NCBI GenBank assembly: GCA_944332475.1
Contig: CALVKA010000002.1
Location: 135,147 to 199,146 of the forward strand
Direction: 5' to 3'
DNA: 64,000 bases
From: an uncultured Bacilli bacterium
GTDB lineage: Bacteria > Bacillota_I > Bacilli_A > RF39 > UBA660
Of the stretch, positions 1-64,000 are shown piece after piece. The stretch's first letter is position 1. Each line of letters opens with the position of its first letter. Below the pieces are notes generated by a model. It was not told where the DNA came from. It made no database searches and saw nothing but the letters and a program-made list of their open reading frames with translations. A program made the translations under genes and the position numbers.

Positions 1-1
1 A

Positions 2-13
2 TCAATACTCCTT
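2..13 (-). promoter_or_regulatory. Ribosome site of a divergent gene cut by the left edge
   Basis: Read on the minus strand, positions 13 to 8 give AAGGAG, followed by five bases and then AT at the window edge. This is what a Shine-Dalgarno plus a truncated ATG would look like. The gene itself lies outside the window. In Bacillus subtilis rpmB is divergent from yloU (Asp23 family), so that is a reasonable guess for the missing gene, but nothing here proves it. Confidence 0.4.
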
Positions 14-81
14 CTTTTCATACATGGACTCACTTTATATTTTCTATTCTATTAGTATAAATATACAATATTTTTTTGATT

Positions 82-113
82 TTGACAACGGACTCTAAAC
101 ATAATTCTATGAT
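82..113 (+). promoter_or_regulatory. Possible rpmB promoter
   Basis: A consensus TTGACA lies at 82-87. The best -10 is TATGAT at 108-113, which leaves a long 20-base spacer; TTCTAT at 105-110 gives a 17-base spacer but a poorer hexamer. The -35 box is convincing and the exact -10 is not. Confidence 0.35.
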
Positions 114-229
114 TCAAAAAACTACATATTTTATTGTTTTATCAACATTTCATAAGATTTTGTTTGACTTATACACCTTTTTATGATAAAGTTATTAAGC
201 AGAAAGAAAAAGAGCAAAGGAGGTATACT

Positions 230-409
230 ATGGCAACTAACGTATCAAATAGAAAAGGAAATGTTAAAAACTTAAGATCTCACTCTTTAAGAGCTACAAA
301 AAAGAGACAAAAATTAAATTTACAAGTTGTAAGACTTGAAGACGGAACAAGAATTAGAATCTCAACTAAAGAAAAAAGAGAATTATTGAAAAACGCTAAA
401 GCTGCTTAA
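230..409 (+). CDS. rpmB: 50S ribosomal protein L28
   Basis: Large-subunit ribosomal protein of 59 residues. The family core is visible: a basic N-terminus, the GN...RSHSLRATKKR block, then NLQVVRLEDGTRIRISTK. There is no cysteine, so this is the zinc-free form of L28. The start is the ATG at 230, preceded by a perfect AAAGGAGG at 216-223; a longer frame running back to 134 would include that ribosome site and is rejected. The gene stands alone on the plus strand and ends at a strong hairpin shared with the converging neighbour. Confidence 0.93.
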   Translation: MATNVSNRKGNVKNLRSHSLRATKKRQKLNLQVVRLEDGTRIRISTKEKRELLKNAKAA

Positions 410-432
410 TGCAGTTTTTTATTGACCAAAAG

Positions 433-458
433 AAAAGAACATCGCTTGATGTTCTTTT
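433..458. terminator. Bidirectional terminator between rpmB and its converging neighbour
   Basis: An 11-bp perfect stem (433-443 with 448-458) encloses the 4-base loop GCTT. It has a T run on the plus side and a T-rich stretch on the minus side, so it can serve both convergent genes. Confidence 0.8.
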
Positions 459-460
459 TA

Positions 461-1165
461 TTATTGACAAGTATATCCGTTAGCAAGTAATGCTTGTTGG
501 ATGGTATCTTTCGTATCTGCTGAAGTAAACTCTACATTAGCTAAAGTATTTGTTCTATGAAGATCTGTCAAAGTGGTTGGATCAAACATTGTTAAATCAA
601 CTGCCATTTTAGCATTATATCCATCTACAACGTTTGGTGTTGTACTAGCAGTTGGAGTCTTCTCTAATAAATAACCATTAATCTGTGTCTGCATCAAATT
701 AGATAAAGAAGTATCTAAGCTAACAATACTAGCTGGTGTGGAAATAACTTCAGTAGTTGCTTTAATATCTTCTACTTTTTCATAATATCTTAATGTCCCT
801 GTATCTAAAAACTGAAACGTATAAGTTGTAGTTGTTGATGTAAGTTCTACATCATTATTTTGTGTTAATGTACAAGTCATTGTAGTTGGATTAGCTTCCG
901 TTGTCGTAGTCTCCTCTGTCTCTTCTTGTCTTTGCTCAGAAACCGTTGGGGTCTCTGGCACATCACGACTACTTAACATATTATTAATACTAGGATAACA
1001 TAATCCTAAAGAAATAGAAAAAACACCTAGTATAGCAAAGATAGCAGCTGGTTTTCTATTCGTTCTTTTTTCATCTTTTGCAGCCTTCTCCAACTCTTGT
1101 AAATTAAGCACTTGTGTTCTTGTTAACTCTTCTAATTCTTCTTTAGATTTTTTTCTACGTCCCAT
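461..1165 (-). CDS. Signal-anchor protein with C-terminal cysteine-capped extracytoplasmic domain (family member 1)
   Basis: Unrecognised protein of 234 residues. It has a charged cytoplasmic N-terminus (about 1-38), one membrane helix (about 40-60) and a Thr/Glu-rich spacer. A C-terminal domain follows, starting at the TCTL motif (Cys98) and ending with the helix DTIQQALLANGYTC (Cys233). The same layout recurs in the proteins at 49369-50268 and 50280-51938; this copy keeps only the outer cysteine pair. The ATG at 1165 follows GAGGGTGAT; a start further upstream would add an untypical hydrophobic leader. The final helix and strand pattern recall the DUF1307/YehR lipoprotein domain, which is inference. 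The function is unknown. Confidence 0.75.
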   Translation of the reverse strand: MGRRKKSKEELEELTRTQVLNLQELEKAAKDEKRTNRKPAAIFAILGVFSISLGLCYPSINNMLSSRDVPETPTVSEQRQEETEETTTTEANPTTMTCTLTQNNDVELTSTTTTYTFQFLDTGTLRYYEKVEDIKATTEVISTPASIVSLDTSLSNLMQTQINGYLLEKTPTASTTPNVVDGYNAKMAVDLTMFDPTTLTDLHRTNTLANVEFTSADTKDTIQQALLANGYTCQ

Positions 1166-1219
1166 GTCATCACCCTCTACTATTATCATTATAGTAAAAT
1201 TCAAAAAAAATAGCAATTA

Positions 1220-1245
1220 AAAAATAGCTATTTCTAGCTATTTTT
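1220..1245 (-). terminator. Terminator of typA
   Basis: An 11-bp perfect stem (1220-1230 with 1235-1245) around loop TTTC overlaps the typA stop codon. A and T tracts lie on either side. Confidence 0.7.
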
Positions 1246-3064
1246 AATTACTTTTTTTATTTCTAGCATCAAACTTCTTACGTTCTTCTGTATTTAGTAT
1301 TCTTTTACGTAAACGAATAAAGTTTGGAGTAACTTCTACTAACTCATCAGAGTTAATATAATCAAGTGCATATTCTAAAGTAATTGGACGAGGTCTCTTT
1401 AATACTACTGTATGATCACTTCCAGCTGCACGAGTATTCGTTAATTGTTTACCTTTAACAACATTAACAGCTAAATCATTATCACGATTACATTCTCCAA
1501 CAATCATACCTTCATAAACTTCTGTACCAGGTTCAATAAACATTGTACCACGATCTTCTAAGTTACCAATAGAATAAGCTGTTGCAGAACCATGTTCCAT
1601 AGAAACAAGTACGCCAAGTTTTCTCTCTCCAACATCGACATTTTCATATGGCATATACTCTTTAAAACTATGAGACATAATACCATAACCTTTTGTAAGA
1701 GTCATGAAATCAGTTGAAAAACCAATCAATCCACGAGATGGAATCGTATATAATAAACGAGTTTGTCCATTAATATTTGTCATATTCTCCATATGAGCAC
1801 CACGTAAACCTAATTGTTCAATAACAGGTCCTACAGAATCATCTGGTACATCAATTTGTAACTCTTCATATGGTTCATATTTCACACCATCTTTTTCCTT
1901 AATAATAACCTTAGGCTTAGATACTTCTAACTCAAAACCTTCACGTCTCATATTTTCAATTAAAATACTTAGATGTAATTCTCCACGTCCACTGACCATG
2001 AAAGAATCATTCGTATATGGTTCCACTTTCAAACTAACATCACGTTGTGTTTCACGCATCAATCTCTCTTCAATCTTACGAGCCGTAACAACCTTACCAT
2101 CTCTACCAACAAATGGAGAAGTATTTGCTCCAAAAGTCATCTGTAACGTTGGCTCATCAATATGTAATAATGGCAAAGGTAAAATATTGTTATTATCACA
2201 TAAAGTTTCCCCTACGGAAATATCGCTAAGACCAGCAACTGCTACAATATCTCCAGCTTCCGCTTGTTCAATTTCAATACGTTTATAACCATAAAAACCA
2301 AATAACTTTTGAATTCTAAATTGTTTTGTAGAACCATCCAAACGACAACAAGTAACCATTTCCCCTGTCTTAATCGTACCATTATGAACACGACCAATAC
2401 CAATTCTTCCTACAAATTCATTATAATCTAAAAGTGCTGGTTGGAATTGTAATGGCTTACTACTATCTCCTTTAGGAGATGGAATTTCTTCAATAATAGT
2501 ATCCAAAACTTCACCAAATCCTTCTGTTTGAGTACTTAAATCATCACTATAAGAACAAGTACCATTTAAAGCAGAAGCATAAATAACTTTAAAATCAAGT
2601 TGTTCTTCATTAGCCCCTAACTCAATAAATAAATCTAATACTTCATCCACTACCTGCTTACATCTAGCACTAGGTTTATCTACTTTATTAACAACAACAA
2701 TTGGTTTTACATGAGCTTCAAACGCTTTCTTTAATACAAAACGAGTTTGTGGCATAGCTCCCTCATAAGCATCTACAACCAAAATAACCCCATCTACCAT
2801 ATTCATAATACGTTCAACTTCTCCACCAAAGTCAGCATGTCCTGGTGTATCCAAAATATTAATTCTTACTCCTTTATAATCCAAAGCAGTTGTTTTTGCT
2901 AAAATAGTAATTCCACGTTCTTTTTCAAGGGCATTAGAATCCATAGAAACATTAGAAACATCTTCATTATCACGAAACATACCAGAATGTTTCAAAATAC
3001 CATCTACTAATGTTGTTTTACCATGGTCTACATGCGCAATAATTGCTACATTTCTTTTATTCAT
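1244..3064 (-). CDS. typA: Translational GTPase TypA/BipA
   Basis: Ribosome-associated GTPase of the elongation factor family, about 606 residues, the normal length. Visible are the P-loop AHVDHGKTT near the N-terminus, the switch region [26 protein letters not shown], and the TypA-specific C-terminal part with SRGLIGF and GTMFIEPG. Start choice: the ATG at 3064 has AGAGG ten bases upstream; the ATG at 3070 is possible but close to the ribosome site. It is transcribed alone from an extended -10 promoter just upstream and ends in its own hairpin. TypA is linked to stress and low-temperature growth and to ribosome assembly in other bacteria. Confidence 0.96.
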
Positions 3065-3093
3065 ATACATCACACCTCTTTACGTCGCTCCCA

Positions 3094-3102
3094 ATTATAA
3101 CA
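3094..3102 (-). promoter_or_regulatory. typA promoter, extended -10
   Basis: On the minus strand TGT precedes TATAAT (3094-3099), which is an extended -10. It lies about 30 bases upstream of the typA start, between that start and the arcC terminator. No good -35 is seen. Confidence 0.6.
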
Positions 3103-3112
3103 CACAATAAAA

Positions 3113-3140
3113 AAAAATACTAGACTTTTCTAGTATTTTT
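3113..3140 (-). terminator. Terminator after arcC
   Basis: A 12-bp stem (3113-3124 with 3129-3140), loop CTTT, followed by a T run on the minus strand just after the arcC stop. Confidence 0.75.
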
Positions 3141-3146
3141 AAGTGA

Positions 3147-4085
3147 TTATTTACTTCTTGCAATCACAGTACCAGTCTTACCCTCTAATGCTTGTTTAGC
3201 CTTATCCAAAGAAGTGATCATAGCACGTCCACCACGTCTATTATGCTCTACAAATTGTAAACAAGCTTGAATTTTAGGCAACATACTGCCTGCTTTAAAT
3301 TCACCAGTACTCATATAGTGTCTTGCCATACTTGGTGTTAAAAAATCAAGTTGTACTTCTTTATCCGTATTATAATTAAGACAGACTTTTTCTACTGCCG
3401 TCAAAATCAAAAAGATATCTGCTTTAATATCCAACGCTATTTTAGCACTCGTTTTATCCTTATCAATAACCGCATCGACACCTTTTAATTTTCTATAATA
3501 TGGAACAACAGGAATACCTCCTCCTCCACCAGCAATAACAATATTTTTATTTTGTAAAAGTAATTTAATTGTCTTCGTCTCTACTATCTTTTTAGGCTCA
3601 GGAGATGCCACTACTCTACGATATCCCCTACCAGCATCTTCTTTAAAAATATATCCTCTTTCTTTTGCCATTTGATCTGCTTCTTCTTTGGAATAGAAAT
3701 TACCAATTGGCTTTGTAGGATTAGAAAAAGCAGGATCATTTTTATCAACAACAACTTGAGTCAAAACAGTAGCACAACTTTTTCTCATTCCTCGTTTATA
3801 TAATTCTTCTAAAATAGATTGTTGTAAATGATACCCAATATATCCCTGACTCATTGCTCCACACTCAGCAAAAGGAACATCTGGACTATTTACTTCATCA
3901 TGAGCTACTTCCATTGCCATATTAATCATTCCAACTTGAGGACCATTTCCATGTGTCACCACAATATCATAATCATCAGCAAGATCCACAATTGTTTTTG
4001 CTGTACTTTGAACAAGCCTTAATTGCTCCTCCGGACTATTACCCAACGCATTACCACCTAAAGCAATTACAATTTTCTTTCTCAT
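3147..4085 (-). CDS. arcC: Carbamate kinase
   Basis: Transfers phosphate from carbamoyl phosphate to ADP, giving ATP, CO2 and ammonia; this is the energy-yielding last step of agmatine (or arginine) breakdown. Length is 312 residues, typical. Motifs include ALGGNALG at the N-terminus, THGNGPQVG, a glycine-rich GGGGGIPVV, and IDKDKTSA. It follows aguA, but a hairpin terminator separates the two, so it may be partly read through and partly transcribed on its own. Equivalent genes are called aguC in agmatine deiminase operons, and the context here favours that role. Confidence 0.95.
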   Translation of the reverse strand: MRKKIVIALGGNALGNSPEEQLRLVQSTAKTIVDLADDYDIVVTHGNGPQVGMINMAMEVAHDEVNSPDVPFAECGAMSQGYIGYHLQQSILEELYKRGMRKSCATVLTQVVVDKNDPAFSNPTKPIGNFYSKEEADQMAKERGYIFKEDAGRGYRRVVASPEPKKIVETKTIKLLLQNKNIVIAGGGGGIPVVPYYRKLKGVDAVIDKDKTSAKIALDIKADIFLILTAVEKVCLNYNTDKEVQLDFLTPSMARHYMSTGEFKAGSMLPKIQACLQFVEHNRRGGRAMITSLDKAKQALEGKTGTVIARSK

Positions 4086-4192
4086 TTTTCATACCTCACT
4101 TCAACACTACTTATTATCTTTATTCTATTTTATCATAGGCTCCTCATAGACCACAGAAAAAAAAGACAGAAATGACAACATTTGACAAAAAA

Positions 4193-4213
4193 AAGAAGAG
4201 ATAATCTCTTCTT
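4193..4213 (-). terminator. Terminator between aguA and arcC
   Basis: A 9-bp stem (4193-4201 with 4205-4213), loop TAA, followed on the minus strand by an eight-base T run. It overlaps the aguA stop codon. It may set a lower level for arcC than for the upstream genes. Confidence 0.75.
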
Positions 4214-5324
4214 ATTTAGCATCCCCTCTAGGAACTTGTTGTGTAATACAATGAATATTACCACCACCAAGTAAAATTTCTCTAGCATAAATTGGTTCAA
4301 TAACACGATCTGGATATAAAGACTGTAATAAATCAATCGCTTTTTGATCATTAGGATCATTAAACACTGGTAAAGCAACAAAACCATTTCCAGTATAATA
4401 ATTGACATAAGAAGCAGCCAAACGATCTCCCTCTTGACGTGGTAGTGTTCCTTCTACTGCATCTACTCCTAAACTTTCTTCTTTTGTAATTAAAATTGGT
4501 TTTGGAGTATATAACTTATGAACAGTAATCTTCCTACCCTTAGCATCCGTTTCACTCTCTAAATATTCTAATGCTTTTTTACTAATTTCATATTGAGGAT
4601 CACTCTCATCATCTGTCCAAGCAAGAACAACTTCTCCAGGACGAACAAAGTTACAAATATTATCAATATGACCATTAGTCTCATCATTATAAATTCCTTC
4701 TGGAATCCATAATACTTTAGTACACCCTAAATAATCACATAACGTTTTTTCAATTTCCTCTTTTGTCATATTAGGCACATTTCTACCAGATTCAGGACGA
4801 AGCAATGTTTCTGCACAAGCCATAACAGTACCTTCACCATCCACATGAATAGAACCACCTTCTAAGATAAAGTTAGGTAAACGATAACTATCGCATCCTT
4901 CTAACTCACACATTTTTTGAGCAATTGCATCATCTTTATCCCATGGGAAATATAGTCCATCAACTAAACCTCCCCAAGCATTAAAGTACCAATCTACTCC
5001 ACGAATATCACCTTTATCATTAACAACAAATGTAGCTCCACAGTCACGCATCCAAGAATCATCACTACTCATCTCAACAACACGCACTTTTGGATCCAAC
5101 ATATTTCTAGCATTAGCATATTGACCATAAGAAACTACCATAGTGATAGGTTCATATTTCGCAATTGTATTAGCAACTTGAGCAAACACATGTTGTGCAG
5201 GTTTTGCTCCAAGTCTCCAATTATCAGGTCTTTCAGGCCAAATCATATAAGTACCACGATGTGGTTCGAACTCCCCTGGCATTCTAAACCCATCTATTTT
5301 AGGATTCGTAACTAATCTTTTCAA
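4212..5324 (-). CDS. aguA: Agmatine deiminase
   Basis: Converts agmatine to N-carbamoylputrescine and ammonia. Length is 370 residues. Family marks are [10 protein letters not shown] near the N-terminus, WPERPDNWR, the central [16 protein letters not shown], and the C-terminal [13 protein letters not shown] carrying the catalytic cysteine (about Cys359). The start is a TTG at 5322-5324, two bases after the aguD stop, with AGAAGGG five bases upstream. No ATG fits, and relatives begin with the same residues. Order ptcA-aguD-aguA-arcC is the same as in enterococcal and streptococcal agmatine deiminase operons. Confidence 0.96.
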
Positions 5325-5326
5325 TT

Positions 5327-6718
5327 TTACCCTTCTTTCTTTACTCTACTAACTAAAATTTCTTCAATAATAAATGATACAATTACACCAACAATAACTG
5401 GTAAATTAGACTGAATAGATGCCCACGTAAAGTCAATAAATAATGTAAATACAACACCAGCAATCAACAATACAAATGGAATCCAAGTAATAACATTAAG
5501 CATAACATTATTACCAGGAACTTTATAAGCTCTCTTTGTCTTATCTGTTTTACGAAGTTTTAAGAATGCTGGGAATAATGGAATATAACTAATTAATAAA
5601 GTAACTAAACTAAAACTAAAGAAAGTCCAGAATAAGTTAGAAGCTTCTTCACTAATAACTCCCATAATAATTCCAAGAACAACAACTATTGTTGCTACAA
5701 CACCATTCATAATAGATGCCATATATGGAACTCCCTCTTTATTTGTTTTACTAAATACTTTAGGAAGTCCACCATCATCTGCAGAATATTTTGCAACACT
5801 GTTTACTCCGAAAGACCAAGAAACAATATTAGCAACCATTGTATAAATAAACATAAGTCCAACAACAATAACAATAATACGAACTAAATCAGCATTCATA
5901 CCTAATTGAGTAAGTAAAATTGCAAATGAATCAGTAATTCCAGCAACTTCAGCTTGTTCTGTAGTCATAGCAATATTAATTCCTGTAGCAGGTAAAATAT
6001 AGAATAATGCCATTAAAGCACCACCAACAATTAAAGCTTTAGGAATTTCTTTCTTAGGATTTTCCATGTCATCTGTATAAGTAGCAACAACTTCAAATCC
6101 TAAGAAGTTAAAGATAATAACTGAAATAAATGAAAGTCCAGCTAAATCCATAGTTGGTAATAAATCAGATACACTCTTAATTGGATTAGCACTTTGTCCA
6201 GTAACTATAAATACATAAATACCAAGTAATCCTAATCCTACCATAAATAATATTTTAAATACAGTTCCAACATTAACAATCCATTTACTCTCACCAATAC
6301 GTTTTGTACCTAATAAAGATACCAACCAAGTATACACAAGTTGTAATCCTAACAACCAACCAATAGATAATTCAATACTAAAAATACTAGCAATTACATC
6401 AGTAACTGCAACAGCAAGTGATGCAATCCATAATGGGAAATTAATCCAATAGTTCCAAGCAACACGAGCTGCCCATTTTTTACCGAAGGCTTTCTTTACC
6501 CAATCATACATACCACCTTCGCTATTAAAAGTACTACCTAATTCTGCTGTAATTAAACCATAAGGTAAGCAGAATGCTAAAATTAATAAAATCCACCAGA
6601 AATATTGAGAATTTCCGATAGCTGCAGTAGGTGCTACACTTTCAGCAACTAATGTAATACATACAGTAGCAAGTATAGCATCAACTAATCTAAATTTTTT
6701 CTTCTTTTTCGTTTCCAT
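5327..6718 (-). CDS. aguD: Agmatine/putrescine antiporter, APC superfamily
   Basis: Amino acid/polyamine permease of 463 residues with about twelve hydrophobic segments and the APC-type glycine-rich first helix (VAPTAAIG). Its place between putrescine carbamoyltransferase and agmatine deiminase indicates exchange of external agmatine for internal putrescine, as shown for AguD in other Bacilli. Substrate is inferred from context; the fold is clear from sequence. RBS GTAGG lies upstream of the ATG, 15 bases after ptcA. The downstream aguA starts two bases after its stop. Confidence 0.88.
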
Positions 6719-6733
6719 AATAAATACCTACTT

Positions 6734-7714
6734 TTACTCTCCTAAATTTCTTTTACAAATTTCAATTGTTTCATCACGTTTACCCATAAAGTAAACAAGT
6801 AAAGCACGAATAGATGTCAAACGATTCTCTGCTTCATCAAAAGCAATAGAACGGTCAGAATCCATAACTTCATCTGTTACTTCCTCACCACGTGTAGCAG
6901 GCAAACAATGCATAAATTTGGCATTTTCTCCTGCCTTATTCATCATTTCCATATCCACTTGATATTTTGGATAGAAAATGCCTTTTCTCTCTTCCTCTGA
7001 TAATTCTGCTTCATACAATCCATACCAAACATCAGTATAAATAAAGTCTGCTCCAGGAATTGCCTCATCCTCATCATCAGTAACTAAGAAACTACCTCCA
7101 CTAACTTTACAGTTTTCTTCTGCAATCTTTTGGAAATGTTCATTTAATTGGAATCCTTTTGGACCAAAGTGAACAAAGTGCCCACCCATCTTAGTAACAA
7201 TCATCATAAGTGATGCACATACTTGAGTGGCATCTCCTACAAACACAACCTTACAATCCTCAATACGTTTTCCTTCAGGTAAATGTTCAAGCATTGTAGT
7301 TAAGTCTCCCATTTCCTGTGTAGGATGATTATAATCACTCATTCCATTAATAACAGGAATATCAGCATACTTTGCTAGATTGGTAATAGACTCATGTTTT
7401 TGTACACGTGCCATTAAAATATCTACAAGACGAGATAAAACCTTGGCCGTATCATAATAAGTCTCATGCTTACCTAATTGTATTTGCCCAGGGGCCAAAT
7501 ATTGAGCATGTCCTCCTAATTGTGTCATAGCTGTTTCAAAAGAAACACGTGTCCTTGTAGATGACTGTTCAAATATCATCCCAAGAGATTTGTGGTAGAG
7601 TACATTTAGTGGAAATCCAGCTTTAAGATTTCTTTTGATAAGAATACCTAACTCTGCAATATCCAGCAACTCTTCCTTCGAAAAATCACTTGTATCAACG
7701 TAATCTTTCTTCAT
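6734..7714 (-). CDS. ptcA: Putrescine carbamoyltransferase
   Basis: Transfers the carbamoyl group of carbamoylputrescine to phosphate, giving putrescine and carbamoyl phosphate. Length is 326 residues. It carries the transcarbamylase motifs [19 protein letters not shown] and HCLPA. In place of the SMG loop of ornithine carbamoyltransferase it has [15 protein letters not shown], the putrescine-type signature. RBS AAGGAGG precedes the ATG at 7714. First gene of the agmatine pathway set, separated from potD by a short gap with an inverted repeat. No AguR-type regulator gene is present nearby. Confidence 0.94.
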
Positions 7715-7743
7715 ATTTTACCTCCTTACTTTTTATTTATCTA

Positions 7744-7765
7744 AAGTATATAAAACTATATACTT
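7744..7765. repeat. Inverted repeat upstream of ptcA
   Basis: A 9-bp perfect inverted repeat AAGTATATA / TATATACTT with a 4-base spacer lies between potD and ptcA. No long T tract follows, so an operator or weak attenuator is as likely as a terminator. Confidence 0.45.
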
Positions 7766-7772
7766 AAGACCA

Positions 7773-8813
7773 TCACTTAATTTCTGCCCATAACTTATCA
7801 TACAGTTTGACAGATTCACCAATGTTTTTAACATAAACCCCATCTTCAATAATATCCGATGGAATATTGGATGCTATATTATATAAATAATCAGGATCTA
7901 ATAAAGCCTGAGTAGCTTGATTAACATTTTTATATGGATAAGACTCAATAATTTCCTTCATAACATCAGCTCTTAAAATATAATCAATAAACTGATAAGC
8001 TTCATTCATATGCCTAGCCCCTTTAGGAATCGCAAAATTATCCATACTTAAAGCACTGCCCTCTTTTGGATAAATAAATTCAATATTCTTATTTTCTTGA
8101 TAAGCAAGAGCTGCCTCTGCATTCCAAAGAACAGCAATATCAGCTTCTTCTGTAATCAAGAAATTCTTAGGACTATCACTATCAAAAGCTTTAATATTTG
8201 GTTTTAATTGTAGTAACCAATCTTTAGCCACTTCTAACTCTTTCTCATTTACAGTATTCATATCATATCCATTAGCAAGTAGCGCCATACCAATAATAAT
8301 TCTCTGATCATCAATCAAAGTAATATTATTAACATAATCGTTATTTAATAAGTCTTGATAAGAATCTATATCATCTTTAATATGATCTCTATTAACAGCA
8401 ATCACTGTAGATGCCATAACAAATGGCAAAGAATACTGATTTTGTGAATCAAAAGATTGATGTAAATAAAGAGAATCTAAATTTCCAACATTGGATAATT
8501 GAGTCGTATCTAACTTTTCTAACATACCTCTGCTAATCATAATCTCAATCATATAATCACTAGGAAAAATCAAATCATAAGTTCCTTCTTTAGCAGAAGA
8601 TACCTTAGCCAAACACTCTTCATTAGAAGAATAAGTACTATAATTCACTTGAATACCAGTCTCTTTTTCAAAATCACGAATAACAGAATCTGGAATATAA
8701 GAAGACCAGTTCAAAACATTAAGCACTTTCTCCTCTTTCCTACTACAACCAGATAAGAATAATATCAATACCATACACCCTATGAAAATTAAACCTTTAC
8801 CTATCTTTCTCAT
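7773..8813 (-). CDS. potD: Spermidine/putrescine-binding lipoprotein
   Basis: Solute-binding component of the polyamine ABC importer, 346 residues. The N-terminus is a lipoprotein signal ending in LSGC (Cys about 23), so it should be lipid-anchored outside the membrane. The mature part begins with LNVLNWSSYIPDSVI, a PotD/PotF hallmark, and continues with the expected bilobed binding fold (FPSDYMIEIM, NFAIPKGA). It overlaps potC by four bases and is the last gene of potABCD, next to the agmatine catabolic genes. Confidence 0.95.
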   Translation of the reverse strand: MRKIGKGLIFIGCMVLILFLSGCSRKEEKVLNVLNWSSYIPDSVIRDFEKETGIQVNYSTYSSNEECLAKVSSAKEGTYDLIFPSDYMIEIMISRGMLEKLDTTQLSNVGNLDSLYLHQSFDSQNQYSLPFVMASTVIAVNRDHIKDDIDSYQDLLNNDYVNNITLIDDQRIIIGMALLANGYDMNTVNEKELEVAKDWLLQLKPNIKAFDSDSPKNFLITEEADIAVLWNAEAALAYQENKNIEFIYPKEGSALSMDNFAIPKGARHMNEAYQFIDYILRADVMKEIIESYPYKNVNQATQALLDPDYLYNIASNIPSDIIEDGVYVKNIGESVKLYDKLWAEIK

Positions 8814-9598
8814 GATATCGCCTCTTTCTTAATACGACGTAACTGAACAACCGTAGATACCATAAGTAAAACAAAAACAACTCCTAACATAATCGTAATC
8901 AAAGCATTAACATCTGGAGTAATTCCTGTCTTAATCATAGAATACACCTGCAAAGGCAAAGTATTAGATCCAGGTCCAGCTGTAAAATAACTAATAACAA
9001 CATCATCTAAAGAAAGAGTAAGCGCAAGTTGTGCACCACTTAAAATACCAGGCATTAACATAGGAATCACAATCTTAGTAAAAATTTGAAACTTACTCGC
9101 CCCTAAGTCATTAGCAACTTCTTCTATATGAGGATCTACCCCCTCTAAAACAGAACGAACACTAATAATGACAAAAGGAATACAAAAACAAATATGAGAC
9201 AAAATTAATGTAACCATTCCCAACTCTAATTTTAACAAAGTATAAACTGACAACAAAGAAATACCAAGTACAATCTCAGGTATCACAACTGGAATATAAA
9301 GAAGTTCATTAACAACATTTTTACCAGGAAACGAATATTTATGTAACCCATAAGCTGAAATCGTTCCAATAATAGTAGATACAATCGTACTTACTCCCGC
9401 AACAATCAACGTATTAAACAAAGCTTCCAATAACGTTCTATTTTGGAGCAAATCTTTATACCAATGAACAGTAAACCCTTCAAATACAATATTTAAACTA
9501 GAGGTATTAAAAGAAAATAGAATTAATACTGCAATCGGTAAAAACAAAAACAAAAATATTAATACTAAATATATATTTTCAACCGCTTTTTTCATCAT
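8810..9598 (-). CDS. potC: Polyamine ABC transporter permease PotC
   Basis: Inner-membrane permease of 262 residues with about six helices. The EAA loop that contacts the ATPase reads EVANDLGASKFQIFTKIVIP. It starts inside an ATGA overlap with potB and overlaps potD the same way, so translation of the set is coupled. A pair of ATG codons is present at the start; the first overlaps the potB stop. Confidence 0.94.
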   Translation of the reverse strand: MMKKAVENIYLVLIFLFLFLPIAVLILFSFNTSSLNIVFEGFTVHWYKDLLQNRTLLEALFNTLIVAGVSTIVSTIIGTISAYGLHKYSFPGKNVVNELLYIPVVIPEIVLGISLLSVYTLLKLELGMVTLILSHICFCIPFVIISVRSVLEGVDPHIEEVANDLGASKFQIFTKIVIPMLMPGILSGAQLALTLSLDDVVISYFTAGPGSNTLPLQVYSMIKTGITPDVNALITIMLGVVFVLLMVSTVVQLRRIKKEAIS

Positions 9599-10449
9599 GC
9601 ACCTCCCAAATCTTCCATTTTGCCACCTAATTTACGATAAGCAAAAATAACAAGAGATGTAATCAAAACTAACACAATAGAAATAGCTGCACCAAAAGGC
9701 CAATTACGAGCTGTTAAAAATTGGTTTTTGATTAGATTACCTAAAATCATAATTTTTCCTCCACCTAAAATATCTACAATAAAGAAATATCCTAAAGCTG
9801 GAGTAAATACCATCAAACTACCATTAAATAAACCAGGTAATGTCTGAGGTAAAATGATTTTAAAAAAAGTTTTTATCTTTGATGCTCCTAAATCATTAGC
9901 AGCCTCTAACAATTGAGGATCAACAGTACTAACAGAACTATACAATGGTAAAACCATAAATGGTAACAAGGTATAAACCATACCAATCAAAATACCAAAC
10001 ATATTATACATAAGAGATAAAGGCTCCTGAATAACACCAACTCCCAATAATACTTGATTGATAACTCCTGATTTTCTAAGTAACACTAACCAACCATACA
10101 TACGAATTAAAGAATTCGTTAAAAATGGTACCATAACCAATGTCATTAATATTTTTTGTGTTGCTGGCTTCTTATGAGAAATTGCTAAAACAAATGGATA
10201 AGAAATAAGAATACAAATAAGTGTTGTAACTCCAGCAACAAAAATAGATTTCAAAAAAACATTAATATATACTTGATCAAAAATATCAATATAATTTTGA
10301 AGAGTAAAAGTAGAAATCATTCCGCCATAATAATCACTCTGAAAGAAACTGATAATTAATATATAAATTAAAGGTAAAGCAATCAATAAAATGACATAAA
10401 TAATAACTGGAATAATGAAAAAATATTTCCATAATTTCTTATTTTTCAT
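9595..10449 (-). CDS. potB: Polyamine ABC transporter permease PotB
   Basis: Permease partner of PotC, about 284 residues from the ATG at 10449, which has AAGAGGG seven bases upstream; a longer frame would run back through that ribosome site. It has six hydrophobic segments and the EAA loop EAANDLGASKIKTFFKIILP. It overlaps the end of potA by 11 bases and potC by four. Confidence 0.94.
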   Translation of the reverse strand: MKNKKLWKYFFIIPVIIYVILLIALPLIYILIISFFQSDYYGGMISTFTLQNYIDIFDQVYINVFLKSIFVAGVTTLICILISYPFVLAISHKKPATQKILMTLVMVPFLTNSLIRMYGWLVLLRKSGVINQVLLGVGVIQEPLSLMYNMFGILIGMVYTLLPFMVLPLYSSVSTVDPQLLEAANDLGASKIKTFFKIILPQTLPGLFNGSLMVFTPALGYFFIVDILGGGKIMILGNLIKNQFLTARNWPFGAAISIVLVLITSLVIFAYRKLGGKMEDLGGA

Positions 10450-11515
10450 CGGTATCCCTCTTAAATAAAATAACATCTTCAATATCCCATGTTACAAATA
10501 TTTCCTGACCCTTAACATATTCCTTATCATTTCCAAAAAGCATAGCTCGAATCTCTCTTTGACCAGTTCGAATAATCAGTTGTGTAGAAGCACCATCATA
10601 AATAGAATCAACAATTTTACCCTCAAAAACACTATCACTTTTTTTCTTTAAAGAAAGCTTAATATTTTCTGGACGTATAATAACATCTACTGGCATATCA
10701 ACCTGGAGCTGATTAGAAAACACCTTAAACATGGCATCTTCTAACTTTACCCAAGCATATTTAACATCCACTTTTGTAACAACTCCTTGAAATAAATTAG
10801 AATCTCCTAAAAACTGGGCTGTATACAAACTATTTGGATGTTCATAAATTTTAATTGGTGTATCAGCCTGTTCTATTTTGCCATCCTTCAACAATACAAT
10901 TCGATCACTCATAGTCAAAGCTTCATCTTGTGAATGAGTAACATAAACGAACGTAATACCTAATTTTCTCTGTAATCCTTTTAACTCCAACTGCATCTTA
11001 GTACGTAGTTTTTGATCTAAGGCAGATAACGGTTCATCCAATAATAATACTTTAGGATTATTAATTAATGCTCTAGCAATAGATACTCTCTGTTGCTCCC
11101 CACCAGATAACTCTCTAGGTTTTCTCTTTTCATATCCTTCTAAATGAACAAGCGTAAGCATTTCCTGAACTCGTTTTTTTATTTCCTGTTGATCAACTTT
11201 CTTCATTTTTAAACCAAAAGCGATGTTTTCTTCTACGGTCATCAATGGAAACAAAGCATAATTTTGAAAGATAGTATTTACTTCACGAAACTTAGGATCT
11301 AACGAAGTAACATCTTTACCATCAATATAAATATGTCCTTCGGTAACCGAATCAAGTCCTGCAATCGCTCGTAATATCGTTGTCTTCCCACATCCAGAAG
11401 ACCCGAGCAACGTCAAAAACTCTCCTTCATAAACCTCTAAGTCAAAATCCTTAATCACTTCTTTATCCCCGAAGGATCTTCTTAAATGATCAATTTTTAA
11501 AACTATCTTACTCAT
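10439..11515 (-). CDS. potA: Polyamine ABC transporter ATP-binding protein PotA
   Basis: ATPase of the spermidine/putrescine importer, 358 residues. Walker A GSSGCGKTT, Q-loop FQNYALFP, signature LSGGEQQRVSIARAL and Walker B LLLDEPLSALD are intact. A C-terminal TOBE-type regulatory domain covers about 240-358 (VIIRPENIKL). It is the first gene of potABCD, with a promoter about 50 bases upstream. Together with the agmatine genes downstream this gives two routes for polyamine uptake and exchange. Confidence 0.95.
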   Translation of the reverse strand: MSKIVLKIDHLRRSFGDKEVIKDFDLEVYEGEFLTLLGSSGCGKTTILRAIAGLDSVTEGHIYIDGKDVTSLDPKFREVNTIFQNYALFPLMTVEENIAFGLKMKKVDQQEIKKRVQEMLTLVHLEGYEKRKPRELSGGEQQRVSIARALINNPKVLLLDEPLSALDQKLRTKMQLELKGLQRKLGITFVYVTHSQDEALTMSDRIVLLKDGKIEQADTPIKIYEHPNSLYTAQFLGDSNLFQGVVTKVDVKYAWVKLEDAMFKVFSNQLQVDMPVDVIIRPENIKLSLKKKSDSVFEGKIVDSIYDGASTQLIIRTGQREIRAMLFGNDKEYVKGQEIFVTWDIEDVILFKRDTDEK

Positions 11516-11560
11516 ATTTTACCTACCTCAATACTACACAAGTAATCTATTCTTAACATA

Positions 11561-11590
11561 ATTCTACCATAGACAATAGAGATTAGACAA
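11561..11590 (-). promoter_or_regulatory. Promoter of the potABCD operon
   Basis: On the minus strand TTGTCT (11585-11590), an 18-base spacer and TAGAAT (11561-11566). TTGTCTA occurs twice, 14 bases apart, in this stretch. Confidence 0.5.
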
Positions 11591-11605
11591 ATATTTTTTT
11601 CAAAA

Positions 11606-11631
11606 TAAAAAAACACTAGAATTTTCTAATG
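11606..11631 (-). terminator. Terminator after dedA
   Basis: A stem of about seven pairs (CATTAGA with TCTAGTG, one G-T pair) followed on the minus strand by seven T residues, just after the dedA stop. Confidence 0.65.
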
Positions 11632-11636
11632 CTTCC

Positions 11637-12245
11637 TTATCTCTCCTTAGAGACAATAAAATGATTCCTAATCTTACGATAAAAATACCATAACACCAAC
11701 ACCAACAATAAAATTTTAATAGGTGTTTTTAACCAACTTATTTTGGCACTAACATAAATCCATCCATTTCCTAACGTATACCCTAAATAAACAAATAACA
11801 AAGTCCAAGGGATAGAACCTATAATCGTAAATAACAAAAATTTCCAGAAAGACATTCGCATAATACCAATTGGTAAAGAAATTAAAGTCCGAACAATAGG
11901 AAAATTCCTACCTATCAAAGCCCCAAACATCCCATATCTAGAAAACCAAGAATCACTTCTTTCTAAATCTTCTTCTTTCATAAAGAAGTATTTACCAAAC
12001 CTTTTAATAAATGGTCTACCACCAAAATATCCCATAAAATAGATAACAATAGCACAAAATACACTTCCGATAAGTCCAACAAAAAAAGCTCCCCAGAAAG
12101 AAAAAATACCGCGACTCGCTAAGATACCACCTGTTGCTAAAATTGCTTCACTAGGAATTACAATAATAACCGCTTCTAACACCATTCCTAAAAACATACC
12201 AAAATATCCAAAATTCTGAATCAAAGAAAAAACAAAGTCTCCCAC
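11637..12245 (-). CDS. DedA family membrane protein
   Basis: Membrane protein of 202 residues with the DedA/SNARE-associated fold: EAVIIVIPSEAILATGG near the N-terminus and the conserved RNFPIVRTLISLPIGIMRM in the second half. The DedA family includes lipid-flipping proteins (undecaprenyl phosphate, phospholipids) and acts in membrane homeostasis; the exact substrate here cannot be read from sequence. The start is a GTG at 12245 with AGGTGATT upstream. Single gene with its own terminator. Confidence 0.88.
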   Translation of the reverse strand: MGDFVFSLIQNFGYFGMFLGMVLEAVIIVIPSEAILATGGILASRGIFSFWGAFFVGLIGSVFCAIVIYFMGYFGGRPFIKRFGKYFFMKEEDLERSDSWFSRYGMFGALIGRNFPIVRTLISLPIGIMRMSFWKFLLFTIIGSIPWTLLFVYLGYTLGNGWIYVSAKISWLKTPIKILLLVLVLWYFYRKIRNHFIVSKER

Positions 12246-12267
12246 GAAATCACCTAATAAAATATAT

Positions 12268-12296
12268 GAAAAAAGAATTAGTTTTTTTCTAATTCT
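12268..12296 (-). terminator. Terminator after the HAD phosphatase
   Basis: An 8-bp stem AGAATTAG/CTAATTCT (12274-12281 with 12289-12296) around an all-T/A loop, with a minus-strand T run. It overlaps the end of the gene. Confidence 0.7.
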
Positions 12297-12964
12297 TCTA
12301 TATATTCATATAAAGTACGATACTGTGGACAATCTAAATGATCTAGACTTTTTTGATGCTTCTTCATAATAACACCATGAAAAGCTGTAATCATTTCATA
12401 ATCATTATCCCCATCACCTATGACATATAAATCTTCTTTATAACAATCCGCATGAACCAAAATTTTCTCTAATGCTTCCTTCTTATTCACACTACCATGT
12501 AAAATATTAATATAATAAGAACTTAAATAAGCATAAAACCCCATTTCCCTCAAACAATCAACAATTTTTTTAGCATCTTCTCTTTTATCTCCAATAACAC
12601 CAACAACCTTTACACAATCATCCATATTAGTTGTTTCATTATACCCATCATCTAAGAAATAATTAAAATGTTCTTTTTCTAATACAGGAACAATCTGAAC
12701 AATTTCTTCTCTCGATAAATTAGTAGTAGAAAAGCAATAATCCATAGAATCAAATATTTTGGCTCCATCTTGACATACTAAATAATGATAAGGAATACCA
12801 TATTGATTTAATAATACTTTAATACTAGAATAATTTCTACCAGTCACAATACCAAATAAATTACCATTTTTGATAAACCGTCTAATCGCATCTACATTTT
12901 TCTGCATAATATCATCATCTTTAATATATAGAGTATAATCAAAATCACTAGCAAGTATTTTCAT
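12278..12964 (-). CDS. HAD-superfamily hydrolase, Cof type
   Basis: Predicted sugar-phosphate or nucleotide phosphatase of 228 residues. HAD motif I is DFDYTLY near the N-terminus (Asp nucleophile plus acid), motif II lies near GIVTGRN, and motif IV is GDGDNDYEM. A cap domain (C2 type) lies between. The start is the ATG at 12964 after GGTGAT; the longer frame adds a poly-Phe stretch that is part of the upstream region. A TATAAT lies at 12984-12989 on the minus strand. Substrate unknown. Confidence 0.85.
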   Translation of the reverse strand: MKILASDFDYTLYIKDDDIMQKNVDAIRRFIKNGNLFGIVTGRNYSSIKVLLNQYGIPYHYLVCQDGAKIFDSMDYCFSTTNLSREEIVQIVPVLEKEHFNYFLDDGYNETTNMDDCVKVVGVIGDKREDAKKIVDCLREMGFYAYLSSYYINILHGSVNKKEALEKILVHADCYKEDLYVIGDGDNDYEMITAFHGVIMKKHQKSLDHLDCPQYRTLYEYIEELEKN

Positions 12965-13023
12965 ATCACCACATCCTACTTTCATTATATAATAAAGCAA
13001 GCTAAAAAAAAAGAAAAAAAGTA

Positions 13024-13051
13024 TTGACAATCAATCAATATTTGATATAAT
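13024..13051 (+). promoter_or_regulatory. Strong promoter of tRNA-Gly
   Basis: Perfect TTGACA (13024-13029), a 16-base spacer and perfect TATAAT (13046-13051), with TG in the extended -10 position. The start would be near 13058, leaving a leader of about 60 bases before the tRNA. Confidence 0.85.
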
Positions 13052-13094
13052 TGTAAATGTCTATCAAACTTATAGACTGAACTTTAGTACTAAC

Positions 13095-13105
13095 GGCTGA
13101 GGTTC
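13095..13105 (+). repeat. Inverted copy of tRNA-Gly bases 13140-13150 in the leader
   Basis: GGCTGAGGTTC at 13095-13105 is the exact reverse complement of GAACCTCAGCC at 13140-13150 inside the tRNA (end of the D arm and 5' side of the anticodon stem). It lies within the predicted transcript. Confidence 0.85.
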
Positions 13106-13119
13106 ACACAAATTTATAT

Positions 13120-13193
13120 GCGGATGTAGTTTAATGGTAGAACCTCAGCCTTCCAAGCTGACTACGGGAGTTCGATTCTCCTCATCCGCTCCA
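13120..13193 (+). tRNA. tRNA-Gly (anticodon UCC)
   Basis: A full cloverleaf can be drawn: acceptor GCGGATG with CATCCGC, anticodon stem TCAGC/GCTGA with loop CTTCCAA (anticodon TCC), a short variable loop, and the T loop TTCGATT in a 5-bp stem with one G-T pair. CCA is encoded. It has a strong promoter upstream and a hairpin terminator downstream. Both flanks carry inverted copies of its central part. Confidence 0.96.
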
Positions 13194-13204
13194 TTAGTAA
13201 ATAC

Positions 13205-13234
13205 AAGAACTAGTCAACAACTAGTTCTTTTTTT
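13205..13234. terminator. Terminator after tRNA-Gly
   Basis: A 9-bp stem AAGAACTAG/CTAGTTCTT (13205-13213 with 13221-13229) followed by a T run on the plus strand. It also covers the stop codon of the converging gene. Confidence 0.8.
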
Positions 13235-14025
13235 ATTTCTCCCGTAGTCGACTTGGAAGAAAGCAGTCTCCTATTTCTATAAAATGCCATTACTTCTATA
13301 ATATTGTCTGAAATATTATACCATTTCACTTGAATCAAACTTCTACAAGCCTCATATTTGGGATTATAATTAAGATTACGTGTCATAGGTTGCAAGGTTA
13401 ACAGAGATATATGTAATGACGTCACCTCATCTTTTAAATGTTTTCTCATTATATGATAAACTTCATCTTTCGTAATCCAAATAAAATCTTCAACAACACC
13501 ATATATAATAGCATCAACCTCATATTCAGATTTAGTTCCTTGTAAAATAAATCGATTAACAAAAGCATTAATATATTTTTCATCATTAAGAGCCTTATTA
13601 ATTTCATCAATATCTTTTTGATGCTTTTCTCTATAAAAAGAACTAGATATACGTGTTTTAACAGTACCATCCATTGTCCCATCAGCATATTGATAATACA
13701 AATATTTTTTTATTATTTTCTCATCAATACCTATTTCTCTAAAAAACGAAACCAAAGTACCAATAGACTCATTATGAACAGAGTTCTTAACACCTTTTTT
13801 AATACTAACACCTCTAACATATCCATTAATCTTAATATAAATATCTGCTTTTCTTTTTGATTTATTAACCCAGCACTCTATATAGTCTTTATAATCAAGA
13901 TAACCATATAACTTATACAGCAAATCTAAAAAATTAGGATAAACTCTCCCCACTTGTTTTCCATTAAGATAGAAAGCAAACTCATCTTCATTCTCATAAC
14001 CAGCAATTTTTTTATTAAAAATCAT
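13210..14025 (-). CDS. Unknown protein ending in a tRNA-derived segment; possible nuclease fold
   Basis: Unrecognised protein of 271 residues. Around residues 60-90 it has ADIYIKINGYVRGVSIKKG followed by NSVHNE. The spacing Asp61...Ser74-Ile-Lys76 resembles a divergent PD-(D/E)xK nuclease core, but the acidic residue before the lysine is missing, so this is only a suggestion. The DNA for the last residues (SSKSTTGE) is a 19-of-21 match to the tRNA-Gly centre in reverse orientation. There is no operon partner. The gene lies in a decayed patch next to a tRNA, a typical place for acquired DNA. Confidence 0.6.
   Translation of the reverse strand: MIFNKKIAGYENEDEFAFYLNGKQVGRVYPNFLDLLYKLYGYLDYKDYIECWVNKSKRKADIYIKINGYVRGVSIKKGVKNSVHNESIGTLVSFFREIGIDEKIIKKYLYYQYADGTMDGTVKTRISSSFYREKHQKDIDEINKALNDEKYINAFVNRFILQGTKSEYEVDAIIYGVVEDFIWITKDEVYHIMRKHLKDEVTSLHISLLTLQPMTRNLNYNPKYEACRSLIQVKWYNISDNIIEVMAFYRNRRLLSSKSTTGEIKKELVVD
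13239..13259 (+). repeat. Inverted copy of tRNA-Gly bases 13150-13170 in the downstream gene
   Basis: The 21 bases at 13239-13259 are the reverse complement of 13150-13170 (anticodon loop, 3' anticodon stem, variable loop, 5' T stem) with two adjacent mismatches, CT against TC. They fall inside the 3' end of the minus-strand gene. Confidence 0.85.
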
Positions 14026-14330
14026 AACAACTCTCCCTTCACTAGTATTATTAAGAAAAAAATAAATTTACTCCAAAATTTAAAGCATCATAAAAAGGAT
14101 AATTTTGATTAGTATCATCCTTTTGTATTTTTTTAACTAATGTCTTGTTCAAATTTCTTTCTCCGTCGTTAACACCAGTACCTAAAGAAGATTATTTAAA
14201 TTTTTATCTTAGTTTTTAATGTAACTCTTATTAAAAATTGATATTTTATATATCAAATCGTTATGAGTGAAAAGTTACGCCAATCGCTCCATAGTGAAAT
14301 CTGTTCGAACTTTTCGAGTTTTGATAATAA
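14026..14330. other. Non-coding gap with small hairpins
   Basis: No convincing gene. It contains a hairpin AAAAGGAT/ATCCTTTT (14093-14100 with 14117-14124) followed by T-rich sequence, and an inverted repeat TTGATAT/ATATCAA at 14238-14256. A short plus-strand frame from 14263 overlaps the next gene and looks like chance. Confidence 0.5.
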
Positions 14331-14726
14331 CTATAGCTTATTTTTTGATTTAAGTAATCTAACTACATTTAAAACTGAAGGGATCGTAATAATAATTAAT
14401 ATGGCAATTAAAATTAAATCAAAAGACAAATTAGATACCCCATATTTCATTTGATAATTATAATCATAGATAGTACTTGGAATAAAATATATAATTATAC
14501 AAATTTTAATAATACTACTAATACAAGAATAAATGAGACCTCTTTTAATTTTGCCGACCGTTACTAATAAATCAAATACTATTATAATAAAAGCAAGAAA
14601 AGATGGTAGGATAAAAATAATTCCTAATTGTTCCCAACTATCTGCCCCTATACTCTGTAAACCAATAAGCAAACCAGATATCGCTAAAACTAATCCTATC
14701 ACACTAAATACCGTTGACTTTTTCAT
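14331..14726 (-). CDS. Small integral membrane protein, unknown
   Basis: 131 residues, with about four membrane helices (near 5-25, 33-55, 65-82 and 103-124) and a basic C-terminus ending KSKNKL. The ATG at 14726 has only a weak ribosome site (GAGTGAGAG). No family recognised. It lies among decayed genes, so it may be cargo of past transfer. Confidence 0.55.
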   Translation of the reverse strand: MKKSTVFSVIGLVLAISGLLIGLQSIGADSWEQLGIIFILPSFLAFIIIVFDLLVTVGKIKRGLIYSCISSIIKICIIIYFIPSTIYDYNYQMKYGVSNLSFDLILIAILIIITIPSVLNVVRLLKSKNKL

Positions 14727-14817
14727 ATACTCTCACTCTTTCTACACGTTATATTAAAATTATATTATAAAAATTAAAAAAAAGCTATTATTCAATACAA
14801 AGGAACAATATAAAAAG

Positions 14818-14846
14818 TTGATCGAAAAAATACAAAAGATTATAAT
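14818..14846 (+). promoter_or_regulatory. Promoter in front of a decayed gene
   Basis: TTGATC (14818-14823), 17 bases, then a perfect TATAAT (14841-14846), directed at the broken gene from 14878. Confidence 0.6.
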
Positions 14847-14877
14847 AATAGTATAAGAATTTCTGATAAGAGAAAAT

Positions 14878-15260
14878 ATGAATAAAGAAAACATAAAAAC
14901 TACATTTACAGAATTAATAGAAAATCTAAAAATGTCCATCAACAACCTAAAAACAAAAAAGAAAAAATCAGTCAAGAATTAAAAAAATATCATACCAAAA
15001 CCACCATAGAAGAATTAGAAAAAACATTACCAATGATTTTACAAAAAATCCAAAAATAGAACAAACTTTATACAAAAACGAATGACCTATTGAGTATTAA
15101 TCTAGAAGAATATAGTAGTATTTTAAAAGAATCCGCCTATATTCTAGGAGACTGTTCCTTAATAGATGACTTAAGCATCGAAGTAATAGATTGGTAACTT
15201 GGTAATATAGGAGCAAACATGAAAAGTCTTTTAAAAGAAAAAAAAGGAATAATAAATATT
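14878..15260 (+). pseudogene. Decayed gene of unknown function
   Basis: From the ATG at 14878 a Lys/Glu-rich frame reads for 34 codons and stops after an A-rich run near 14955. The neighbouring frame carries on in the same style (ISQELKKYHTKTTIEELEK), meets a TAG at about 15057, continues (NDLLSINLEEYSSILKESAY) and meets a TAA at about 15195. One frameshift and two in-frame stops break what looks like one helical protein of about 120 residues. The promoter at 14818-14846 and a downstream terminator are still in place. Confidence 0.65.
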
Positions 15261-15271
15261 CTTTGTCAAAT

Positions 15272-15306
15272 AAAAAATCAGGACAACTGCACTATCCTGA
15301 TTTTTT
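15272..15306. terminator. Bidirectional terminator between two broken genes
   Basis: A 12-bp stem (15272-15283 with 15295-15306), A run on one side and T run on the other, shared by the two converging broken genes. Confidence 0.8.
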
Positions 15307-15514
15307 GCTCAACATATTTTAATAAATCACTAAATTCACAATAACCACTTTCTGCATTCAAATGTCCGCCATCTGAAATAACAATTTGAGAATCTGCAAT
15401 CATATCTGCAAATTCTTTTTCTTTTTCAAAAGGAACATAAACATCCCTTACTCTAGACCAATTATCAAAAGGACTACTAAAACTTTCATGAATAATAAAA
15501 TAACAATTTTTCAT
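15278..15514 (-). pseudogene. Internally deleted RBBP9/YdeN-type serine hydrolase
   Basis: The 78 residues begin like this alpha/beta-hydrolase family (MKNCYFIIHESFSSPFDNW) and then jump to its C-terminal part (YVPFEKEKEFAD, VISDGGHLNAESGY). About 100 central residues, including the GHS nucleophile elbow, are absent. The catalytic-type histidine in GGH is still there. The frame is open and has a ribosome site (AGGGTGAG), so a short product could be made, but not an active hydrolase. The join is near residue 20. Confidence 0.75.
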
Positions 15515-15540
15515 CCAAAACTCACCCTACTCTTACTATT

Positions 15541-15915
15541 TTACTTTTTACAAAAACTTTCATAATAACCTCTATATAACAATGCAATCACTCCATAAAT
15601 AATCCAAAGAAGAATGAGTAGAACAAAACTTCCACCAATTCCTAAAAGAAAACCCATACCATAAAAAAGGCACACAAACCCAACAGGGCCACTACTATCG
15701 CAAGAAGAAAAAAATATATACAAAGCAACATTTAAAATAAAAATCAATACAGTTAATACAATAAATACTCGTCTCAATACAATAATAAAATGTGGATTTT
15801 CTTCTTTTTCTTCTTCTAAAGGTTTAGCAACCTGTTCACCATTACCATTAGAACTTAAATTTTCTGTAGCTTCTTCCTGACTATTTTCTAAATTAAAATT
15901 TTGATTATCTTCCAT
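15541..15915 (-). CDS. Small membrane protein, unknown
   Basis: 124 residues from the ATG at 15915 (ribosome site GGTGG five bases upstream). The N-terminus is acidic and Asn/Gln/Glu-rich (about 1-45), then two membrane helices follow with a short CDSSGPVG loop between them and a basic tail. No family recognised. It may be co-transcribed with the upstream acetyltransferase gene. Confidence 0.6.
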   Translation of the reverse strand: MEDNQNFNLENSQEEATENLSSNGNGEQVAKPLEEEKEENPHFIIVLRRVFIVLTVLIFILNVALYIFFSSCDSSGPVGFVCLFYGMGFLLGIGGSFVLLILLWIIYGVIALLYRGYYESFCKK

Positions 15916-15978
15916 ATATACCACCTATCTATTATTTAGAATACCATAAAAGAAAAGAAACGACAAAAAAAATACCAT

Positions 15979-16500
15979 CTACTTTCCAATATCAAAAAGA
16001 TATACATTTTCTATAAATTCCTGATTAGGTAATTTAAAAACTCTAGTCCCAATCTTTTTTCCACCTTTATGCTGATAAAATTGATTAGCAGAAACATTAT
16101 CTTGTAAACAAGAAATAATCATTTGTCGAAATCCCATCTCCTGTAATTTAGAAACAGAAAAATCAAATAAAATAGTTCCATAGCCTTGATGTGTTACTTC
16201 ATTCAATAAATAAATAGCCTGAATTTCACCACCCTCTGGAAAACAACTATCCAAAGAAGTACCTAAAGATAAAATCCCTACATACTTTTGATTTACTTTC
16301 AACAAATAACTAGATTTATCTCCCAAAGAAAGTTTCTTCTTTTGCCTCTCTACAGACTCTTGTATCCCCACTTCAGAATTAATGAAATCTAAAAATTCTT
16401 GATCAACAATTCCCTGATAAGTCTCCTTCCATGCTAAAGCATTTACCCTAACATAATCTTCAACATTCTCTAGACTTTTTTCAACTATTTCATACTCCAT
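15979..16500 (-). CDS. GNAT family N-acetyltransferase
   Basis: 173 residues. The GNAT acetyl-CoA region is readable as IQAIYLLNEVTHQGYGTILFDFS, with the Q/H-x-x-G-x-G/T pattern (HQGYGT), followed by CLQDNVSANQFYQHKGGKKIG, the usual N..A..FY..GF-like end. Substrate unknown. The start is the ATG at 16500 with GGAG upstream; the longer frame is rejected for lack of a ribosome site. It diverges from the PHP gene. Confidence 0.82.
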   Translation of the reverse strand: MEYEIVEKSLENVEDYVRVNALAWKETYQGIVDQEFLDFINSEVGIQESVERQKKKLSLGDKSSYLLKVNQKYVGILSLGTSLDSCFPEGGEIQAIYLLNEVTHQGYGTILFDFSVSKLQEMGFRQMIISCLQDNVSANQFYQHKGGKKIGTRVFKLPNQEFIENVYLFDIGK

Positions 16501-16696
16501 ATTAAAACTCCTTACACAAAGTATAACACAAAAAGCCATGTCATAGGAAATCCAAAAAATTTTGATAAACTCCAACTATCAGTTTCCCATCAATTGAATT
16601 AGAACCAACAGAGTATCCTGACAGCTATTCACCAATATCAGATTCATTTTCATACTTACTGGATACTATACCGTATAAGAATTAGCCCCCCTCAAT

Positions 16697-16725
16697 TTGT
16701 CAATTCATAAGATACATAGTATAAT
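16697..16725 (+). promoter_or_regulatory. Promoter of the PHP phosphoesterase gene
   Basis: TTGTCA (16697-16702), 17-base spacer, perfect TATAAT (16720-16725), about 40 bases before the gene. Confidence 0.75.
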
Positions 16726-16766
16726 AACATCATAAATTTATAAGCCATGAAAAAAAGGAGAAAACG

Positions 16767-17588
16767 ATGAAAGCAAATTTACATATTCACACAACAAACT
16801 CTGATGGTACAAAAACAGTATCTGAAATTAATCAATTAGCCCAACAATTTGGCTTTGATTTAGTAGCAATCACCGACCATGATACTGTCGAAGCAATAGA
16901 TGAAATAAATGCTTTAAACACACCAATACAATTTATGATTGGAGTTGAAATGAGTTGCAAATACGCTGGCGAAGATATCCATATTCTTGGTTATTTTGGA
17001 AATCATATAACAGAAGAAGTAAGAGTTTATTTTAAAAAAGTAAGTGCAGAACGTATTTTACGTTGTCAAAAAATAATCAAAAATTTAAAGGACTACTATA
17101 ACATAGAAATTAGTTATGAAGATGTAAAAAAGAAAGCAGATGGTGTCATAGCAAGACCGCATATTGCACAAACAATTTGTGAAAAATATGGTTGTACCTT
17201 TGATGAAGCATTTGATAAATATATTGGTAATAAAGCCAAAGCCTATGTACCATATGAAGTAATAGGCTTAGAAGACGCAATCAATTTTTTAAAAGAGCAT
17301 CAAGCATTAGTAATTTTAGCACATCCTATTTGGATTAAAAAATTTGACTTTCACGACATTTTACACTTCGGTTTTGACGGAATTGAAGTATATCACCCAG
17401 ACCAAAGCAAAGAATATAGCCAAGCACTAAAAGCACTTGCCGAAGAAAAAGGTATGTTGATAACAGGTGGTTCAGATTATCATGGAGATATTACAAACAA
17501 TCGATTCGAACAATCCTATATCGAAGGAGAAACATTAGAAACTTTCTTAACAGCACTAAATCAAAAACAAAAAACTTTAACAAAATAA
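16767..17588 (+). CDS. PHP domain phosphoesterase (RNase AM/YciV-like)
   Basis: 273 residues of the PHP metal-dependent phosphoesterase family. Metal ligands are visible in order: NLHIHTTNSDGT (residues 4-15), ITDHDT, GVEMSC, ARPHIAQ, LAHP and GGSDYHGD. Relatives remove 5' nucleotides from short RNA or hydrolyse 3',5'-nucleoside bisphosphates. AGGAG sits before the ATG. It is a single plus-strand gene with its own promoter and terminator. Confidence 0.9.
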   Translation: MKANLHIHTTNSDGTKTVSEINQLAQQFGFDLVAITDHDTVEAIDEINALNTPIQFMIGVEMSCKYAGEDIHILGYFGNHITEEVRVYFKKVSAERILRCQKIIKNLKDYYNIEISYEDVKKKADGVIARPHIAQTICEKYGCTFDEAFDKYIGNKAKAYVPYEVIGLEDAINFLKEHQALVILAHPIWIKKFDFHDILHFGFDGIEVYHPDQSKEYSQALKALAEEKGMLITGGSDYHGDITNNRFEQSYIEGETLETFLTALNQKQKTLTK

Positions 17589-17614
17589 AAAATCTTGCAA
17601 AAACAAGATTTTTT
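17587..17614. terminator. Bidirectional terminator
   Basis: Stem AAATCTTG/CAAGATTT extended by A/T pairs (17587-17597 with 17604-17614), loop CAAAAA, T run on the plus side. Converging genes share it. Confidence 0.8.
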
Positions 17615-18135
17615 TAATTTTGCCTTTGTAAACGTTGTGAAAACAATTTATCCTTAACATCATTTTTCCAAACAGCATACATTCCTGTAAACATTAAAAT
17701 TGTCTCTCCTATCACCAATAATGGACTCTGATAATATAAATAATAAGCCCCATAAAAAACACCAGTCGTAATACCAGAAAAACGTACCAACTTCATATCC
17801 GTTTGCCATAGACAATAAGTACGAATAACAGAACCAACAGTTGGAAGTAAAGAGACTACACCATTCCAAGTCATAACACAATTAACAAAAATTACCCCTT
17901 CAAACAACAACAAAAGACGAAAATAAAACTTCTTACTAAAATCCTCTTTATTCATAAAAATAAAACTACGCATAAAATTGACTAAACTAAGAACTCCTCC
18001 AGTATAAGCATGAATATAAAAATTATACAACGCCTCGAAAATACAATCCAAAGATTGAACAAACAACGACTGTCTCCTATCTCTAATACAAACGCTAATA
18101 ATAAGTGCTAAAAAAGCAAGTACACTAAATATCAT
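17614..18135 (-). CDS. YgjV family membrane protein
   Basis: 173 residues with about five hydrophobic segments and the pattern of the YgjV inner-membrane family: QSLDCIFEALYNFYIHAYTGG in the first half and repeated GxxxR..Y..W elements (SVIRTYCLWQTDMKLVR, GAYYLYYQSP). The function of the family is unknown. AGGGTGG precedes the ATG. Confidence 0.7.
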   Translation of the reverse strand: MIFSVLAFLALIISVCIRDRRQSLFVQSLDCIFEALYNFYIHAYTGGVLSLVNFMRSFIFMNKEDFSKKFYFRLLLLFEGVIFVNCVMTWNGVVSLLPTVGSVIRTYCLWQTDMKLVRFSGITTGVFYGAYYLYYQSPLLVIGETILMFTGMYAVWKNDVKDKLFSQRLQRQN

Positions 18136-18221
18136 AATACCACCCTATCAAAAAAAATTATATAATGAAGGAAAAAATATTTCTATTCTTTTCCAAAATA
18201 TAATGTCAAAAAAACGTCAAT

Positions 18222-18248
18222 AAAAAACTACTTTACAGTAGCTTTTTT
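18222..18248 (-). terminator. Terminator after the zinc-ribbon gene
   Basis: On the minus strand GCTACT, loop GTAA, AGTAG and six T residues, overlapping the gene end. Confidence 0.7.
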
Positions 18249-18507
18249 AATCTCCAAAAATATCAAAAACTTCTCCTAAGAAAGACTCTTTCTTTCTCTT
18301 TTTCGTTCTTTTATGATCATATTTATCTTCATCATAATCATCATATTCTCTTTTGGCATCTCGATAAGTTTTCTCTTCTTTTTCTACTAACTTTTCTAGT
18401 TCTCCACGATCAAGCCAAATCCCACGACATTCAGGGCAATAATCGATTTCTACCCCTCTCTTCTCTGACATCAATAATGTAACATCCTTACATACAGGAC
18501 ACTTCAT
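18247..18507 (-). CDS. TFIIB-type zinc-ribbon protein
   Basis: 86 residues. The N-terminus carries CPVC and CPEC 20 residues apart (MKCPVCKDVTLLM, IDYCPECRGIWLDRGELEKL), the signature of the zf-TFIIB small protein family. A highly charged tail (DDYDEDKYDHKRTKKRKKE) and a short hydrophobic end follow. The start is the ATG at 18507 after AGGAGG. Role unknown; DNA or RNA binding is plausible. Confidence 0.85.
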   Translation of the reverse strand: MKCPVCKDVTLLMSEKRGVEIDYCPECRGIWLDRGELEKLVEKEEKTYRDAKREYDDYDEDKYDHKRTKKRKKESFLGEVFDIFGD

Positions 18508-18557
18508 AACATTCCTCCTTTCATCCATTATATCAAAACATAAAAAGAAAGAAAACC

Positions 18558-18953
18558 TTAATTATCTTCATATGGATAATCCCACAAACTAAGTTTTCCA
18601 TTCACAGGAATCGCATCTATCTTTTCTACATTTTCTAATTGAAATCCATACCCATCCCAACTAGGATCACATACAACACCAGAATAAACTAAAGGATTTT
18701 CCTCCTGTAACATCTTCCTTAACGTATAGTCAACATAAACACAATCTGTAATAACTGCTTTCGCTATAATACAACCAGTAGGGTATTCTAAATGATAACA
18801 TTCAAATTTTTTCATTGCCTCTTTATCTACACCCTTACCTGCATGAATTAATATTTCTCCCCGGTATCTTGTCCTCCAAGTACGAAACTCATATCTTTTT
18901 AACCCTTCCGCAATCAAAGATGCATAAGGCTGCTTAATCGTAATTACTTTCAT
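18558..18953 (-). CDS. ASCH domain protein
   Basis: 131 residues. The ASCH/EVE-like fold is seen in ITIKQPYASLIAEGLKRYE, FRTWRTRYRGEILIHAGKG and a C-terminal KLSLWDY. ASCH proteins bind or process RNA and modified nucleosides; some are ribonucleases or N4-acetylcytidine amidohydrolases. AGGAGG precedes the ATG. It is probably the first gene of a short unit with the zinc-ribbon gene. Confidence 0.85.
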   Translation of the reverse strand: MKVITIKQPYASLIAEGLKRYEFRTWRTRYRGEILIHAGKGVDKEAMKKFECYHLEYPTGCIIAKAVITDCVYVDYTLRKMLQEENPLVYSGVVCDPSWDGYGFQLENVEKIDAIPVNGKLSLWDYPYEDN

Positions 18954-18994
18954 ACACCCTCCTACAAAATTAGTATAACACGTATAATGTTGAG

Positions 18995-19038
18995 CATAAA
19001 GATTTCAAGTTTAAAATTTTGATTTCTTTATGTTTTTT
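18995..19038 (+). terminator. Terminator-like hairpin in the leader of the M16 pair
   Basis: CATAAAGA (18995-19002) pairs with TCTTTATG (19025-19032), the stem continues imperfectly inward, and six T residues follow. A TATAAT at 18983-18988 lies directly before it on the plus strand. No gene ends here on that strand, so attenuation is possible. A 17-base palindrome (TTTGTTATTATAACAAA) follows at 19036-19052. Confidence 0.5.
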
Positions 19039-19235
19039 GTTATTATAACAAACATCGGTAAAGACGGAGTATAACAGGTACCTTGAGTACGTTTTTATGA
19101 ATTTCTGCCATATAATTATTTATTAATTCGGTTGTAGATAATGGAACTTAGAGTTCGGATGATTAAGCGTGTAGGAATATAAGTAATTCATAAATTTAAA
19201 TTTATGATAAAATTAAATACGAAAGGAAAATGTAT

Positions 19236-20492
19236 ATGGAGAACTTTACTATCACAACAAAACCGATAATAATACATAACGAAAATTTTCAAACAATATT
19301 AATTGACATTATGTTCCCTTATCAAGAAAAAACAGAAGATTTAGCCAAACAAGCGCTATTACCAGCCATGTTAAATTATATGACAGAAAAATATCCAACA
19401 GAAAGAAATTTTCAAAACACCTTAAAAGAAAATTATGTTCTTTCTTATTCAGTCGATCAAAAATCCATTGGAACAACTGCTTTCATCAATTTTCAACTAA
19501 CAATACCAGACAAAAAGGCATTAAAAAAAGACGTACTAGAAAGCCAAATAAAATTATTATCAGAAGCAATCTATTATCCAAAAACAAAAAACAATGCTTT
19601 TGATGCTTTTGAGTTTAATAGAGAAAAAGAAAATTTAAAATTACGAATGAATAATAATGAAAAATCTTTTAAACCCTATCTAAATAGAAAAGTCCGTGAA
19701 TTAGTAGACACAGAAGGAATTTTTTCAAAAAGCCTATACAATCATCAAAACTTAATAGAAGAAACAACAGAAAAAAATTTATATGATTACTACAAAGAAA
19801 GAATTCTAAAAACGACACCTATTATCTTTGTTATGGGAAATATCACAGAAGAAGAAATCAATCCTATCATAGAAAAATACTTTCCTACAACGAAGAAGAC
19901 ACAATCAATAAAAACAGACTATTTTCATTACTTAGAACCATTTAAAACCAAACCTCAAGAAATAACAGAAGAAAAAGAATTTAGAGACTCCGCTTTAACT
20001 TTTATTTATAAAGTAAAAAATATGAAAAAAGAAGATACCATTTTATTAACCTTAATAAATAATTTATTAACTTCCTTGTCTTCTAGACTATTAGAAAAGA
20101 AATTAAGAACGGAATATAATTTAATTTATTATTGTGAAGTAATTCCTTACCCTCGTTATGGTTTATTAAAAATTATAATCTACATCAATCCAAAGAATAA
20201 AGAATTAGCCCAAGAAAAAGTTCTAGAAACAATGGAAATTTTAAAAGACGAACAACAAATATCTCCTCTTCTGGAAAAAATAAAAGAAAGAAAAAGAGTG
20301 GATTTATTAAGAAATCTTGATAACAAATACGCAATAATAAATGACGCAATAAATAAAGAATTAAATATTACTTATACACAAGAAAAAAGATATGAATTAT
20401 TAAAAGAAAAAACTGCCAATGACATAAAAAATTTTATGGAGAGATTATCATTAGACACCATTTATTTTCTAAAGGAGAAAGAACATGAATAA
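19236..20492 (+). CDS. ymfF: M16 family peptidase-like protein YmfF
   Basis: 418 residues of the insulinase/mitochondrial processing peptidase superfamily, the non-catalytic partner type: no HxxEH motif is present. The start is the ATG at 19236, eight bases after AAAGGA; the ATG six bases earlier is too close. Its 3' end overlaps the next gene by eight bases. In other Bacilli the ymfF/ymfH pair is always together, and automated annotation links it to an EF-P modification; that link is not shown here. Confidence 0.85.
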   Translation: MENFTITTKPIIIHNENFQTILIDIMFPYQEKTEDLAKQALLPAMLNYMTEKYPTERNFQNTLKENYVLSYSVDQKSIGTTAFINFQLTIPDKKALKKDVLESQIKLLSEAIYYPKTKNNAFDAFEFNREKENLKLRMNNNEKSFKPYLNRKVRELVDTEGIFSKSLYNHQNLIEETTEKNLYDYYKERILKTTPIIFVMGNITEEEINPIIEKYFPTTKKTQSIKTDYFHYLEPFKTKPQEITEEKEFRDSALTFIYKVKNMKKEDTILLTLINNLLTSLSSRLLEKKLRTEYNLIYYCEVIPYPRYGLLKIIIYINPKNKELAQEKVLETMEILKDEQQISPLLEKIKERKRVDLLRNLDNKYAIINDAINKELNITYTQEKRYELLKEKTANDIKNFMERLSLDTIYFLKEKEHE

Positions 20493-21741
20493 GATTGAAA
20501 CTATAAAATTAGATAATGGATTAACCATCTATCTCTATCAAGATAAAAGAAAACATACAACACTATTTCAATTGGTGACTCGTTTTGGCGGAACGACAGA
20601 AGACTTTATAATTGATGGAAAAGAAATTCATCTCCATGATGGTATTGCTCACATGCTAGAACACTACCTAGTAGAATGTAATAAATATGGAAACTTTTTA
20701 GATATATTAGGAAAAAAAGAAATGCGTACCAATGCCAGCACCTCAGATACATACACCAAATATTATTTTGATACAGTAGAAAATGTAGAATTTGGTATTA
20801 AAACCATATTAAATTGTGTCTACTCTCCAATTTTTACAAAAGAAAACCTAGAGAAATTAAAAAATCCCATCTGCCAAGAATTAAGAAGAAGTGCAAACAA
20901 CAAATTCTTCCACCATAACATAAAAAAATTAGAAAACTGCTCCCACAACATTCACTATAAAACAACACTTGGAAGTCTAAAAGAAATTCAAAACACAACT
21001 CTAGAAGAAATCCAGTTATGCTATGAAGCGTTCTACAATCCTAAAAACCAATTTATTGTTGTAGCCGGTAACTTCGATAAAGAAAAAATATTACAAGTCA
21101 TAAAAAAAGAAACAAAAGACTTAGAAGCATCAAAACATATAGTAGAAAAATTAGATTTACAAGAAAAAGGTTCCGTTGTAAAGAAGCAGGGAGAGATTAT
21201 CTTCCCTACTCCAAATCCATATTTAGAAGTAACATACAAAATTCCTATAAATCATCTATCAAATATAGAACAATTAAAGCTTACTTTCTATATGCAGATA
21301 TTTTTTAACATGAATTTAGGCACTTCTTCTCCTCTTTATAATAAGTTAGTAAAAAATCAAATTATTACAACCAATATCAATAGAAGTATTAGAAGAATAG
21401 ATAACTATTTATTAATATCCATTGGATCATATTCTAATCAAGAAGAAGTATTAAAAGACGAAATAACAAAAGCGATAAAAAAATTAAACTGGGATCAAAA
21501 GTTATTTGAAATAGACAAAAAGAATATAATATTAGATATTATCTTAAGAGAAGAAAATCTTCCAAATACAGTTGGTCCATTCATTGAAAACATTGTAGAC
21601 TTTAGTTATCCATACCTAGACACAGTAGAAGATATCGAAAAATTAAATTATAACGAATTTAAAGAAAGGATTTCATCCTTAGACTTTTCCAACTATACAA
21701 TAACAACCATCCATAATCCCAAAAAAGAAAACGTTAATTAA
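20485..21741 (+). CDS. ymfH: M16 family zinc peptidase YmfH
   Basis: 418 residues. The inverted zinc motif HxxEH is intact in DGIAHMLEHYLVE (about residue 53), so this is the catalytic half of the pair. The start overlaps the ymfF stop (ATGAATAA), so translation is coupled. The substrate is unknown. The C-terminus reads NPKKENVN, and the converging gene ends in the same six residues because the shared end is palindromic. Confidence 0.88.
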   Translation: MNKIETIKLDNGLTIYLYQDKRKHTTLFQLVTRFGGTTEDFIIDGKEIHLHDGIAHMLEHYLVECNKYGNFLDILGKKEMRTNASTSDTYTKYYFDTVENVEFGIKTILNCVYSPIFTKENLEKLKNPICQELRRSANNKFFHHNIKKLENCSHNIHYKTTLGSLKEIQNTTLEEIQLCYEAFYNPKNQFIVVAGNFDKEKILQVIKKETKDLEASKHIVEKLDLQEKGSVVKKQGEIIFPTPNPYLEVTYKIPINHLSNIEQLKLTFYMQIFFNMNLGTSSPLYNKLVKNQIITTNINRSIRRIDNYLLISIGSYSNQEEVLKDEITKAIKKLNWDQKLFEIDKKNIILDIILREENLPNTVGPFIENIVDFSYPYLDTVEDIEKLNYNEFKERISSLDFSNYTITTIHNPKKENVN

Positions 21742-21755
21742 CATTTTCCTTTTTA
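21722..21755. terminator. Palindromic end shared by two convergent genes
   Basis: Centred on GTTAATTAAC, arms AAAAGAAAAC and its near complement extend outward. The palindrome contains both stop codons, which overlap by eight bases, and has T runs on both sides. Confidence 0.7.
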
Positions 21756-22288
21756 TTATAAATCGTAGAATATGGAACAACGACTTTAAAAGCACCAGAG
21801 GAATAAGGAGCTATGTTGTATTCCGGAAAGAAAATCATAATTCCTGTAGGAGCAAATGCAAATATGGAAAAATTCTTAAGTAAAGGAGCAGTCCCTTCCA
21901 TCATCATAGCAGAATCCACAATATTAGGATTACGAGCTAAAACTTTCCTACTTTCAAAAGATAAAATAGATAGCAAATCTTCCTTTTCCCGAACTAAGTC
22001 AGCCATCGTTATCATCTTATTTTCAGAAACATCATATACAAGAGAAAAAATAGAATGCATAGGATGCGCACCACCTGTGTAAGAAGAAACATAAAACACA
22101 AATGATAAATAATCCTGATAACTATATTCATCATGAGAAATATCGAGAGTATATGTAAAATTTTCTTGAATAGGCTCTTTCGCAAAATTCATAAAGGTAT
22201 AAATCTGTTTTTGAATCAAAGAAAATATCTCTTGATTAACAACCGCATACTTCGTTCTTGGATAAATAATTTGTATTCCATTATTCAT
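21734..22288 (-). CDS. DUF3298-like protein (RsiV/PdaC C-terminal type)
   Basis: 184 residues from the ATG at 22288 (GGTG upstream). The second half has the DUF3298 signature SSYTGGAHPMHSIFS and FAFAPTGIMIFFPEYNIAPYS, as in the extracytoplasmic part of the anti-sigma factor RsiV and of PdaC. No signal peptide is evident from this start, which is unusual for the family; a start further upstream adds only a short partly hydrophobic stretch. It ends in the palindrome shared with ymfH. Confidence 0.7.
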   Translation of the reverse strand: MNNGIQIIYPRTKYAVVNQEIFSLIQKQIYTFMNFAKEPIQENFTYTLDISHDEYSYQDYLSFVFYVSSYTGGAHPMHSIFSLVYDVSENKMITMADLVREKEDLLSILSFESRKVLARNPNIVDSAMMMEGTAPLLKNFSIFAFAPTGIMIFFPEYNIAPYSSGAFKVVVPYSTIYNKKENVN

Positions 22289-22372
22289 AAACATCACCAA
22301 TAAACTATATGTAATAAAATTTGTTTCTTGCAATTAAATACAAGATAACGTATAGTAACACTAGGTGATACC

Positions 22373-22864
22373 ATGAAAGTAAAACATACATTAAAACCCA
22401 TTTATGATAAAGACTCTCAAATACTAATATTAGGAAGTATCCCCTCTGTAAAATCAAGAGAAATAGGTTTTTATTATGGACATCCTAAAAATAGATTTTG
22501 GACAACATTAGAAAAAGTATTTGAAGAAAAAATAGGAAATACCAAAGAAGAAAAAATACACTTTTTACAGAAACATCATATTGCCCTATTTGATGTAATA
22601 AAAGAATGTAACATCACTTCTTCTAGTGATGCATCGATTAAAAATGCCATTCCAAACGACTTAACACCAATATTAAACAATTCTAAAATTAAAACTATAT
22701 TTACAACCGGCACAAAAGCTCATCAACTATATAAAAAATACTTATTAAAAGAAACAAAAATAGAAGATATTCCTCTACCTAGTACTTCTCCTGCCAATTG
22801 TAAAAAAGGAATAGAAGAAATACTGATAGAAAAATATAGCCAAATAAAAAGTAATATTCAATAA
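22373..22864 (+). CDS. DNA-deoxyinosine/uracil glycosylase
   Basis: 163 residues of the uracil-DNA glycosylase superfamily, hypoxanthine-excising branch. The diagnostic GSIPSVKSREIGFYYGHPKN runs into RFW near the N-terminus, with LPSTSPAN near the C-terminus. It removes deaminated bases from DNA. AGGTGAT precedes the ATG. MutY and ExoA further on are other base-excision enzymes in the window. Confidence 0.85.
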   Translation: MKVKHTLKPIYDKDSQILILGSIPSVKSREIGFYYGHPKNRFWTTLEKVFEEKIGNTKEEKIHFLQKHHIALFDVIKECNITSSSDASIKNAIPNDLTPILNNSKIKTIFTTGTKAHQLYKKYLLKETKIEDIPLPSTSPANCKKGIEEILIEKYSQIKSNIQ

Positions 22865-22875
22865 TATATTACTTT

Positions 22876-23223
22876 TTATTTATGAAGAACTTGTTGTAAT
22901 CTAGCCCCTATCTCATATTGTACTTGTTTGCCCAAACTTTTTTTAGTAGAAGCAGCATATACAATAGGATCAATAACATCCCATGGACTACGAATCAACA
23001 GCTGAGAACCAACTCCCGTATATTCTTGCAACTGCGCTTTACGAAGAGTATCTTCATTACCAAAAATAATTCCTTCCACTTGTAATCGATTATAAACACT
23101 ATCTACCTGTTCTGCACTACATTCCTTACCATTTTGTTTATAACGACTCCAAATCAAAGCCTTTATATAATTAACTCTTCTTTGCTGACTATCATTTAAA
23201 GTTGTAGGAATTTCTTTTTCCAC
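22876..23223 (-). CDS. Hypothetical protein following copZ
   Basis: 115 residues from a GTG at 23223, preceded by GGGGGTG five bases upstream. An earlier start would run back into copZ. Sequence is soluble and helical (VNYIKALIWSRYKQNGKEC, TLRKAQLQEYTGVGSQLL). No family recognised. It is the last gene after csoR-copA-copZ and may be co-transcribed with them. Confidence 0.6.
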   Translation of the reverse strand: MEKEIPTTLNDSQQRRVNYIKALIWSRYKQNGKECSAEQVDSVYNRLQVEGIIFGNEDTLRKAQLQEYTGVGSQLLIRSPWDVIDPIVYAASTKKSLGKQVQYEIGARLQQVLHK

Positions 23224-23254
23224 AATATCACCCCCTATTTTTTCGGCGACATTA

Positions 23255-23479
23255 TTATAACACATTTTTCCTTATTTGAAAACCTATACTTTCAATTTTT
23301 TCTTGAAAAACAGAATTAGGTATCTCTTTCGACAATACCAAATAAGCTTTTTTATCCTCTAAACTAACACTACATTTTTTTACTCCTGGAATAGAAGACA
23401 ATACATTAGTAACACGATTAACACAACCCTCACAATGCATTCCTTCTATTTCAATCGTTTTATTTATTTTCTTAAACAT
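23255..23479 (-). CDS. copZ: Copper chaperone CopZ (HMA domain)
   Basis: 74 residues forming one heavy-metal-associated domain, with the metal-binding GMHCEGC at residues 13-19. It binds Cu(I) and hands it to CopA. It lies just after copA in the order csoR-copA-copZ. Confidence 0.9.
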   Translation of the reverse strand: MFKKINKTIEIEGMHCEGCVNRVTNVLSSIPGVKKCSVSLEDKKAYLVLSKEIPNSVFQEKIESIGFQIRKNVL

Positions 23480-23524
23480 TTAAATCACCCTTTCTAATAT
23501 AGACCTTACAATAACCAACGATAT

Positions 23525-25702
23525 TTATGATTTTACTATCCATCTCAATCGCAAAGAATTTAGTACGACCGTTAAACTACTAATTGTCATACATATACTA
23601 GCAAGCATCGGATTAAGTACAACACCAAAATTTTCTAATAATCCTGCTGCTATAGGAATCATGCAAACATTATAGAAAAATGCCCAAAACAGATTCTGAC
23701 GAATAACATGATATGCCTTTTTACTAATATAAATAAAGTCTAATAAATTAGATAAATTATGATTCATCAAGACAACATCACTAGCATCATTCGCAACATC
23801 AGTTCCACTAGAAATACTAATACCAACACTTGCTTCTACTAAAGCAACCGCATCGTTAACACCATCACCAATCATCACTACCTGATTACCAGCTGCAATA
23901 TAACCACGGATAATAGAAGCTTTATCTTTAGGTAATACATCAGCATGAATTTCTTCGATTCCTAATTCTTTCGCTACTTTTCTAGCCACTTCTAAATTAT
24001 CACCCGTAAGCATAACGGAAGTAATTCCCATATCTTCCAAACTGGAAATAACTTCCTTCATATCATCACGAATAGTATCACGAACACCAATTAACCCTAA
24101 AACTTCTTTTTCATTGGCCAAATACAAAATACTACATCCTTGATTAATCAAATCTTGATAATCTTTCTTATGAACCTGCTTAATACCAAGTTCCTTTAAC
24201 AACTTTAAGCTTCCAACATAATAATGCTCTCCTCCAACAACACCTTCAATTCCCATACCAGGTAATTCTTGAAATTCTTTCACCTGTAATAAATCTTCTT
24301 TTGAAAATGCGGATGCAATAGGATGAGTAGACTGACTTTCTAAACTACGTACAATTTTTAATAAAGAATAACGCGACTCTTGATAAGAAAATGTTTGATA
24401 AACTTGTAACTTTCCATAAGTTAACGTACCAGTTTTATCAAAAATCACTTTATCAATATGTCTCATCTGTTCTAAAACATCACCAGATTTAATAACAATC
24501 CCCTTTTTAGCACAAAGTCCATAGCTAACACTAACAACCAAAGGAACAGCCAATCCCAATGCACAAGGACAAGCAATGACCAATATGGTAACAAACGAAT
24601 GAAAACTATTAGACAAAGAAAAACCTAAGAACCATTTAACAACAACTGTCAAAACAGCAATCATAAAAATAAATGGAACAAAATAACTGCTAATTCTATC
24701 AGCTAATCGCTCAATCTTACTCTTCTGATTTAAAGAATCAACAACCATACTAACAATATTAGATACTGTAGAATCTTTTCCTATTTTTTTAGCCAAATAA
24801 GAAATAGTACCATCATAATTCCTAGAGCCAGCTAAAACAGAACTCCCATTTTTCTTTAAAACAGGAACGCTCTCTCCTGTAATAAAGGATTCATCGACAT
24901 AACTTTCTCCATCGACAACCTCTCCATCAACCGCAAACTTTTCTCCCGGACGACATACTAACAAATCATCTACTGAAATCTCATCTAAAGAAACCGAAAC
25001 CAAATTTTCTCCTCTCTTCATTATTGCATTTTTCGGTGTAATAGTTACCAAATTTTTAATAGTAGATGTTGTTTTGTTTTTGCTAACATTTTCAATAAAA
25101 CGCCCAAGTTTCACAAAATATAAAACCATACAAATAGACTCAAAATACAACTGATGTAAGAAGTTTGTATTTCCTAAACAAATTTGAATAAAACCATAGA
25201 GACTATATAAAAAACTAAATCCAACACTAAATAATACTAACGTATCCATATTAGGTATACGATGAATCAAATTTAAAAAACCGCTCTTCAAAATATCGAA
25301 TCCATAACAAAGAAACAAAACAGATATAGTCAATAAGATAACACCATAAAAAACAGGATATTGAAAATAAGAAAACAGCTCTGGTAAGGATAACATATGT
25401 CCCATAGATACATACATCAAAAAAACCAACAACACCGCAAACACAATTAAATTTCTCTTCGCAACAGCACAAGTTTGACTGTCATCTGTATAAAAATATT
25501 CTCCTGAACTTGAAAAACCAGCTTGCGAAATATATTGTTCCAAATCAGAAATAGTTAGATTTTCATATTCAATAGTAACCATTCCTAAAATCAAATTCAC
25601 ATTAGCAGAAAGAACACCTTTTTGCTTCAACAAAAATTTTTCTAATCCACTAGAACAAGCACTACACGTCATACCCTCTACTTTTAATTGAACTTTCTTC
25701 AT
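23525..25702 (-). CDS. copA: Copper-exporting P-type ATPase CopA
   Basis: P1B-type ATPase of 725 residues that pumps Cu(I) out of the cell. One N-terminal HMA domain carries GMTCSAC (9-15). The membrane motif CPCALG, the phosphorylation site DKTGTLTYGK, the nucleotide-binding THP and the hinge GDGVNDAVAL are intact. The start overlaps the csoR stop as ATGA, with GGAGG upstream. Regulation is by CsoR through the operator at 26000-26016. Confidence 0.96.
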   Translation of the reverse strand: MKKVQLKVEGMTCSACSSGLEKFLLKQKGVLSANVNLILGMVTIEYENLTISDLEQYISQAGFSSSGEYFYTDDSQTCAVAKRNLIVFAVLLVFLMYVSMGHMLSLPELFSYFQYPVFYGVILLTISVLFLCYGFDILKSGFLNLIHRIPNMDTLVLFSVGFSFLYSLYGFIQICLGNTNFLHQLYFESICMVLYFVKLGRFIENVSKNKTTSTIKNLVTITPKNAIMKRGENLVSVSLDEISVDDLLVCRPGEKFAVDGEVVDGESYVDESFITGESVPVLKKNGSSVLAGSRNYDGTISYLAKKIGKDSTVSNIVSMVVDSLNQKSKIERLADRISSYFVPFIFMIAVLTVVVKWFLGFSLSNSFHSFVTILVIACPCALGLAVPLVVSVSYGLCAKKGIVIKSGDVLEQMRHIDKVIFDKTGTLTYGKLQVYQTFSYQESRYSLLKIVRSLESQSTHPIASAFSKEDLLQVKEFQELPGMGIEGVVGGEHYYVGSLKLLKELGIKQVHKKDYQDLINQGCSILYLANEKEVLGLIGVRDTIRDDMKEVISSLEDMGITSVMLTGDNLEVARKVAKELGIEEIHADVLPKDKASIIRGYIAAGNQVVMIGDGVNDAVALVEASVGISISSGTDVANDASDVVLMNHNLSNLLDFIYISKKAYHVIRQNLFWAFFYNVCMIPIAAGLLENFGVVLNPMLASICMTISSLTVVLNSLRLRWIVKS

Positions 25703-25977
25703 GATTGAAACCTCCTAAACAACGTCATCATCTCATCAACAACTTCCAAATTACTATCTTTTACTTCCCTAGTAATACAAGAATACATATGACGTTCTAA
25801 AATAACAGAAGATAAACTTTTTACTGCCTTTTCAATAGCAGACAACTGTGTCAAAATATCATCACAATATCGATCATCCTCTATCATCTTTTTTACTCCA
25901 TCTATTTGACCAGAAATACGATTTAATCGATTGATTAACTTTTTCTTTTCGTCTGCTGTTCGAACAGTCTTTTTCAT
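25699..25977 (-). CDS. csoR: Copper-sensing repressor CsoR
   Basis: 92 residues of the CsoR/RcnR family. The ligand set for Cu(I) is present: a cysteine in DDRYCDD, then His and Cys in LERHMYSC. It represses its own operon until copper binds. GAGGTG precedes the ATG. A dyad with the family's G/C-rich core lies in the promoter just upstream. Confidence 0.93.
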   Translation of the reverse strand: MKKTVRTADEKKKLINRLNRISGQIDGVKKMIEDDRYCDDILTQLSAIEKAVKSLSSVILERHMYSCITREVKDSNLEVVDEMMTLFRRFQS

Positions 25978-25994
25978 AACAACACCTCATTTAT

Positions 25995-26016
25995 ATTATA
26001 TACTCCTACGGGGTAT
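25995..26016 (-). promoter_or_regulatory. Copper operon promoter and CsoR operator
   Basis: On the minus strand TATAAT occupies 25995-26000. Against it lies the dyad ATACTCC-TAC-GGGGTAT (26000-26016), arms matching at 6 of 7 positions and resembling known CsoR sites. It fills the spacer between -10 and a poor -35. Confidence 0.75.
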
Positions 26017-26041
26017 GGAGTAAAGAAAAAGAAAAGAAGTA

Positions 26042-26527
26042 TTAATATCCCAATACTCCCTCCAAAGATTCATCATTTTCGATAAATTCAGAAACATCAA
26101 TTACTGTATACTTATCCTTTGTATCACGCACAACAACCTTTTGAATACCAGCATTAATAATCATTTTTTTACATAAAGAACACGGCCTCGTTTTTTCTAC
26201 ATAACTGCCATCATCATGATTAATTCCAACAATATACAAAGTAGAATGAAGCATATCTTTTCTTCTTGCACTAATAATTGCATTCTGCTCTGCATGAACA
26301 CTACGACATAACTCATAACGTTCTCCTCTAGGTATGTTTAACTTTTCTCTCATACAATACTTTAAATCACAGCAGTTCTTTCTCCCACGAGGAGCACCAT
26401 TATACCCAGTAGAAACAATTTCATCATTATTCACAATAATAGCTCCAAAATGACGTCTCAAACAAGTACTACGTTCTGCTACTTGTTCTGCAATATCTAA
26501 ATAATAATTCACTTTATCTCTTATCAT
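26042..26527 (-). CDS. dCMP deaminase (ComEB type)
   Basis: 161 residues of the cytidine/deoxycytidylate deaminase family. The zinc site is seen as SVHAEQNAI and PCSLCKKMI. It makes dUMP from dCMP for dTMP synthesis, which links it functionally to the dUTPase at 40416-40871. GGTGATT precedes the ATG. Standard length. Confidence 0.9.
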   Translation of the reverse strand: MIRDKVNYYLDIAEQVAERSTCLRRHFGAIIVNNDEIVSTGYNGAPRGRKNCCDLKYCMREKLNIPRGERYELCRSVHAEQNAIISARRKDMLHSTLYIVGINHDDGSYVEKTRPCSLCKKMIINAGIQKVVVRDTKDKYTVIDVSEFIENDESLEGVLGY

Positions 26528-26558
26528 ATATAATCACCCATATAAACTATACCACAAA

Positions 26559-27530
26559 TCAAACATTAGTCATACCCCTTTCATAATCCTTTTTCTTTTG
26601 ATAAACCATAACAGAATCCTGTTCATACTCATTGTTTCTCATAATACCATGAATGCCAATAAAACTATATAAATAACTATAATAAGGAGAAAAATAGAAT
26701 TTGTCATTAGCTAAATCATAAATCCTATGATAACGATTAGAATACGGACTAGACTCTGTTGTATCATACAAATAACAAACTAACATCTGGCCATCATCAT
26801 TTAAATGAGAAGATAATTTTTCTACTACCGATTTAGTTGTTTGAATAGACCACCATGTTCCTAGATTAGACAAATTAATAAAATCATAAGAATTCAAATC
26901 TTCTAAAGAATCATGAGAATCTGTTAAATCAGAAAGAACAAATTTTGGATTAACATCCAAAATAGATTCTCTTGCCTGTTGATAAGCACTCTTATTTTGC
27001 AAATAAGAATTTATCCGGAATAAAACCTTATTCTGATATTCATCACCCCAGAACAATCTACGACGTAAAATTTCTGGAGAAACTTCTTGAAATAAAGTAT
27101 CCCAAAAGATAAAAGAGTCCAAATCCAAATCATACAATCGACTTTTTAATTTATAAAATAAATCAAAAGAAAAAACATTTAGATTATCTTTAAATAGCAT
27201 CGGATAATTTCGAAAACGAAAAAACTGTAAAAATTCAGAATAACCGAATTCCAACAACCCTGCTTTTTTCAAATAAAAATAAAATTTAGTATTAGGACAA
27301 ACATCAATAACCGTCTGATCAATACAGCCTCTCATAGCCAAATTAATGACTTGATCTCCAGATGAATCAACCGATAAACTTTTCTTGCTAGATACATCAA
27401 AAACATCCATATAACCATCTATATTTTCTGTAGTAAATGGATAAAGTCTAAAAAAGCCTTGATAATCATACCTCAAAAACTCTCCTCGACATTCACGTAC
27501 AGTATCTTCTAATATATCTTGAAACTCCAT
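26559..27530 (-). CDS. SAM-dependent transferase-like protein (DUF3419/BtaA-related)
   Basis: 323 residues from the ATG at 27530. The SAM-binding start is readable as SVDSSGDQVINLAMRG followed by VIDVCPNTKFYFYLKKAGL, and a later YDFINLSNLGTWWS fits motif IV. The pattern is that of DUF3419-type proteins, some of which transfer the aminocarboxypropyl group of SAM. The exact reaction cannot be told. It shares a run of minus-strand genes with the acetyltransferase and deaminase. Confidence 0.6.
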   Translation of the reverse strand: MEFQDILEDTVRECRGEFLRYDYQGFFRLYPFTTENIDGYMDVFDVSSKKSLSVDSSGDQVINLAMRGCIDQTVIDVCPNTKFYFYLKKAGLLEFGYSEFLQFFRFRNYPMLFKDNLNVFSFDLFYKLKSRLYDLDLDSFIFWDTLFQEVSPEILRRRLFWGDEYQNKVLFRINSYLQNKSAYQQARESILDVNPKFVLSDLTDSHDSLEDLNSYDFINLSNLGTWWSIQTTKSVVEKLSSHLNDDGQMLVCYLYDTTESSPYSNRYHRIYDLANDKFYFSPYYSYLYSFIGIHGIMRNNEYEQDSVMVYQKKKDYERGMTNV

Positions 27531-27559
27531 CAACAATCCCCATATAAAATAACCTTACA

Positions 27560-28045
27560 TCATAATTTCATTTCACGCAAACAATAAGCGTAAGTATAAC
27601 GATTATGAAACCCTTTTTTTACGACATGAAAACCATAGCTTTCATAAATAGAATTTAAATGTTCATTTAAATTCGTACAATCCAAACGAATCTTAGAAAT
27701 ATTTTCATGACGCGCTTTTTCTATAGCTTTTTCAATGAAATACTGGCCAAGTTTTTTAGTACCAACACGCGTACATAACTTCTTAATATAAAGATTCCTA
27801 CTATTGTCCCAAAACTCAGGATCATAATATTGAAATTGAATACATCCTAAAACTTCATCATCTAAAGTAACAACATATAATTCACCATTATGAATCGCCT
27901 TTTTCCATTCTTCAATAGGATGATGTTTTAGATATAATCTCCACTGAAAAATATCTTTATCTTTAAACCATTGAATCCTATCCTCAACCATAGACATAAT
28001 AGAATCCAAATCACCAATGTTAGCTAATCGATAAACATATTGCAT
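27560..28045 (-). CDS. GNAT family N-acetyltransferase
   Basis: 161 residues. GNAT elements: YIKKLCTRVGTKKLGQYFIEKA (acetyl-CoA loop in altered form), RLDCTNLNEHLNSIYESYGF and the typical FHVV end. The loop lacks the usual RGxG, so activity is not certain. AGGTGAT precedes the ATG. It lies between the ABC exporter and the SAM-transferase-like gene. Confidence 0.75.
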   Translation of the reverse strand: MQYVYRLANIGDLDSIMSMVEDRIQWFKDKDIFQWRLYLKHHPIEEWKKAIHNGELYVVTLDDEVLGCIQFQYYDPEFWDNSRNLYIKKLCTRVGTKKLGQYFIEKAIEKARHENISKIRLDCTNLNEHLNSIYESYGFHVVKKGFHNRYTYAYCLREMKL

Positions 28046-28053
28046 AATATCAC

Positions 28054-29790
28054 CTACTTTTGATTTCTTAACTCCGCCTCATATAACTCCTTATAACCTT
28101 TACAAGTCTTTAATAATTTTTGATGAGTACCTTCCGCAACAATCTTACCATTTTCAATAAACAAAATACGATCACAATCAATAATTGTACTAAGCCTATG
28201 AGCAATAATTAAAATAGTATAATCTTTTTGTAAATTATGAATCGCTTTTTGTATTTCTTTTTGCGTCTCATTATCTAAAGCTGATGTTGCTTCATCAAAT
28301 AATATAATTTCTGTTTTTTGTAAAAAGGCTCTAGCAATAGCAAGTCTTTGTCTTTGACCACCAGACAAATTAACGCCACCTTCTCCAATAACAGTATCAT
28401 ATCCATCAGGCAAACTCATAATAAAATCATGGATGCAAGCTAACTTGCAAGCACGAACCATCTCTTCTTCTGTCATAGAAGGAGAAACAAGTTGTAAATT
28501 TTCTCGTATCGTTAAATGAAAAATATAAGGATTTTGACTGATAACCGTAATATTACTACGAATACTATCCTGGTCTAATTCATTAATATCAATTCCATCA
28601 ATCGTAATACATCCACGATCTACATTATACATTTTACATAACAAACTAAAAATAGTACTTTTCCCTGCTCCACTTTTTCCAACAAAAGCAACCGTTTCAT
28701 TAGCATGCACTTCAAAACTCAAATCATCAAGTACTTTTTTATCATCTGTATCATAATGAAAATTAACATGAGAAAAAGAAAAATCACCATGAACACGCTC
28801 TAAATGTTTAGTACCAAATTTTTCTTTTCTAAATTCATCATCTTTCATAATAGCAAAAATACGACTACTAGACAAATTAAAATCCTTCACTTTTTCAACC
28901 AAAATACCAATCCAGTCAATAATAGAAGCAACTCTGCCTACGTAATTATAAATAACCAAAGCATTCGCAATCGCTAAATTGCCCTCCACAATCAGATACA
29001 CTAATAAAAATATCATACCAAGATCAAAAAGATCATGACTATTTTCCCGTAACAAACGATAATTACGATTAACCGAATTCATTTGATAACGCATAGAATT
29101 TAAATTTTTGACATCTTCATGTAGTTCATTTGTAAAACTCTCTTCTGCATGTAATAATTTAATATCACGAATTCCTCGAACAATTTCTCCAACAAATCCA
29201 GAAACTTTTTCACTTTCCTTACGAAACTTCTTATCATATTCATTTAAATACTTAACTCTTCTTCTTTCAATAATAAATAAAATACCAACCATAACAACTA
29301 AATATAAAAATGCCCATACATTAATAATAAGAACAGCAAAAAAGATACCAATATTAGTAAGTATTCTAGATAAGTACATACTTAACACATTAAAAATATC
29401 AGCCAACCTACTAGTATCGTTTGTAAGTCTTTGAATAAAAACACCTGATCCATTCTTATCAATAACACTAGTCTCCAACTTCATAATTTCTTTGCCAAGT
29501 TCCGTTTGAATATGAATAAAACTTTCTCTATAAATAATTTGGGAAAAATAACTGCAAAAATAATTAATAAAATTAAATAGTATTTGTAATATAGTATAGA
29601 CAATAACCATTCCTAGTAATTGATAAAACATACTATCAGTCAAATAAATAATGATTCTTGCACTAAAAATGGGAAGAATAAGACTAACGACAATAGTTAA
29701 AAGATTACAAAACAAATATAAAATGAACTGTTTCTTTAAATTCTTTGTATATTGCCAAGCAAACTTTAAATGATTCCAAAACTTCTTCAT
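28054..29790 (-). CDS. ABC exporter, fused membrane and ATPase domains
   Basis: 578 residues: six membrane helices (about 1-310), then an ATPase with Walker A GKSGAGKST, signature LSGGQRQRLAIARAF, Walker B IILFDEATSALD and the H-loop AHRLST. This is a half-transporter of the MsbA/MdlB type that must dimerise. The substrate is unknown; no partner half-transporter gene is adjacent, so a homodimer is likely. Confidence 0.9.
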   Translation of the reverse strand: MKKFWNHLKFAWQYTKNLKKQFILYLFCNLLTIVVSLILPIFSARIIIYLTDSMFYQLLGMVIVYTILQILFNFINYFCSYFSQIIYRESFIHIQTELGKEIMKLETSVIDKNGSGVFIQRLTNDTSRLADIFNVLSMYLSRILTNIGIFFAVLIINVWAFLYLVVMVGILFIIERRRVKYLNEYDKKFRKESEKVSGFVGEIVRGIRDIKLLHAEESFTNELHEDVKNLNSMRYQMNSVNRNYRLLRENSHDLFDLGMIFLLVYLIVEGNLAIANALVIYNYVGRVASIIDWIGILVEKVKDFNLSSSRIFAIMKDDEFRKEKFGTKHLERVHGDFSFSHVNFHYDTDDKKVLDDLSFEVHANETVAFVGKSGAGKSTIFSLLCKMYNVDRGCITIDGIDINELDQDSIRSNITVISQNPYIFHLTIRENLQLVSPSMTEEEMVRACKLACIHDFIMSLPDGYDTVIGEGGVNLSGGQRQRLAIARAFLQKTEIILFDEATSALDNETQKEIQKAIHNLQKDYTILIIAHRLSTIIDCDRILFIENGKIVAEGTHQKLLKTCKGYKELYEAELRNQK

Positions 29791-29792
29791 AC

Positions 29793-30548
29793 CTACTCCT
29801 TAATAATAAGCCCAATTGGGCAATGATCACTACCTAAAACATCAGAATAAATAATACTATCTTCTACACAAGAAATAAAAGATTTTGATACAACAAAATA
29901 ATCAATTCTCCATCCAATATTTTTTTCTCTTACTCCTTTACGATAACTCCACCAAGTATAAGCATCTGTTGTATCAGGATATAAATAACGAAAAGTATCA
30001 ACAAAACCAGCTTGCAACATATCACTAAATTTCCCACGTTCTTCATAAGTAAAACCAGCATTACCAATATTGGTTTTTGCATTTTTAATATCGATCTCCT
30101 CATGAGCAACATTCATATCCCCGCAAAAAACAACCGGTTTCCTCCTCTCCAATTTTTTAATATAAGCTAAAAACAAATCTTCATAATGCATACGAGATCC
30201 CATTCTTTCCAGTCCACGTTTAACATTAGGAACATAACAATTAACAAGATAAAAAGAATCAAATTCTAGCGTAATATTACGACCCTCTTCGTCATATTCT
30301 TCTTTCCCAATACCATATGAAACAGAAATAGGTTTGATTCTAGTATAAATACAAGTACCAGAATATCCCTTTCTAACAGCTGGATATAAATACATTTCAT
30401 AACCATCAGGTCTAAAGTCAAATTGATCTTCTGTTGCTTTTACTTCTTGCATACAAAAGATATCCGCATCCACATCCTGAAAAAAATGAGCTAACCCCTT
30501 CTTCAAACAAGCCCTAATTCCCGCAACGTTCCATGATACAATTTTCAT
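29793..30548 (-). CDS. exoA: Exodeoxyribonuclease III / AP endonuclease
   Basis: 251 residues of the exonuclease III family, acting on abasic sites in base-excision repair. Conserved residues are seen in SWNVAGIRA, MQEVKA, CGDMNVAHEEIDI, WRIDYFVVS and SDHCPIGL. It overlaps the end of mutY by four bases, so the glycosylase and the enzyme for the next step are co-translated. Confidence 0.95.
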   Translation of the reverse strand: MKIVSWNVAGIRACLKKGLAHFFQDVDADIFCMQEVKATEDQFDFRPDGYEMYLYPAVRKGYSGTCIYTRIKPISVSYGIGKEEYDEEGRNITLEFDSFYLVNCYVPNVKRGLERMGSRMHYEDLFLAYIKKLERRKPVVFCGDMNVAHEEIDIKNAKTNIGNAGFTYEERGKFSDMLQAGFVDTFRYLYPDTTDAYTWWSYRKGVREKNIGWRIDYFVVSKSFISCVEDSIIYSDVLGSDHCPIGLIIKE

Positions 30549-31579
30549 TTCAATTCCTCCTTCAACACATATAAAAATGGACTAAATGCCGTAGGCATAG
30601 CAAAATTAACCTCTATAGAAGAGATACTAGAAAACAAATTTGAACAATTAATCTTCTTCATAAATACAAAATATGACTGCATCTTCCACTTTTTATGAGT
30701 AAAAACATGGGTATACGAAATACTTGGAGAAACACTTTCAACAGTACCATACCTACTTCCATAGTCTAACACTTCATCAAAAGATAAAACCCCTTCCATA
30801 TTTGGAAATTCATACAAATTATGAAGAAGACCAGCATTCTTTCTCTTTTGAACAATTGTTTTCTTTTCCCAAACAAAAATAAAAACAGTCATATCAATTT
30901 CTTCTTTTGACCTTCTTTCATCTTTTATCGGGAATAAATAATAATTTTCATTATGATAAGCTTCACATTTTTCTTGCAAAGGACAACTATCACACTTAGG
31001 CATCCCATTAGGAATACATACTCTTTCCCCTAATTCCATCATAGCTTCATTAAAAAGACCAAAGTCAGAAACAAAAACAGAAAGCAGTTTGTCACGAATT
31101 ATCTTTTTCGTACTATTTTTAGAAATATTAACTTCATCATTATAAAATCTTGTAAAAACACGCATAACATTTCCATCAACAGTTACTTCTCGCTCTCCAA
31201 AACAAATAGAACTAATCGCGCTAGCAGTATACTCTCCGATTCCAGGCAATTGAATAATTTCCACATAAGTAGTCGGAAACTTACCATCATATTGTTCCAT
31301 AATTTGAATAGCAGCCTTCTTCAAATTTCTAGCTCGATTATAATATCCTAATCCCTGCCATAGTTTTAACAACTTATCTTCTTCGACAGCTGCAAGTGAT
31401 GAAATATCTGGTAACTCTTTCATAAATATTTCATAATAAGAAAGAACAGCTTCAATCCTAGTCTGTTGTAACATAATTTCTGATATCCAAACATGATAAG
31501 GATCTTTATCCTTTCTCCAAGGAAGTTCTCTTTTATTGTTAACGTACCAAATCAAAAGTTTTTCTACTACATCGTTCAT
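30545..31579 (-). CDS. mutY: A/G-specific adenine glycosylase
   Basis: 344 residues. It removes adenine paired with 8-oxoguanine. Motifs: LPWRKDKDPYHVWISEIMLQ, helix-hairpin-helix LPGIGEYTASAI, catalytic VDGNVMRV, and a cluster loop CIPNGMPKCDSCPLQEKC with four cysteines for a 4Fe-4S centre. A C-terminal NUDIX-like domain follows. Divergent from the S4 protein gene. Confidence 0.95.
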   Translation of the reverse strand: MNDVVEKLLIWYVNNKRELPWRKDKDPYHVWISEIMLQQTRIEAVLSYYEIFMKELPDISSLAAVEEDKLLKLWQGLGYYNRARNLKKAAIQIMEQYDGKFPTTYVEIIQLPGIGEYTASAISSICFGEREVTVDGNVMRVFTRFYNDEVNISKNSTKKIIRDKLLSVFVSDFGLFNEAMMELGERVCIPNGMPKCDSCPLQEKCEAYHNENYYLFPIKDERRSKEEIDMTVFIFVWEKKTIVQKRKNAGLLHNLYEFPNMEGVLSFDEVLDYGSRYGTVESVSPSISYTHVFTHKKWKMQSYFVFMKKINCSNLFSSISSIEVNFAMPTAFSPFLYVLKEELK

Positions 31580-31616
31580 ATTACCACCATAAGTATTTAA
31601 ATTATACCATAATATT

Positions 31617-31625
31617 TGTTATAAT
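31617..31625 (+). promoter_or_regulatory. Extended -10 promoter of the S4-domain gene
   Basis: TGT directly before TATAAT (31620-31625), about 25 bases upstream of the ATG; TTAAAT at 31597-31602 is a possible -35. Confidence 0.55.
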
Positions 31626-31650
31626 AATAGACGGAAAAAGGAGTAACCAT

Positions 31651-32331
31651 ATGTATACAATAGAAAAGAGTCTAAACAAATTAAAACACAACCAGCCTAC
31701 ATTTTTTTTAGATCCTAAAGAACAATTAGAATTAAAAAAGAAGTTAAAAAAAGATACCTATCAAATATATATGCCTTATCTAGATAGTGAAAAAAATATT
31801 TTTTACACGACAAACAAACCAAGAATCATTTTATATGAAATTATATCAAAAACACCATTAGAACATAGAGAAATATTAGGCACTATATTTTCATTAAACA
31901 TTACAAGTGAATTATTTGGAGATATTATTATCAAAGATAATCACTATTATATTTATGTATTAGAGCAAATTGCTCCTTACATAAAAAATAATTTATTAAA
32001 AATTAAAAATACAAATATAGAATTAAAAGAAATTCCATTAGAAACTCTAAAAGATTATAAAAAAGAATATGAAAAAATAGAAATCATTACATCCAGTCTC
32101 AGGATTGATACCATAATTGCTAGATTAATACAAACCAGTAGACCAAATGTCATTGAAAAAATGAAAAACAAAGAAATCATATTAAATTATAACATATTAA
32201 AAAACAATTCTTATCAATTAAAAGAAAATGACGTCTTTAGTATTAGACGTCATGGAAAATATAAATATATAAAAACAATAAAGCAAACTAAAAACAATAA
32301 TTATATAGTGGAATGTTACAAATACATATAA
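31651..32331 (+). CDS. S4-domain RNA-binding protein, YlmH/RqcP2-like
   Basis: 226 residues. The C-terminal S4 domain is readable (SLRIDTIIARLIQTSR, IILNYNILKNNSYQLKENDV). The N-terminal part fits the YlmH fold (HREILGTIFSLNI). YlmH proteins act at the ribosome; a role in ribosome-associated quality control is reported for the family. It stands outside the division cluster where ylmH usually sits, so the orthology is tentative. AAAGGAG precedes the ATG. Confidence 0.75.
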   Translation: MYTIEKSLNKLKHNQPTFFLDPKEQLELKKKLKKDTYQIYMPYLDSEKNIFYTTNKPRIILYEIISKTPLEHREILGTIFSLNITSELFGDIIIKDNHYYIYVLEQIAPYIKNNLLKIKNTNIELKEIPLETLKDYKKEYEKIEIITSSLRIDTIIARLIQTSRPNVIEKMKNKEIILNYNILKNNSYQLKENDVFSIRRHGKYKYIKTIKQTKNNNYIVECYKYI

Positions 32332-33273
32332 TTATTTCTGACAAGAAAGTATAAAATCTCTATCTAATTGTGTATATCTTTCTATAGTATCTAAATCTAG
32401 TCCTTGATTAAACATAGACATTACAATCTTTCTCTTCTCACGAACTAATTCTTTTCTTCCTTGTTCTATGCCTTGTTTCATGCCTTGCTCTATACCTTGC
32501 TTCATGCCTTGCTCTATACCTTGCTTCATGCCTTGCTCTATACCTTGCTTCATACCTTTCTCTAATCCTTCTTTTAATCCCCTTTCTGTCATCTCTTGTC
32601 GAATAGAATTCTCTATCTTTCTATTATCTTCTTCTGCACTCATATATTCAAAAAAATCTGGATCTTCATTTACCCTTTTTATTTCTTCCATATATTTTTT
32701 CACCATCCCATCTTTCAAAGATAAAAGTTTTAATTCTTCTAGTCCTAAATCTAACATGATAATCTCTTTATTTGCTTCTATCTTTTCTTTGTCTTTAGTA
32801 TACCAGTAGTTTATATATTTTTCCATATTAATTTCGTAAATGGTAAAGTTTTCCACATAATGCTTATTGCTTTTATCTTGTACATAGTATACCCTCATAT
32901 CTTCCGTATCTTGTAATCCATAACTAAAATTAATCTGGATTATCTTTGTCTCTTGTGTATAATTTTGTCCCTTCAATACATGATGAGAATATATTGCACA
33001 CAAATAAGACATATTCCTTGGTTTTACATAGTTCAAATTAGAAGCATTGACTTCTACTTGAATATTTCCAATATCTGTTTTTAAGAATAAATCAAAGTGT
33101 TTTCTTTTAATATAGATATTATCAGAATTTTGTTCTAAATTTAGATACTCTACTTTCTTTATTTTTAATTTTAAAACTCCTTCTAACAAATAGATTAACA
33201 AATCTTTATTTGCTTCATTCATAAATACTTCTTTAAATGCTCTGTCGTAACGACAAGTATAAAACTTGTGAAT
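32332..33273 (-). CDS. Rpn family PD-(D/E)xK nuclease, probable AUU start
   Basis: 313 residues of the Rpn/PDDEXK transposase-like nuclease family, which promotes recA-independent recombination in other bacteria. The typical start YTCRYDRAFKEVF, the nuclease core DLFLKTDIGNIQVEVNA and the later NFSYG block are seen. A perfect AGGAGG at 33281-33286 is followed after seven bases by ATT, where relatives begin; no ATG, GTG or TTG fits, and the longer frame runs into the neighbour's terminator. Near the C-terminus lies a GMKQGIEQ repeat of four units. Confidence 0.8.
   Translation of the reverse strand: MHKFYTCRYDRAFKEVFMNEANKDLLIYLLEGVLKLKIKKVEYLNLEQNSDNIYIKRKHFDLFLKTDIGNIQVEVNASNLNYVKPRNMSYLCAIYSHHVLKGQNYTQETKIIQINFSYGLQDTEDMRVYYVQDKSNKHYVENFTIYEINMEKYINYWYTKDKEKIEANKEIIMLDLGLEELKLLSLKDGMVKKYMEEIKRVNEDPDFFEYMSAEEDNRKIENSIRQEMTERGLKEGLEKGMKQGIEQGMKQGIEQGMKQGIEQGMKQGIEQGRKELVREKRKIVMSMFNQGLDLDTIERYTQLDRDFILSCQK
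32459..32554 (-). repeat. 24-bp tandem repeat inside the Rpn gene
   Basis: Four units of 24 bases; the units at 32483-32506 and 32507-32530 are identical, the first and last differ by a few bases. They encode GMKQGIEQ, so gain or loss of a unit keeps the frame. Confidence 0.9.
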
Positions 33274-33326
33274 ATTATCACCTCCTACTATATCTTTCGA
33301 AAAAAGTAAAAGGAATTCACCAAAAA

Positions 33327-33348
33327 AAAGAGTTGCTTTCAACTCTTT
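33327..33348 (-). terminator. Terminator after the first Cna-B surface protein
   Basis: A 9-bp stem AAAGAGTTG/CAACTCTTT with loop CTTT, followed by eight T residues on the minus strand. Confidence 0.85.
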
Positions 33349-34839
33349 CTAATTAGTTTTCTCTATTCTTATATTAATAGCTAAAACAATGCCACCAGCC
33401 ACAACAATCAATCCTCCAATAATAATAAAGATAATTGCGTCCATTGCCGTATTAGGCACATTGACCAATGGTACATTTTCCAATATTACTTCACTCGTAT
33501 TGTTCTCTAAAACAGAAACTCTCATTTCGATAGTAATCGCTTCATAATTAGCTGGAGTAGACGTCTGTCTAACAACATAATTTCCCACTGGCAATATCAA
33601 ATGTAAAATATCTTCTGTCGTTTCATAACGATACACTTCATTACCATCACCATCAAATATTGCAACTTTCACACTAGATAAATTATTTCCAGTAGAAGTA
33701 TCAATAACTTGAACATCCAAATTTCCTACACGTTGCGTAAATTCCAAATTTTGTTTCGCTGTTAATGTCTCATAATGAATACAATTATCTAAAACAAAAG
33801 TACCATGTAATTGTCCATATAAAGTTTCTCTTGCATTGTCAACGTCTTGTCGCTCAGGTTCCATATAACCAGAATACAAAACAGCTGTTGGAAAATCAAA
33901 ATCTCCAACTATCTCAATAGAATAATCAATGGCTTGATTTTTAATCTCAGAAATTGGTATCCTAACCTTAAAGCTTTCTCCTGCATCAAACTCAGTTTGC
34001 TCTTCTCCATCTTTATTAACAACAACCATTGGAGAAGAAACAGTCACACGATACCCGCGAAACAAATCAGAATATGGTTGACCCGTACTAGTTGGAGTAA
34101 TCAACTGAGTCTCAATATAATCATTTGTAACATAATAGCTCATGTCATCAACAGCAATATTATCCAGTTTTACAATTCCATCTTCTAAATGCCAAGTAAC
34201 GAATTCTTCCCATTTTTCCAAAGATTCTAACATCGTATTCCCAACCGAAGAACCCTTTAACATTTCTTTATCACCAGCTGATAAATTATTAGAATATCGC
34301 CAAACACTATACCAGGAAATATAATAATCTAGTTTATCCCGATAGATATAATCAAAGGAAGTTTTCTCATCTCCTAAATAATTATATTGATCTTCATAAC
34401 CATATAGACGATCCATTGCCCATAAAAGAAATATCTGTTTATAATAATAATCCTCATCTATATCAGAACTAAAATGAAATTGATTAACCAAATACCCCAA
34501 TTCAATAGAAGAAGTAACAGCCGTAAAAGAATCATACCTAGAAATATTAGGATAATTATTTCGTTTTCCAAACAAATCAAATCCATTAGTAGCATAAACA
34601 CGGCTTAAATTCACATAATTAGCATCATAAATATTAATTTCTAAAGGCATCGATATCCAATTACTACCATTAGAAACTAAATCTATATCCTCAAGACTAA
34701 CATAAAAATCATCAAAACTATTTGGACAATAGTTTTTAGTTGATTGAGTATCTGCATAACTTGATTTACTAATCACTAATATTCCTGATACAGTCAAAAC
34801 TAAAACTGCTAATATAACAAAATAATAACCTTTTTTCAT
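33349..34839 (-). CDS. Wall-anchored Cna-B surface protein (paralogue A)
   Basis: 496 residues. Signal peptide about 1-29 ending SSYA, a mature start with NYCPN (Cys38), a large domain with YYYKQIFLLWAMDRLYGYED (Gln135), an immunoglobulin-like GESFKVRIPISEI section, then a SpaA/Cna-B domain (about 375-450) and a C-terminus VPNTA followed by a membrane helix and basic residues. The tail resembles a sortase signal with the glycine replaced. Cys38 and Gln135 might form a thioester as in Gram-positive adhesins; a disulphide with the one other mature cysteine is the alternative. Paralogue of 44295-45854. Confidence 0.75.
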   Translation of the reverse strand: MKKGYYFVILAVLVLTVSGILVISKSSYADTQSTKNYCPNSFDDFYVSLEDIDLVSNGSNWISMPLEINIYDANYVNLSRVYATNGFDLFGKRNNYPNISRYDSFTAVTSSIELGYLVNQFHFSSDIDEDYYYKQIFLLWAMDRLYGYEDQYNYLGDEKTSFDYIYRDKLDYYISWYSVWRYSNNLSAGDKEMLKGSSVGNTMLESLEKWEEFVTWHLEDGIVKLDNIAVDDMSYYVTNDYIETQLITPTSTGQPYSDLFRGYRVTVSSPMVVVNKDGEEQTEFDAGESFKVRIPISEIKNQAIDYSIEIVGDFDFPTAVLYSGYMEPERQDVDNARETLYGQLHGTFVLDNCIHYETLTAKQNLEFTQRVGNLDVQVIDTSTGNNLSSVKVAIFDGDGNEVYRYETTEDILHLILPVGNYVVRQTSTPANYEAITIEMRVSVLENNTSEVILENVPLVNVPNTAMDAIIFIIIGGLIVVAGGIVLAINIRIEKTN

Positions 34840-34905
34840 AAAAACACCCCGTATTCTTGATTATAATCATACTATATTTTACTAACTATTACAAATAATC
34901 ACAAA

Positions 34906-34930
34906 AAAAATAGACCATAAATCTATTTTT
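34906..34930 (-). terminator. Terminator after femX
   Basis: A 9-bp A/T-rich stem AAAAATAGA/TCTATTTTT with a T run on the minus strand, overlapping the gene end. Confidence 0.65.
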
Positions 34931-36149
34931 TTATTTTATGTATCAATTTCATCAAATAATAATGCCAAGTAATTGGAAGCTCGAACTCACCAATTAATTC
35001 TTCTACAATACCATTAAATCCCCGTTTAAATTCATAGATTCCATAATCTTTCGGATGTTCATTAATATTAGCGGGAATACCGTAAAAATTATGTTTTTTA
35101 AAACCATGTTCAATTCCATACTGTATCATCATCCACTGCAATAAATACTGTGAATTAAACTTCATAAATTCCTCATAATTACCACTAGATAGATAAATGA
35201 TTTCAGGTTGAATAATCATAAACATAGAACCGGATAATGTTATCACATCTGTATTTTTTTCTTTTCGAATCTCTTCTGCTTCCTGAATCCTCTTTTCATA
35301 AGAATGAATTTCATTTTCTAAATTTTTCTTTTGCCCTTCGTTATATTTAGCATCACTTAATTTAGAAAGTTTATCTAATGCAGTTTGTTTATCATCCTCT
35401 AATTTCTTTTGATATTGTACCAAATCCAATTCTGTAACATAATATTTTACTTCACCTTTCTCATGAAAAAACTCATACATTTTCTTATAATAATCAACAC
35501 TACGAACAGAAAAATTTTTTCTAGCACCTGTTTCAATCATAATATTTTGAAAGCGCTCCAATTCATCATAACCAAGTTCTTTTACCGTAATACCAATCTT
35601 TTCTGTCTTACGAATCGTATTCCTAGTATTAGGTTTCATCTCTTTTAAAATCTGTTCTTTCGTCTTTCCCTCCAAAGGTAAAGAAAACATCCAACCTACT
35701 TGCTCCATATCAGCAATTGCTACCTTTTTAAACCCAAAATCTAACAGATAAGAAACAAGCTTACTATGATCCACTCCACCTTCTACAATATTACCATCGA
35801 TATCTCTTTCTTTATAAATAACATAAGGATCCATTCTAAAAATATAGCCTCGATGGTTTTTGACAAAGTTTTTAATTTCATCCAAAAAATAATGTAATAA
35901 AGTCTCATTTTCATAATCGACAAGAACTCCTCTTGGAGAATAAAACTCATATTTACCAAAATGACGTTTATGAGAAACCAACATGGCCGCTGCAACAAGT
36001 TTCTTATCATCCTCTACACCAACATAATAAACATCCCAGCCATTACTCTTACGTAACTCTCCAATTTCAGGAGCCGATAAAAAAGTTTTTAATGGATGAT
36101 TTCCCCAAAAGTCATGATACTCATCTCTTGTAATTTCTCTAAATTGCAT
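34923..36149 (-). CDS. Peptidoglycan interpeptide-bridge aminoacyltransferase (FemABX)
   Basis: 408 residues from the ATG at 36149 (AAGGTGAT upstream). FEMABX fold: FLSAPEIGELRKSNGWDVYYVG, YSPRGVLVDY, MKPNTRNTIRKTEKIGITVKEL, and C-terminal KHNFYGIPANINEHPKDYGI. A Lys/Glu-rich coiled-coil arm of about 50 residues sits in the second half, as in FemA. It adds amino acids from aminoacyl-tRNA to the lipid-linked wall precursor; which amino acid is unknown. Neighbours include sortase-type surface proteins. Confidence 0.9.
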   Translation of the reverse strand: MQFREITRDEYHDFWGNHPLKTFLSAPEIGELRKSNGWDVYYVGVEDDKKLVAAAMLVSHKRHFGKYEFYSPRGVLVDYENETLLHYFLDEIKNFVKNHRGYIFRMDPYVIYKERDIDGNIVEGGVDHSKLVSYLLDFGFKKVAIADMEQVGWMFSLPLEGKTKEQILKEMKPNTRNTIRKTEKIGITVKELGYDELERFQNIMIETGARKNFSVRSVDYYKKMYEFFHEKGEVKYYVTELDLVQYQKKLEDDKQTALDKLSKLSDAKYNEGQKKNLENEIHSYEKRIQEAEEIRKEKNTDVITLSGSMFMIIQPEIIYLSSGNYEEFMKFNSQYLLQWMMIQYGIEHGFKKHNFYGIPANINEHPKDYGIYEFKRGFNGIVEELIGEFELPITWHYYLMKLIHKIKK

Positions 36150-36202
36150 GTTATCACCTTCATCTATTAGTATATCTGAAAAATATACTTTTATCAAATA
36201 CC

Positions 36203-36925
36203 TTATTTACGTACAGAAAACAACTGCTTTTTCTTTCCATAATAAACATCTTCTACTTTTTGATACACTTTCTTATCCTGATCAAAAATCGTTAAAATAA
36301 ACATTAACACAACAATAATTAACATAATAATTACCAGACATAATACCATACTAAAATTCTCCTGTTTTGGAATAGTAGTATCTAAATAACTATTTGTTAA
36401 ATACGTATTAAAATTTTCATCCGTAATCACAACTTCATTTTCTGCTGGAACAAAATTAGTAATATTTTGAATAGCTAATTCTTTTAATTCTTCATCAATT
36501 AATACAGGATAGCCATAAACAGTTATTGGCTCAGGCGTTTCAGTAGTTCTCTCATAAGTATAATCAATAATATCTTTATATTTATCATAATCATCTGCAT
36601 CTATAGCAATCAAATAAGTATGCCACTGTCCAGTATCCTCTTCTTCAATAACAAAATGAATTTCTTTATTTGACTTCTCATAATATGCAAATTTTTCACT
36701 CATTCTAGAAATAGTAATATAAGTATAATCCTCTACCGTTTGTGCTTCATCCCATGGTAAAATTTCTTTTTTCTCTTCATATAGTTGATAGATACAAATA
36801 AGCAACATAGTAATAACAATCAAATAAACAAGACAAATAAATGTCTTAAATACTAATCTTTTCTCATACCATTTTTCATGAACAGGATGATTAATATTTT
36901 TTTTCACGTTTAATAACTTCTTCAT
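36203..36925 (-). CDS. Two-helix membrane protein, unknown
   Basis: 240 residues from the ATG at 36925 (GAGGG upstream). A basic cytoplasmic N-terminus, a membrane helix near 27-50, an acidic extracytoplasmic domain of about 130 residues, a second helix near 193-217 and a basic tail. No family recognised. It lies upstream of femX in the same direction, six bases or so from it when femX's long frame is considered, and may share its transcript. Confidence 0.6.
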   Translation of the reverse strand: MKKLLNVKKNINHPVHEKWYEKRLVFKTFICLVYLIVITMLLICIYQLYEEKKEILPWDEAQTVEDYTYITISRMSEKFAYYEKSNKEIHFVIEEEDTGQWHTYLIAIDADDYDKYKDIIDYTYERTTETPEPITVYGYPVLIDEELKELAIQNITNFVPAENEVVITDENFNTYLTNSYLDTTIPKQENFSMVLCLVIIMLIIVVLMFILTIFDQDKKVYQKVEDVYYGKKKQLFSVRK

Positions 36926-37004
36926 ATACTTCCCTCTATTATATAATAACACACATCAAACAAAAAAGGATAGATAAACAACAAATTATAGAAAAGATTA
37001 TAAA

Positions 37005-37037
37005 CTAAAAAAGACTATTTAAATAAATAAATAGTCT
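37005..37037 (-). terminator. Terminator after nrdG (first set)
   Basis: A 9-bp stem AGACTATTT/AAATAGTCT (37012-37020 with 37029-37037) with a T run on the minus strand, overlapping the gene end. Confidence 0.75.
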
Positions 37038-37570
37038 GGTTTTTGATACGTTTCATTATAATCTTTATCTTTCATATATTTATCGACAAGTACAACTTGT
37101 TCCTGTTCCAAACTTTTTGGAACATCAATAATTCTTTGATTTCTAGAACCTCTAAAATAAATATCATAACTTTTTTCTTCTTGAATAAATTTACCATCTA
37201 CTAAGACATCAATCTGATTAAGCAATCTTCTTGTTTTTGGATTAGAAAGCATTTGTTCATAAGTAAAACCAGTATAACACCATACATTAAGCCCCATTTC
37301 ATGAGCAGCTTTACCAATCTCATAACAAGCATCAGCTTGACATACAGGATCTCCTCCAGAAAGAGTAATGCCATCTTGATTCTTTATTGTTTTAAGCTCT
37401 TCTATCACTTCTTCTACATCAATAAGTGCTCCATCGTCAAAATCCCAAGTACTAGCATTATGACATCCTGGACAATGATGAGGACACCCTTGTGTCCACA
37501 CCACTGTTCTAACTCCTTCTCCATCAACAATAGAATCCGGCTGTAAATAAGCAGCCAACCGTATTTTCAT
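37019..37570 (-). CDS. nrdG: Anaerobic RNR-activating protein, first copy
   Basis: 183 residues of the radical-SAM activase family. The cluster motif is CPHHCPGC (Cx3Cx2C), followed by ITLSGGDP and VWCYTGFT. It makes the glycyl radical in the class III ribonucleotide reductase. It starts three bases after the small glycyl-radical gene, and it presumably acts on that small protein. A second nrdG lies at 40873-41415. Confidence 0.93.
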   Translation of the reverse strand: MKIRLAAYLQPDSIVDGEGVRTVVWTQGCPHHCPGCHNASTWDFDDGALIDVEEVIEELKTIKNQDGITLSGGDPVCQADACYEIGKAAHEMGLNVWCYTGFTYEQMLSNPKTRRLLNQIDVLVDGKFIQEEKSYDIYFRGSRNQRIIDVPKSLEQEQVVLVDKYMKDKDYNETYQKPDYLFI

Positions 37571-37572
37571 GT

Positions 37573-37737
37573 TTATTTACCTTCTTTAGACATAATTTCT
37601 CTTAACCCAGAATGTTTAACACGATCTCTTTCCTCAGCACGTTTTCCATTATTAAATCTAGAAACATCTCCTGCTAAATATCCTGTAACACGTCTAATTC
37701 TTTCAAATTTTTGTCCTTCTCCAATAACTTTTTCCAT
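37573..37737 (-). CDS. Stand-alone glycyl-radical domain of class III RNR
   Basis: A 54-residue gene that matches the C-terminal tail of NrdD: FERIRRVTGYLAGDVSRFNN, then GKRAEERDRVKHSG. The glycine of RVTGY is the expected radical site. The ATG at 37737 has AGAGGAG ten bases upstream. It lies in the same frame as nrdD, 36 bases after that gene's stop, with two further stops (TAA, TAG) in between, so the separation is real and not a point error. It would have to join the large subunit as a separate chain. Confidence 0.85.
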   Translation of the reverse strand: MEKVIGEGQKFERIRRVTGYLAGDVSRFNNGKRAEERDRVKHSGLREIMSKEGK

Positions 37738-37773
37738 AATATATTCACTCCTCTACTTTTATTCTATATATAA

Positions 37774-40095
37774 CTATTCACAACAATTGTTATCAATAGA
37801 TGTAATCTTTTCCATTGGAACCCCTTCAAATTCATGACGTCCACACTTAGGACAAACATCATTAATAACTCCTACGTATCCACATACTGGATCACGATCA
37901 ACTGGATGGTTAATAGCACCATATCCAATTCCAGATTCTTTCATCGTACGAATAACTCTTTCAAAAGCATCTACATTAGAAGCTGTATCTCCGTCTAACT
38001 CAATATAAGAAATATGTCCACCATTCGTAAGTTCATGATAAGGTGCTTCTTTCTCTATCTTATCGGTAATACTAATATGATAATAAACTGGTACATGGAA
38101 AGAATTTGTATAATACTCTCTATCCGTAACTCCCTTAATCTTTCCATAAATAGCTCTATCAATAGCAGTAAATCTACCAGATAATCCTTCAGCAGGCGTT
38201 GCTAAACAAGTAAAATTCAAATTATACTTTTTAGAGTTTTCCTCACAACGATTACGAATAAATTGAATAATTTCCAATCCAAGTTTTTGACTTTCTTCAC
38301 TTTCTCCATGATGTTTACCAGTCAAAGCTTTCAAACATTCAGCAAGACCAATAAATCCAGTAGATAAAGTCCCATGTTTCCATACCTTACGAAGACGATC
38401 AGTGGACTTAAGTTTTTCACCATTGGTCCAAACACCTTGTCCAAGTAAAAATGGGAAATTATAATTATGTTTACTACATTGAACTTCAAAACGTTCAAGT
38501 AATTGATCACGAACCATATCTAAGATATCACTAAGTTCTTGATAGAAACCTTTCATATCAGGTTTTTCTCTTTCTTTCAAAGCAACTCCATATTTAATTC
38601 CAAGTCTTGGTAAATTAATCGTTGTAAATGATAAATTACCACGACCTGTTACAACTTCATTATCAGGAGATGTAACATCACCAATTACCCTTGTTCGGCA
38701 TCCCATATATGCAATTTCTGTATTGAAATCCCCTTCTTTATAATATTTCTTATTGAATGGAGCATCAACAAATGCGAAATTAGGGAAAAGTCTCTTAGCA
38801 GAAACCTTACAAGCTAATCTAAATAAATCATAATTTGGATCTTCCTTATTATAATTAACTCCTTCTTTTACTTTAAAAATAGATACTGGGAAAATTGGAG
38901 TTTCTCCTTTTCCTAATCCTCTATCAGCAGAAAGCAAGAAATTTTTAATAACCATTCTTCCTTCTGGCGAAGTATCCGTTCCAAAGTTTACAGATGAAAA
39001 TGGAACTTGAGCTCCTGCTCTAGAATGCATGGTATTTAAATTGTGAATAAATGCTTCCATTGCTTGTTGAGTAGCTCTATCTGTCTTTTGAAGTGCTTTC
39101 TCATAACTCTTTTCAAAAACTTCATGAATTCTACTAGATCCTTTTTGATAATCACTAAAATCCTTAACATCTAATTCAATAGATTCTACTTTATCAATTT
39201 CACGAATAATACGATCAATATTAATAATAGGAATAAATCCTTCTAAATCAAGAAAATCATAAATTGTCTGTTTAAATTGTTTTTTAAATGTTTTTAATAC
39301 GCCAGGTGCCAAATAATAATCAAGCGCAGGAATTGCTTGTCCTCCATGTTGATCATTTTGATTAGCTTGAACTACGATACAAGCAAGAGATGCATAAGTA
39401 GAAATATCTTGAGGTGGACGAATATATCCATGTCCTGTATCAAATCCATTCTTAAATAATTTTGATAAATCTATTTGACAACAAGTAGTAGTCCCCATTG
39501 CTAAGAAATCCATATCATGAATGTGAATCGTACCATTATCATGAGCTTCTGCATATTCTTTCTTCATCAAGTATGCTTTCGCAAACTCCTTAGAAACCGT
39601 TGCTCCATATTGAAGCATCGTACCCATTGGACTATTTCCATCAATATTAGCATTTTCTCTTTTAGCATCTTCTTCATTAGCAGATTTCAATCCTAAGTTC
39701 TCTAAAGATTTCAAAAACTTATGTGTCTTGTTATCTCCAAAGAAACTCTCTCTTGACTGATTTCTTCTTTCTCTATAAGAAGAAAATGACTGATAAACAT
39801 CTTCATACCCTTTACTAGATAATTCATTTTCAATATAATCTTGAATTTCTTCAATCTTAAATTTCTTATTTTTTGCGTCTGCATCTTTTTCAATCTTCTT
39901 TAAAACAGCTTGATAAACTTTTTGAATATCCTGAGAACTATATTTTCTTTCCTTCTCTTCCTCTTCATCATTTACCTCAACACTATCAAACCCTTTTTTT
40001 ATAGCTAAAGCAATCTTAGCTCCATCAAAAGAAACCTTTTTACCATTTCTTTTAACAACAGTAAGTTCCTCTAAAATCTCATTAGCCTCTGCCAT
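37774..40095 (-). CDS. nrdD: Anaerobic ribonucleotide reductase large subunit, lacking the glycyl-radical tail
   Basis: 773 residues from the ATG at 40095 (GGGAGG upstream). An ATP-cone (VVKRNGKKVSFDGAKIALAI) is followed by the class III catalytic barrel (HIHDMDFLAMGTTTCCQIDL, NFGTDTSPEGR, FTCLATPAEGLSGRF) and a zinc-binding end with PVCGYVG and CPKCGRHEFEGV. It stops at DNNCCE where relatives continue with the RxxGY radical motif. That motif is on the next gene. It reduces NTPs to dNTPs with formate as likely reductant, without oxygen. Confidence 0.93.
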   Translation of the reverse strand: MAEANEILEELTVVKRNGKKVSFDGAKIALAIKKGFDSVEVNDEEEEKERKYSSQDIQKVYQAVLKKIEKDADAKNKKFKIEEIQDYIENELSSKGYEDVYQSFSSYRERRNQSRESFFGDNKTHKFLKSLENLGLKSANEEDAKRENANIDGNSPMGTMLQYGATVSKEFAKAYLMKKEYAEAHDNGTIHIHDMDFLAMGTTTCCQIDLSKLFKNGFDTGHGYIRPPQDISTYASLACIVVQANQNDQHGGQAIPALDYYLAPGVLKTFKKQFKQTIYDFLDLEGFIPIINIDRIIREIDKVESIELDVKDFSDYQKGSSRIHEVFEKSYEKALQKTDRATQQAMEAFIHNLNTMHSRAGAQVPFSSVNFGTDTSPEGRMVIKNFLLSADRGLGKGETPIFPVSIFKVKEGVNYNKEDPNYDLFRLACKVSAKRLFPNFAFVDAPFNKKYYKEGDFNTEIAYMGCRTRVIGDVTSPDNEVVTGRGNLSFTTINLPRLGIKYGVALKEREKPDMKGFYQELSDILDMVRDQLLERFEVQCSKHNYNFPFLLGQGVWTNGEKLKSTDRLRKVWKHGTLSTGFIGLAECLKALTGKHHGESEESQKLGLEIIQFIRNRCEENSKKYNLNFTCLATPAEGLSGRFTAIDRAIYGKIKGVTDREYYTNSFHVPVYYHISITDKIEKEAPYHELTNGGHISYIELDGDTASNVDAFERVIRTMKESGIGYGAINHPVDRDPVCGYVGVINDVCPKCGRHEFEGVPMEKITSIDNNCCE

Positions 40096-40415
40096 ATTTT
40101 TACCTCCCACAACTCTTTGTCTAAATCCATTGTATGAAACAAAAATATAAAAATCAATAGACAAAAATATAAAAAAATTACCACTTTTTTTAAAACTGTT
40201 GATATAGCTACATTTACTAAAAAAAACTTTTTTGTTCGATTTACGACAATTGACAAAAGATAGACATTTTTCACTTTTTCAAAAAATGATTTTTTATTTT
40301 TTTCAAAAAAAGAAAAATAAATTTTAACAAAGCCCTTATTTTTCAACAAATTAAAATTTATTTTTTTTGTTTTTTTTGAATTTTTACAAAAATCATTTTT
40401 TCATTTTTTGAAAAA
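40096..40415. other. Very A/T-rich intergenic stretch upstream of nrdD
   Basis: 320 bases made largely of runs of A and T (for example repeated CATTTTTT- and CAAAAAA-type tracts at 40255-40415). No gene, no NrdR-type box and no clean promoter could be picked. It must hold the end of the dut transcript and any nrdD promoter. The composition suggests curved DNA. Confidence 0.5.
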
Positions 40416-40871
40416 TTAGTCAGTAGAACCAAAGCCTCCAACACGTTCACCCGATGCTCGATCATCATCAGTAATTAGGAACTTTTGAAAGATTGCCTGA
40501 CAGATAGCATCACCTTTCTTAATAGTAACATCTTCCTCTTTTAAATTAATACACTGTACAAAAATATGACCTTCATTATCGACATTATTATAATAATCAG
40601 CATCAATAACACCAATGCTGTGTGGAAAACTAATTCCTTGCTTTTTAGGGCTAGAACTTCTAGGCACTAACAATAGCACCTCATCATCCTCCATATAAGC
40701 TTTTAATCCCGTAGGAATAAGCGTAGGCTTCATTCCTTTCTGAAAACTTGGAAGTACAATATCTTCCGCAGCCTCTAAATCATAGGCAGCAGAACGTGCC
40801 GTCTTTCTAACTGGTATATGAATACCTTTATCTTTATAATCTGTAACGATTTCAAACCCTCTTTGTTTCAT
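40416..40871 (-). CDS. dut: dUTPase
   Basis: 151 residues, trimeric dUTPase type. Motifs in order: SAAYDLEAAEDI (1), PRSSSPKKQGI (2), GVIDADYYNN (3), IKKGDAICQ (4) and the C-terminal ERVGGFGSTD (5). It splits dUTP to dUMP and keeps uracil out of DNA. It starts one base after nrdG2 and is the last gene of the nrdD2-nrdG2-dut unit. Confidence 0.95.
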   Translation of the reverse strand: MKQRGFEIVTDYKDKGIHIPVRKTARSAAYDLEAAEDIVLPSFQKGMKPTLIPTGLKAYMEDDEVLLLVPRSSSPKKQGISFPHSIGVIDADYYNNVDNEGHIFVQCINLKEEDVTIKKGDAICQAIFQKFLITDDDRASGERVGGFGSTD

Positions 40872-40872
40872 T

Positions 40873-41415
40873 TTACTCTTCTCCTTCTAATACTTTTTGA
40901 TTATCAATATATAATATTTTCTTATGTTTTTCTAAACTACGTGGAACATCAATAATACATTGATTACTACTGCCCACATAATGAATCTTTTCACTAGCTA
41001 ACTTTAACACAAACTTACCATCTAATAACACATCAATATGTTTTAAAATTTGATCAATATTTCTATCTTTCTTTCTCTGTTCTAATAACTCTTCCCAGGT
41101 ATAACCCGTATAAAGCCAAATGGTCTTATCAGGAAACTTGTCACGAATTTCTAATACTAATTTACAAATATCTTCTCGATTGCTACAAAAAAGCGGATCT
41201 CCTCCAGATAAGGTAATACCACTACACCAATCTTTTTCTAATTCATCAAATATCTCTTTTTTTGCAGCATCATCAAAAACCAATCCATCCTCATGATTCC
41301 AAGTAACTGCATTCTGGCAAGCATGACAATGATGGGAACATCCTGATACCCATAAAACTACACGTAACCCTTCCCCATTTAACATATCCGCTTTTGTAAT
41401 ATTATGATATCTCAT
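40873..41415 (-). CDS. nrdG: Anaerobic RNR-activating protein, second copy
   Basis: 180 residues, radical-SAM activase with CSHHCHAC, ITLSGGDPLF and IWLYTGYT. Its ATG overlaps the nrdD2 stop as TAATG, so it is tied to the complete NrdD. It differs clearly from the first NrdG, so each activase probably serves its own reductase. Confidence 0.93.
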   Translation of the reverse strand: MRYHNITKADMLNGEGLRVVLWVSGCSHHCHACQNAVTWNHEDGLVFDDAAKKEIFDELEKDWCSGITLSGGDPLFCSNREDICKLVLEIRDKFPDKTIWLYTGYTWEELLEQRKKDRNIDQILKHIDVLLDGKFVLKLASEKIHYVGSSNQCIIDVPRSLEKHKKILYIDNQKVLEGEE

Positions 41416-43547
41416 TACATGGATTTCCTTTCAGAAATTTCCACCATTTTCGCATTACTTAACATCGTATCCCCGTGAACTCTAGAATAAGAAAGATAAC
41501 CATTCATACGATCAATTTTAGTAAGATCACTACTACCACATTTTGGACAAACATCCATATCTAATTCTTCATGACCACAGTTATTACAATAAGCCAAAGA
41601 CAAATTAACCCCCTCATAAAAGCCTTTATCCATAGCACGTTCTACATACGTAAGCATAGCCTCAGTATTATAATTTAAATTATAACGAACGTATTGAATA
41701 CGACCACCTTTAAATAAATCCCAGAATCTATCCTCTAAATCCTGCTTTTCAATACCATTAATATCTTCCCAAACCCCACAATGAAAACTATTAGAAACAT
41801 ATTCACGAGAACTAACACCAGGTACGACACCATATTTCTTACGAAATTGCTTAATCTGTAATCCACACAAATTTTCAGCAGGAGTACCATAAATAGCATA
41901 CAAAATATGATCTTCCTTTTTAAACTCTGTCGTTTTTTGATTAATATACTTCATAACATCCAAAGCAAATTGACCATCTTCTACAATACTCTTACCATTA
42001 TATAACACTTGTAATTCATTCAAAGCAGTAATACCAAAAGAAGCAGTAGAAGATTTCAACACAGGCTCAATTGCCTCTTCAGGCTTCAAATTACCACCAT
42101 AGAAACCACCTTGACAATAAGCAAGTGGATTTGTAGATGCTTTACGTTTTGCCAAATAACGATAGGTTCTAATATGAATTTTACGTATCATCTCCAAATA
42201 ATAATCCAACACTTCATAAAAATCTTTCTGTTCTTCACGAGCCTTAGCCAAAATCATAGGTAAATGCAAAGAAATAGCCCCTATATTAAATCTACCAATA
42301 AAAACAGGTTTATCGTCTTCATCTGCAGGCTCCATTCCCCCACTCTCATACCATGGAGACAAAAATGCTCTACATCCCATAGGAGAAACAATTCTTCCAT
42401 ACTTTTGATACATCTCTGGAACATATCCCTCACCACTTAAAGATAAATAATCAGGATACATTGTCTTTTGACTACACTTAATAGCAGTCAAAAAACTATC
42501 TCTTAATACTTCACCCTTACCATGTACTCTCTTATCATATAAAAATACAAGTTTAGGAAATACAGTAGGTCTCTTAAATCCTTTTTTACCTTGACCTTTA
42601 CGATGAACATCCAAAATAGTCTTAGTAATCATAACTGCAAACTTATCCTGATCAACACCAAAAGTAAGAGTCACGAAAGGATAATCTCCTCTACTAGAAC
42701 TAACAGTATTTAATTTATATTCAAGTCCTTGATAACCCTGTTCACACTCACGAACAGTCTTCTTCCACGCATATTCTTCTGCTTCCTCTTTATACATCTT
42801 ACCTTTAATATCTAAATATTCTTTATAATACATATCATAACTTTTCTTAGCATACTTCTTTAAAATAGTATCCACTTCAGGAACCGTAAAACCACCATAC
42901 TGCATAGCAGTAGTATTAATCGTAACATCCCCCATAACATTAAACGCTGTCTGTAACGTCTTCGGTTCTGTATACCAAATATTACTCATTTCAAATCCAT
43001 TTTCTAATACGTGAGCCATATCAAACAAACAACAATTCATCGTATCTCTTCTTGCACCCATATCATGAATATAAATATATCCATCTTTACATGCCTCAAT
43101 CTCAGCAGGAGTCAAAAAGAATTTTTTATAAAGTTCTTTATTCAAACTATTATAAATCAAACATCTCTGCGTCGTAACCAAAGCACTATCCATATTAGCA
43201 CATTCTTTATCCCCAATATAAGTAATAACCTGTGCTTTCTTATAAACTTTATCCAGAATATGAACAATATCTTTTTTATAGTCACGATACTCTCTATAAC
43301 TTTTCGCAACCAATGGATTAATAGTCTCCAAAGCAATCTCACAACAACTATGTAATTGTTCTACTGTAGGATTACTTGTCTGAGTCTCTAAAAGTTCAAT
43401 TACCTTAGAAACAATCTTATCTAAAGCTTCATCCGTTAAATCCACCATAACTCTTTCGGCACTAGCAGTTACAGCTTTTTTCACTCTTTCAGGATCAAAC
43501 TTTTCTAAATTACCATTCTTTTTTATAACCATAATTTCTCTTGCCAT
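41415..43547 (-). CDS. nrdD: Anaerobic ribonucleotide reductase, complete form
   Basis: 710 residues. ATP-cone VIKKNGNLEKFDPERVKKAV at the N-terminus, catalytic barrel with YIHDMGARRDTMNCCL, zinc site CNNCG and CPKCG, and a glycyl-radical tail DRMNGYLSYSRVHGD in the same chain. It is only distantly related to the NrdD at 37774-40095, so it is a different subtype rather than a recent duplicate. It is the first gene of a unit with nrdG and dut, divergent from a Crp/Fnr regulator. Confidence 0.94.
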   Translation of the reverse strand: MAREIMVIKKNGNLEKFDPERVKKAVTASAERVMVDLTDEALDKIVSKVIELLETQTSNPTVEQLHSCCEIALETINPLVAKSYREYRDYKKDIVHILDKVYKKAQVITYIGDKECANMDSALVTTQRCLIYNSLNKELYKKFFLTPAEIEACKDGYIYIHDMGARRDTMNCCLFDMAHVLENGFEMSNIWYTEPKTLQTAFNVMGDVTINTTAMQYGGFTVPEVDTILKKYAKKSYDMYYKEYLDIKGKMYKEEAEEYAWKKTVRECEQGYQGLEYKLNTVSSSRGDYPFVTLTFGVDQDKFAVMITKTILDVHRKGQGKKGFKRPTVFPKLVFLYDKRVHGKGEVLRDSFLTAIKCSQKTMYPDYLSLSGEGYVPEMYQKYGRIVSPMGCRAFLSPWYESGGMEPADEDDKPVFIGRFNIGAISLHLPMILAKAREEQKDFYEVLDYYLEMIRKIHIRTYRYLAKRKASTNPLAYCQGGFYGGNLKPEEAIEPVLKSSTASFGITALNELQVLYNGKSIVEDGQFALDVMKYINQKTTEFKKEDHILYAIYGTPAENLCGLQIKQFRKKYGVVPGVSSREYVSNSFHCGVWEDINGIEKQDLEDRFWDLFKGGRIQYVRYNLNYNTEAMLTYVERAMDKGFYEGVNLSLAYCNNCGHEELDMDVCPKCGSSDLTKIDRMNGYLSYSRVHGDTMLSNAKMVEISERKSM

Positions 43548-43599
43548 ATACTACCTCTCCTATCCTATAAATCAAATTCTACTCCAAAAAGCAAAAAAC

Positions 43600-43640
43600 T
43601 TATTGTTGCATTTGCAACAATAAATAAAATTTGCTAAAAT
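43600..43640 (+). promoter_or_regulatory. Perfect palindromic operator and promoter of the Crp/Fnr gene
   Basis: 11-bp arms TTATTGTTGCA (43600-43610) and TGCAACAATAA (43613-43623) with a 2-base centre form a perfect dyad between divergent nrdD2 and the regulator gene. TTGCAA (43612-43617) inside it serves as -35 with TAAAAT (43635-43640) 17 bases on, so the bound protein would cover the regulator's own promoter. Confidence 0.8.
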
Positions 43641-43662
43641 AAAAAGAAATGAGGTGAAAAAA

Positions 43663-44298
43663 ATGGCCAAAACACTAGATGAAACAAGACTTTTACAATT
43701 TAAAAATAATTTGTCAAGCTGTGTCAATGTAAAACGTAAAATGTTTTACAACAAAGACCTAATACTAAGTTATGCACCAATTAAAAAGAAAATAGGTTTT
43801 ATTACCTATGGCAAAGCTAATATCGTAAAAATGGATAAGAATGGGAATACAACAATTATGAGAGACCTAAAAGAAAATGATATTTTTTCAAATCTATTCT
43901 TTCAAGATTCAGAAGATGAGATATATATTATGAGTAATGGAGAAACAGAAGTTATTTTTATTGACTACTACACTATCTTAAAAAACTGTAATAAACAATG
44001 TCCATTTCATAACAAATTAGTACTAGCATTATTCGACTTATTAATACTAGATAACAAACAACAAAATGAAAAAATAGAACTTTTATCCAAACGAACCGTA
44101 GAAGAAAAAATATTATATTTCTTAAAACAAAGGATGAATGAAAACAATATCTTTAAAGTAACCACTTCTTATAAAGCCATATCAGAATATCTATTCGTAG
44201 ATAGGTCAAACCTAATGAGAGAATTAAAAAAGATGGAAGATAAAGGTTTAATAGAAAAACATGACAAAACAATCATAATAAAAGATTCACAAAACTAA
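43663..44298 (+). CDS. Crp/Fnr family transcription regulator
   Basis: 211 residues from the ATG at 43663 (GAGGTG upstream). A cyclic-nucleotide-binding-type beta barrel (about 15-110) is followed by a long dimer helix and a winged helix-turn-helix (about 170-205, AISEYLFVDRSNLMRELKKM). It lacks the four N-terminal cysteines of classic FNR but has Cys20, Cys109 and Cys113 (NCNKQC), which might sense redox state. Context and the dyad at 43600-43623 suggest control of the second nrd unit and of itself. Confidence 0.85.
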   Translation: MAKTLDETRLLQFKNNLSSCVNVKRKMFYNKDLILSYAPIKKKIGFITYGKANIVKMDKNGNTTIMRDLKENDIFSNLFFQDSEDEIYIMSNGETEVIFIDYYTILKNCNKQCPFHNKLVLALFDLLILDNKQQNEKIELLSKRTVEEKILYFLKQRMNENNIFKVTTSYKAISEYLFVDRSNLMRELKKMEDKGLIEKHDKTIIIKDSQN

Positions 44299-45854
44299 TG
44301 TGAACCTTTTTTCTTTCTTAAATTAGCAACTAAAACAATACCACCAGCTGCCACTATTAATCCACCAATAATGATAAAGATAGTCGCATTCATTGCAGTA
44401 TCAGGAACATTAACCAATGGTACATTTTCAAGTACAGCTTCCGTAGTATCATTAGCCAAAACAGACACTCTCATCTGTATGGTTGTTGATTCATAATTAG
44501 GTGGGGTTACAGTCTGTTTAATAACATAGTCACCAACTGGCAATGTCAAATGTAAGATATCATCTGTCGTTTCATATCGGTAAACTTCATTACTCTTACT
44601 ATCATAAATAGCAACTTCTGCACTAGACAAATTATCACCAGTAGAAGCATCAATAACTCTAACATCCAAATTACCTACTCGTTGAGTAAACTCTAACAAT
44701 ATATTATCTTCCATCGTCTCTGTACTTTTACAACTTTCCGTAATAGCACTACTTAATAACTGATAATATAACTGCATTTTCTCATCAGATGGCATTTCAT
44801 ATCTTTCTGCATATGTTTGATAAAGTGTAAATGTATCAAAATCAAAATACCCTTTCACTCGAATAGAATAATTCAAAATTTGATTTTCAATTTCAGAAAT
44901 AGGTATTCTTACCCTAAAACTTTCTCCGGCATTAAATTCAGTTTGTTCTTCTCCACCTTGATTAACAACAATCATAGGTTCTGACACAGTAACTACATAA
45001 CGAGAAAACTGATCAGAATAAGCTTTATTCGTACTAGTTGGAGTGATTAAATTAGTTTCAATATAATCATTCGTAACATGGTAAGAAATATCCTCTTGTA
45101 TAACGGAATCAAGCTCTACACTAAAACCATCCAAATACCAATCTACATAATCCTCCCAGGTATTTAAATAATCTAACATTTTATCCCCATATTCACTATC
45201 AATCAACAATGTTTTATCACCAGCAGATAAATTATTAACATATTTCCAATAATAACTCTGCCTATAATAAGAGTCTGATGTATATTCATCAATATTATAT
45301 TTATCTTCATATGCAGTATCTACATCTGTTTCTATAATCTGATCTGTATTCCAATCATAAATATAGTTTTTATCATCCTCAAACCCAGCCAATCTATCCA
45401 TTGCCCACAAAACAAGCAATTGTTTGTAATAATCATCCTCATCTTTATCATTACTAAAATGAGTCTCACTTACTAAGTACCCCATCAAAATCGATTGATT
45501 AGAAGTACGTTCAAAACCTCTATTAATAGAATAAGAAATGCTTTTTTGTTCATTACTATTATAAGTTTTTTCCACTTTTTCAAAAATATAAGAAGTGCTC
45601 ACAAAAACACGATAACGTGGTGGTGAAGAAGATCTTGGCTGATTACTATCATCATATATTTTTGTTGGCAAAGTAATTTTATTGTTTTCATTCTTAGCAT
45701 ATGCAACTTCATCATAACTAGTTGTTGTATATATTCGATTTGGACAATAATTGCCAGTATTAATTTCTGCATAACTAGACTTATGAATAAGCAATACACC
45801 AGAAATCATCAGCATAATAATCGCAACTACAATAATACCGTACCGTTTTCTCAT
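44295..45854 (-). CDS. Wall-anchored Cna-B surface protein (paralogue B)
   Basis: 519 residues with the same plan as 33349-34839: signal peptide ending SSYA, NYCPN (Cys37), DDYYKQLLVLWAMDRLAGFE (Gln145), the GESFRVRIPISEI section, a Cna-B/SpaA-type domain, and a VPDTA-helix-basic tail. The N-terminal part has diverged strongly while the last 130 residues are nearly the same. It converges on the Crp/Fnr gene with a 4-base overlap. It has a clear promoter of its own. Confidence 0.75.
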   Translation of the reverse strand: MRKRYGIIVVAIIMLMISGVLLIHKSSYAEINTGNYCPNRIYTTTSYDEVAYAKNENNKITLPTKIYDDSNQPRSSSPPRYRVFVSTSYIFEKVEKTYNSNEQKSISYSINRGFERTSNQSILMGYLVSETHFSNDKDEDDYYKQLLVLWAMDRLAGFEDDKNYIYDWNTDQIIETDVDTAYEDKYNIDEYTSDSYYRQSYYWKYVNNLSAGDKTLLIDSEYGDKMLDYLNTWEDYVDWYLDGFSVELDSVIQEDISYHVTNDYIETNLITPTSTNKAYSDQFSRYVVTVSEPMIVVNQGGEEQTEFNAGESFRVRIPISEIENQILNYSIRVKGYFDFDTFTLYQTYAERYEMPSDEKMQLYYQLLSSAITESCKSTETMEDNILLEFTQRVGNLDVRVIDASTGDNLSSAEVAIYDSKSNEVYRYETTDDILHLTLPVGDYVIKQTVTPPNYESTTIQMRVSVLANDTTEAVLENVPLVNVPDTAMNATIFIIIGGLIVAAGGIVLVANLRKKKGSH

Positions 45855-45882
45855 ATCACATACTCCTCTATTATCTATATAA

Positions 45883-45912
45883 ATTATACTCCAAAAATAA
45901 CGTAGGAATCAA
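45883..45912 (-). promoter_or_regulatory. Promoter of Cna-B paralogue B
   Basis: On the minus strand TTGATT (45907-45912), 18-base spacer, perfect TATAAT (45883-45888), about 30 bases before the start codon. Confidence 0.7.
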
Positions 45913-45919
45913 GTATATG

Positions 45920-46330
45920 TTATCTGCAAAACTCTCTCTTTAGTTTCTTTAATGTATAATGTTTTTCCGGTAACATAACAGGATAAACACTTCTATAATC
46001 AACAAAATATCTTCCTTCTTGAGCTAAAGATAATGTATCTGGAATAATAACTTTAGAAGGAAAAACCATTTTCTTCTTTAAATTAAGATTAATCACAAAA
46101 GGGCCTATAATAGGCACAATATCATATAATCGAACATAACCATGTTTCGTAAGTCGAAGTAAAATAGCCCCTTCTTCATCCAAATGAAATTTACTAGGTT
46201 CAATATAGCGAACAACTCCACCAAATTGATTTTTTCCAAATCTTTCTTTCATATGGACAACGACCGCCCTATCCACTTTCATGACATCTCCATAATAAAC
46301 ACATCTACTATCAATATGATTAAAATTCAT
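45920..46330 (-). CDS. Hypothetical protein following tex
   Basis: 136 residues from the ATG at 46330, which has AAGGAGG six bases upstream. No membrane segment; beta-rich with several short conserved-looking stretches (FGGVVRYIEPSKFHLDEEGA, VPIIGPFVINLNLKKKMVFP). No family recognised. It starts about 30 bases after tex and is probably in its transcript. Confidence 0.65.
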   Translation of the reverse strand: MNFNHIDSRCVYYGDVMKVDRAVVVHMKERFGKNQFGGVVRYIEPSKFHLDEEGAILLRLTKHGYVRLYDIVPIIGPFVINLNLKKKMVFPSKVIIPDTLSLAQEGRYFVDYRSVYPVMLPEKHYTLKKLKREFCR

Positions 46331-46362
46331 ATTTTCCTCCTTAACCATGAATGAAAAAAAGA

Positions 46363-48519
46363 TTAGCGAGGAAGCAAACTCAAACTAACCTTTCCCTTTT
46401 CCAAACTAATATCATCAACATAACAATCCACAATATCTCCAACACTAACAACTTCACTTGGATGTTTAATATACTTATCAGTAAGTTTAGAAATATGAGC
46501 AAGTCCATCATTATGAAGACCAATATCAATAAAGGCTCCAAAATCAACAACATTACGGACAGTTCCTTGTAATTTCATACCCACGGTCAAATCCTTAATA
46601 TCTAAAACATCACTTCTAAGTAATGGTTGAGGCATCTCATCCCTAGGATCCAAATTAGGTTTTTTCAAAGATAAAATAACATCTTCCAAAGTATATTGAT
46701 CCGTTTCGAGTTTTTCTACATAACTTCTAACATCAATTTTATTTAAGGCATCAATCAATTCTAAACTTCCAATATCACTAATATCAAACCCTAAATCTTT
46801 AAGTAAAGTATTAGCAATATCATAACTTTCAGGATGGATTGCTGTTTTATCTAACGGATTATCCCCATCTGGAATTCGTAAAAAACCAATAGCTTGTTCA
46901 TAAACCTTATCACTCAATAATTTCTTTTTCTGAATTTCATCCCTAGACATAATCTTACCAACTTTTTCTCGATACTCGATTAATTTTTGACAAGCTTTCT
47001 TTGTAAGACCTGAAACATAACTAAGTAATGAGTTAGAGGCAGTATTCACATTAACACCAACACTATTTACACATTTTTCTACCACAAAATCTAAAGAACT
47101 AGATAATTTTTTCTGACTAACATCATGTTGATAAAGACCAACCCCGATACCTTCAGGTGGAATTTTTACAAGTTCCGCAAGAGGATCTTGTAATCTTCTT
47201 CCAATACTAACAGCACTACGTTTTTCAATAGCCAAATCCGGAAATTCCTCAGCAGCAACAGGAGATGCACTATAAATAGAAGCACCCGCTTCAGAAACAA
47301 TAACATATTTACAATCCAACTTATATTCACGGATCATATCAGCACAAAACTTTTCAGATTCACGAGAAGCCGTACCATTACCAATCGCAATGATATCTAC
47401 ATGATATCGTTTGATTAATTGTACGACAACTTCCTTAGATAAACGAATTCTTTCTTCATTATTACTATTTAAAAATGGTTTAATAACAGTAGAATCCAAA
47501 TATTTTCCATTCTTATCAATAACAGCCAACTTACAACCATTAACAAACCCAGGATCAAACGCAAGAACAACTTGTTCTTTCATAGGAGGAGTTAAAAGTA
47601 ATGCCTCTAAATTTTTACCAAAATTATCAATTGCTGCTTCTTCTCCCTTTTCAGATAACTCTGCACGTATTTCTCTTTCTATAGAAGGAGCAATCAATCT
47701 CTTATAAGAATCCTCTATTGCTTCCTTCACACTACCTACAACAAAGGACTTTTCGTTTTTAATAATCTTCTTTTCTAAATAAGATAAAATACCCTCTTTA
47801 TCTACATCAATAGACACAGTAAGAACCTTCTCTTTTTCACCTCGATTAAGTGCTAGAATACGATGAGGTTTAATCCATTTTACTGGTTCACTATAATCAT
47901 AATACATCTCATATACTTTATTTTCATCTAAAGCATTTTTCTTAATCTTAGATGTAATAATTCCATTTTTATAAAAATAACTACGAATCCATTTACGATA
48001 ACTAGCATTATCACTAACCCATTCAGCAATAATATACTTAGCTCCCGTAATCGCCTCATCCACATTTTTTACTTTATCTTTTACAAACTTAGATGCCATA
48101 TCTTCCAAACTTCCATTAATAGGAAAACTCATCATCATTTTAGCAAGAGGCTCTAATCCCATAGCAATAGCTTCTGTTGCTTTGGTTTTTTTCTTTTCTT
48201 TATATGGTCGATATAAATCCTCAACTTCTACCAATTTCGTACACTTCATAATAGAATCTTTCAACTCATCCGTAAGCATACCTTTTTCATCAATCAAACG
48301 TATAACATCTTCTTTACGTTTTAATAAATTTACTTGATATAAATATACCTCATTAATAGACCGAATCGTCTCTTCATCTAAAGCACCTGTTGCTTCTTTT
48401 CTATATCTCGCAATAAAAGGAACTGTATTGCCTTCACTTAATAAAGATAAAACAACCTCTACTTGTTTATCTGTAATATTTAAATTATTTGCTATTTCTT
48501 TAATAATAAATTCATTCAT
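46363..48519 (-). CDS. tex: Tex family S1 RNA-binding protein
   Basis: 718 residues, standard for Tex. N-terminal helical domain (GNTVPFIARYRKEATGALDE), YqgF-like RNase H fold (VLAFDPGFVNGCKLAVIDKN), helix-hairpin-helix units (SYVSGLTKKACQKLIEYR), and a C-terminal S1 domain (GTVRNVVDFGAFIDIG). It binds nucleic acid and is linked to transcription and ribosome-associated processes. The ATG at 48519 has GGAGG nine bases upstream. Confidence 0.95.
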   Translation of the reverse strand: MNEFIIKEIANNLNITDKQVEVVLSLLSEGNTVPFIARYRKEATGALDEETIRSINEVYLYQVNLLKRKEDVIRLIDEKGMLTDELKDSIMKCTKLVEVEDLYRPYKEKKKTKATEAIAMGLEPLAKMMMSFPINGSLEDMASKFVKDKVKNVDEAITGAKYIIAEWVSDNASYRKWIRSYFYKNGIITSKIKKNALDENKVYEMYYDYSEPVKWIKPHRILALNRGEKEKVLTVSIDVDKEGILSYLEKKIIKNEKSFVVGSVKEAIEDSYKRLIAPSIEREIRAELSEKGEEAAIDNFGKNLEALLLTPPMKEQVVLAFDPGFVNGCKLAVIDKNGKYLDSTVIKPFLNSNNEERIRLSKEVVVQLIKRYHVDIIAIGNGTASRESEKFCADMIREYKLDCKYVIVSEAGASIYSASPVAAEEFPDLAIEKRSAVSIGRRLQDPLAELVKIPPEGIGVGLYQHDVSQKKLSSSLDFVVEKCVNSVGVNVNTASNSLLSYVSGLTKKACQKLIEYREKVGKIMSRDEIQKKKLLSDKVYEQAIGFLRIPDGDNPLDKTAIHPESYDIANTLLKDLGFDISDIGSLELIDALNKIDVRSYVEKLETDQYTLEDVILSLKKPNLDPRDEMPQPLLRSDVLDIKDLTVGMKLQGTVRNVVDFGAFIDIGLHNDGLAHISKLTDKYIKHPSEVVSVGDIVDCYVDDISLEKGKVSLSLLPR

Positions 48520-48551
48520 CAACTAATACCTCCATCTAGCATAGCAAAACC

Positions 48552-48560
48552 ATTTTATCA
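48552..48560 (-). promoter_or_regulatory. Extended -10 promoter of tex
   Basis: TGA directly followed by TAAAAT on the minus strand (48552-48560), about 35 bases before the start codon. No clear -35. Confidence 0.4.
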
Positions 48561-48575
48561 CGAAACAAAAGAAAA

Positions 48576-48594
48576 AGGAATAAAAACTATTCCT
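48576..48594 (-). terminator. Terminator after the 3D-domain gene
   Basis: A 7-bp stem AGGAATA/TATTCCT with a T run on the minus strand, overlapping the gene end. Confidence 0.75.
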
Positions 48595-49270
48595 AATATC
48601 CATATCTTAAAATTTCAAATGTTGTATTATAAGAAACTTCATTTGCTAAAGCTTCTGCAGAACTAGAATATAATAAATCAAATAAATGACTTTTACCAAA
48701 TCCAACAGAGCCACCCCTATCTAATACAATAGCAAGAAAAGTACCTAATCTAGAACTTTTAACTCTAACTATCGTACCATAAGAATAAGATTTATCTCCT
48801 GCCAAAATACGAACTTGACCATAAGTAGAATCTTGATAATAAATATTACCATTTCTAACATCCCTTCCACTAGAAAGGAAACCAGTACATCCCCTACAAT
48901 CAGGGCCGTATCCACTTAAGCTACCAACCTGTGTCTCTAGTACATCACTAACAGGTTGAGGATCAGGCATTGGCGCAGAAACTTCTTCAACAACATCTTC
49001 CTCTTTGGCTTCTTCTTTCTCATTACTAGAAGCTTCTTCTGTTTCGTCTTCATCTGTTGTATCTTCTTCTACTTTTTCATCCTCATCGTTCTCATCTTCT
49101 ACTTTATCCTGTGTTTGAACATATTCTAACAAATCAGAACTTTTAAGTTTCTTTACATCAAGATCAGTAGAAACTGTAGTAGATTTCATACTCTGAACGC
49201 CAACCACAGCGATATATACGATAATTCCCATTATCAAAATAGAACTAAGGATATAACTAAAAACTTTCAT
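48593..49270 (-). CDS. 3D-domain cell-wall protein
   Basis: 225 residues from the ATG at 49270 (AAGGAG upstream). One N-terminal membrane helix (about 5-25), a strongly acidic Glu/Asp linker (about 55-105), then GYGPDCRGCTGFLSSG and a C-terminal 3D (double-psi barrel) domain with GTIVRVKSSRLG and VLDRGGSVGFGKSHLFDLL. Such domains occur in muralytic proteins such as YocH and in resuscitation-type lytic enzymes. The CxxC before the domain is conserved in appearance and may form a disulphide. The leader carries a hairpin over the ribosome site. Confidence 0.8.
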   Translation of the reverse strand: MKVFSYILSSILIMGIIVYIAVVGVQSMKSTTVSTDLDVKKLKSSDLLEYVQTQDKVEDENDEDEKVEEDTTDEDETEEASSNEKEEAKEEDVVEEVSAPMPDPQPVSDVLETQVGSLSGYGPDCRGCTGFLSSGRDVRNGNIYYQDSTYGQVRILAGDKSYSYGTIVRVKSSRLGTFLAIVLDRGGSVGFGKSHLFDLLYSSSAEALANEVSYNTTFEILRYGY

Positions 49271-49278
49271 AAAAAAAC

Positions 49279-49313
49279 TCCTTGTAAATATCAGTCTAAC
49301 ATATTTACAAGGA
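49279..49313 (-). promoter_or_regulatory. Hairpin sequestering the ribosome site of the 3D-domain gene
   Basis: Perfect 13-bp inverted repeat, TCCTTGTAAATAT (49279-49291) with its complement at 49301-49313, loop of nine bases. In the mRNA the second arm contains the AAGGA of the ribosome site, eight bases before the ATG, so the folded leader should block initiation. Confidence 0.7.
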
Positions 49314-49314
49314 A

Positions 49315-49347
49315 TTGACAATAGGTTGACAAAAATTACCAATTATA
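49315..49347 (-). promoter_or_regulatory. Direct repeat and -10 box upstream of the 3D-domain gene
   Basis: Minus-strand TGTCAA-N5-TGTCAA (49315-49331) has the spacing of a WalR box (TGTWAH-N5-TGTWAH), though the fourth base is C in both halves. A TATAAT lies just upstream at 49342-49347. WalR controls the 3D-domain gene yocH in Bacillus subtilis. Confidence 0.4.
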
Positions 49348-49368
49348 AAAAATGTAAAATAGTGTAAG

Positions 49369-50268
49369 TTATTTAAGCTCACAATCATATCCAGACATCT
49401 CTAAACTTCTCTGAACATCTTTATAATTCTCCCCAGACATTCCATTAGGATAAACTCCACCTGCCTCTGTAAAGCCAATATCCAATAAGCTAAAATCTAA
49501 CGTAGATAAATTAAAATACTGTGTTTCAATCATTTGATTACTAGATAAATCACAATCAATTTGAACAGAAGTAATATCAGCTGCTTCACTCTGTAAAAGT
49601 TCACACTCCGTATTCCTCTCAGTCAAATAGTCAGCATTACCCTGAATTAAAACTTCATGTTCTAAAGACTCAACTTTACTATCACTAAAATCATAAGTTT
49701 CTGTATACTGAAGGCTAATACCGTCACCATTATCATCATGTTCCAATGTACAAACTAAACTTCCATTAGTAACTTCTTCAGATGTATTATCATCTTTCGA
49801 AAATAAGCTATCAAACAAATCACCAGACATTGGAAGAAAAATAATAGCAACCAATAAAATAATAAAAGTAACAATTAAAACAATAGGTTTAACAGGTTTA
49901 GAAGAACCATTTGTAGATTCGACATTAGAATCATGATCAGACGGTGCTTTTAGCTTATCCTCTTTCTTATAATTCTTAGGAGGGGTCGTCTGTGAAGCAG
50001 AATGCACTGTCTTAGCCATTGTATCATCAGGAGAGATACGAGGAGAATTCGCAGTAGTTCCTGAAATAGAAGGCTTTGCCATCAATGGAGAAACCATAGA
50101 AGGAATCTCACTAGGTTCTGATTCAGCAGAAGCAGAAGAAACATTCTCTACACCATAATCTGACTCTAACTGACTAGGTTGCTGCACATTTGTATCAGAA
50201 GTACGATTCACATCAGAAGAAGTAGATGGTGTATCTAAAACTTCAATATCTTCATCATTAGAATTCAT
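49369..50268 (-). CDS. Signal-anchor protein with cysteine-capped extracytoplasmic domain (family member 2)
   Basis: 299 residues, function unknown. The cytoplasmic N-terminus (about 1-125) is rich in Ser, Thr and Pro, with no obvious fold. A membrane helix (about 127-147) follows, then the C-terminal domain with Cys173, Cys222, Cys239 and Cys296. The cysteine spacing (49, 17, 57) almost equals that of the next gene (51, 17, 57), which shares the domain. The Ser/Thr-rich tail lies inside the cell, so it could be a target of the PrkC kinase encoded nearby; that is a guess. Confidence 0.75.
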   Translation of the reverse strand: MNSNDEDIEVLDTPSTSSDVNRTSDTNVQQPSQLESDYGVENVSSASAESEPSEIPSMVSPLMAKPSISGTTANSPRISPDDTMAKTVHSASQTTPPKNYKKEDKLKAPSDHDSNVESTNGSSKPVKPIVLIVTFIILLVAIIFLPMSGDLFDSLFSKDDNTSEEVTNGSLVCTLEHDDNGDGISLQYTETYDFSDSKVESLEHEVLIQGNADYLTERNTECELLQSEAADITSVQIDCDLSSNQMIETQYFNLSTLDFSLLDIGFTEAGGVYPNGMSGENYKDVQRSLEMSGYDCELK

Positions 50269-50279
50269 GATACATCACC

Positions 50280-51938
50280 TCAACTATGTCTTTCACAAGT
50301 ATAATTACTTGCATTCATATCTTTTTCTATTTCATCAATATTTTGTTGATATCTATAATTTGGATAAGTTCCCCCTGCTTCCAAATAAGCAGTAGTTAAA
50401 AGTTCAATATCTATATTTTCATAACTTAATACTTGCTCATTTTCAACAACACCATTACTTAAACTACAAGAAACAGTAATACCATCTAAATTTGCAGTTT
50501 GAGATTTTAACAAATTACAAGATGCTTCCATTTCCGCTAACTCTACAGCATCCAAATTTTGATCTCCTTTAATAGTAGTATTATAAGTTAATCGATATAG
50601 TTGACTATCTCTAAAATTAAAATCAGCTTGATAATAATAGTCATAACGATCATCACTTGTATTTAATGTACAAGTTAACGTACCAGTAGTAAGAGCAGGT
50701 ACTTCCTGTGCTCTTTTTTCAGCAAAATAATTAGAAACAAAACTACTAATATCAGGTAAAAAGATTACCATTAAAATCAAAGCAATAAACAAAAATGCCG
50801 TCATATAATATTTAAAATTACTTTCTTTCTTAGGAGCTTTAACGTTCGTTGCAGCCTTAGCAGCTTTTCCAGCCTCAGTATTTTGAGCTTGTAGATTTTG
50901 TGCTACCTTCGGTGCAGCAGAAACGGTCTGCTGTGAAGTCACCTGACTATTAGAAGCAACAGGCTTACTAACAGGAGCAGGATTAGTAACTTGTGGTGCT
51001 GGTTGTACTTGCTGTACAGCAGGCTTAGGTTGCACAGGAACAACAGGTGCTTTCGCAACAGGAGTCTCTAATACTTTATTAGCCTTCGGTTCCTTTTTCT
51101 TATTTTTAGCTGCTTCCTTAGCCGCAATTTTCGCTTTTTTTGCCTCTTCTCGCTTTTGAATTTTCGCTTTTCTTGCTTCTTCTCGCTTTTGAATTTTCGC
51201 TTTTCTTGCTTCTTCTTTTGCTTTACGAGCTGCTTCCCTTGCTTCTATTTTCGCCTTCTTATCTGCTTCTTGTTGTTGAAGTCTTGCTTTCTTAGCCTCT
51301 TCTTTCGCCTTACGAGCAGCTTCTTTTGCTTCTATTTTCGCCTTCTTATCTATTTCTTGTTGTTGAAGCATTGCTTTCTTAGCTTCTTCCTTTGCTTTGC
51401 GTGCTGCCTCTCTTGCCTCTATTTTCGCTTTTTTAGCCTCTTCACGCTTTTGAATTTCAGCTTGCCTAGCCGCTTCCTTTGCTTTCTTTTCATTCTCTTT
51501 AGCTAATCTTTTTTGCTCTTGTTCTTGCTTTTCGCGTTCAATTCGTGCTTTTTCTTCGGCATCTTTCTTTTGCCTTTCCTCAATTCTTCTTTTATTTTCC
51601 GCCTCAATTGCTAATTTTTTTCTCTCTTCTTCTTCATGAGCCAATTGCTCTTTTCTCTTAGCCTCAGCACGTCTACGCTTAGCTTCAGCCAACTCAGCTT
51701 CTCTTTTCTTTAATTCTTCCTCTAATTTCTTTTTTGCCAACTCCGATTGAGAAGTGTTTTGACTATTCTTCAACTGCTCTGCTGCTACTTCTTTCGCTCT
51801 CTCTAACTGTTCAATTAAAGCGACCGAATCCCCACTAACAACAGCTAATACATCTTCAGACGAAATCAAATCCTTTTCTTGAGTAGTATCATTTTCTTCA
51901 GACGAAATTAAATTGTTTTCCTGATTTTTATCATCCAT
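50280..51938 (-). CDS. TolA-like signal-anchor protein with long cytoplasmic helix (family member 3)
   Basis: 552 residues, function unknown. A long Lys/Glu/Ala/Arg-rich region (about 40-285) should form a continuous helix or coiled coil and contains three near-identical units of about 29 residues (AKIEAREAARKAKEEAKKA plus LQQQE). Then comes a Pro/Gln/Ala linker (285-370), a membrane helix (376-396) and the C-terminal domain with Cys423, Cys474, Cys491 and Cys548. The helix would lie in the cytoplasm, opposite to TolA. It is 22 bases after rpe and 11 before member 2, so one transcript with the PrkC group is likely. Confidence 0.78.
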   Translation of the reverse strand: MDDKNQENNLISSEENDTTQEKDLISSEDVLAVVSGDSVALIEQLERAKEVAAEQLKNSQNTSQSELAKKKLEEELKKREAELAEAKRRRAEAKRKEQLAHEEEERKKLAIEAENKRRIEERQKKDAEEKARIEREKQEQEQKRLAKENEKKAKEAARQAEIQKREEAKKAKIEAREAARKAKEEAKKAMLQQQEIDKKAKIEAKEAARKAKEEAKKARLQQQEADKKAKIEAREAARKAKEEARKAKIQKREEARKAKIQKREEAKKAKIAAKEAAKNKKKEPKANKVLETPVAKAPVVPVQPKPAVQQVQPAPQVTNPAPVSKPVASNSQVTSQQTVSAAPKVAQNLQAQNTEAGKAAKAATNVKAPKKESNFKYYMTAFLFIALILMVIFLPDISSFVSNYFAEKRAQEVPALTTGTLTCTLNTSDDRYDYYYQADFNFRDSQLYRLTYNTTIKGDQNLDAVELAEMEASCNLLKSQTANLDGITVSCSLSNGVVENEQVLSYENIDIELLTTAYLEAGGTYPNYRYQQNIDEIEKDMNASNYTCERHS

Positions 51939-51960
51939 ATAGTATCACCCCAACCATATT

Positions 51961-52587
51961 CTATCTTAATTTATTTATTTGCTCTTGAAAAGACTCTGAC
52001 CGAATAATATAACTTCCAGATGTCAATATATCACAGTCTTGACACAATTTGCAAGTTTGATCATCAATTCCACCATCTACGCTAATCATAACATCAGAAT
52101 GATAAGCTTCCAGTAAAGCCCTAACCTCCTCTAACTTATGTTGCGTCTCTGGAATAAAACTTTGTCCACCCTGTCCAGGCTCTACACTCATCACCAATAT
52201 TAAATCCAAAAGTGGCAAATAAGGAACCAAACTCTTAACTGGAGTATTAGGTTTAATCGCAAGACCACACTTAATACCGTAGCTTTTAATAAGTTCCAAA
52301 TTTTCCTCTATATGATCCATAAGCTCTACATGAAACGTAATATATTCAGTATTTAACTCAGCATATAACGGAATATATTTTTTAGGATCTTCCACCATCA
52401 AATGAACATCCAAACGTTTATCAGTAAATTTATAAATATTTTTCATCTCACTAAATGGCATAGTCTTATTAGAAACAAATTTTCCATCCATAACATCTAC
52501 ATGAATATAATCCACATCCGTTTCATTCAATCTTTTTAAATCAACGGGAATATTAGAACTACTCAAAAAAGAAGCACTAATTTTCAT
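51961..52587 (-). CDS. rpe: Ribulose-phosphate 3-epimerase
   Basis: 208 residues, TIM barrel. Active-site marks: ISASFLSS, YIHVDVMDGKF, DVHLMVEDP, VMSVEPGQGGQSF and VDGGIDD. It interconverts ribulose 5-phosphate and xylulose 5-phosphate. The ATG at 52587 follows GGAGG by nine bases and overlaps the end of rsgA by 11 bases. The same order rsgA-rpe is found in Bacillus. Confidence 0.94.
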   Translation of the reverse strand: MKISASFLSSSNIPVDLKRLNETDVDYIHVDVMDGKFVSNKTMPFSEMKNIYKFTDKRLDVHLMVEDPKKYIPLYAELNTEYITFHVELMDHIEENLELIKSYGIKCGLAIKPNTPVKSLVPYLPLLDLILVMSVEPGQGGQSFIPETQHKLEEVRALLEAYHSDVMISVDGGIDDQTCKLCQDCDILTSGSYIIRSESFQEQINKLR

Positions 52588-53419
52588 AGGAATCATCCTC
52601 CCCAATAAAATTTAAATAATTAAGATAACGACTCTTCATTATATTATTAGCAGAAACAGCCTTTTTTACCTCACATTCTGCTTCCTTTGTATGTAAACAA
52701 TCTTTAAATGGACAAGGAAACTCTCGAAACTCTATAAAAGCATCACGAATTTGTTCCTTAGAATAAGAATGAAAATCCAAAGCAGAAAATCCTGGAGTAT
52801 CCATTACTTTACCCCCAAACAACTCATATAAAGTAACCACTCTAGTCGTATGTCTTCCACGACCCAAAGCAATAGACACTTCCCCGGTTTCTAAATTCCA
52901 ATCTGGATTTAATCTATTTAACAACGTACTTTTACCTGCACCAGTCTGCCCTGTAAAAACACTTGTTTTACCCTTTAACAAATCTTTTATTTTATCTAAC
53001 TCTGTATTATAAATAACAGTATAACCAATTTTTTGATAATAAGACAATACTTCTATTGTCTTATCAAAATCATTCTCTTTTACTAAATCTTTTTTAGTAA
53101 TACAAATAATAGGTTGAACAGAATGTAACTCCATTAATACTATTAACTTATCAAGTAAATTTAAAGAAAAATCAGGAGAAACTAAACTAGTAATTAAAAA
53201 AGCTTGATCAATATTACTTACCTTAGGTCGATAAAATTCATTTTTTCGAGGTAATATCTTCTCAATTACTAGTTTTTTAGAATCAAATTCAACATAATCA
53301 CCAACTAGAGGCAATATTTTTTCTTTACGAAAAACACCTCTACATTTACATGGATAAATTTGATCCAAAGCCTGTACATAATGTAAGTCACTATGAATCT
53401 TTACAATCTGTCCTTTCAT
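52577..53419 (-). CDS. rsgA: Ribosome small-subunit GTPase RsgA
   Basis: 280 residues, circularly permuted GTPase that acts in 30S maturation. An N-terminal OB fold is followed by the permuted motifs ITKKDL, GQTGAGKSTLLN and DTPGFSALDF, and then a zinc site with FPCPFKDCLHTKEAEC. Normal length. It lies ten bases after prkC and overlaps rpe. Confidence 0.95.
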   Translation of the reverse strand: MKGQIVKIHSDLHYVQALDQIYPCKCRGVFRKEKILPLVGDYVEFDSKKLVIEKILPRKNEFYRPKVSNIDQAFLITSLVSPDFSLNLLDKLIVLMELHSVQPIICITKKDLVKENDFDKTIEVLSYYQKIGYTVIYNTELDKIKDLLKGKTSVFTGQTGAGKSTLLNRLNPDWNLETGEVSIALGRGRHTTRVVTLYELFGGKVMDTPGFSALDFHSYSKEQIRDAFIEFREFPCPFKDCLHTKEAECEVKKAVSANNIMKSRYLNYLNFIGEDDSYEN

Positions 53420-53428
53420 AACTTCCCC

Positions 53429-55228
53429 CTATTCAGTCTCACTATTAGTATCCTCATTGGAATCATCCTCAGAAGATGAAGAATTAGAGCCTCCACTAGA
53501 AGAACCTCCAGATGGTTGTTGTGTCTGTTGTTGTGGAGTTCTAGCAACTGTAACCGTTAATGTTTGACCACTGACAATTGGACTTCCAGCAGCTCTAGAT
53601 TGATCAATAATTCTACCAGCAGTATAAGCAGTTGTATCTTGATATACTACACTAATTGTTAATCCATAGGTATCACAGAAAGCCTCTGCATCCTCTAATG
53701 TCCATCCCTCTGCAGACATATTAGGGAAAGTTTCCACAATATTAGGAATATATAAGGTAATAGAATCTCCCTTTTTCACTTCACTACCAGCAGCAAGAGA
53801 TTGACCAATAATTTCTTGTTCATCATATTCACGCTCAGATGCGTCTACATCACGTTTTTCAACAGATACATCCAATCCATATTGAGTCTCTAAAATAGTT
53901 TGTACTTCAATATAATTTTGACCTGTATAATCTTCAAGTTCAAAAGTTTCTTCTCCAATAGAACGATAAATGGTAACCTTTGTACCCTCTACTACACTTC
54001 TACCAGCCTCAGGATCAGTACGAGTGACTTTTCCCTCATCCACATCATCAGATGCCTCTTCACGAATTTTCGTACGAGGTTCTAAACCAGCATCTTGCAA
54101 TCTTCTTTCACATCTACTAACACTAATACCTTCACAATCAGGAACTGTAACTGGATCAGATGCAGTAAGAGCCGGAATAATAAAGGCAACTGTAATAATT
54201 CCAAGTACTAAAACACCAAAAACAATAGATAGAATAATAATAATTTTCTTACGTTTTTTATCTCCTTTATCCTCTATTTTAGTAGCAATTGGATCTTCTT
54301 CATCGTCATCATTTTTTTCCAAATCCTCAATCTTCTTTAAATTTTTAGTATTATCATTTTCATGTTCAGGATAAGGATATTTATATGGAGCCTCATTAAT
54401 TCGATCATCATCTAACGCTGTTAACAAATCCTCATGCATCTGTCTAGCATCATCATATCGATTCTTAGGATTTTTAGCAGTTGCTTTTAAAATAATATTT
54501 TCAATACTCTGTGGAATAGAAGGATTATCTTCTCTAACACTAGGAAGAGGATCTCTCATATGCTTTAAGGCAATCTCAACAGCATTATCCCCTTTAAAAG
54601 GTAAACTTCCCGTAAGTAGTTCATAAAAGATAATACCCATAGAATAAATATCACTTTTAATCGTAGAACCTTTTCCACTAGCCTGTTCTGGAGGTAAATA
54701 ATGAACAGACCCCATGACAGAATTTGTCTGCGTCAATTGTGTAGCATTAAGTGCCATCGCAATACCAAAATCCGTTATTTTGATTTGTCCGTCATCTTTA
54801 ATCATAATATTCTGTGGCTTCAAATCACGATGAATAATATAAGAATCATGTGCATGAGCCATACCATCCGTAAGTTGCAACATAATATCGATGGCTTCAC
54901 TCAAAGTAAGACTACCGCGCTTTTTAAGTAATTGTTTTAGTGTCTTACCTTCCACATATTCCATAACAATATAATAAATCCCATTATCTTCTCCAACGTC
55001 GTACATCTCTACAATATTAGGATGAGCCAAACTAGAAGCAGACAACGCTTCACGTTGGAATCGTCTAACAAACTTTTCATCACTAGACAAATCCCCACGT
55101 AATATTTTAATTGCCACATTACGATCTAGAATTGTATCATAGCCAAGATAAACATTGGCCATACCACCTTCACCAATAGAACGAATAATCTCATAACGAT
55201 CATTTATCTTTTGCCCCTTTGTAATCAT
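53429..55228 (-). CDS. prkC: PASTA-domain serine/threonine kinase PrkC
   Basis: 599 residues. The kinase domain (about 10-275) has GEGGMANVY, VAIKIL, HRDLKPQNI and DFGIA. A membrane helix (about 330-352) follows, then three PASTA repeats outside the cell and a low-complexity Ser/Gly/Gln tail. The kinase senses cell-wall fragments and controls growth and wall metabolism. Its start overlaps the prpC stop as TAATG, so kinase and phosphatase are co-translated. Confidence 0.95.
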   Translation of the reverse strand: MITKGQKINDRYEIIRSIGEGGMANVYLGYDTILDRNVAIKILRGDLSSDEKFVRRFQREALSASSLAHPNIVEMYDVGEDNGIYYIVMEYVEGKTLKQLLKKRGSLTLSEAIDIMLQLTDGMAHAHDSYIIHRDLKPQNIMIKDDGQIKITDFGIAMALNATQLTQTNSVMGSVHYLPPEQASGKGSTIKSDIYSMGIIFYELLTGSLPFKGDNAVEIALKHMRDPLPSVREDNPSIPQSIENIILKATAKNPKNRYDDARQMHEDLLTALDDDRINEAPYKYPYPEHENDNTKNLKKIEDLEKNDDDEEDPIATKIEDKGDKKRKKIIIILSIVFGVLVLGIITVAFIIPALTASDPVTVPDCEGISVSRCERRLQDAGLEPRTKIREEASDDVDEGKVTRTDPEAGRSVVEGTKVTIYRSIGEETFELEDYTGQNYIEVQTILETQYGLDVSVEKRDVDASEREYDEQEIIGQSLAAGSEVKKGDSITLYIPNIVETFPNMSAEGWTLEDAEAFCDTYGLTISVVYQDTTAYTAGRIIDQSRAAGSPIVSGQTLTVTVARTPQQQTQQPSGGSSSGGSNSSSSEDDSNEDTNSETE

Positions 55229-55971
55229 TATTCGTCACCTTCCTCATCACGAACTAAATACGCTACCGAAATATTATCTGTACCCCCGCGATTATTTGCT
55301 TTTTGGATCAACCGAATAACTTTATCTTCTACATCAAGATCACTAAGCAAAACTTTTTCAATTTGATCTTTATCTAACATATTAGTAAGGCCATCACTAG
55401 AAAGAAGTATCTCTGTAATATCCATATCACAATCAAAGATATCAACCTCAACAGAAGTAGCGGCACCAAGAGCCTTCATAAGTACATTCTTCTTAGGATG
55501 AACACTTGCCTCCTCTTTCGTAAGCTCTCCAGCACTAACTAATAAATTAACTAATGTATGATCATAGGTAACTTTATGAAGTTTATCATCTTTCATAACA
55601 AAGCCACTAGAGTCACCAACATTACCAAATAATAGATAATCTTTTGTTAAAATAGCAAGTACTAAAGTAGTACCCATACCTTTACTTTCTGGATGTGTCT
55701 TCTCATGTTGAAAAATCAAAGTATTAATTTCACTAAAAGAATCTCTAATCCAATTAACAGCATCCACCTTACTCATATTTAAAAACGTCTCTTTAAAATA
55801 TTTACCTAAATAACCGATTGCAATAGAACTAGCCACTTCTCCTGCAGAATGACCACCCATACCATCCGCAATAGCCATTAGATAATCATCATTCTGATTT
55901 TTAACGATAATAACACTATCTTCATTGTGACTGCGTACTTTTCCAGCATCCGTTAAATAAAAAGATTTCAT
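55228..55971 (-). CDS. prpC: PP2C-type protein phosphatase PrpC
   Basis: 247 residues. Metal-dependent phosphatase with GKVRSHNEDSV, ADGMGGHSAGEVAS, LFGNVGDSSGFV and GGTDNISVAYL. It reverses phosphorylation by PrkC. It overlaps rlmN by four bases and prkC by one. Confidence 0.95.
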   Translation of the reverse strand: MKSFYLTDAGKVRSHNEDSVIIVKNQNDDYLMAIADGMGGHSAGEVASSIAIGYLGKYFKETFLNMSKVDAVNWIRDSFSEINTLIFQHEKTHPESKGMGTTLVLAILTKDYLLFGNVGDSSGFVMKDDKLHKVTYDHTLVNLLVSAGELTKEEASVHPKKNVLMKALGAATSVEVDIFDCDMDITEILLSSDGLTNMLDKDQIEKVLLSDLDVEDKVIRLIQKANNRGGTDNISVAYLVRDEEGDE

Positions 55972-56987
55972 AACTCCTCCTTCTTACTTCTAAGTTGTCC
56001 ACAAGCAGCACTAATTTTGCTACCAAATTCCCTCCTGATTGTGACTCCAAGTCTATTCTTTTTAAGTATATCATAAAACTTCATGATTTGAACAGTACTA
56101 CTTCGCTTAAATTCTAAATTATTTGTCTCATTATAAGGAATTAAATTAACATAACAATTTAAATGACCAACTAACTCCACTAACTCTTTAGCACATTCAA
56201 CACTATCATTAACACCACTAAGCATAATATATTCAAACGTAATACGGCGATTCGTCCTAGATAAATACACTTCAAGTGCAGAAATTAATTCTTTTAATGG
56301 ATAAGCTTTATTAATAGGCATAATTTTATCTCTTAATGTATCGTTAGGTGCATGTAAACTAATAGCCAAGTTAATTTGTAAAGGAAACTCGCTAAACTCT
56401 AATATTTTTGGAACAATTCCACAAGTAGAAACCGTAATATGACGAGCTCCTATCGCAAGACCCTTAGGATGATTAATAATAAGAAGAAATTTTAATAGAT
56501 TATCATAATTGTCAAAAGGCTCTCCTATTCCCATCACAACAACATGACTAATTCTTTCACCCAAATCTTCTTCTATCATAAGTAACTGTATAACCATCTC
56601 ATAAACTTCTAAATTACGAACTCTTTTTCTTCTACCAGACTCACAAAACTTACACCCCATATTGCAACCAACTTGACTAGAAACACAGACACTATTACCA
56701 TAATCGTGCCTCATCAAAACAGCCTCAATATGTTCCCCATCATAAAGTTCAAATAAATACTTACAAACATCCACATCTCTTTCGACAGTAACCAATTTCA
56801 ACTTAGAAAAAGAAAAAGCCCTCTCCAACTGTTCTAACATATCTTTTTTAATATCTGTAATCTCAGAAACAGAAGAAATTCTCTTCTCATACAACCAAGA
56901 AAATAACTGATCAGCATGAAACTTTTTAGAACCATGACTAATAAAATATTCTTCCATCTCATCCCTTGTTAAACTATATATATTCAT
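55968..56987 (-). CDS. rlmN: 23S rRNA/tRNA m2A methyltransferase RlmN
   Basis: 339 residues, radical SAM. The cluster motif is CNMGCKFCESG; the late cysteine SAACGQL near the end is the one that carries the methyl in the mechanism. Also GMGEPFDNYDNLL and LAISLHAPND. It methylates A2503 in 23S rRNA. First gene of the rlmN-prpC-prkC-rsgA-rpe run. A TATAAT at 57008-57013 (minus) may be its promoter. Confidence 0.95.
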   Translation of the reverse strand: MNIYSLTRDEMEEYFISHGSKKFHADQLFSWLYEKRISSVSEITDIKKDMLEQLERAFSFSKLKLVTVERDVDVCKYLFELYDGEHIEAVLMRHDYGNSVCVSSQVGCNMGCKFCESGRRKRVRNLEVYEMVIQLLMIEEDLGERISHVVVMGIGEPFDNYDNLLKFLLIINHPKGLAIGARHITVSTCGIVPKILEFSEFPLQINLAISLHAPNDTLRDKIMPINKAYPLKELISALEVYLSRTNRRITFEYIMLSGVNDSVECAKELVELVGHLNCYVNLIPYNETNNLEFKRSSTVQIMKFYDILKKNRLGVTIRREFGSKISAACGQLRSKKEEL

Positions 56988-57060
56988 CGTATCACTCCAA
57001 TATCTATATTATACAACAATTATCAGAAAAAAAATACTACAGAACCAATGGATTTACTCC

Positions 57061-57091
57061 AAAATAAAAGTAGGTTTCAAATGAAGCCTAC
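57061..57091 (-). terminator. Terminator upstream of the rlmN group
   Basis: Stem GTAGG..TTCA with TGAA..CCTAC (57070-57091, one mismatch) and a T-rich tail on the minus strand, directly after the 57097 gene. Confidence 0.6.
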
Positions 57092-57096
57092 CTATT

Positions 57097-57828
57097 TTAT
57101 GATGGTTGTGTAATTTCCTCTATCTCTCCAAAATCAGAATAAGATAATGTGAATCTAAAATGATCTGTAGCAAGGCCTCGATATTTAGCATAACTACTAA
57201 CATCATATTGAATTTCTACAATTTCTCCGTTTTCATCTTTTTGTAATTGAATAGTATTAACAGCATCATCTAAATCCACTTCTAAACCATCTAAAAGTAA
57301 TACTAACGTAGTAGTAGAAATTTGATAATTAATAGCTTCTTCTCCTGTTGCTAGTTCTGTTCTTGATACATAAGTCGCAGACTCTAATAAATTTTCTATC
57401 ACATTAGCATCCGTCAAGCTAGATAACGGATATGGAGCATCACTACGTATCCACACACCATCTTGCATTCTCATAAACAAAGTATCATCTTGATAATATT
57501 GATTTACCTCATCGCTAAACAAAGCTTTTTTATCATAATGTGTTCCTGTATAGGTAGAAGTTACTCCATCAATAACAAATTGATAAGAAAATGCATAGTT
57601 TCCTTCTTTTATAGAAGATAAATCATAATAAGGACTATCTAAATTTAAATCCGTACTACCAATGACACTACCTTGACCACCGATATGAGCCATCATGGCT
57701 AATACGATAAAGAAAACAAGATAAATACCAAAGAAAAGAACCGCTTTTCCTCTAGGCGTATGAATAAATTCAGAAAAATCCTTTGCCGTAAATTTACTTT
57801 TTGACTGATTATTATTGTTTTGATCCAT
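57097..57828 (-). CDS. Signal-anchor extracytoplasmic protein, unknown
   Basis: 243 residues. A short cytoplasmic tail rich in Asn, Gln and Lys, a membrane helix (about 31-48), then a soluble outer domain of about 190 residues (YAFSYQFVIDGVTSTYTGTH, INYQISTTTLVLLLDGLEVD). The beta-rich pattern recalls lipoprotein carrier folds of the LolA/LppX type, but this is not certain. The start lies within the end of fmt (17-base overlap), so it is translated after fmt. Confidence 0.65.
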   Translation of the reverse strand: MDQNNNNQSKSKFTAKDFSEFIHTPRGKAVLFFGIYLVFFIVLAMMAHIGGQGSVIGSTDLNLDSPYYDLSSIKEGNYAFSYQFVIDGVTSTYTGTHYDKKALFSDEVNQYYQDDTLFMRMQDGVWIRSDAPYPLSSLTDANVIENLLESATYVSRTELATGEEAINYQISTTTLVLLLDGLEVDLDDAVNTIQLQKDENGEIVEIQYDVSSYAKYRGLATDHFRFTLSYSDFGEIEEITQPS

Positions 57829-58762
57829 AAGCTACCTTCCCGATATAATCTTCTTTTTTAATACCATTAATAAAGCTGCTAGCAAGCATTCTTTTCTTTC
57901 CATTCGGTTTAATATCCGTTAAAACAATCTCATAATCACTTGTTGCGATTCCAATACCGTCTTTATAAATATGCAATACTTCACCGGCTTGTTTATCACT
58001 AGTATCTATTTTTTCAATTCTTGCCATATAAACTTTAAATTCCTTTTCTCCAATCACACAAGAACTACCAGGAAAAGGATTAAGTCCTCGAATTTGATTG
58101 AATAACTCTCTACTCGTCTTAGAAAAGTTCAAATATTCTTCTTCTCTTTTAATATTATAAGCATACGTAACTTCATCTTCATCTTGCCTCTTTCTATCAG
58201 CAGTTCCATCTAAAATGGAAGGTAAAGTATCTAATAATAAATCACGCCCAATGATACGTAAGCGATCATGCAACGTTTCCATCGTATCATCATCCGTTAT
58301 AACAGTCTCTCTCTGCGAAATAATATCTCCACTGTCCATGGCTTCATCCATATACATAATCGTAATACCAGTCTTATCATACCCATCCATAATAGCATGA
58401 TGAATAGGTGCTCCACCTCTAAGTCTAGGAAGAAGCGATGCATGAACATTAATACATCCATATTTAGGATACTCCAAAATAGCTTTCGGAATAATTTGAC
58501 CATAAGCACAAGTTACAATAATATCAGGTTGTAATGCTAAAATATCTTCATAATCTTTACAAATTTTTTCGGGTTGAAAAACAGGAATATGGTGTTTCAT
58601 AGCAACCTCCTTCACAGGAGAAAAAACAACTTCTTGTTTCCTTCCTACCTTACGATCTGGTTGAGATACTACACCTAGTACCTGACAATGTTCAATTAAC
58701 CCTTCTAAAACAGGAACACTAAAATCTGGAGTTCCCATAAAGACAACTTTAAGTTCATTCAT
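57812..58762 (-). CDS. fmt: Methionyl-tRNA formyltransferase
   Basis: 316 residues from the ATG at 58762 (GAGGTG upstream). Marks: VVFMGTPDFSVP at the start, NVHASLLPRLRGGAPIHHAI, MDSGDII and, in the C-terminal part, LNPFPGSS. It formylates initiator Met-tRNA. The def gene that usually precedes fmt is not here. Confidence 0.95.
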   Translation of the reverse strand: MNELKVVFMGTPDFSVPVLEGLIEHCQVLGVVSQPDRKVGRKQEVVFSPVKEVAMKHHIPVFQPEKICKDYEDILALQPDIIVTCAYGQIIPKAILEYPKYGCINVHASLLPRLRGGAPIHHAIMDGYDKTGITIMYMDEAMDSGDIISQRETVITDDDTMETLHDRLRIIGRDLLLDTLPSILDGTADRKRQDEDEVTYAYNIKREEEYLNFSKTSRELFNQIRGLNPFPGSSCVIGEKEFKVYMARIEKIDTSDKQAGEVLHIYKDGIGIATSDYEIVLTDIKPNGKKRMLASSFINGIKKEDYIGKVAYGSKQ

Positions 58763-58773
58763 ACATAACACCT

Positions 58774-59910
58774 CTATTGATACAACATAATAATACTAAT
58801 TACAACCCCTAATAAAATAAAAACAGAACCTAATAAAACCAAAAAAGAAACTTTACCATCTTCTGAACTAGTATTAGGATGAACAGTTGGTAAAATGACT
58901 TCAACTTTTTCTTCTTCGTGCTCTACTACAAAATCAGAATATGGAATCGTAATAAAATCAATCTCACTAGCAGGAATATATTCTTTCCAAGATAAATTAT
59001 CATATTTATAATCCATAATTTGACCAGCTAAAATGCCAATATCCGTTTTCTTATCTGTAAGAATCTCTAAAATCCCCTGAATTTTATTCTTATCAAAATA
59101 ACTTCTCTTAACTAACATAATCGTTGGCTTAGATTCATTTTGCCTAAGCAACTTCCACTCTTCATTACATATATCTTCTATTTTTTGACTGGTTTCCTCA
59201 TTAACTTCCTTTGCCTTCAACATACGTTTTAATCCGCGAAAACATCCCATATAATCTCTTTTTGCATAACTATTAAGCTCTGCTTTTTTAGAAGTTGGAG
59301 GACATAAAAAGTGAGAAAAATAAATAGGACTATAAGTAGCATAATAACAAGCCATTACAAAATCATCTGTAAAAGAAACATACTCATGTCGAAAATCCAT
59401 ATCACACAAGAAAGAAGAATACTCCTCTTGTATTTTAGCAAACTTAGGATATAAATTTTCATATTTTTGAGGTTGAAACCCTTGCTGTTGAATAACTGGA
59501 ACATAACAATCAGAAACACCATGATAAAAATATCCTTCTACAATATATTTTTGATAAATATATTCCAAAATTTCTCTACGATTTTCTTCAACCTTATTTT
59601 TATATCCTAATTTTTTAGCACAAAACTTCACTAAAATTTTAGACACACCATCACTAATATCATGAAAATTATCAATCTTATGCCATAATAAATCTAAATG
59701 ATGAACATAATCAGGAAGATATTCCTCTTCCCCAATAATCAACTGATATTTAAACAAAGCATCAAACAATAAAAAGAAAGTCTGCTCCAAACCAGAAAAC
59801 TTTTCATAATTAATAGAGTCTTTTTTCTTTTTATCATTATAACTCGGATTTTTAGCAACTTTATCTAATAATTCACGAACTTCTTTCTGTTCAAAAACAA
59901 AAGAATACAT
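58774..59910 (-). CDS. Tail-anchored protein resembling ADP-ribosyltransferases
   Basis: 378 residues. It has no signal peptide but one hydrophobic helix at the extreme C-terminus (about 354-377), which makes a tail-anchored cytoplasmic protein. A core of YFYHGVSDCYVPVIQQQGF (His130), EYVSFTDDFVMACYYATY (about 176-193) and a late EYIPASEIDFITIP (Glu316) fits the H-Y-E order and spacing of the ADP-ribosyltransferase (PARP-like) fold. This is inference from pattern only. The N-terminal 120 residues are helical. It lies between priA and fmt, where def is found in other Bacilli. Confidence 0.55.
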   Translation of the reverse strand: MYSFVFEQKEVRELLDKVAKNPSYNDKKKKDSINYEKFSGLEQTFFLLFDALFKYQLIIGEEEYLPDYVHHLDLLWHKIDNFHDISDGVSKILVKFCAKKLGYKNKVEENRREILEYIYQKYIVEGYFYHGVSDCYVPVIQQQGFQPQKYENLYPKFAKIQEEYSSFLCDMDFRHEYVSFTDDFVMACYYATYSPIYFSHFLCPPTSKKAELNSYAKRDYMGCFRGLKRMLKAKEVNEETSQKIEDICNEEWKLLRQNESKPTIMLVKRSYFDKNKIQGILEILTDKKTDIGILAGQIMDYKYDNLSWKEYIPASEIDFITIPYSDFVVEHEEEKVEVILPTVHPNTSSEDGKVSFLVLLGSVFILLGVVISIIMLYQ

Positions 59911-59921
59911 CTACATCACCC

Positions 59922-60167
59922 CTACGATTGACGGAACCATATAATAAAATAATATGCTGACCCTACAACAATAATAATAAGTAAAATAATCAAAATAATA
60001 CGAACAAATGGACTGTTAATATCCCAATAATTATCATATTTCTTTTGACTATGTTCCATCAAATTTTGAAACTCTTGACTATTTCTTTCATTAACACTAT
60101 TTTGATTAGTAGTATTATCTATATCATCATCCGTCGGAAGAAAATGGTTATTATTATTTTCATTCAT
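59922..60167 (-). CDS. Small single-helix membrane protein
   Basis: 81 residues from the ATG at 60167 (AGGGGATG upstream). An Asn/Asp/Gln-rich N-terminus of about 50 residues is followed by one membrane helix near 53-76. No family recognised. It is 11 bases upstream of the ADP-ribosyltransferase-like gene and also C-terminally anchored; the two might work together. Confidence 0.6.
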   Translation of the reverse strand: MNENNNNHFLPTDDDIDNTTNQNSVNERNSQEFQNLMEHSQKKYDNYWDINSPFVRIILIILLIIIVVGSAYYFIIWFRQS

Positions 60168-60208
60168 AAAATCATCCCCTATCTTTAACATAAGAATAAC
60201 ATATTTTA

Positions 60209-62371
60209 TTAAAAATGACTAGGATTAAAGTCAATATCTATCTGAATTTTCCTATTACTCTTATAATGATTCTGAATCTTATGAAGAACATCTCGCAAAC
60301 CATCTTCCTTTTTATATTTTAAAATAATACCATAACGATAAATATTATTAACTTTAAAAACAGCCAAGGAAGTAGGACCTAAAATCGCTGTATAAGATAA
60401 ATTTCGTTCTAAGGAACGTTTAATCTTTAATGCTTCTTGAAAGATATATTGACTATCTTTTCCACTTATTTTTAAATAACAAAGATAATAAAATGGAGGA
60501 TATCCTAATTTTCTACGTATCTGCATTTCTTCACGATAAAATCCTAAATAATCATGATGCCTAACATAAGAAATAGCGTAATGATCAGGGTTAAAAGTTT
60601 GAATCAAAACTTTACCAGACTTTTGGCTTCTACCACTTCTACCAGCTACTTGAGAAAGCAAGGAAAAGGTATTTTCACTACTTCTAAAGTCTGGAATGTT
60701 TAAACTAGTATCCGCATTGATAACGCCAACCAAGGTAACAAGAGAAAAATCAAGTCCTTTCGCAACAATCTGAGTTCCTAATAAAATATCATACTCATGA
60801 TTTCGAAATGCTTCTATCATTCTTTTATGAGCCCCTTTTCGACTCGTAGTATCTACATCCATTCGAAGAACTCTAGCAGTAGGAATAAGATGATTCAATT
60901 CTTCTTCTATCTTTTCTGTACCAACACCAAGATCGGATAAAGAATCTTCTCCACAATTCGGACAAACTTTAGGAAGAGGTGTAGCATAACCACAATAATG
61001 ACAACGTAACATACGGTTACTTTTATGATACGTTAACGTAATATCACAATTAGGGCACTTAATAACTTCAGCACAATTTTTACAAGTAATAAAGGTAGAA
61101 AACCCTCGTCGATTTAAAAATAAAATAGCTTGTTCCCCACGATCTAGACAATGATGAAGTTCAGTGAGTAACTGAGAAGTAATATGACTAGAACTGTTTT
61201 TTGCTTCATGATTCATATCAATAATTTGAACTTCAGGTAACTGTTTTCCATTCACTCGTTCTTCTAAAGTAAGAAGACGATAAACTCCCTTCTGCGCCCT
61301 TGCCATAGACTCTAAAGATGGAGTAGCACTTCCAAACAAAACAGGAGCATGATGATATTTTCCTCTCCATATCGCAATATCTCTCGCATGATACCTTGGA
61401 TTTTTATCTCCTTGCTTATATGAATCACTATGCTCCTCATCCATAATAATTACACCAATATTTTTTAAAGGAGCAAAAATAGCACTACGAGCACCAATCA
61501 CAATATTAGCTTCCCCTCTTGCAATTCTTCTCCATTCATCGTATTTTTCTCCTTCAGACAAAGCGGAATGAAGTGCCGCAATCTGATTTCCAAAACGATT
61601 AGAAAACTGTTCTACCATTTGAGGAGTTAAACTAATTTCAGGAACCAACAAAATAGCAGTTTTTCCTTCTTTCAACACATGCTCAATAATATGCATATAA
61701 ACTTCTGTCTTACCACTCCCAGTAACACCATAAAGTAAAAAGGGGTTATTAGAAGTATCATGTATAACAGCATCTACTACTTTCTGCTGAGAAGAAGTTA
61801 ATACCTTCTTAGTATACTGACTGACTTCATACTTCATTCGATAATCTTCTTTTTGAATAGACTTTAGTATTCCTTTTTTCTCCAAAGTACTAACAGCAGA
61901 AGAAGAAATAGAAATTAATTCCTTTCTAGGAACCTCATCTCTTTGTTGAAACAAAGACAAAACCTCCTTCTGCGGAACATTACTTCCCACATAATCTTTA
62001 TCTATCAATCGATAAAAGGTATGAAATTTTTTATTAACTTTAGCACCTACCTTTGCTTTCAACGCTTTCGGTAACATCACTTGATAAGCACTAATCAAAG
62101 TAGACAAAGTATCCCTTTGTATTTCTTTTCCTAGCAATAACAACTCGTCATTTAATATGATATCGTAATCAACAACAGAATAAATCTCTTTCAATTCCAT
62201 AGAACTAGTATCTTTTATTTCCAAAACAAATCCTTCAATCGTTTGCTTTCCAAAAGGGACCAAAACACGAATACCAATACGAATAGAATCTTCTAACTCT
62301 TTTGGAACTAAATAATCAAAAATTCGATCTACATTCTGACTAGCAATCTGTACCAAAACACCAACAACCAT
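60209..62371 (-). CDS. priA: Primosomal protein N' (PriA helicase)
   Basis: 720 residues. N-terminal DNA-binding part (GIRVLVPFGKQTIEGFVL), helicase motifs GVTGSGKTEVY and DEEHSDSYKQ, eight cysteines in a zinc-binding block (CKNCAEVIKCPNC, CHYCGY, CPNCGED), then GTQIVAKGLDF and QVAGRSGR. It reloads the replisome at stalled forks. It has an extended -10 promoter upstream. Confidence 0.96.
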   Translation of the reverse strand: MVVGVLVQIASQNVDRIFDYLVPKELEDSIRIGIRVLVPFGKQTIEGFVLEIKDTSSMELKEIYSVVDYDIILNDELLLLGKEIQRDTLSTLISAYQVMLPKALKAKVGAKVNKKFHTFYRLIDKDYVGSNVPQKEVLSLFQQRDEVPRKELISISSSAVSTLEKKGILKSIQKEDYRMKYEVSQYTKKVLTSSQQKVVDAVIHDTSNNPFLLYGVTGSGKTEVYMHIIEHVLKEGKTAILLVPEISLTPQMVEQFSNRFGNQIAALHSALSEGEKYDEWRRIARGEANIVIGARSAIFAPLKNIGVIIMDEEHSDSYKQGDKNPRYHARDIAIWRGKYHHAPVLFGSATPSLESMARAQKGVYRLLTLEERVNGKQLPEVQIIDMNHEAKNSSSHITSQLLTELHHCLDRGEQAILFLNRRGFSTFITCKNCAEVIKCPNCDITLTYHKSNRMLRCHYCGYATPLPKVCPNCGEDSLSDLGVGTEKIEEELNHLIPTARVLRMDVDTTSRKGAHKRMIEAFRNHEYDILLGTQIVAKGLDFSLVTLVGVINADTSLNIPDFRSSENTFSLLSQVAGRSGRSQKSGKVLIQTFNPDHYAISYVRHHDYLGFYREEMQIRRKLGYPPFYYLCYLKISGKDSQYIFQEALKIKRSLERNLSYTAILGPTSLAVFKVNNIYRYGIILKYKKEDGLRDVLHKIQNHYKSNRKIQIDIDFNPSHF

Positions 62372-62390
62372 TGTTTACCTCCTTATTTAT

Positions 62391-62399
62391 ATTATAGCA
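62391..62399 (-). promoter_or_regulatory. priA promoter, extended -10
   Basis: TGC directly before TATAAT (62391-62396) on the minus strand, 20 bases before the priA start; the -35 region is taken up by the preceding terminator. Confidence 0.6.
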
Positions 62400-62427
62400 T
62401 AAAAAGAAAAGGTCACTCATGTGACCT
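62400..62427 (-). terminator. Terminator after the small membrane gene
   Basis: A 7-bp stem AGGTCAC/GTGACCT (62410-62416 with 62421-62427), loop TCAT, T-rich tail on the minus strand. Confidence 0.8.
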
Positions 62428-62620
62428 AAATGATTTCAATATCTTCCTCATTTCTCTTTTCTTCTTTTTTTTCATCTTCAAATAAAATAGATGGATCGTC
62501 AGTTAATGACTTCCTATTTTCCTTTTCCTTCTTTGTAACTTTTTTCTCCTCTGAATAAACAATAAAGAAAACAACAAAAGCTACAACAAACAAACAGATA
62601 ATAATGATAACTGGATTCAT
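62426..62620 (-). CDS. Small membrane protein, unknown
   Basis: 64 residues from the ATG at 62620 (GGTGATT upstream). One N-terminal membrane helix (about 3-23) and a highly charged cytoplasmic tail (EEKKVTKKEKENRK, EKKEEKRNEED). No family recognised. It directly follows rseP and ends the transcript at the hairpin. Confidence 0.6.
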   Translation of the reverse strand: MNPVIIIICLFVVAFVVFFIVYSEEKKVTKKEKENRKSLTDDPSILFEDEKKEEKRNEEDIEII

Positions 62621-62635
62621 AGAATCACCCACCTA

Positions 62636-63688
62636 TTAAAAAAGTCTTAAAATATCATTAAAGGTAATAACTACCATCAATATCATCAACAAAAATAGTC
62701 CAATCGTATGAATCATATTTTCAGTTTCTGGTTTAACAGGAGAACCCTTTATCTTTTCGATAATAATAAATAAGATATGTCCCCCATCAAACGCTGGTAA
62801 AGGTAATAAGTTAATAAAACCTACATTGATACTTAAAAAAGCAACCAAATAAAGAATATTCATAATACCGCCAGAACTTTGATCTCCGACAACAGAAAAT
62901 ATTCCAACAGGTCCACTAAGTTGAGAAATACTAATACCACCAGTAAACAAATACCCGACAGTAACAACCATTTGCTTAAAAATAGAAACAGTCTTTTTAG
63001 CAGTCCATTGCAAAGCAGATAAAAGTCCGTGCTCTACTTCTTGCTGCATACCAATTCCATATTGATAAGAAGTTTCGCCATCTTCTTCTATCTTTTTAGG
63101 TTGTACAGAATAAGTCTCAACATCATCATTCTCTTTTTGTACAGTAATATCACTGGCCTCTTCAGGATTCGCAACAGCCAAATATAAACTAATATCATCC
63201 GTTGTAGAAATAGTATGACCATTAATCTCTAAAATACGGTCACCTGCTTCAATCCCAGAAGTAGCAGCGGCCGAATTTTTTAAAACAGAAGTTACCATTG
63301 GTTCCATAGAAGAACCACCCCAAATAAGACCAATCAAGAAAAGAAGTAAAATTGCACAGATGAAATTGTTCCCTGCTCCAAAGAACATAATCAAAAAACG
63401 TTGCCATGGTTTCTTTGCTTGTAATCTCTTATCTTTAGGAACTTTTTTTAAATCATCATCTTCTACATCTTCTCCGGCCATCATACAGAATCCACCAATT
63501 GGAATAGCCCGGAAAGTATATTCAGTCTCTTTTCCTTTCTTACTCCATAACTTAGGTCCCATTCCAATCGCAAATTCATAAACATAAACACCATTAAGTT
63601 TAGCCATCATAAAATGACCAAACTCATGAACAAATACAATAACACCTAAAATTAAAACAAATAAAATTAAAGTAATAATAAAGTTCAT
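62636..63688 (-). CDS. rseP: Site-2 protease RseP
   Basis: 350 residues, M50 intramembrane zinc protease. The HExxH site is VFVHEFGHFMMAK near the N-terminus, with LLPLPAFDGGHIL as the second metal motif. One PDZ domain (about 120-205) lies between. It cuts anti-sigma factors and signal peptides in the membrane. AGGAGG precedes the ATG; it lies 11 bases after cdsA. Confidence 0.95.
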   Translation of the reverse strand: MNFIITLILFVLILGVIVFVHEFGHFMMAKLNGVYVYEFAIGMGPKLWSKKGKETEYTFRAIPIGGFCMMAGEDVEDDDLKKVPKDKRLQAKKPWQRFLIMFFGAGNNFICAILLLFLIGLIWGGSSMEPMVTSVLKNSAAATSGIEAGDRILEINGHTISTTDDISLYLAVANPEEASDITVQKENDDVETYSVQPKKIEEDGETSYQYGIGMQQEVEHGLLSALQWTAKKTVSIFKQMVVTVGYLFTGGISISQLSGPVGIFSVVGDQSSGGIMNILYLVAFLSINVGFINLLPLPAFDGGHILFIIIEKIKGSPVKPETENMIHTIGLFLLMILMVVITFNDILRLF

Positions 63689-63699
63689 TAGTTGCCTCC

Positions 63700-64000
63700 T
63701 TATAAAACACTAGAAAAAATAATAAATGCAAGTACTACAAAAATCAAACTATCAAAACGATCTAAAATCCCACCATGTTCAGGGATCAAATTAGAAAAAT
63801 CTTTCTTATCATAATATCTTTTAATAGAAGAAAAAACCAAATCTCCTAACTGACCTAATAAAGATAAAATAATAGTAATAATAACTACAAAAGCTAAAGA
63901 CATAGAAGGATCAATTACAGTTGTATAAAACGCTGTTGCCACAAAAGTTCCTGCAACTGTTCCACCAATAGCTCCCTCTATTGTTTTTTTAGGAGAAACA
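63700..64000 (-). CDS. cdsA: Phosphatidate cytidylyltransferase, partial (C-terminal part)
   Basis: The frame is open to the right edge, so only about the last 100 residues are present. The CDP-alcohol signature is complete: QLGDLVFSSIKRYYDKKDF then PEHGGILDRFDS. SPKKTIEGAIGG comes before it at the edge. It makes CDP-diacylglycerol for phospholipid synthesis. The order cdsA then rseP is common in Bacilli. Confidence 0.92.
   Translation of the reverse strand, partial: VSPKKTIEGAIGGTVAGTFVATAFYTTVIDPSMSLAFVVIITIILSLLGQLGDLVFSSIKRYYDKKDFSNLIPEHGGILDRFDSLIFVVLAFIIFSSVL

Follow-up and report, generated by a model that had tools for sequence, protein, structure and literature searches.

The tRNA-Gly(UCC) locus of the window

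The window, which is the whole stretch of 64,000 nucleotides analyzed here (GenBank assembly GCA_944332475.1, contig CALVKA010000002.1), comes from the 1.43-Mb genome, in 7 contigs, of an uncultured Bacilli bacterium. The sole tRNA gene in the window is tRNA-Gly(UCC), which lies between two inverted copies of parts of itself and is followed by a convergent reading frame on the minus strand at 13210-14025, here labeled p271. The parts of the locus are as follows.

13024-13051, plus strand: tRNA promoter, with -35 box TTGACA (13024-13029) and -10 box TATAAT (13046-13051), read from the sequence and kept in the loci of the genus
13079-13105, plus strand: leader hairpin, in which 13079-13087 pairs with 13097-13105; its 3' arm includes the left inverted copy
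13095-13105, plus strand: left inverted copy, by sequence match the reverse complement of tRNA positions 21-31
13120-13193, plus strand: tRNA-Gly(UCC) (ARAGORN; Rfam 69.3 bits)
13205-13235, plus strand: intrinsic terminator of the tRNA (inverted repeat and T run)
13210-14025, minus strand: p271, an ORF for a 271-aa solitary restriction-endonuclease-like protein with a predicted HinP1I/MspI fold
13239-13259, plus strand: right inverted copy, the reverse complement of tRNA positions 31-51 from anticodon loop to T-stem (19/21), conserved and covarying in relatives
14238-14291, plus strand: right end of an inserted cassette, with palindrome TTGATATTTTATATATCAA (14238-14256) and GCTCCA (14286-14291); the same type of end is found in L086 and L277
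14292-14330, plus strand: remnant of the resident unit that trails the tRNA in other members of the genus (GTGAAATCTGTTCGAACTTTT; compared with L009, L010 and L094)

The right copy follows the tRNA terminator immediately and, read on the minus strand, contributes C-terminal codons of p271. The leader hairpin is also present in L005, L009, L010 and L011, with compensating changes. The inserted element spans 13194 to 14291 and p271 is the only long ORF inside it; our ORF survey of this element found no integrase or recombinase. The GCTCCA at 14286-14291 repeats the tRNA 3' end, and such a repeat at the far end of the insert, a mark of tRNA-integrated elements, is found in the window and at many other loci.

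Both copies had been pointed out in a preliminary description of the sequence and were found again. The left copy at 13095-13105 is, over all its 11 bases, the reverse complement of 13140-13150; the right copy at 13239-13259 agrees with that of 13150-13170 in 19 of its 21 positions. The description had estimated that such matches would rarely arise by chance, and resampling bore this out: the leader 11-mer had P = 0.0018 in dinucleotide-resampled sequence, while none of 1000 such sequences reached 19/21 for the 21-mer, the best giving 17/21.

Conservation and covariation of the inverted copies

We then analyzed a sample of 83 distinct tRNA-Gly(UCC) loci across the bacterial family, chosen by the tRNA and not by the feature. 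An inverted copy of about tRNA positions 31-51 was found just 3' of the terminator in 29 of the 83. The core of the downstream copy is positions 31-51, from the first anticodon-loop base to the T-stem, and in a minority of loci the copy spans nearly the whole tRNA (L166, L237). Copy scores were bimodal: most loci scored either at noise level or as having an evident copy, located at about +44 to +80. Such copies follow the terminator both within the genus of the window and in other genera, even though the terminators are not related to one another. For example, the tRNA and copy read CTTCCAAGCTCGCTACGGGAG and CTCCCGTAGCGAGCTTGGAAG in G316, and CTTCCAAGCTAACTACGTGGG and CCCACGTAGTTAGCTTGGAAG in G154. 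The preliminary description had named an assembly artefact at a tRNA repeat as one way in which it could be wrong; since separately assembled genomes of many genera have the copies too, a local artefact is ruled out. It had also named relatives without complementarity to the tRNA, whereas complementarity is kept in relatives despite sequence change. The inverted copies are genuine, neither chance matches nor assembly artefacts.

When the other tRNAs of the window genome were scanned for flanking complementarity, none had a comparable copy behind its terminator. The sole significant downstream match besides that of tRNA-Gly was a 13-base match at a tRNA-Pro in a tRNA cluster, and one tRNA-Met had a short upstream match.

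The upstream copy of the 5' half, usually within tRNA positions 18-40, is rarer than the downstream copy. With a threshold of P <= 0.005, 19 of the 72 copy-positive loci had one, as did 4 of the 70 copy-negative loci. Its place is the leader in the window's genus; in other loci it adjoins or overlaps the -35 box or lies ahead of it. Among the genus loci the two copies tend to appear and vanish together: both are present in G000, G001, G014, G006, G013 and G007 and neither in G009, while G004 has the upstream copy alone.

The match between copy and tRNA follows the sequence of each locus. Using the variable tRNA positions of 77 distinct copy-positive loci, we found that the copy tracks its own locus's minority tRNA state in 161 of 172 cases and has the majority state in 6. 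Pairing in RNA or between single strands should favor substitutions that leave G-U pairs, and such G-U intermediates would be the sign of a regulatory RNA pairing element. The transitions in the core comprised 22 of wobble type and 28 of non-wobble type, with bias on neither strand, although, the numbers being small, a weak wobble bias may be present. Since no wobble bias was seen, the match is best explained as kept by copying or selection on double-stranded DNA, not by RNA pairing.

These data bear on the idea of an RNA-level device, in which leader and read-through RNA would pair with the tRNA and regulate either the tRNA or p271. In the window's genus the left copy does fall inside the predicted transcript, where it forms alternative hairpins. 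However, wobble bias is found on neither strand, the right copy stands behind the terminator, and the orientation of p271 relative to the tRNA varies; we regard such a device as very improbable. The mechanisms offered in the preliminary description accordingly divide. Its DNA-level options, a recombination scar at the anticodon loop and template switching, fit the absence of G-U wobble bias, the outer ends at the anticodon loop and the nuclease gene alongside. Its functional fold, with a leader competing with the folding of the tRNA, is not supported: in most copy-positive loci no upstream copy reaches significance, and with p271 upstream the copy is found at or before the -35 box and hence outside the transcript.

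The p271 protein and the insertion hotspot

Searches of p271 against Pfam, NCBIfam, PHROGs and the sequences of solved structures gave no clear family; its class assignment comes from PADLOC and fold comparison. The PADLOC model REase_II, for type II restriction enzymes, matches 9 of 15 p271 members (best 7e-17). The AlphaFold model of p271, built from 64 sequences, has pLDDT 88 and resembles HinP1I (Z 16.8 over 217 residues) and MspI (Z 13.1), in both cases along the whole chain. Residues E13, D61 and K76 are invariant in the 64 sequences. Thus p271 has a predicted site-specific nuclease fold with conserved catalytic residues, as would be expected of a free-standing homing endonuclease. Related p271 loci belong to metagenome-assembled Bacilli, such as Candidatus Onthousia, Coprovivens and Faecisoma.

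Remote homologues occur in a Terrisporobacter phage (L307, 28% identity) and a Staphylococcus kloosii plasmid (L308, 27% identity), each adjoining two DNA methyltransferases. These two neighborhoods are probably type II systems, perhaps with an asymmetric site. In the window genome we searched for a C5-methyltransferase (PF00145) and found none; the search was limited to this class of methylase, and p271 is rejected as a type II restriction-modification member only as to a C5-methylase partner. On this evidence p271 seems to be a lone member of a lineage of restriction enzymes. Cutting at a short, frequent site would be lethal, and so the site of p271 would be long or rare, unless the protein is inactive or another class of methylase protects the genome.

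The gene is closely tied to the copies. In the sample chosen by tRNA, p271 occurred at 14 of the 29 copy-positive and none of the 54 copy-negative loci (Fisher 2.9e-8), and the other 15 copy-positive loci had no p271 nearby. A separate search based on p271 gave 80 loci, with linkage to a tRNA judged within 3 kb. In about one third of these, a contig end or another cassette left no tRNA within reach. Where any tRNA was present, the nearest was tRNA-Gly(UCC), with the exception of one locus that has a tRNA-Thr on the other side of p271. Sixty of the 61 distinct tRNA-linked loci were copy-positive at the usual place; the remaining one (L246), scored negative, has a copy at about +194 that adjoins p271. 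None of the other tRNAs within reach of p271 loci had a copy.

The side of the copy also depends on p271. The gene is mostly downstream and points at the tRNA, sometimes downstream in the same direction, and upstream in 9 loci. An upstream copy was found in 8 of 9 loci with p271 upstream, as against 8 of 52 with p271 downstream (P=3.4e-5), and on either side the copy is oriented with its anticodon-loop end towards p271. For downstream p271, the median distance from the end of the copy to the p271 reading frame is 6 bp, and the two often overlap. In another genus the p271 DNA is about 86% identical, while the terminator and inverted copy differ and match that genus's own tRNA. The tRNAs of p271-positive and copy-negative loci differ at positions 26, 27, 41, 43 and 44, which may reflect phylogeny. 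We also considered that p271 had entered a complete antisense tRNA precisely at its anticodon loop and rejected this, as the lower end of the copy varies and the missing tRNA half, sought beyond p271, was not found. A second matching half-site was likewise not found on that flank of p271.

The side dependence is relevant to a neutral origin, in which template switching at the terminator hairpin would make and correct the copies (quasipalindrome correction) and they would have no function. Template switching is known to create and maintain reverse-complement repeats (PMC8794818), and the covariation without wobble bias and the position of the right copies just 3' of the terminator hairpin agree with it. 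Against it stand the linkage of the copies to p271, the dependence of their side on that of p271, and the lack of a like arrangement behind the terminators of the window genome's other tRNAs. We consider this origin improbable.

Other insertions are found at the same point. Other genomes carry serial cassettes with like right ends and different cargo. In L086 (G014:C129), a methionyl-tRNA synthetase cassette at 356-1984 lies directly behind tRNA-Gly(UCC) and is bounded by a second terminator-copy unit. Near-identical terminator-copy units form direct repeats around a cassette within one genome (L250, 1913-2794; L253, 3763-5401), and the cargo in L253 is an ORF without assigned function. At 9831-14423 in L279 (G227:C4), an element with a 605-aa large serine recombinase is integrated at the tRNA-Gly(UCC) 3' end; the far junction of this element has a repeat of GCTCCATTTG and a displaced terminator-copy unit. 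Contigs of many genomes of the family end about 70 bp 3' of tRNA-Gly(UCC), which suggests that units are repeated or strains differ at a hotspot. From the varied cassettes, the serine-recombinase element and the contig breaks, the 3' end of tRNA-Gly(UCC) is an insertion hotspot.

p271 and copy could then be tightly linked because both use one insertion hotspot, with the copy as part of a recombination site; this is the main rival to the explanation that we favor. In this rival view, cassettes would recombine, in an integron-like way, at a site made of GCTCCA, terminator and inverted copy; the hotspot would be the tRNA 3' end, with p271 as one frequent cargo. The right ends of the elements consist of a hairpin and GCTCCA followed by the terminator-copy unit, these units recur around other cargo (the methionyl-tRNA synthetase of G014 and the ORF of L253), the large-serine-recombinase element of G227 sits at the same point, and many contigs stop about 70 bp past the tRNA. 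However, no recombinase gene was seen in the p271 cassettes, a copy is missing from the tRNA end of the serine-recombinase element, and the copies at the -35 box with p271 upstream have no GCTCCA. Moreover, the extra tyrosine recombinase of the window genome is missing from most of the genus. On balance the recombination site has a real chance of being correct, but we think it unlikely.

As for recombinases elsewhere, the window genome has three tyrosine recombinases, two of them Xer-like by sequence. At 1456-2535 of L294 (G000:C1), a lone 359-aa tyrosine recombinase is located by methyltransferase-like and sigma-factor genes, with relatives in only 5 of 16 genomes of the genus. A domesticated integrase as the driver of the copies was rejected because the gene is absent from most of the genus.

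A possible selfish nuclease module and its comparison with known systems

The explanation that we favor, though tentatively, is that the copies may be DNA parts of a selfish, homing-like module with a solitary nuclease on tRNA-Gly(UCC). It builds on what was observed, namely the copies, their covariation, the absent wobble bias, the linkage to p271 and the predicted fold. Cleavage, homing and repair are the putative part. The target of p271 would be the near-palindromic anticodon arm of the tRNA-Gly gene, which p271 would cut there. The gene lies immediately outside the transcription unit of the tRNA, next to what would be a half-copy of its target: the 3' half where p271 is downstream and the 5' half where it is upstream, so that the presumed cut end faces p271, much as half-sites border a homing gene carried by an intron. 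In a naive chromosome, the broken tRNA end would prime on the half-site and copy p271. The half-sites could also template the rebuilding of a cut tRNA, and the copies would stay like the host tRNA by copying from it, through repair or template switching, perhaps with selection.

Several findings speak against this nuclease module. The tRNA is intact, so that cutting of the anticodon arm by p271 should hit its own host. In addition, 15 of the 29 copy-positive loci lack a nearby p271, the right copy is sometimes nearly a whole tRNA and not always a clean half-site, the far flank of p271 has no second half-site, and the linkage could come from the shared hotspot. A solitary defense nuclease is another reading of p271, with the tRNA locus and copies as its sensor or DNA decoy. 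The restriction-enzyme fold, the PADLOC REase_II match and the relatives in restriction-modification-like neighborhoods agree with it, but an obligate tie to one tRNA is unlike described defense islands, and we judge it quite improbable.

Several known systems share parts of the arrangement. The HinP1I and MspI type II restriction endonucleases resemble p271 in fold along the whole chain, whereas they have a partner methyltransferase and are not known to be tied to a tRNA gene. I-Ssp6803I (2ost), a PD-(D/E)xK homing endonuclease, targets the tRNA-fMet anticodon arm. Like p271, it has a restriction-enzyme fold, and the putative target of p271 is likewise a tRNA anticodon arm; unlike p271, it is half the size and intron-encoded, and its target is interrupted by the intron. 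Its similarity to the p271 model is weak (VIA-align Z 5.2). Integrative elements and cassette arrays at tRNA genes share with the module the tRNA 3'-end repeat at the far end and the serial varied cassettes, but the module has an inverted tRNA fragment beside an intact tRNA and no recombinase.

Template-switch (quasipalindrome) mutations give reverse-complement repeats with multi-base compensatory changes (PMC8794818); unlike the copies here, they have no known tie to a nuclease gene or to a single tRNA. The seg and mob genes of phage T4 encode free-standing homing endonucleases, with SegB between the tRNA-Arg and tRNA-Ile genes (PMC2988022). Such genes, like that of p271, lie outside introns; they adjoin a conserved gene, their likely target, much as p271 adjoins its putative one. 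They differ in having GIY-YIG or HNH folds and no known inverted half-copies of the target adjacent to them. For p271 the linkage to tRNA-Gly(UCC) is strong and the adjoining target gene is a presumed one, and by analogy the free-standing homing endonucleases would be the nearest functional counterpart of the module.

A literature search returned no account of a restriction-fold nuclease tied to one tRNA gene with inverted half-copies. We consider it unlikely, yet conceivable, that the locus represents a new kind of selfish element, in which a solitary restriction-type nuclease settles on an essential tRNA gene without interrupting it, with inverted target halves as landing pads, built-in repair templates or immunity, and in which target and homology arms evolve in lockstep. 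If true, restriction enzymes, homing endonucleases and tRNA genes would be joined in one compact module, and a non-coding copy would be held identical to a functional gene by DNA copying and not by RNA pairing. Such copying at the DNA level would bear on the reading of covariation as evidence of structure. Moreover, tRNA-Gly(UCC) stands out as a much-used insertion site in a large, uncultured lineage of gut bacteria. Set beside the systems above, the tRNA-linked nuclease with its inverted halves looks like an undescribed selfish DNA module.
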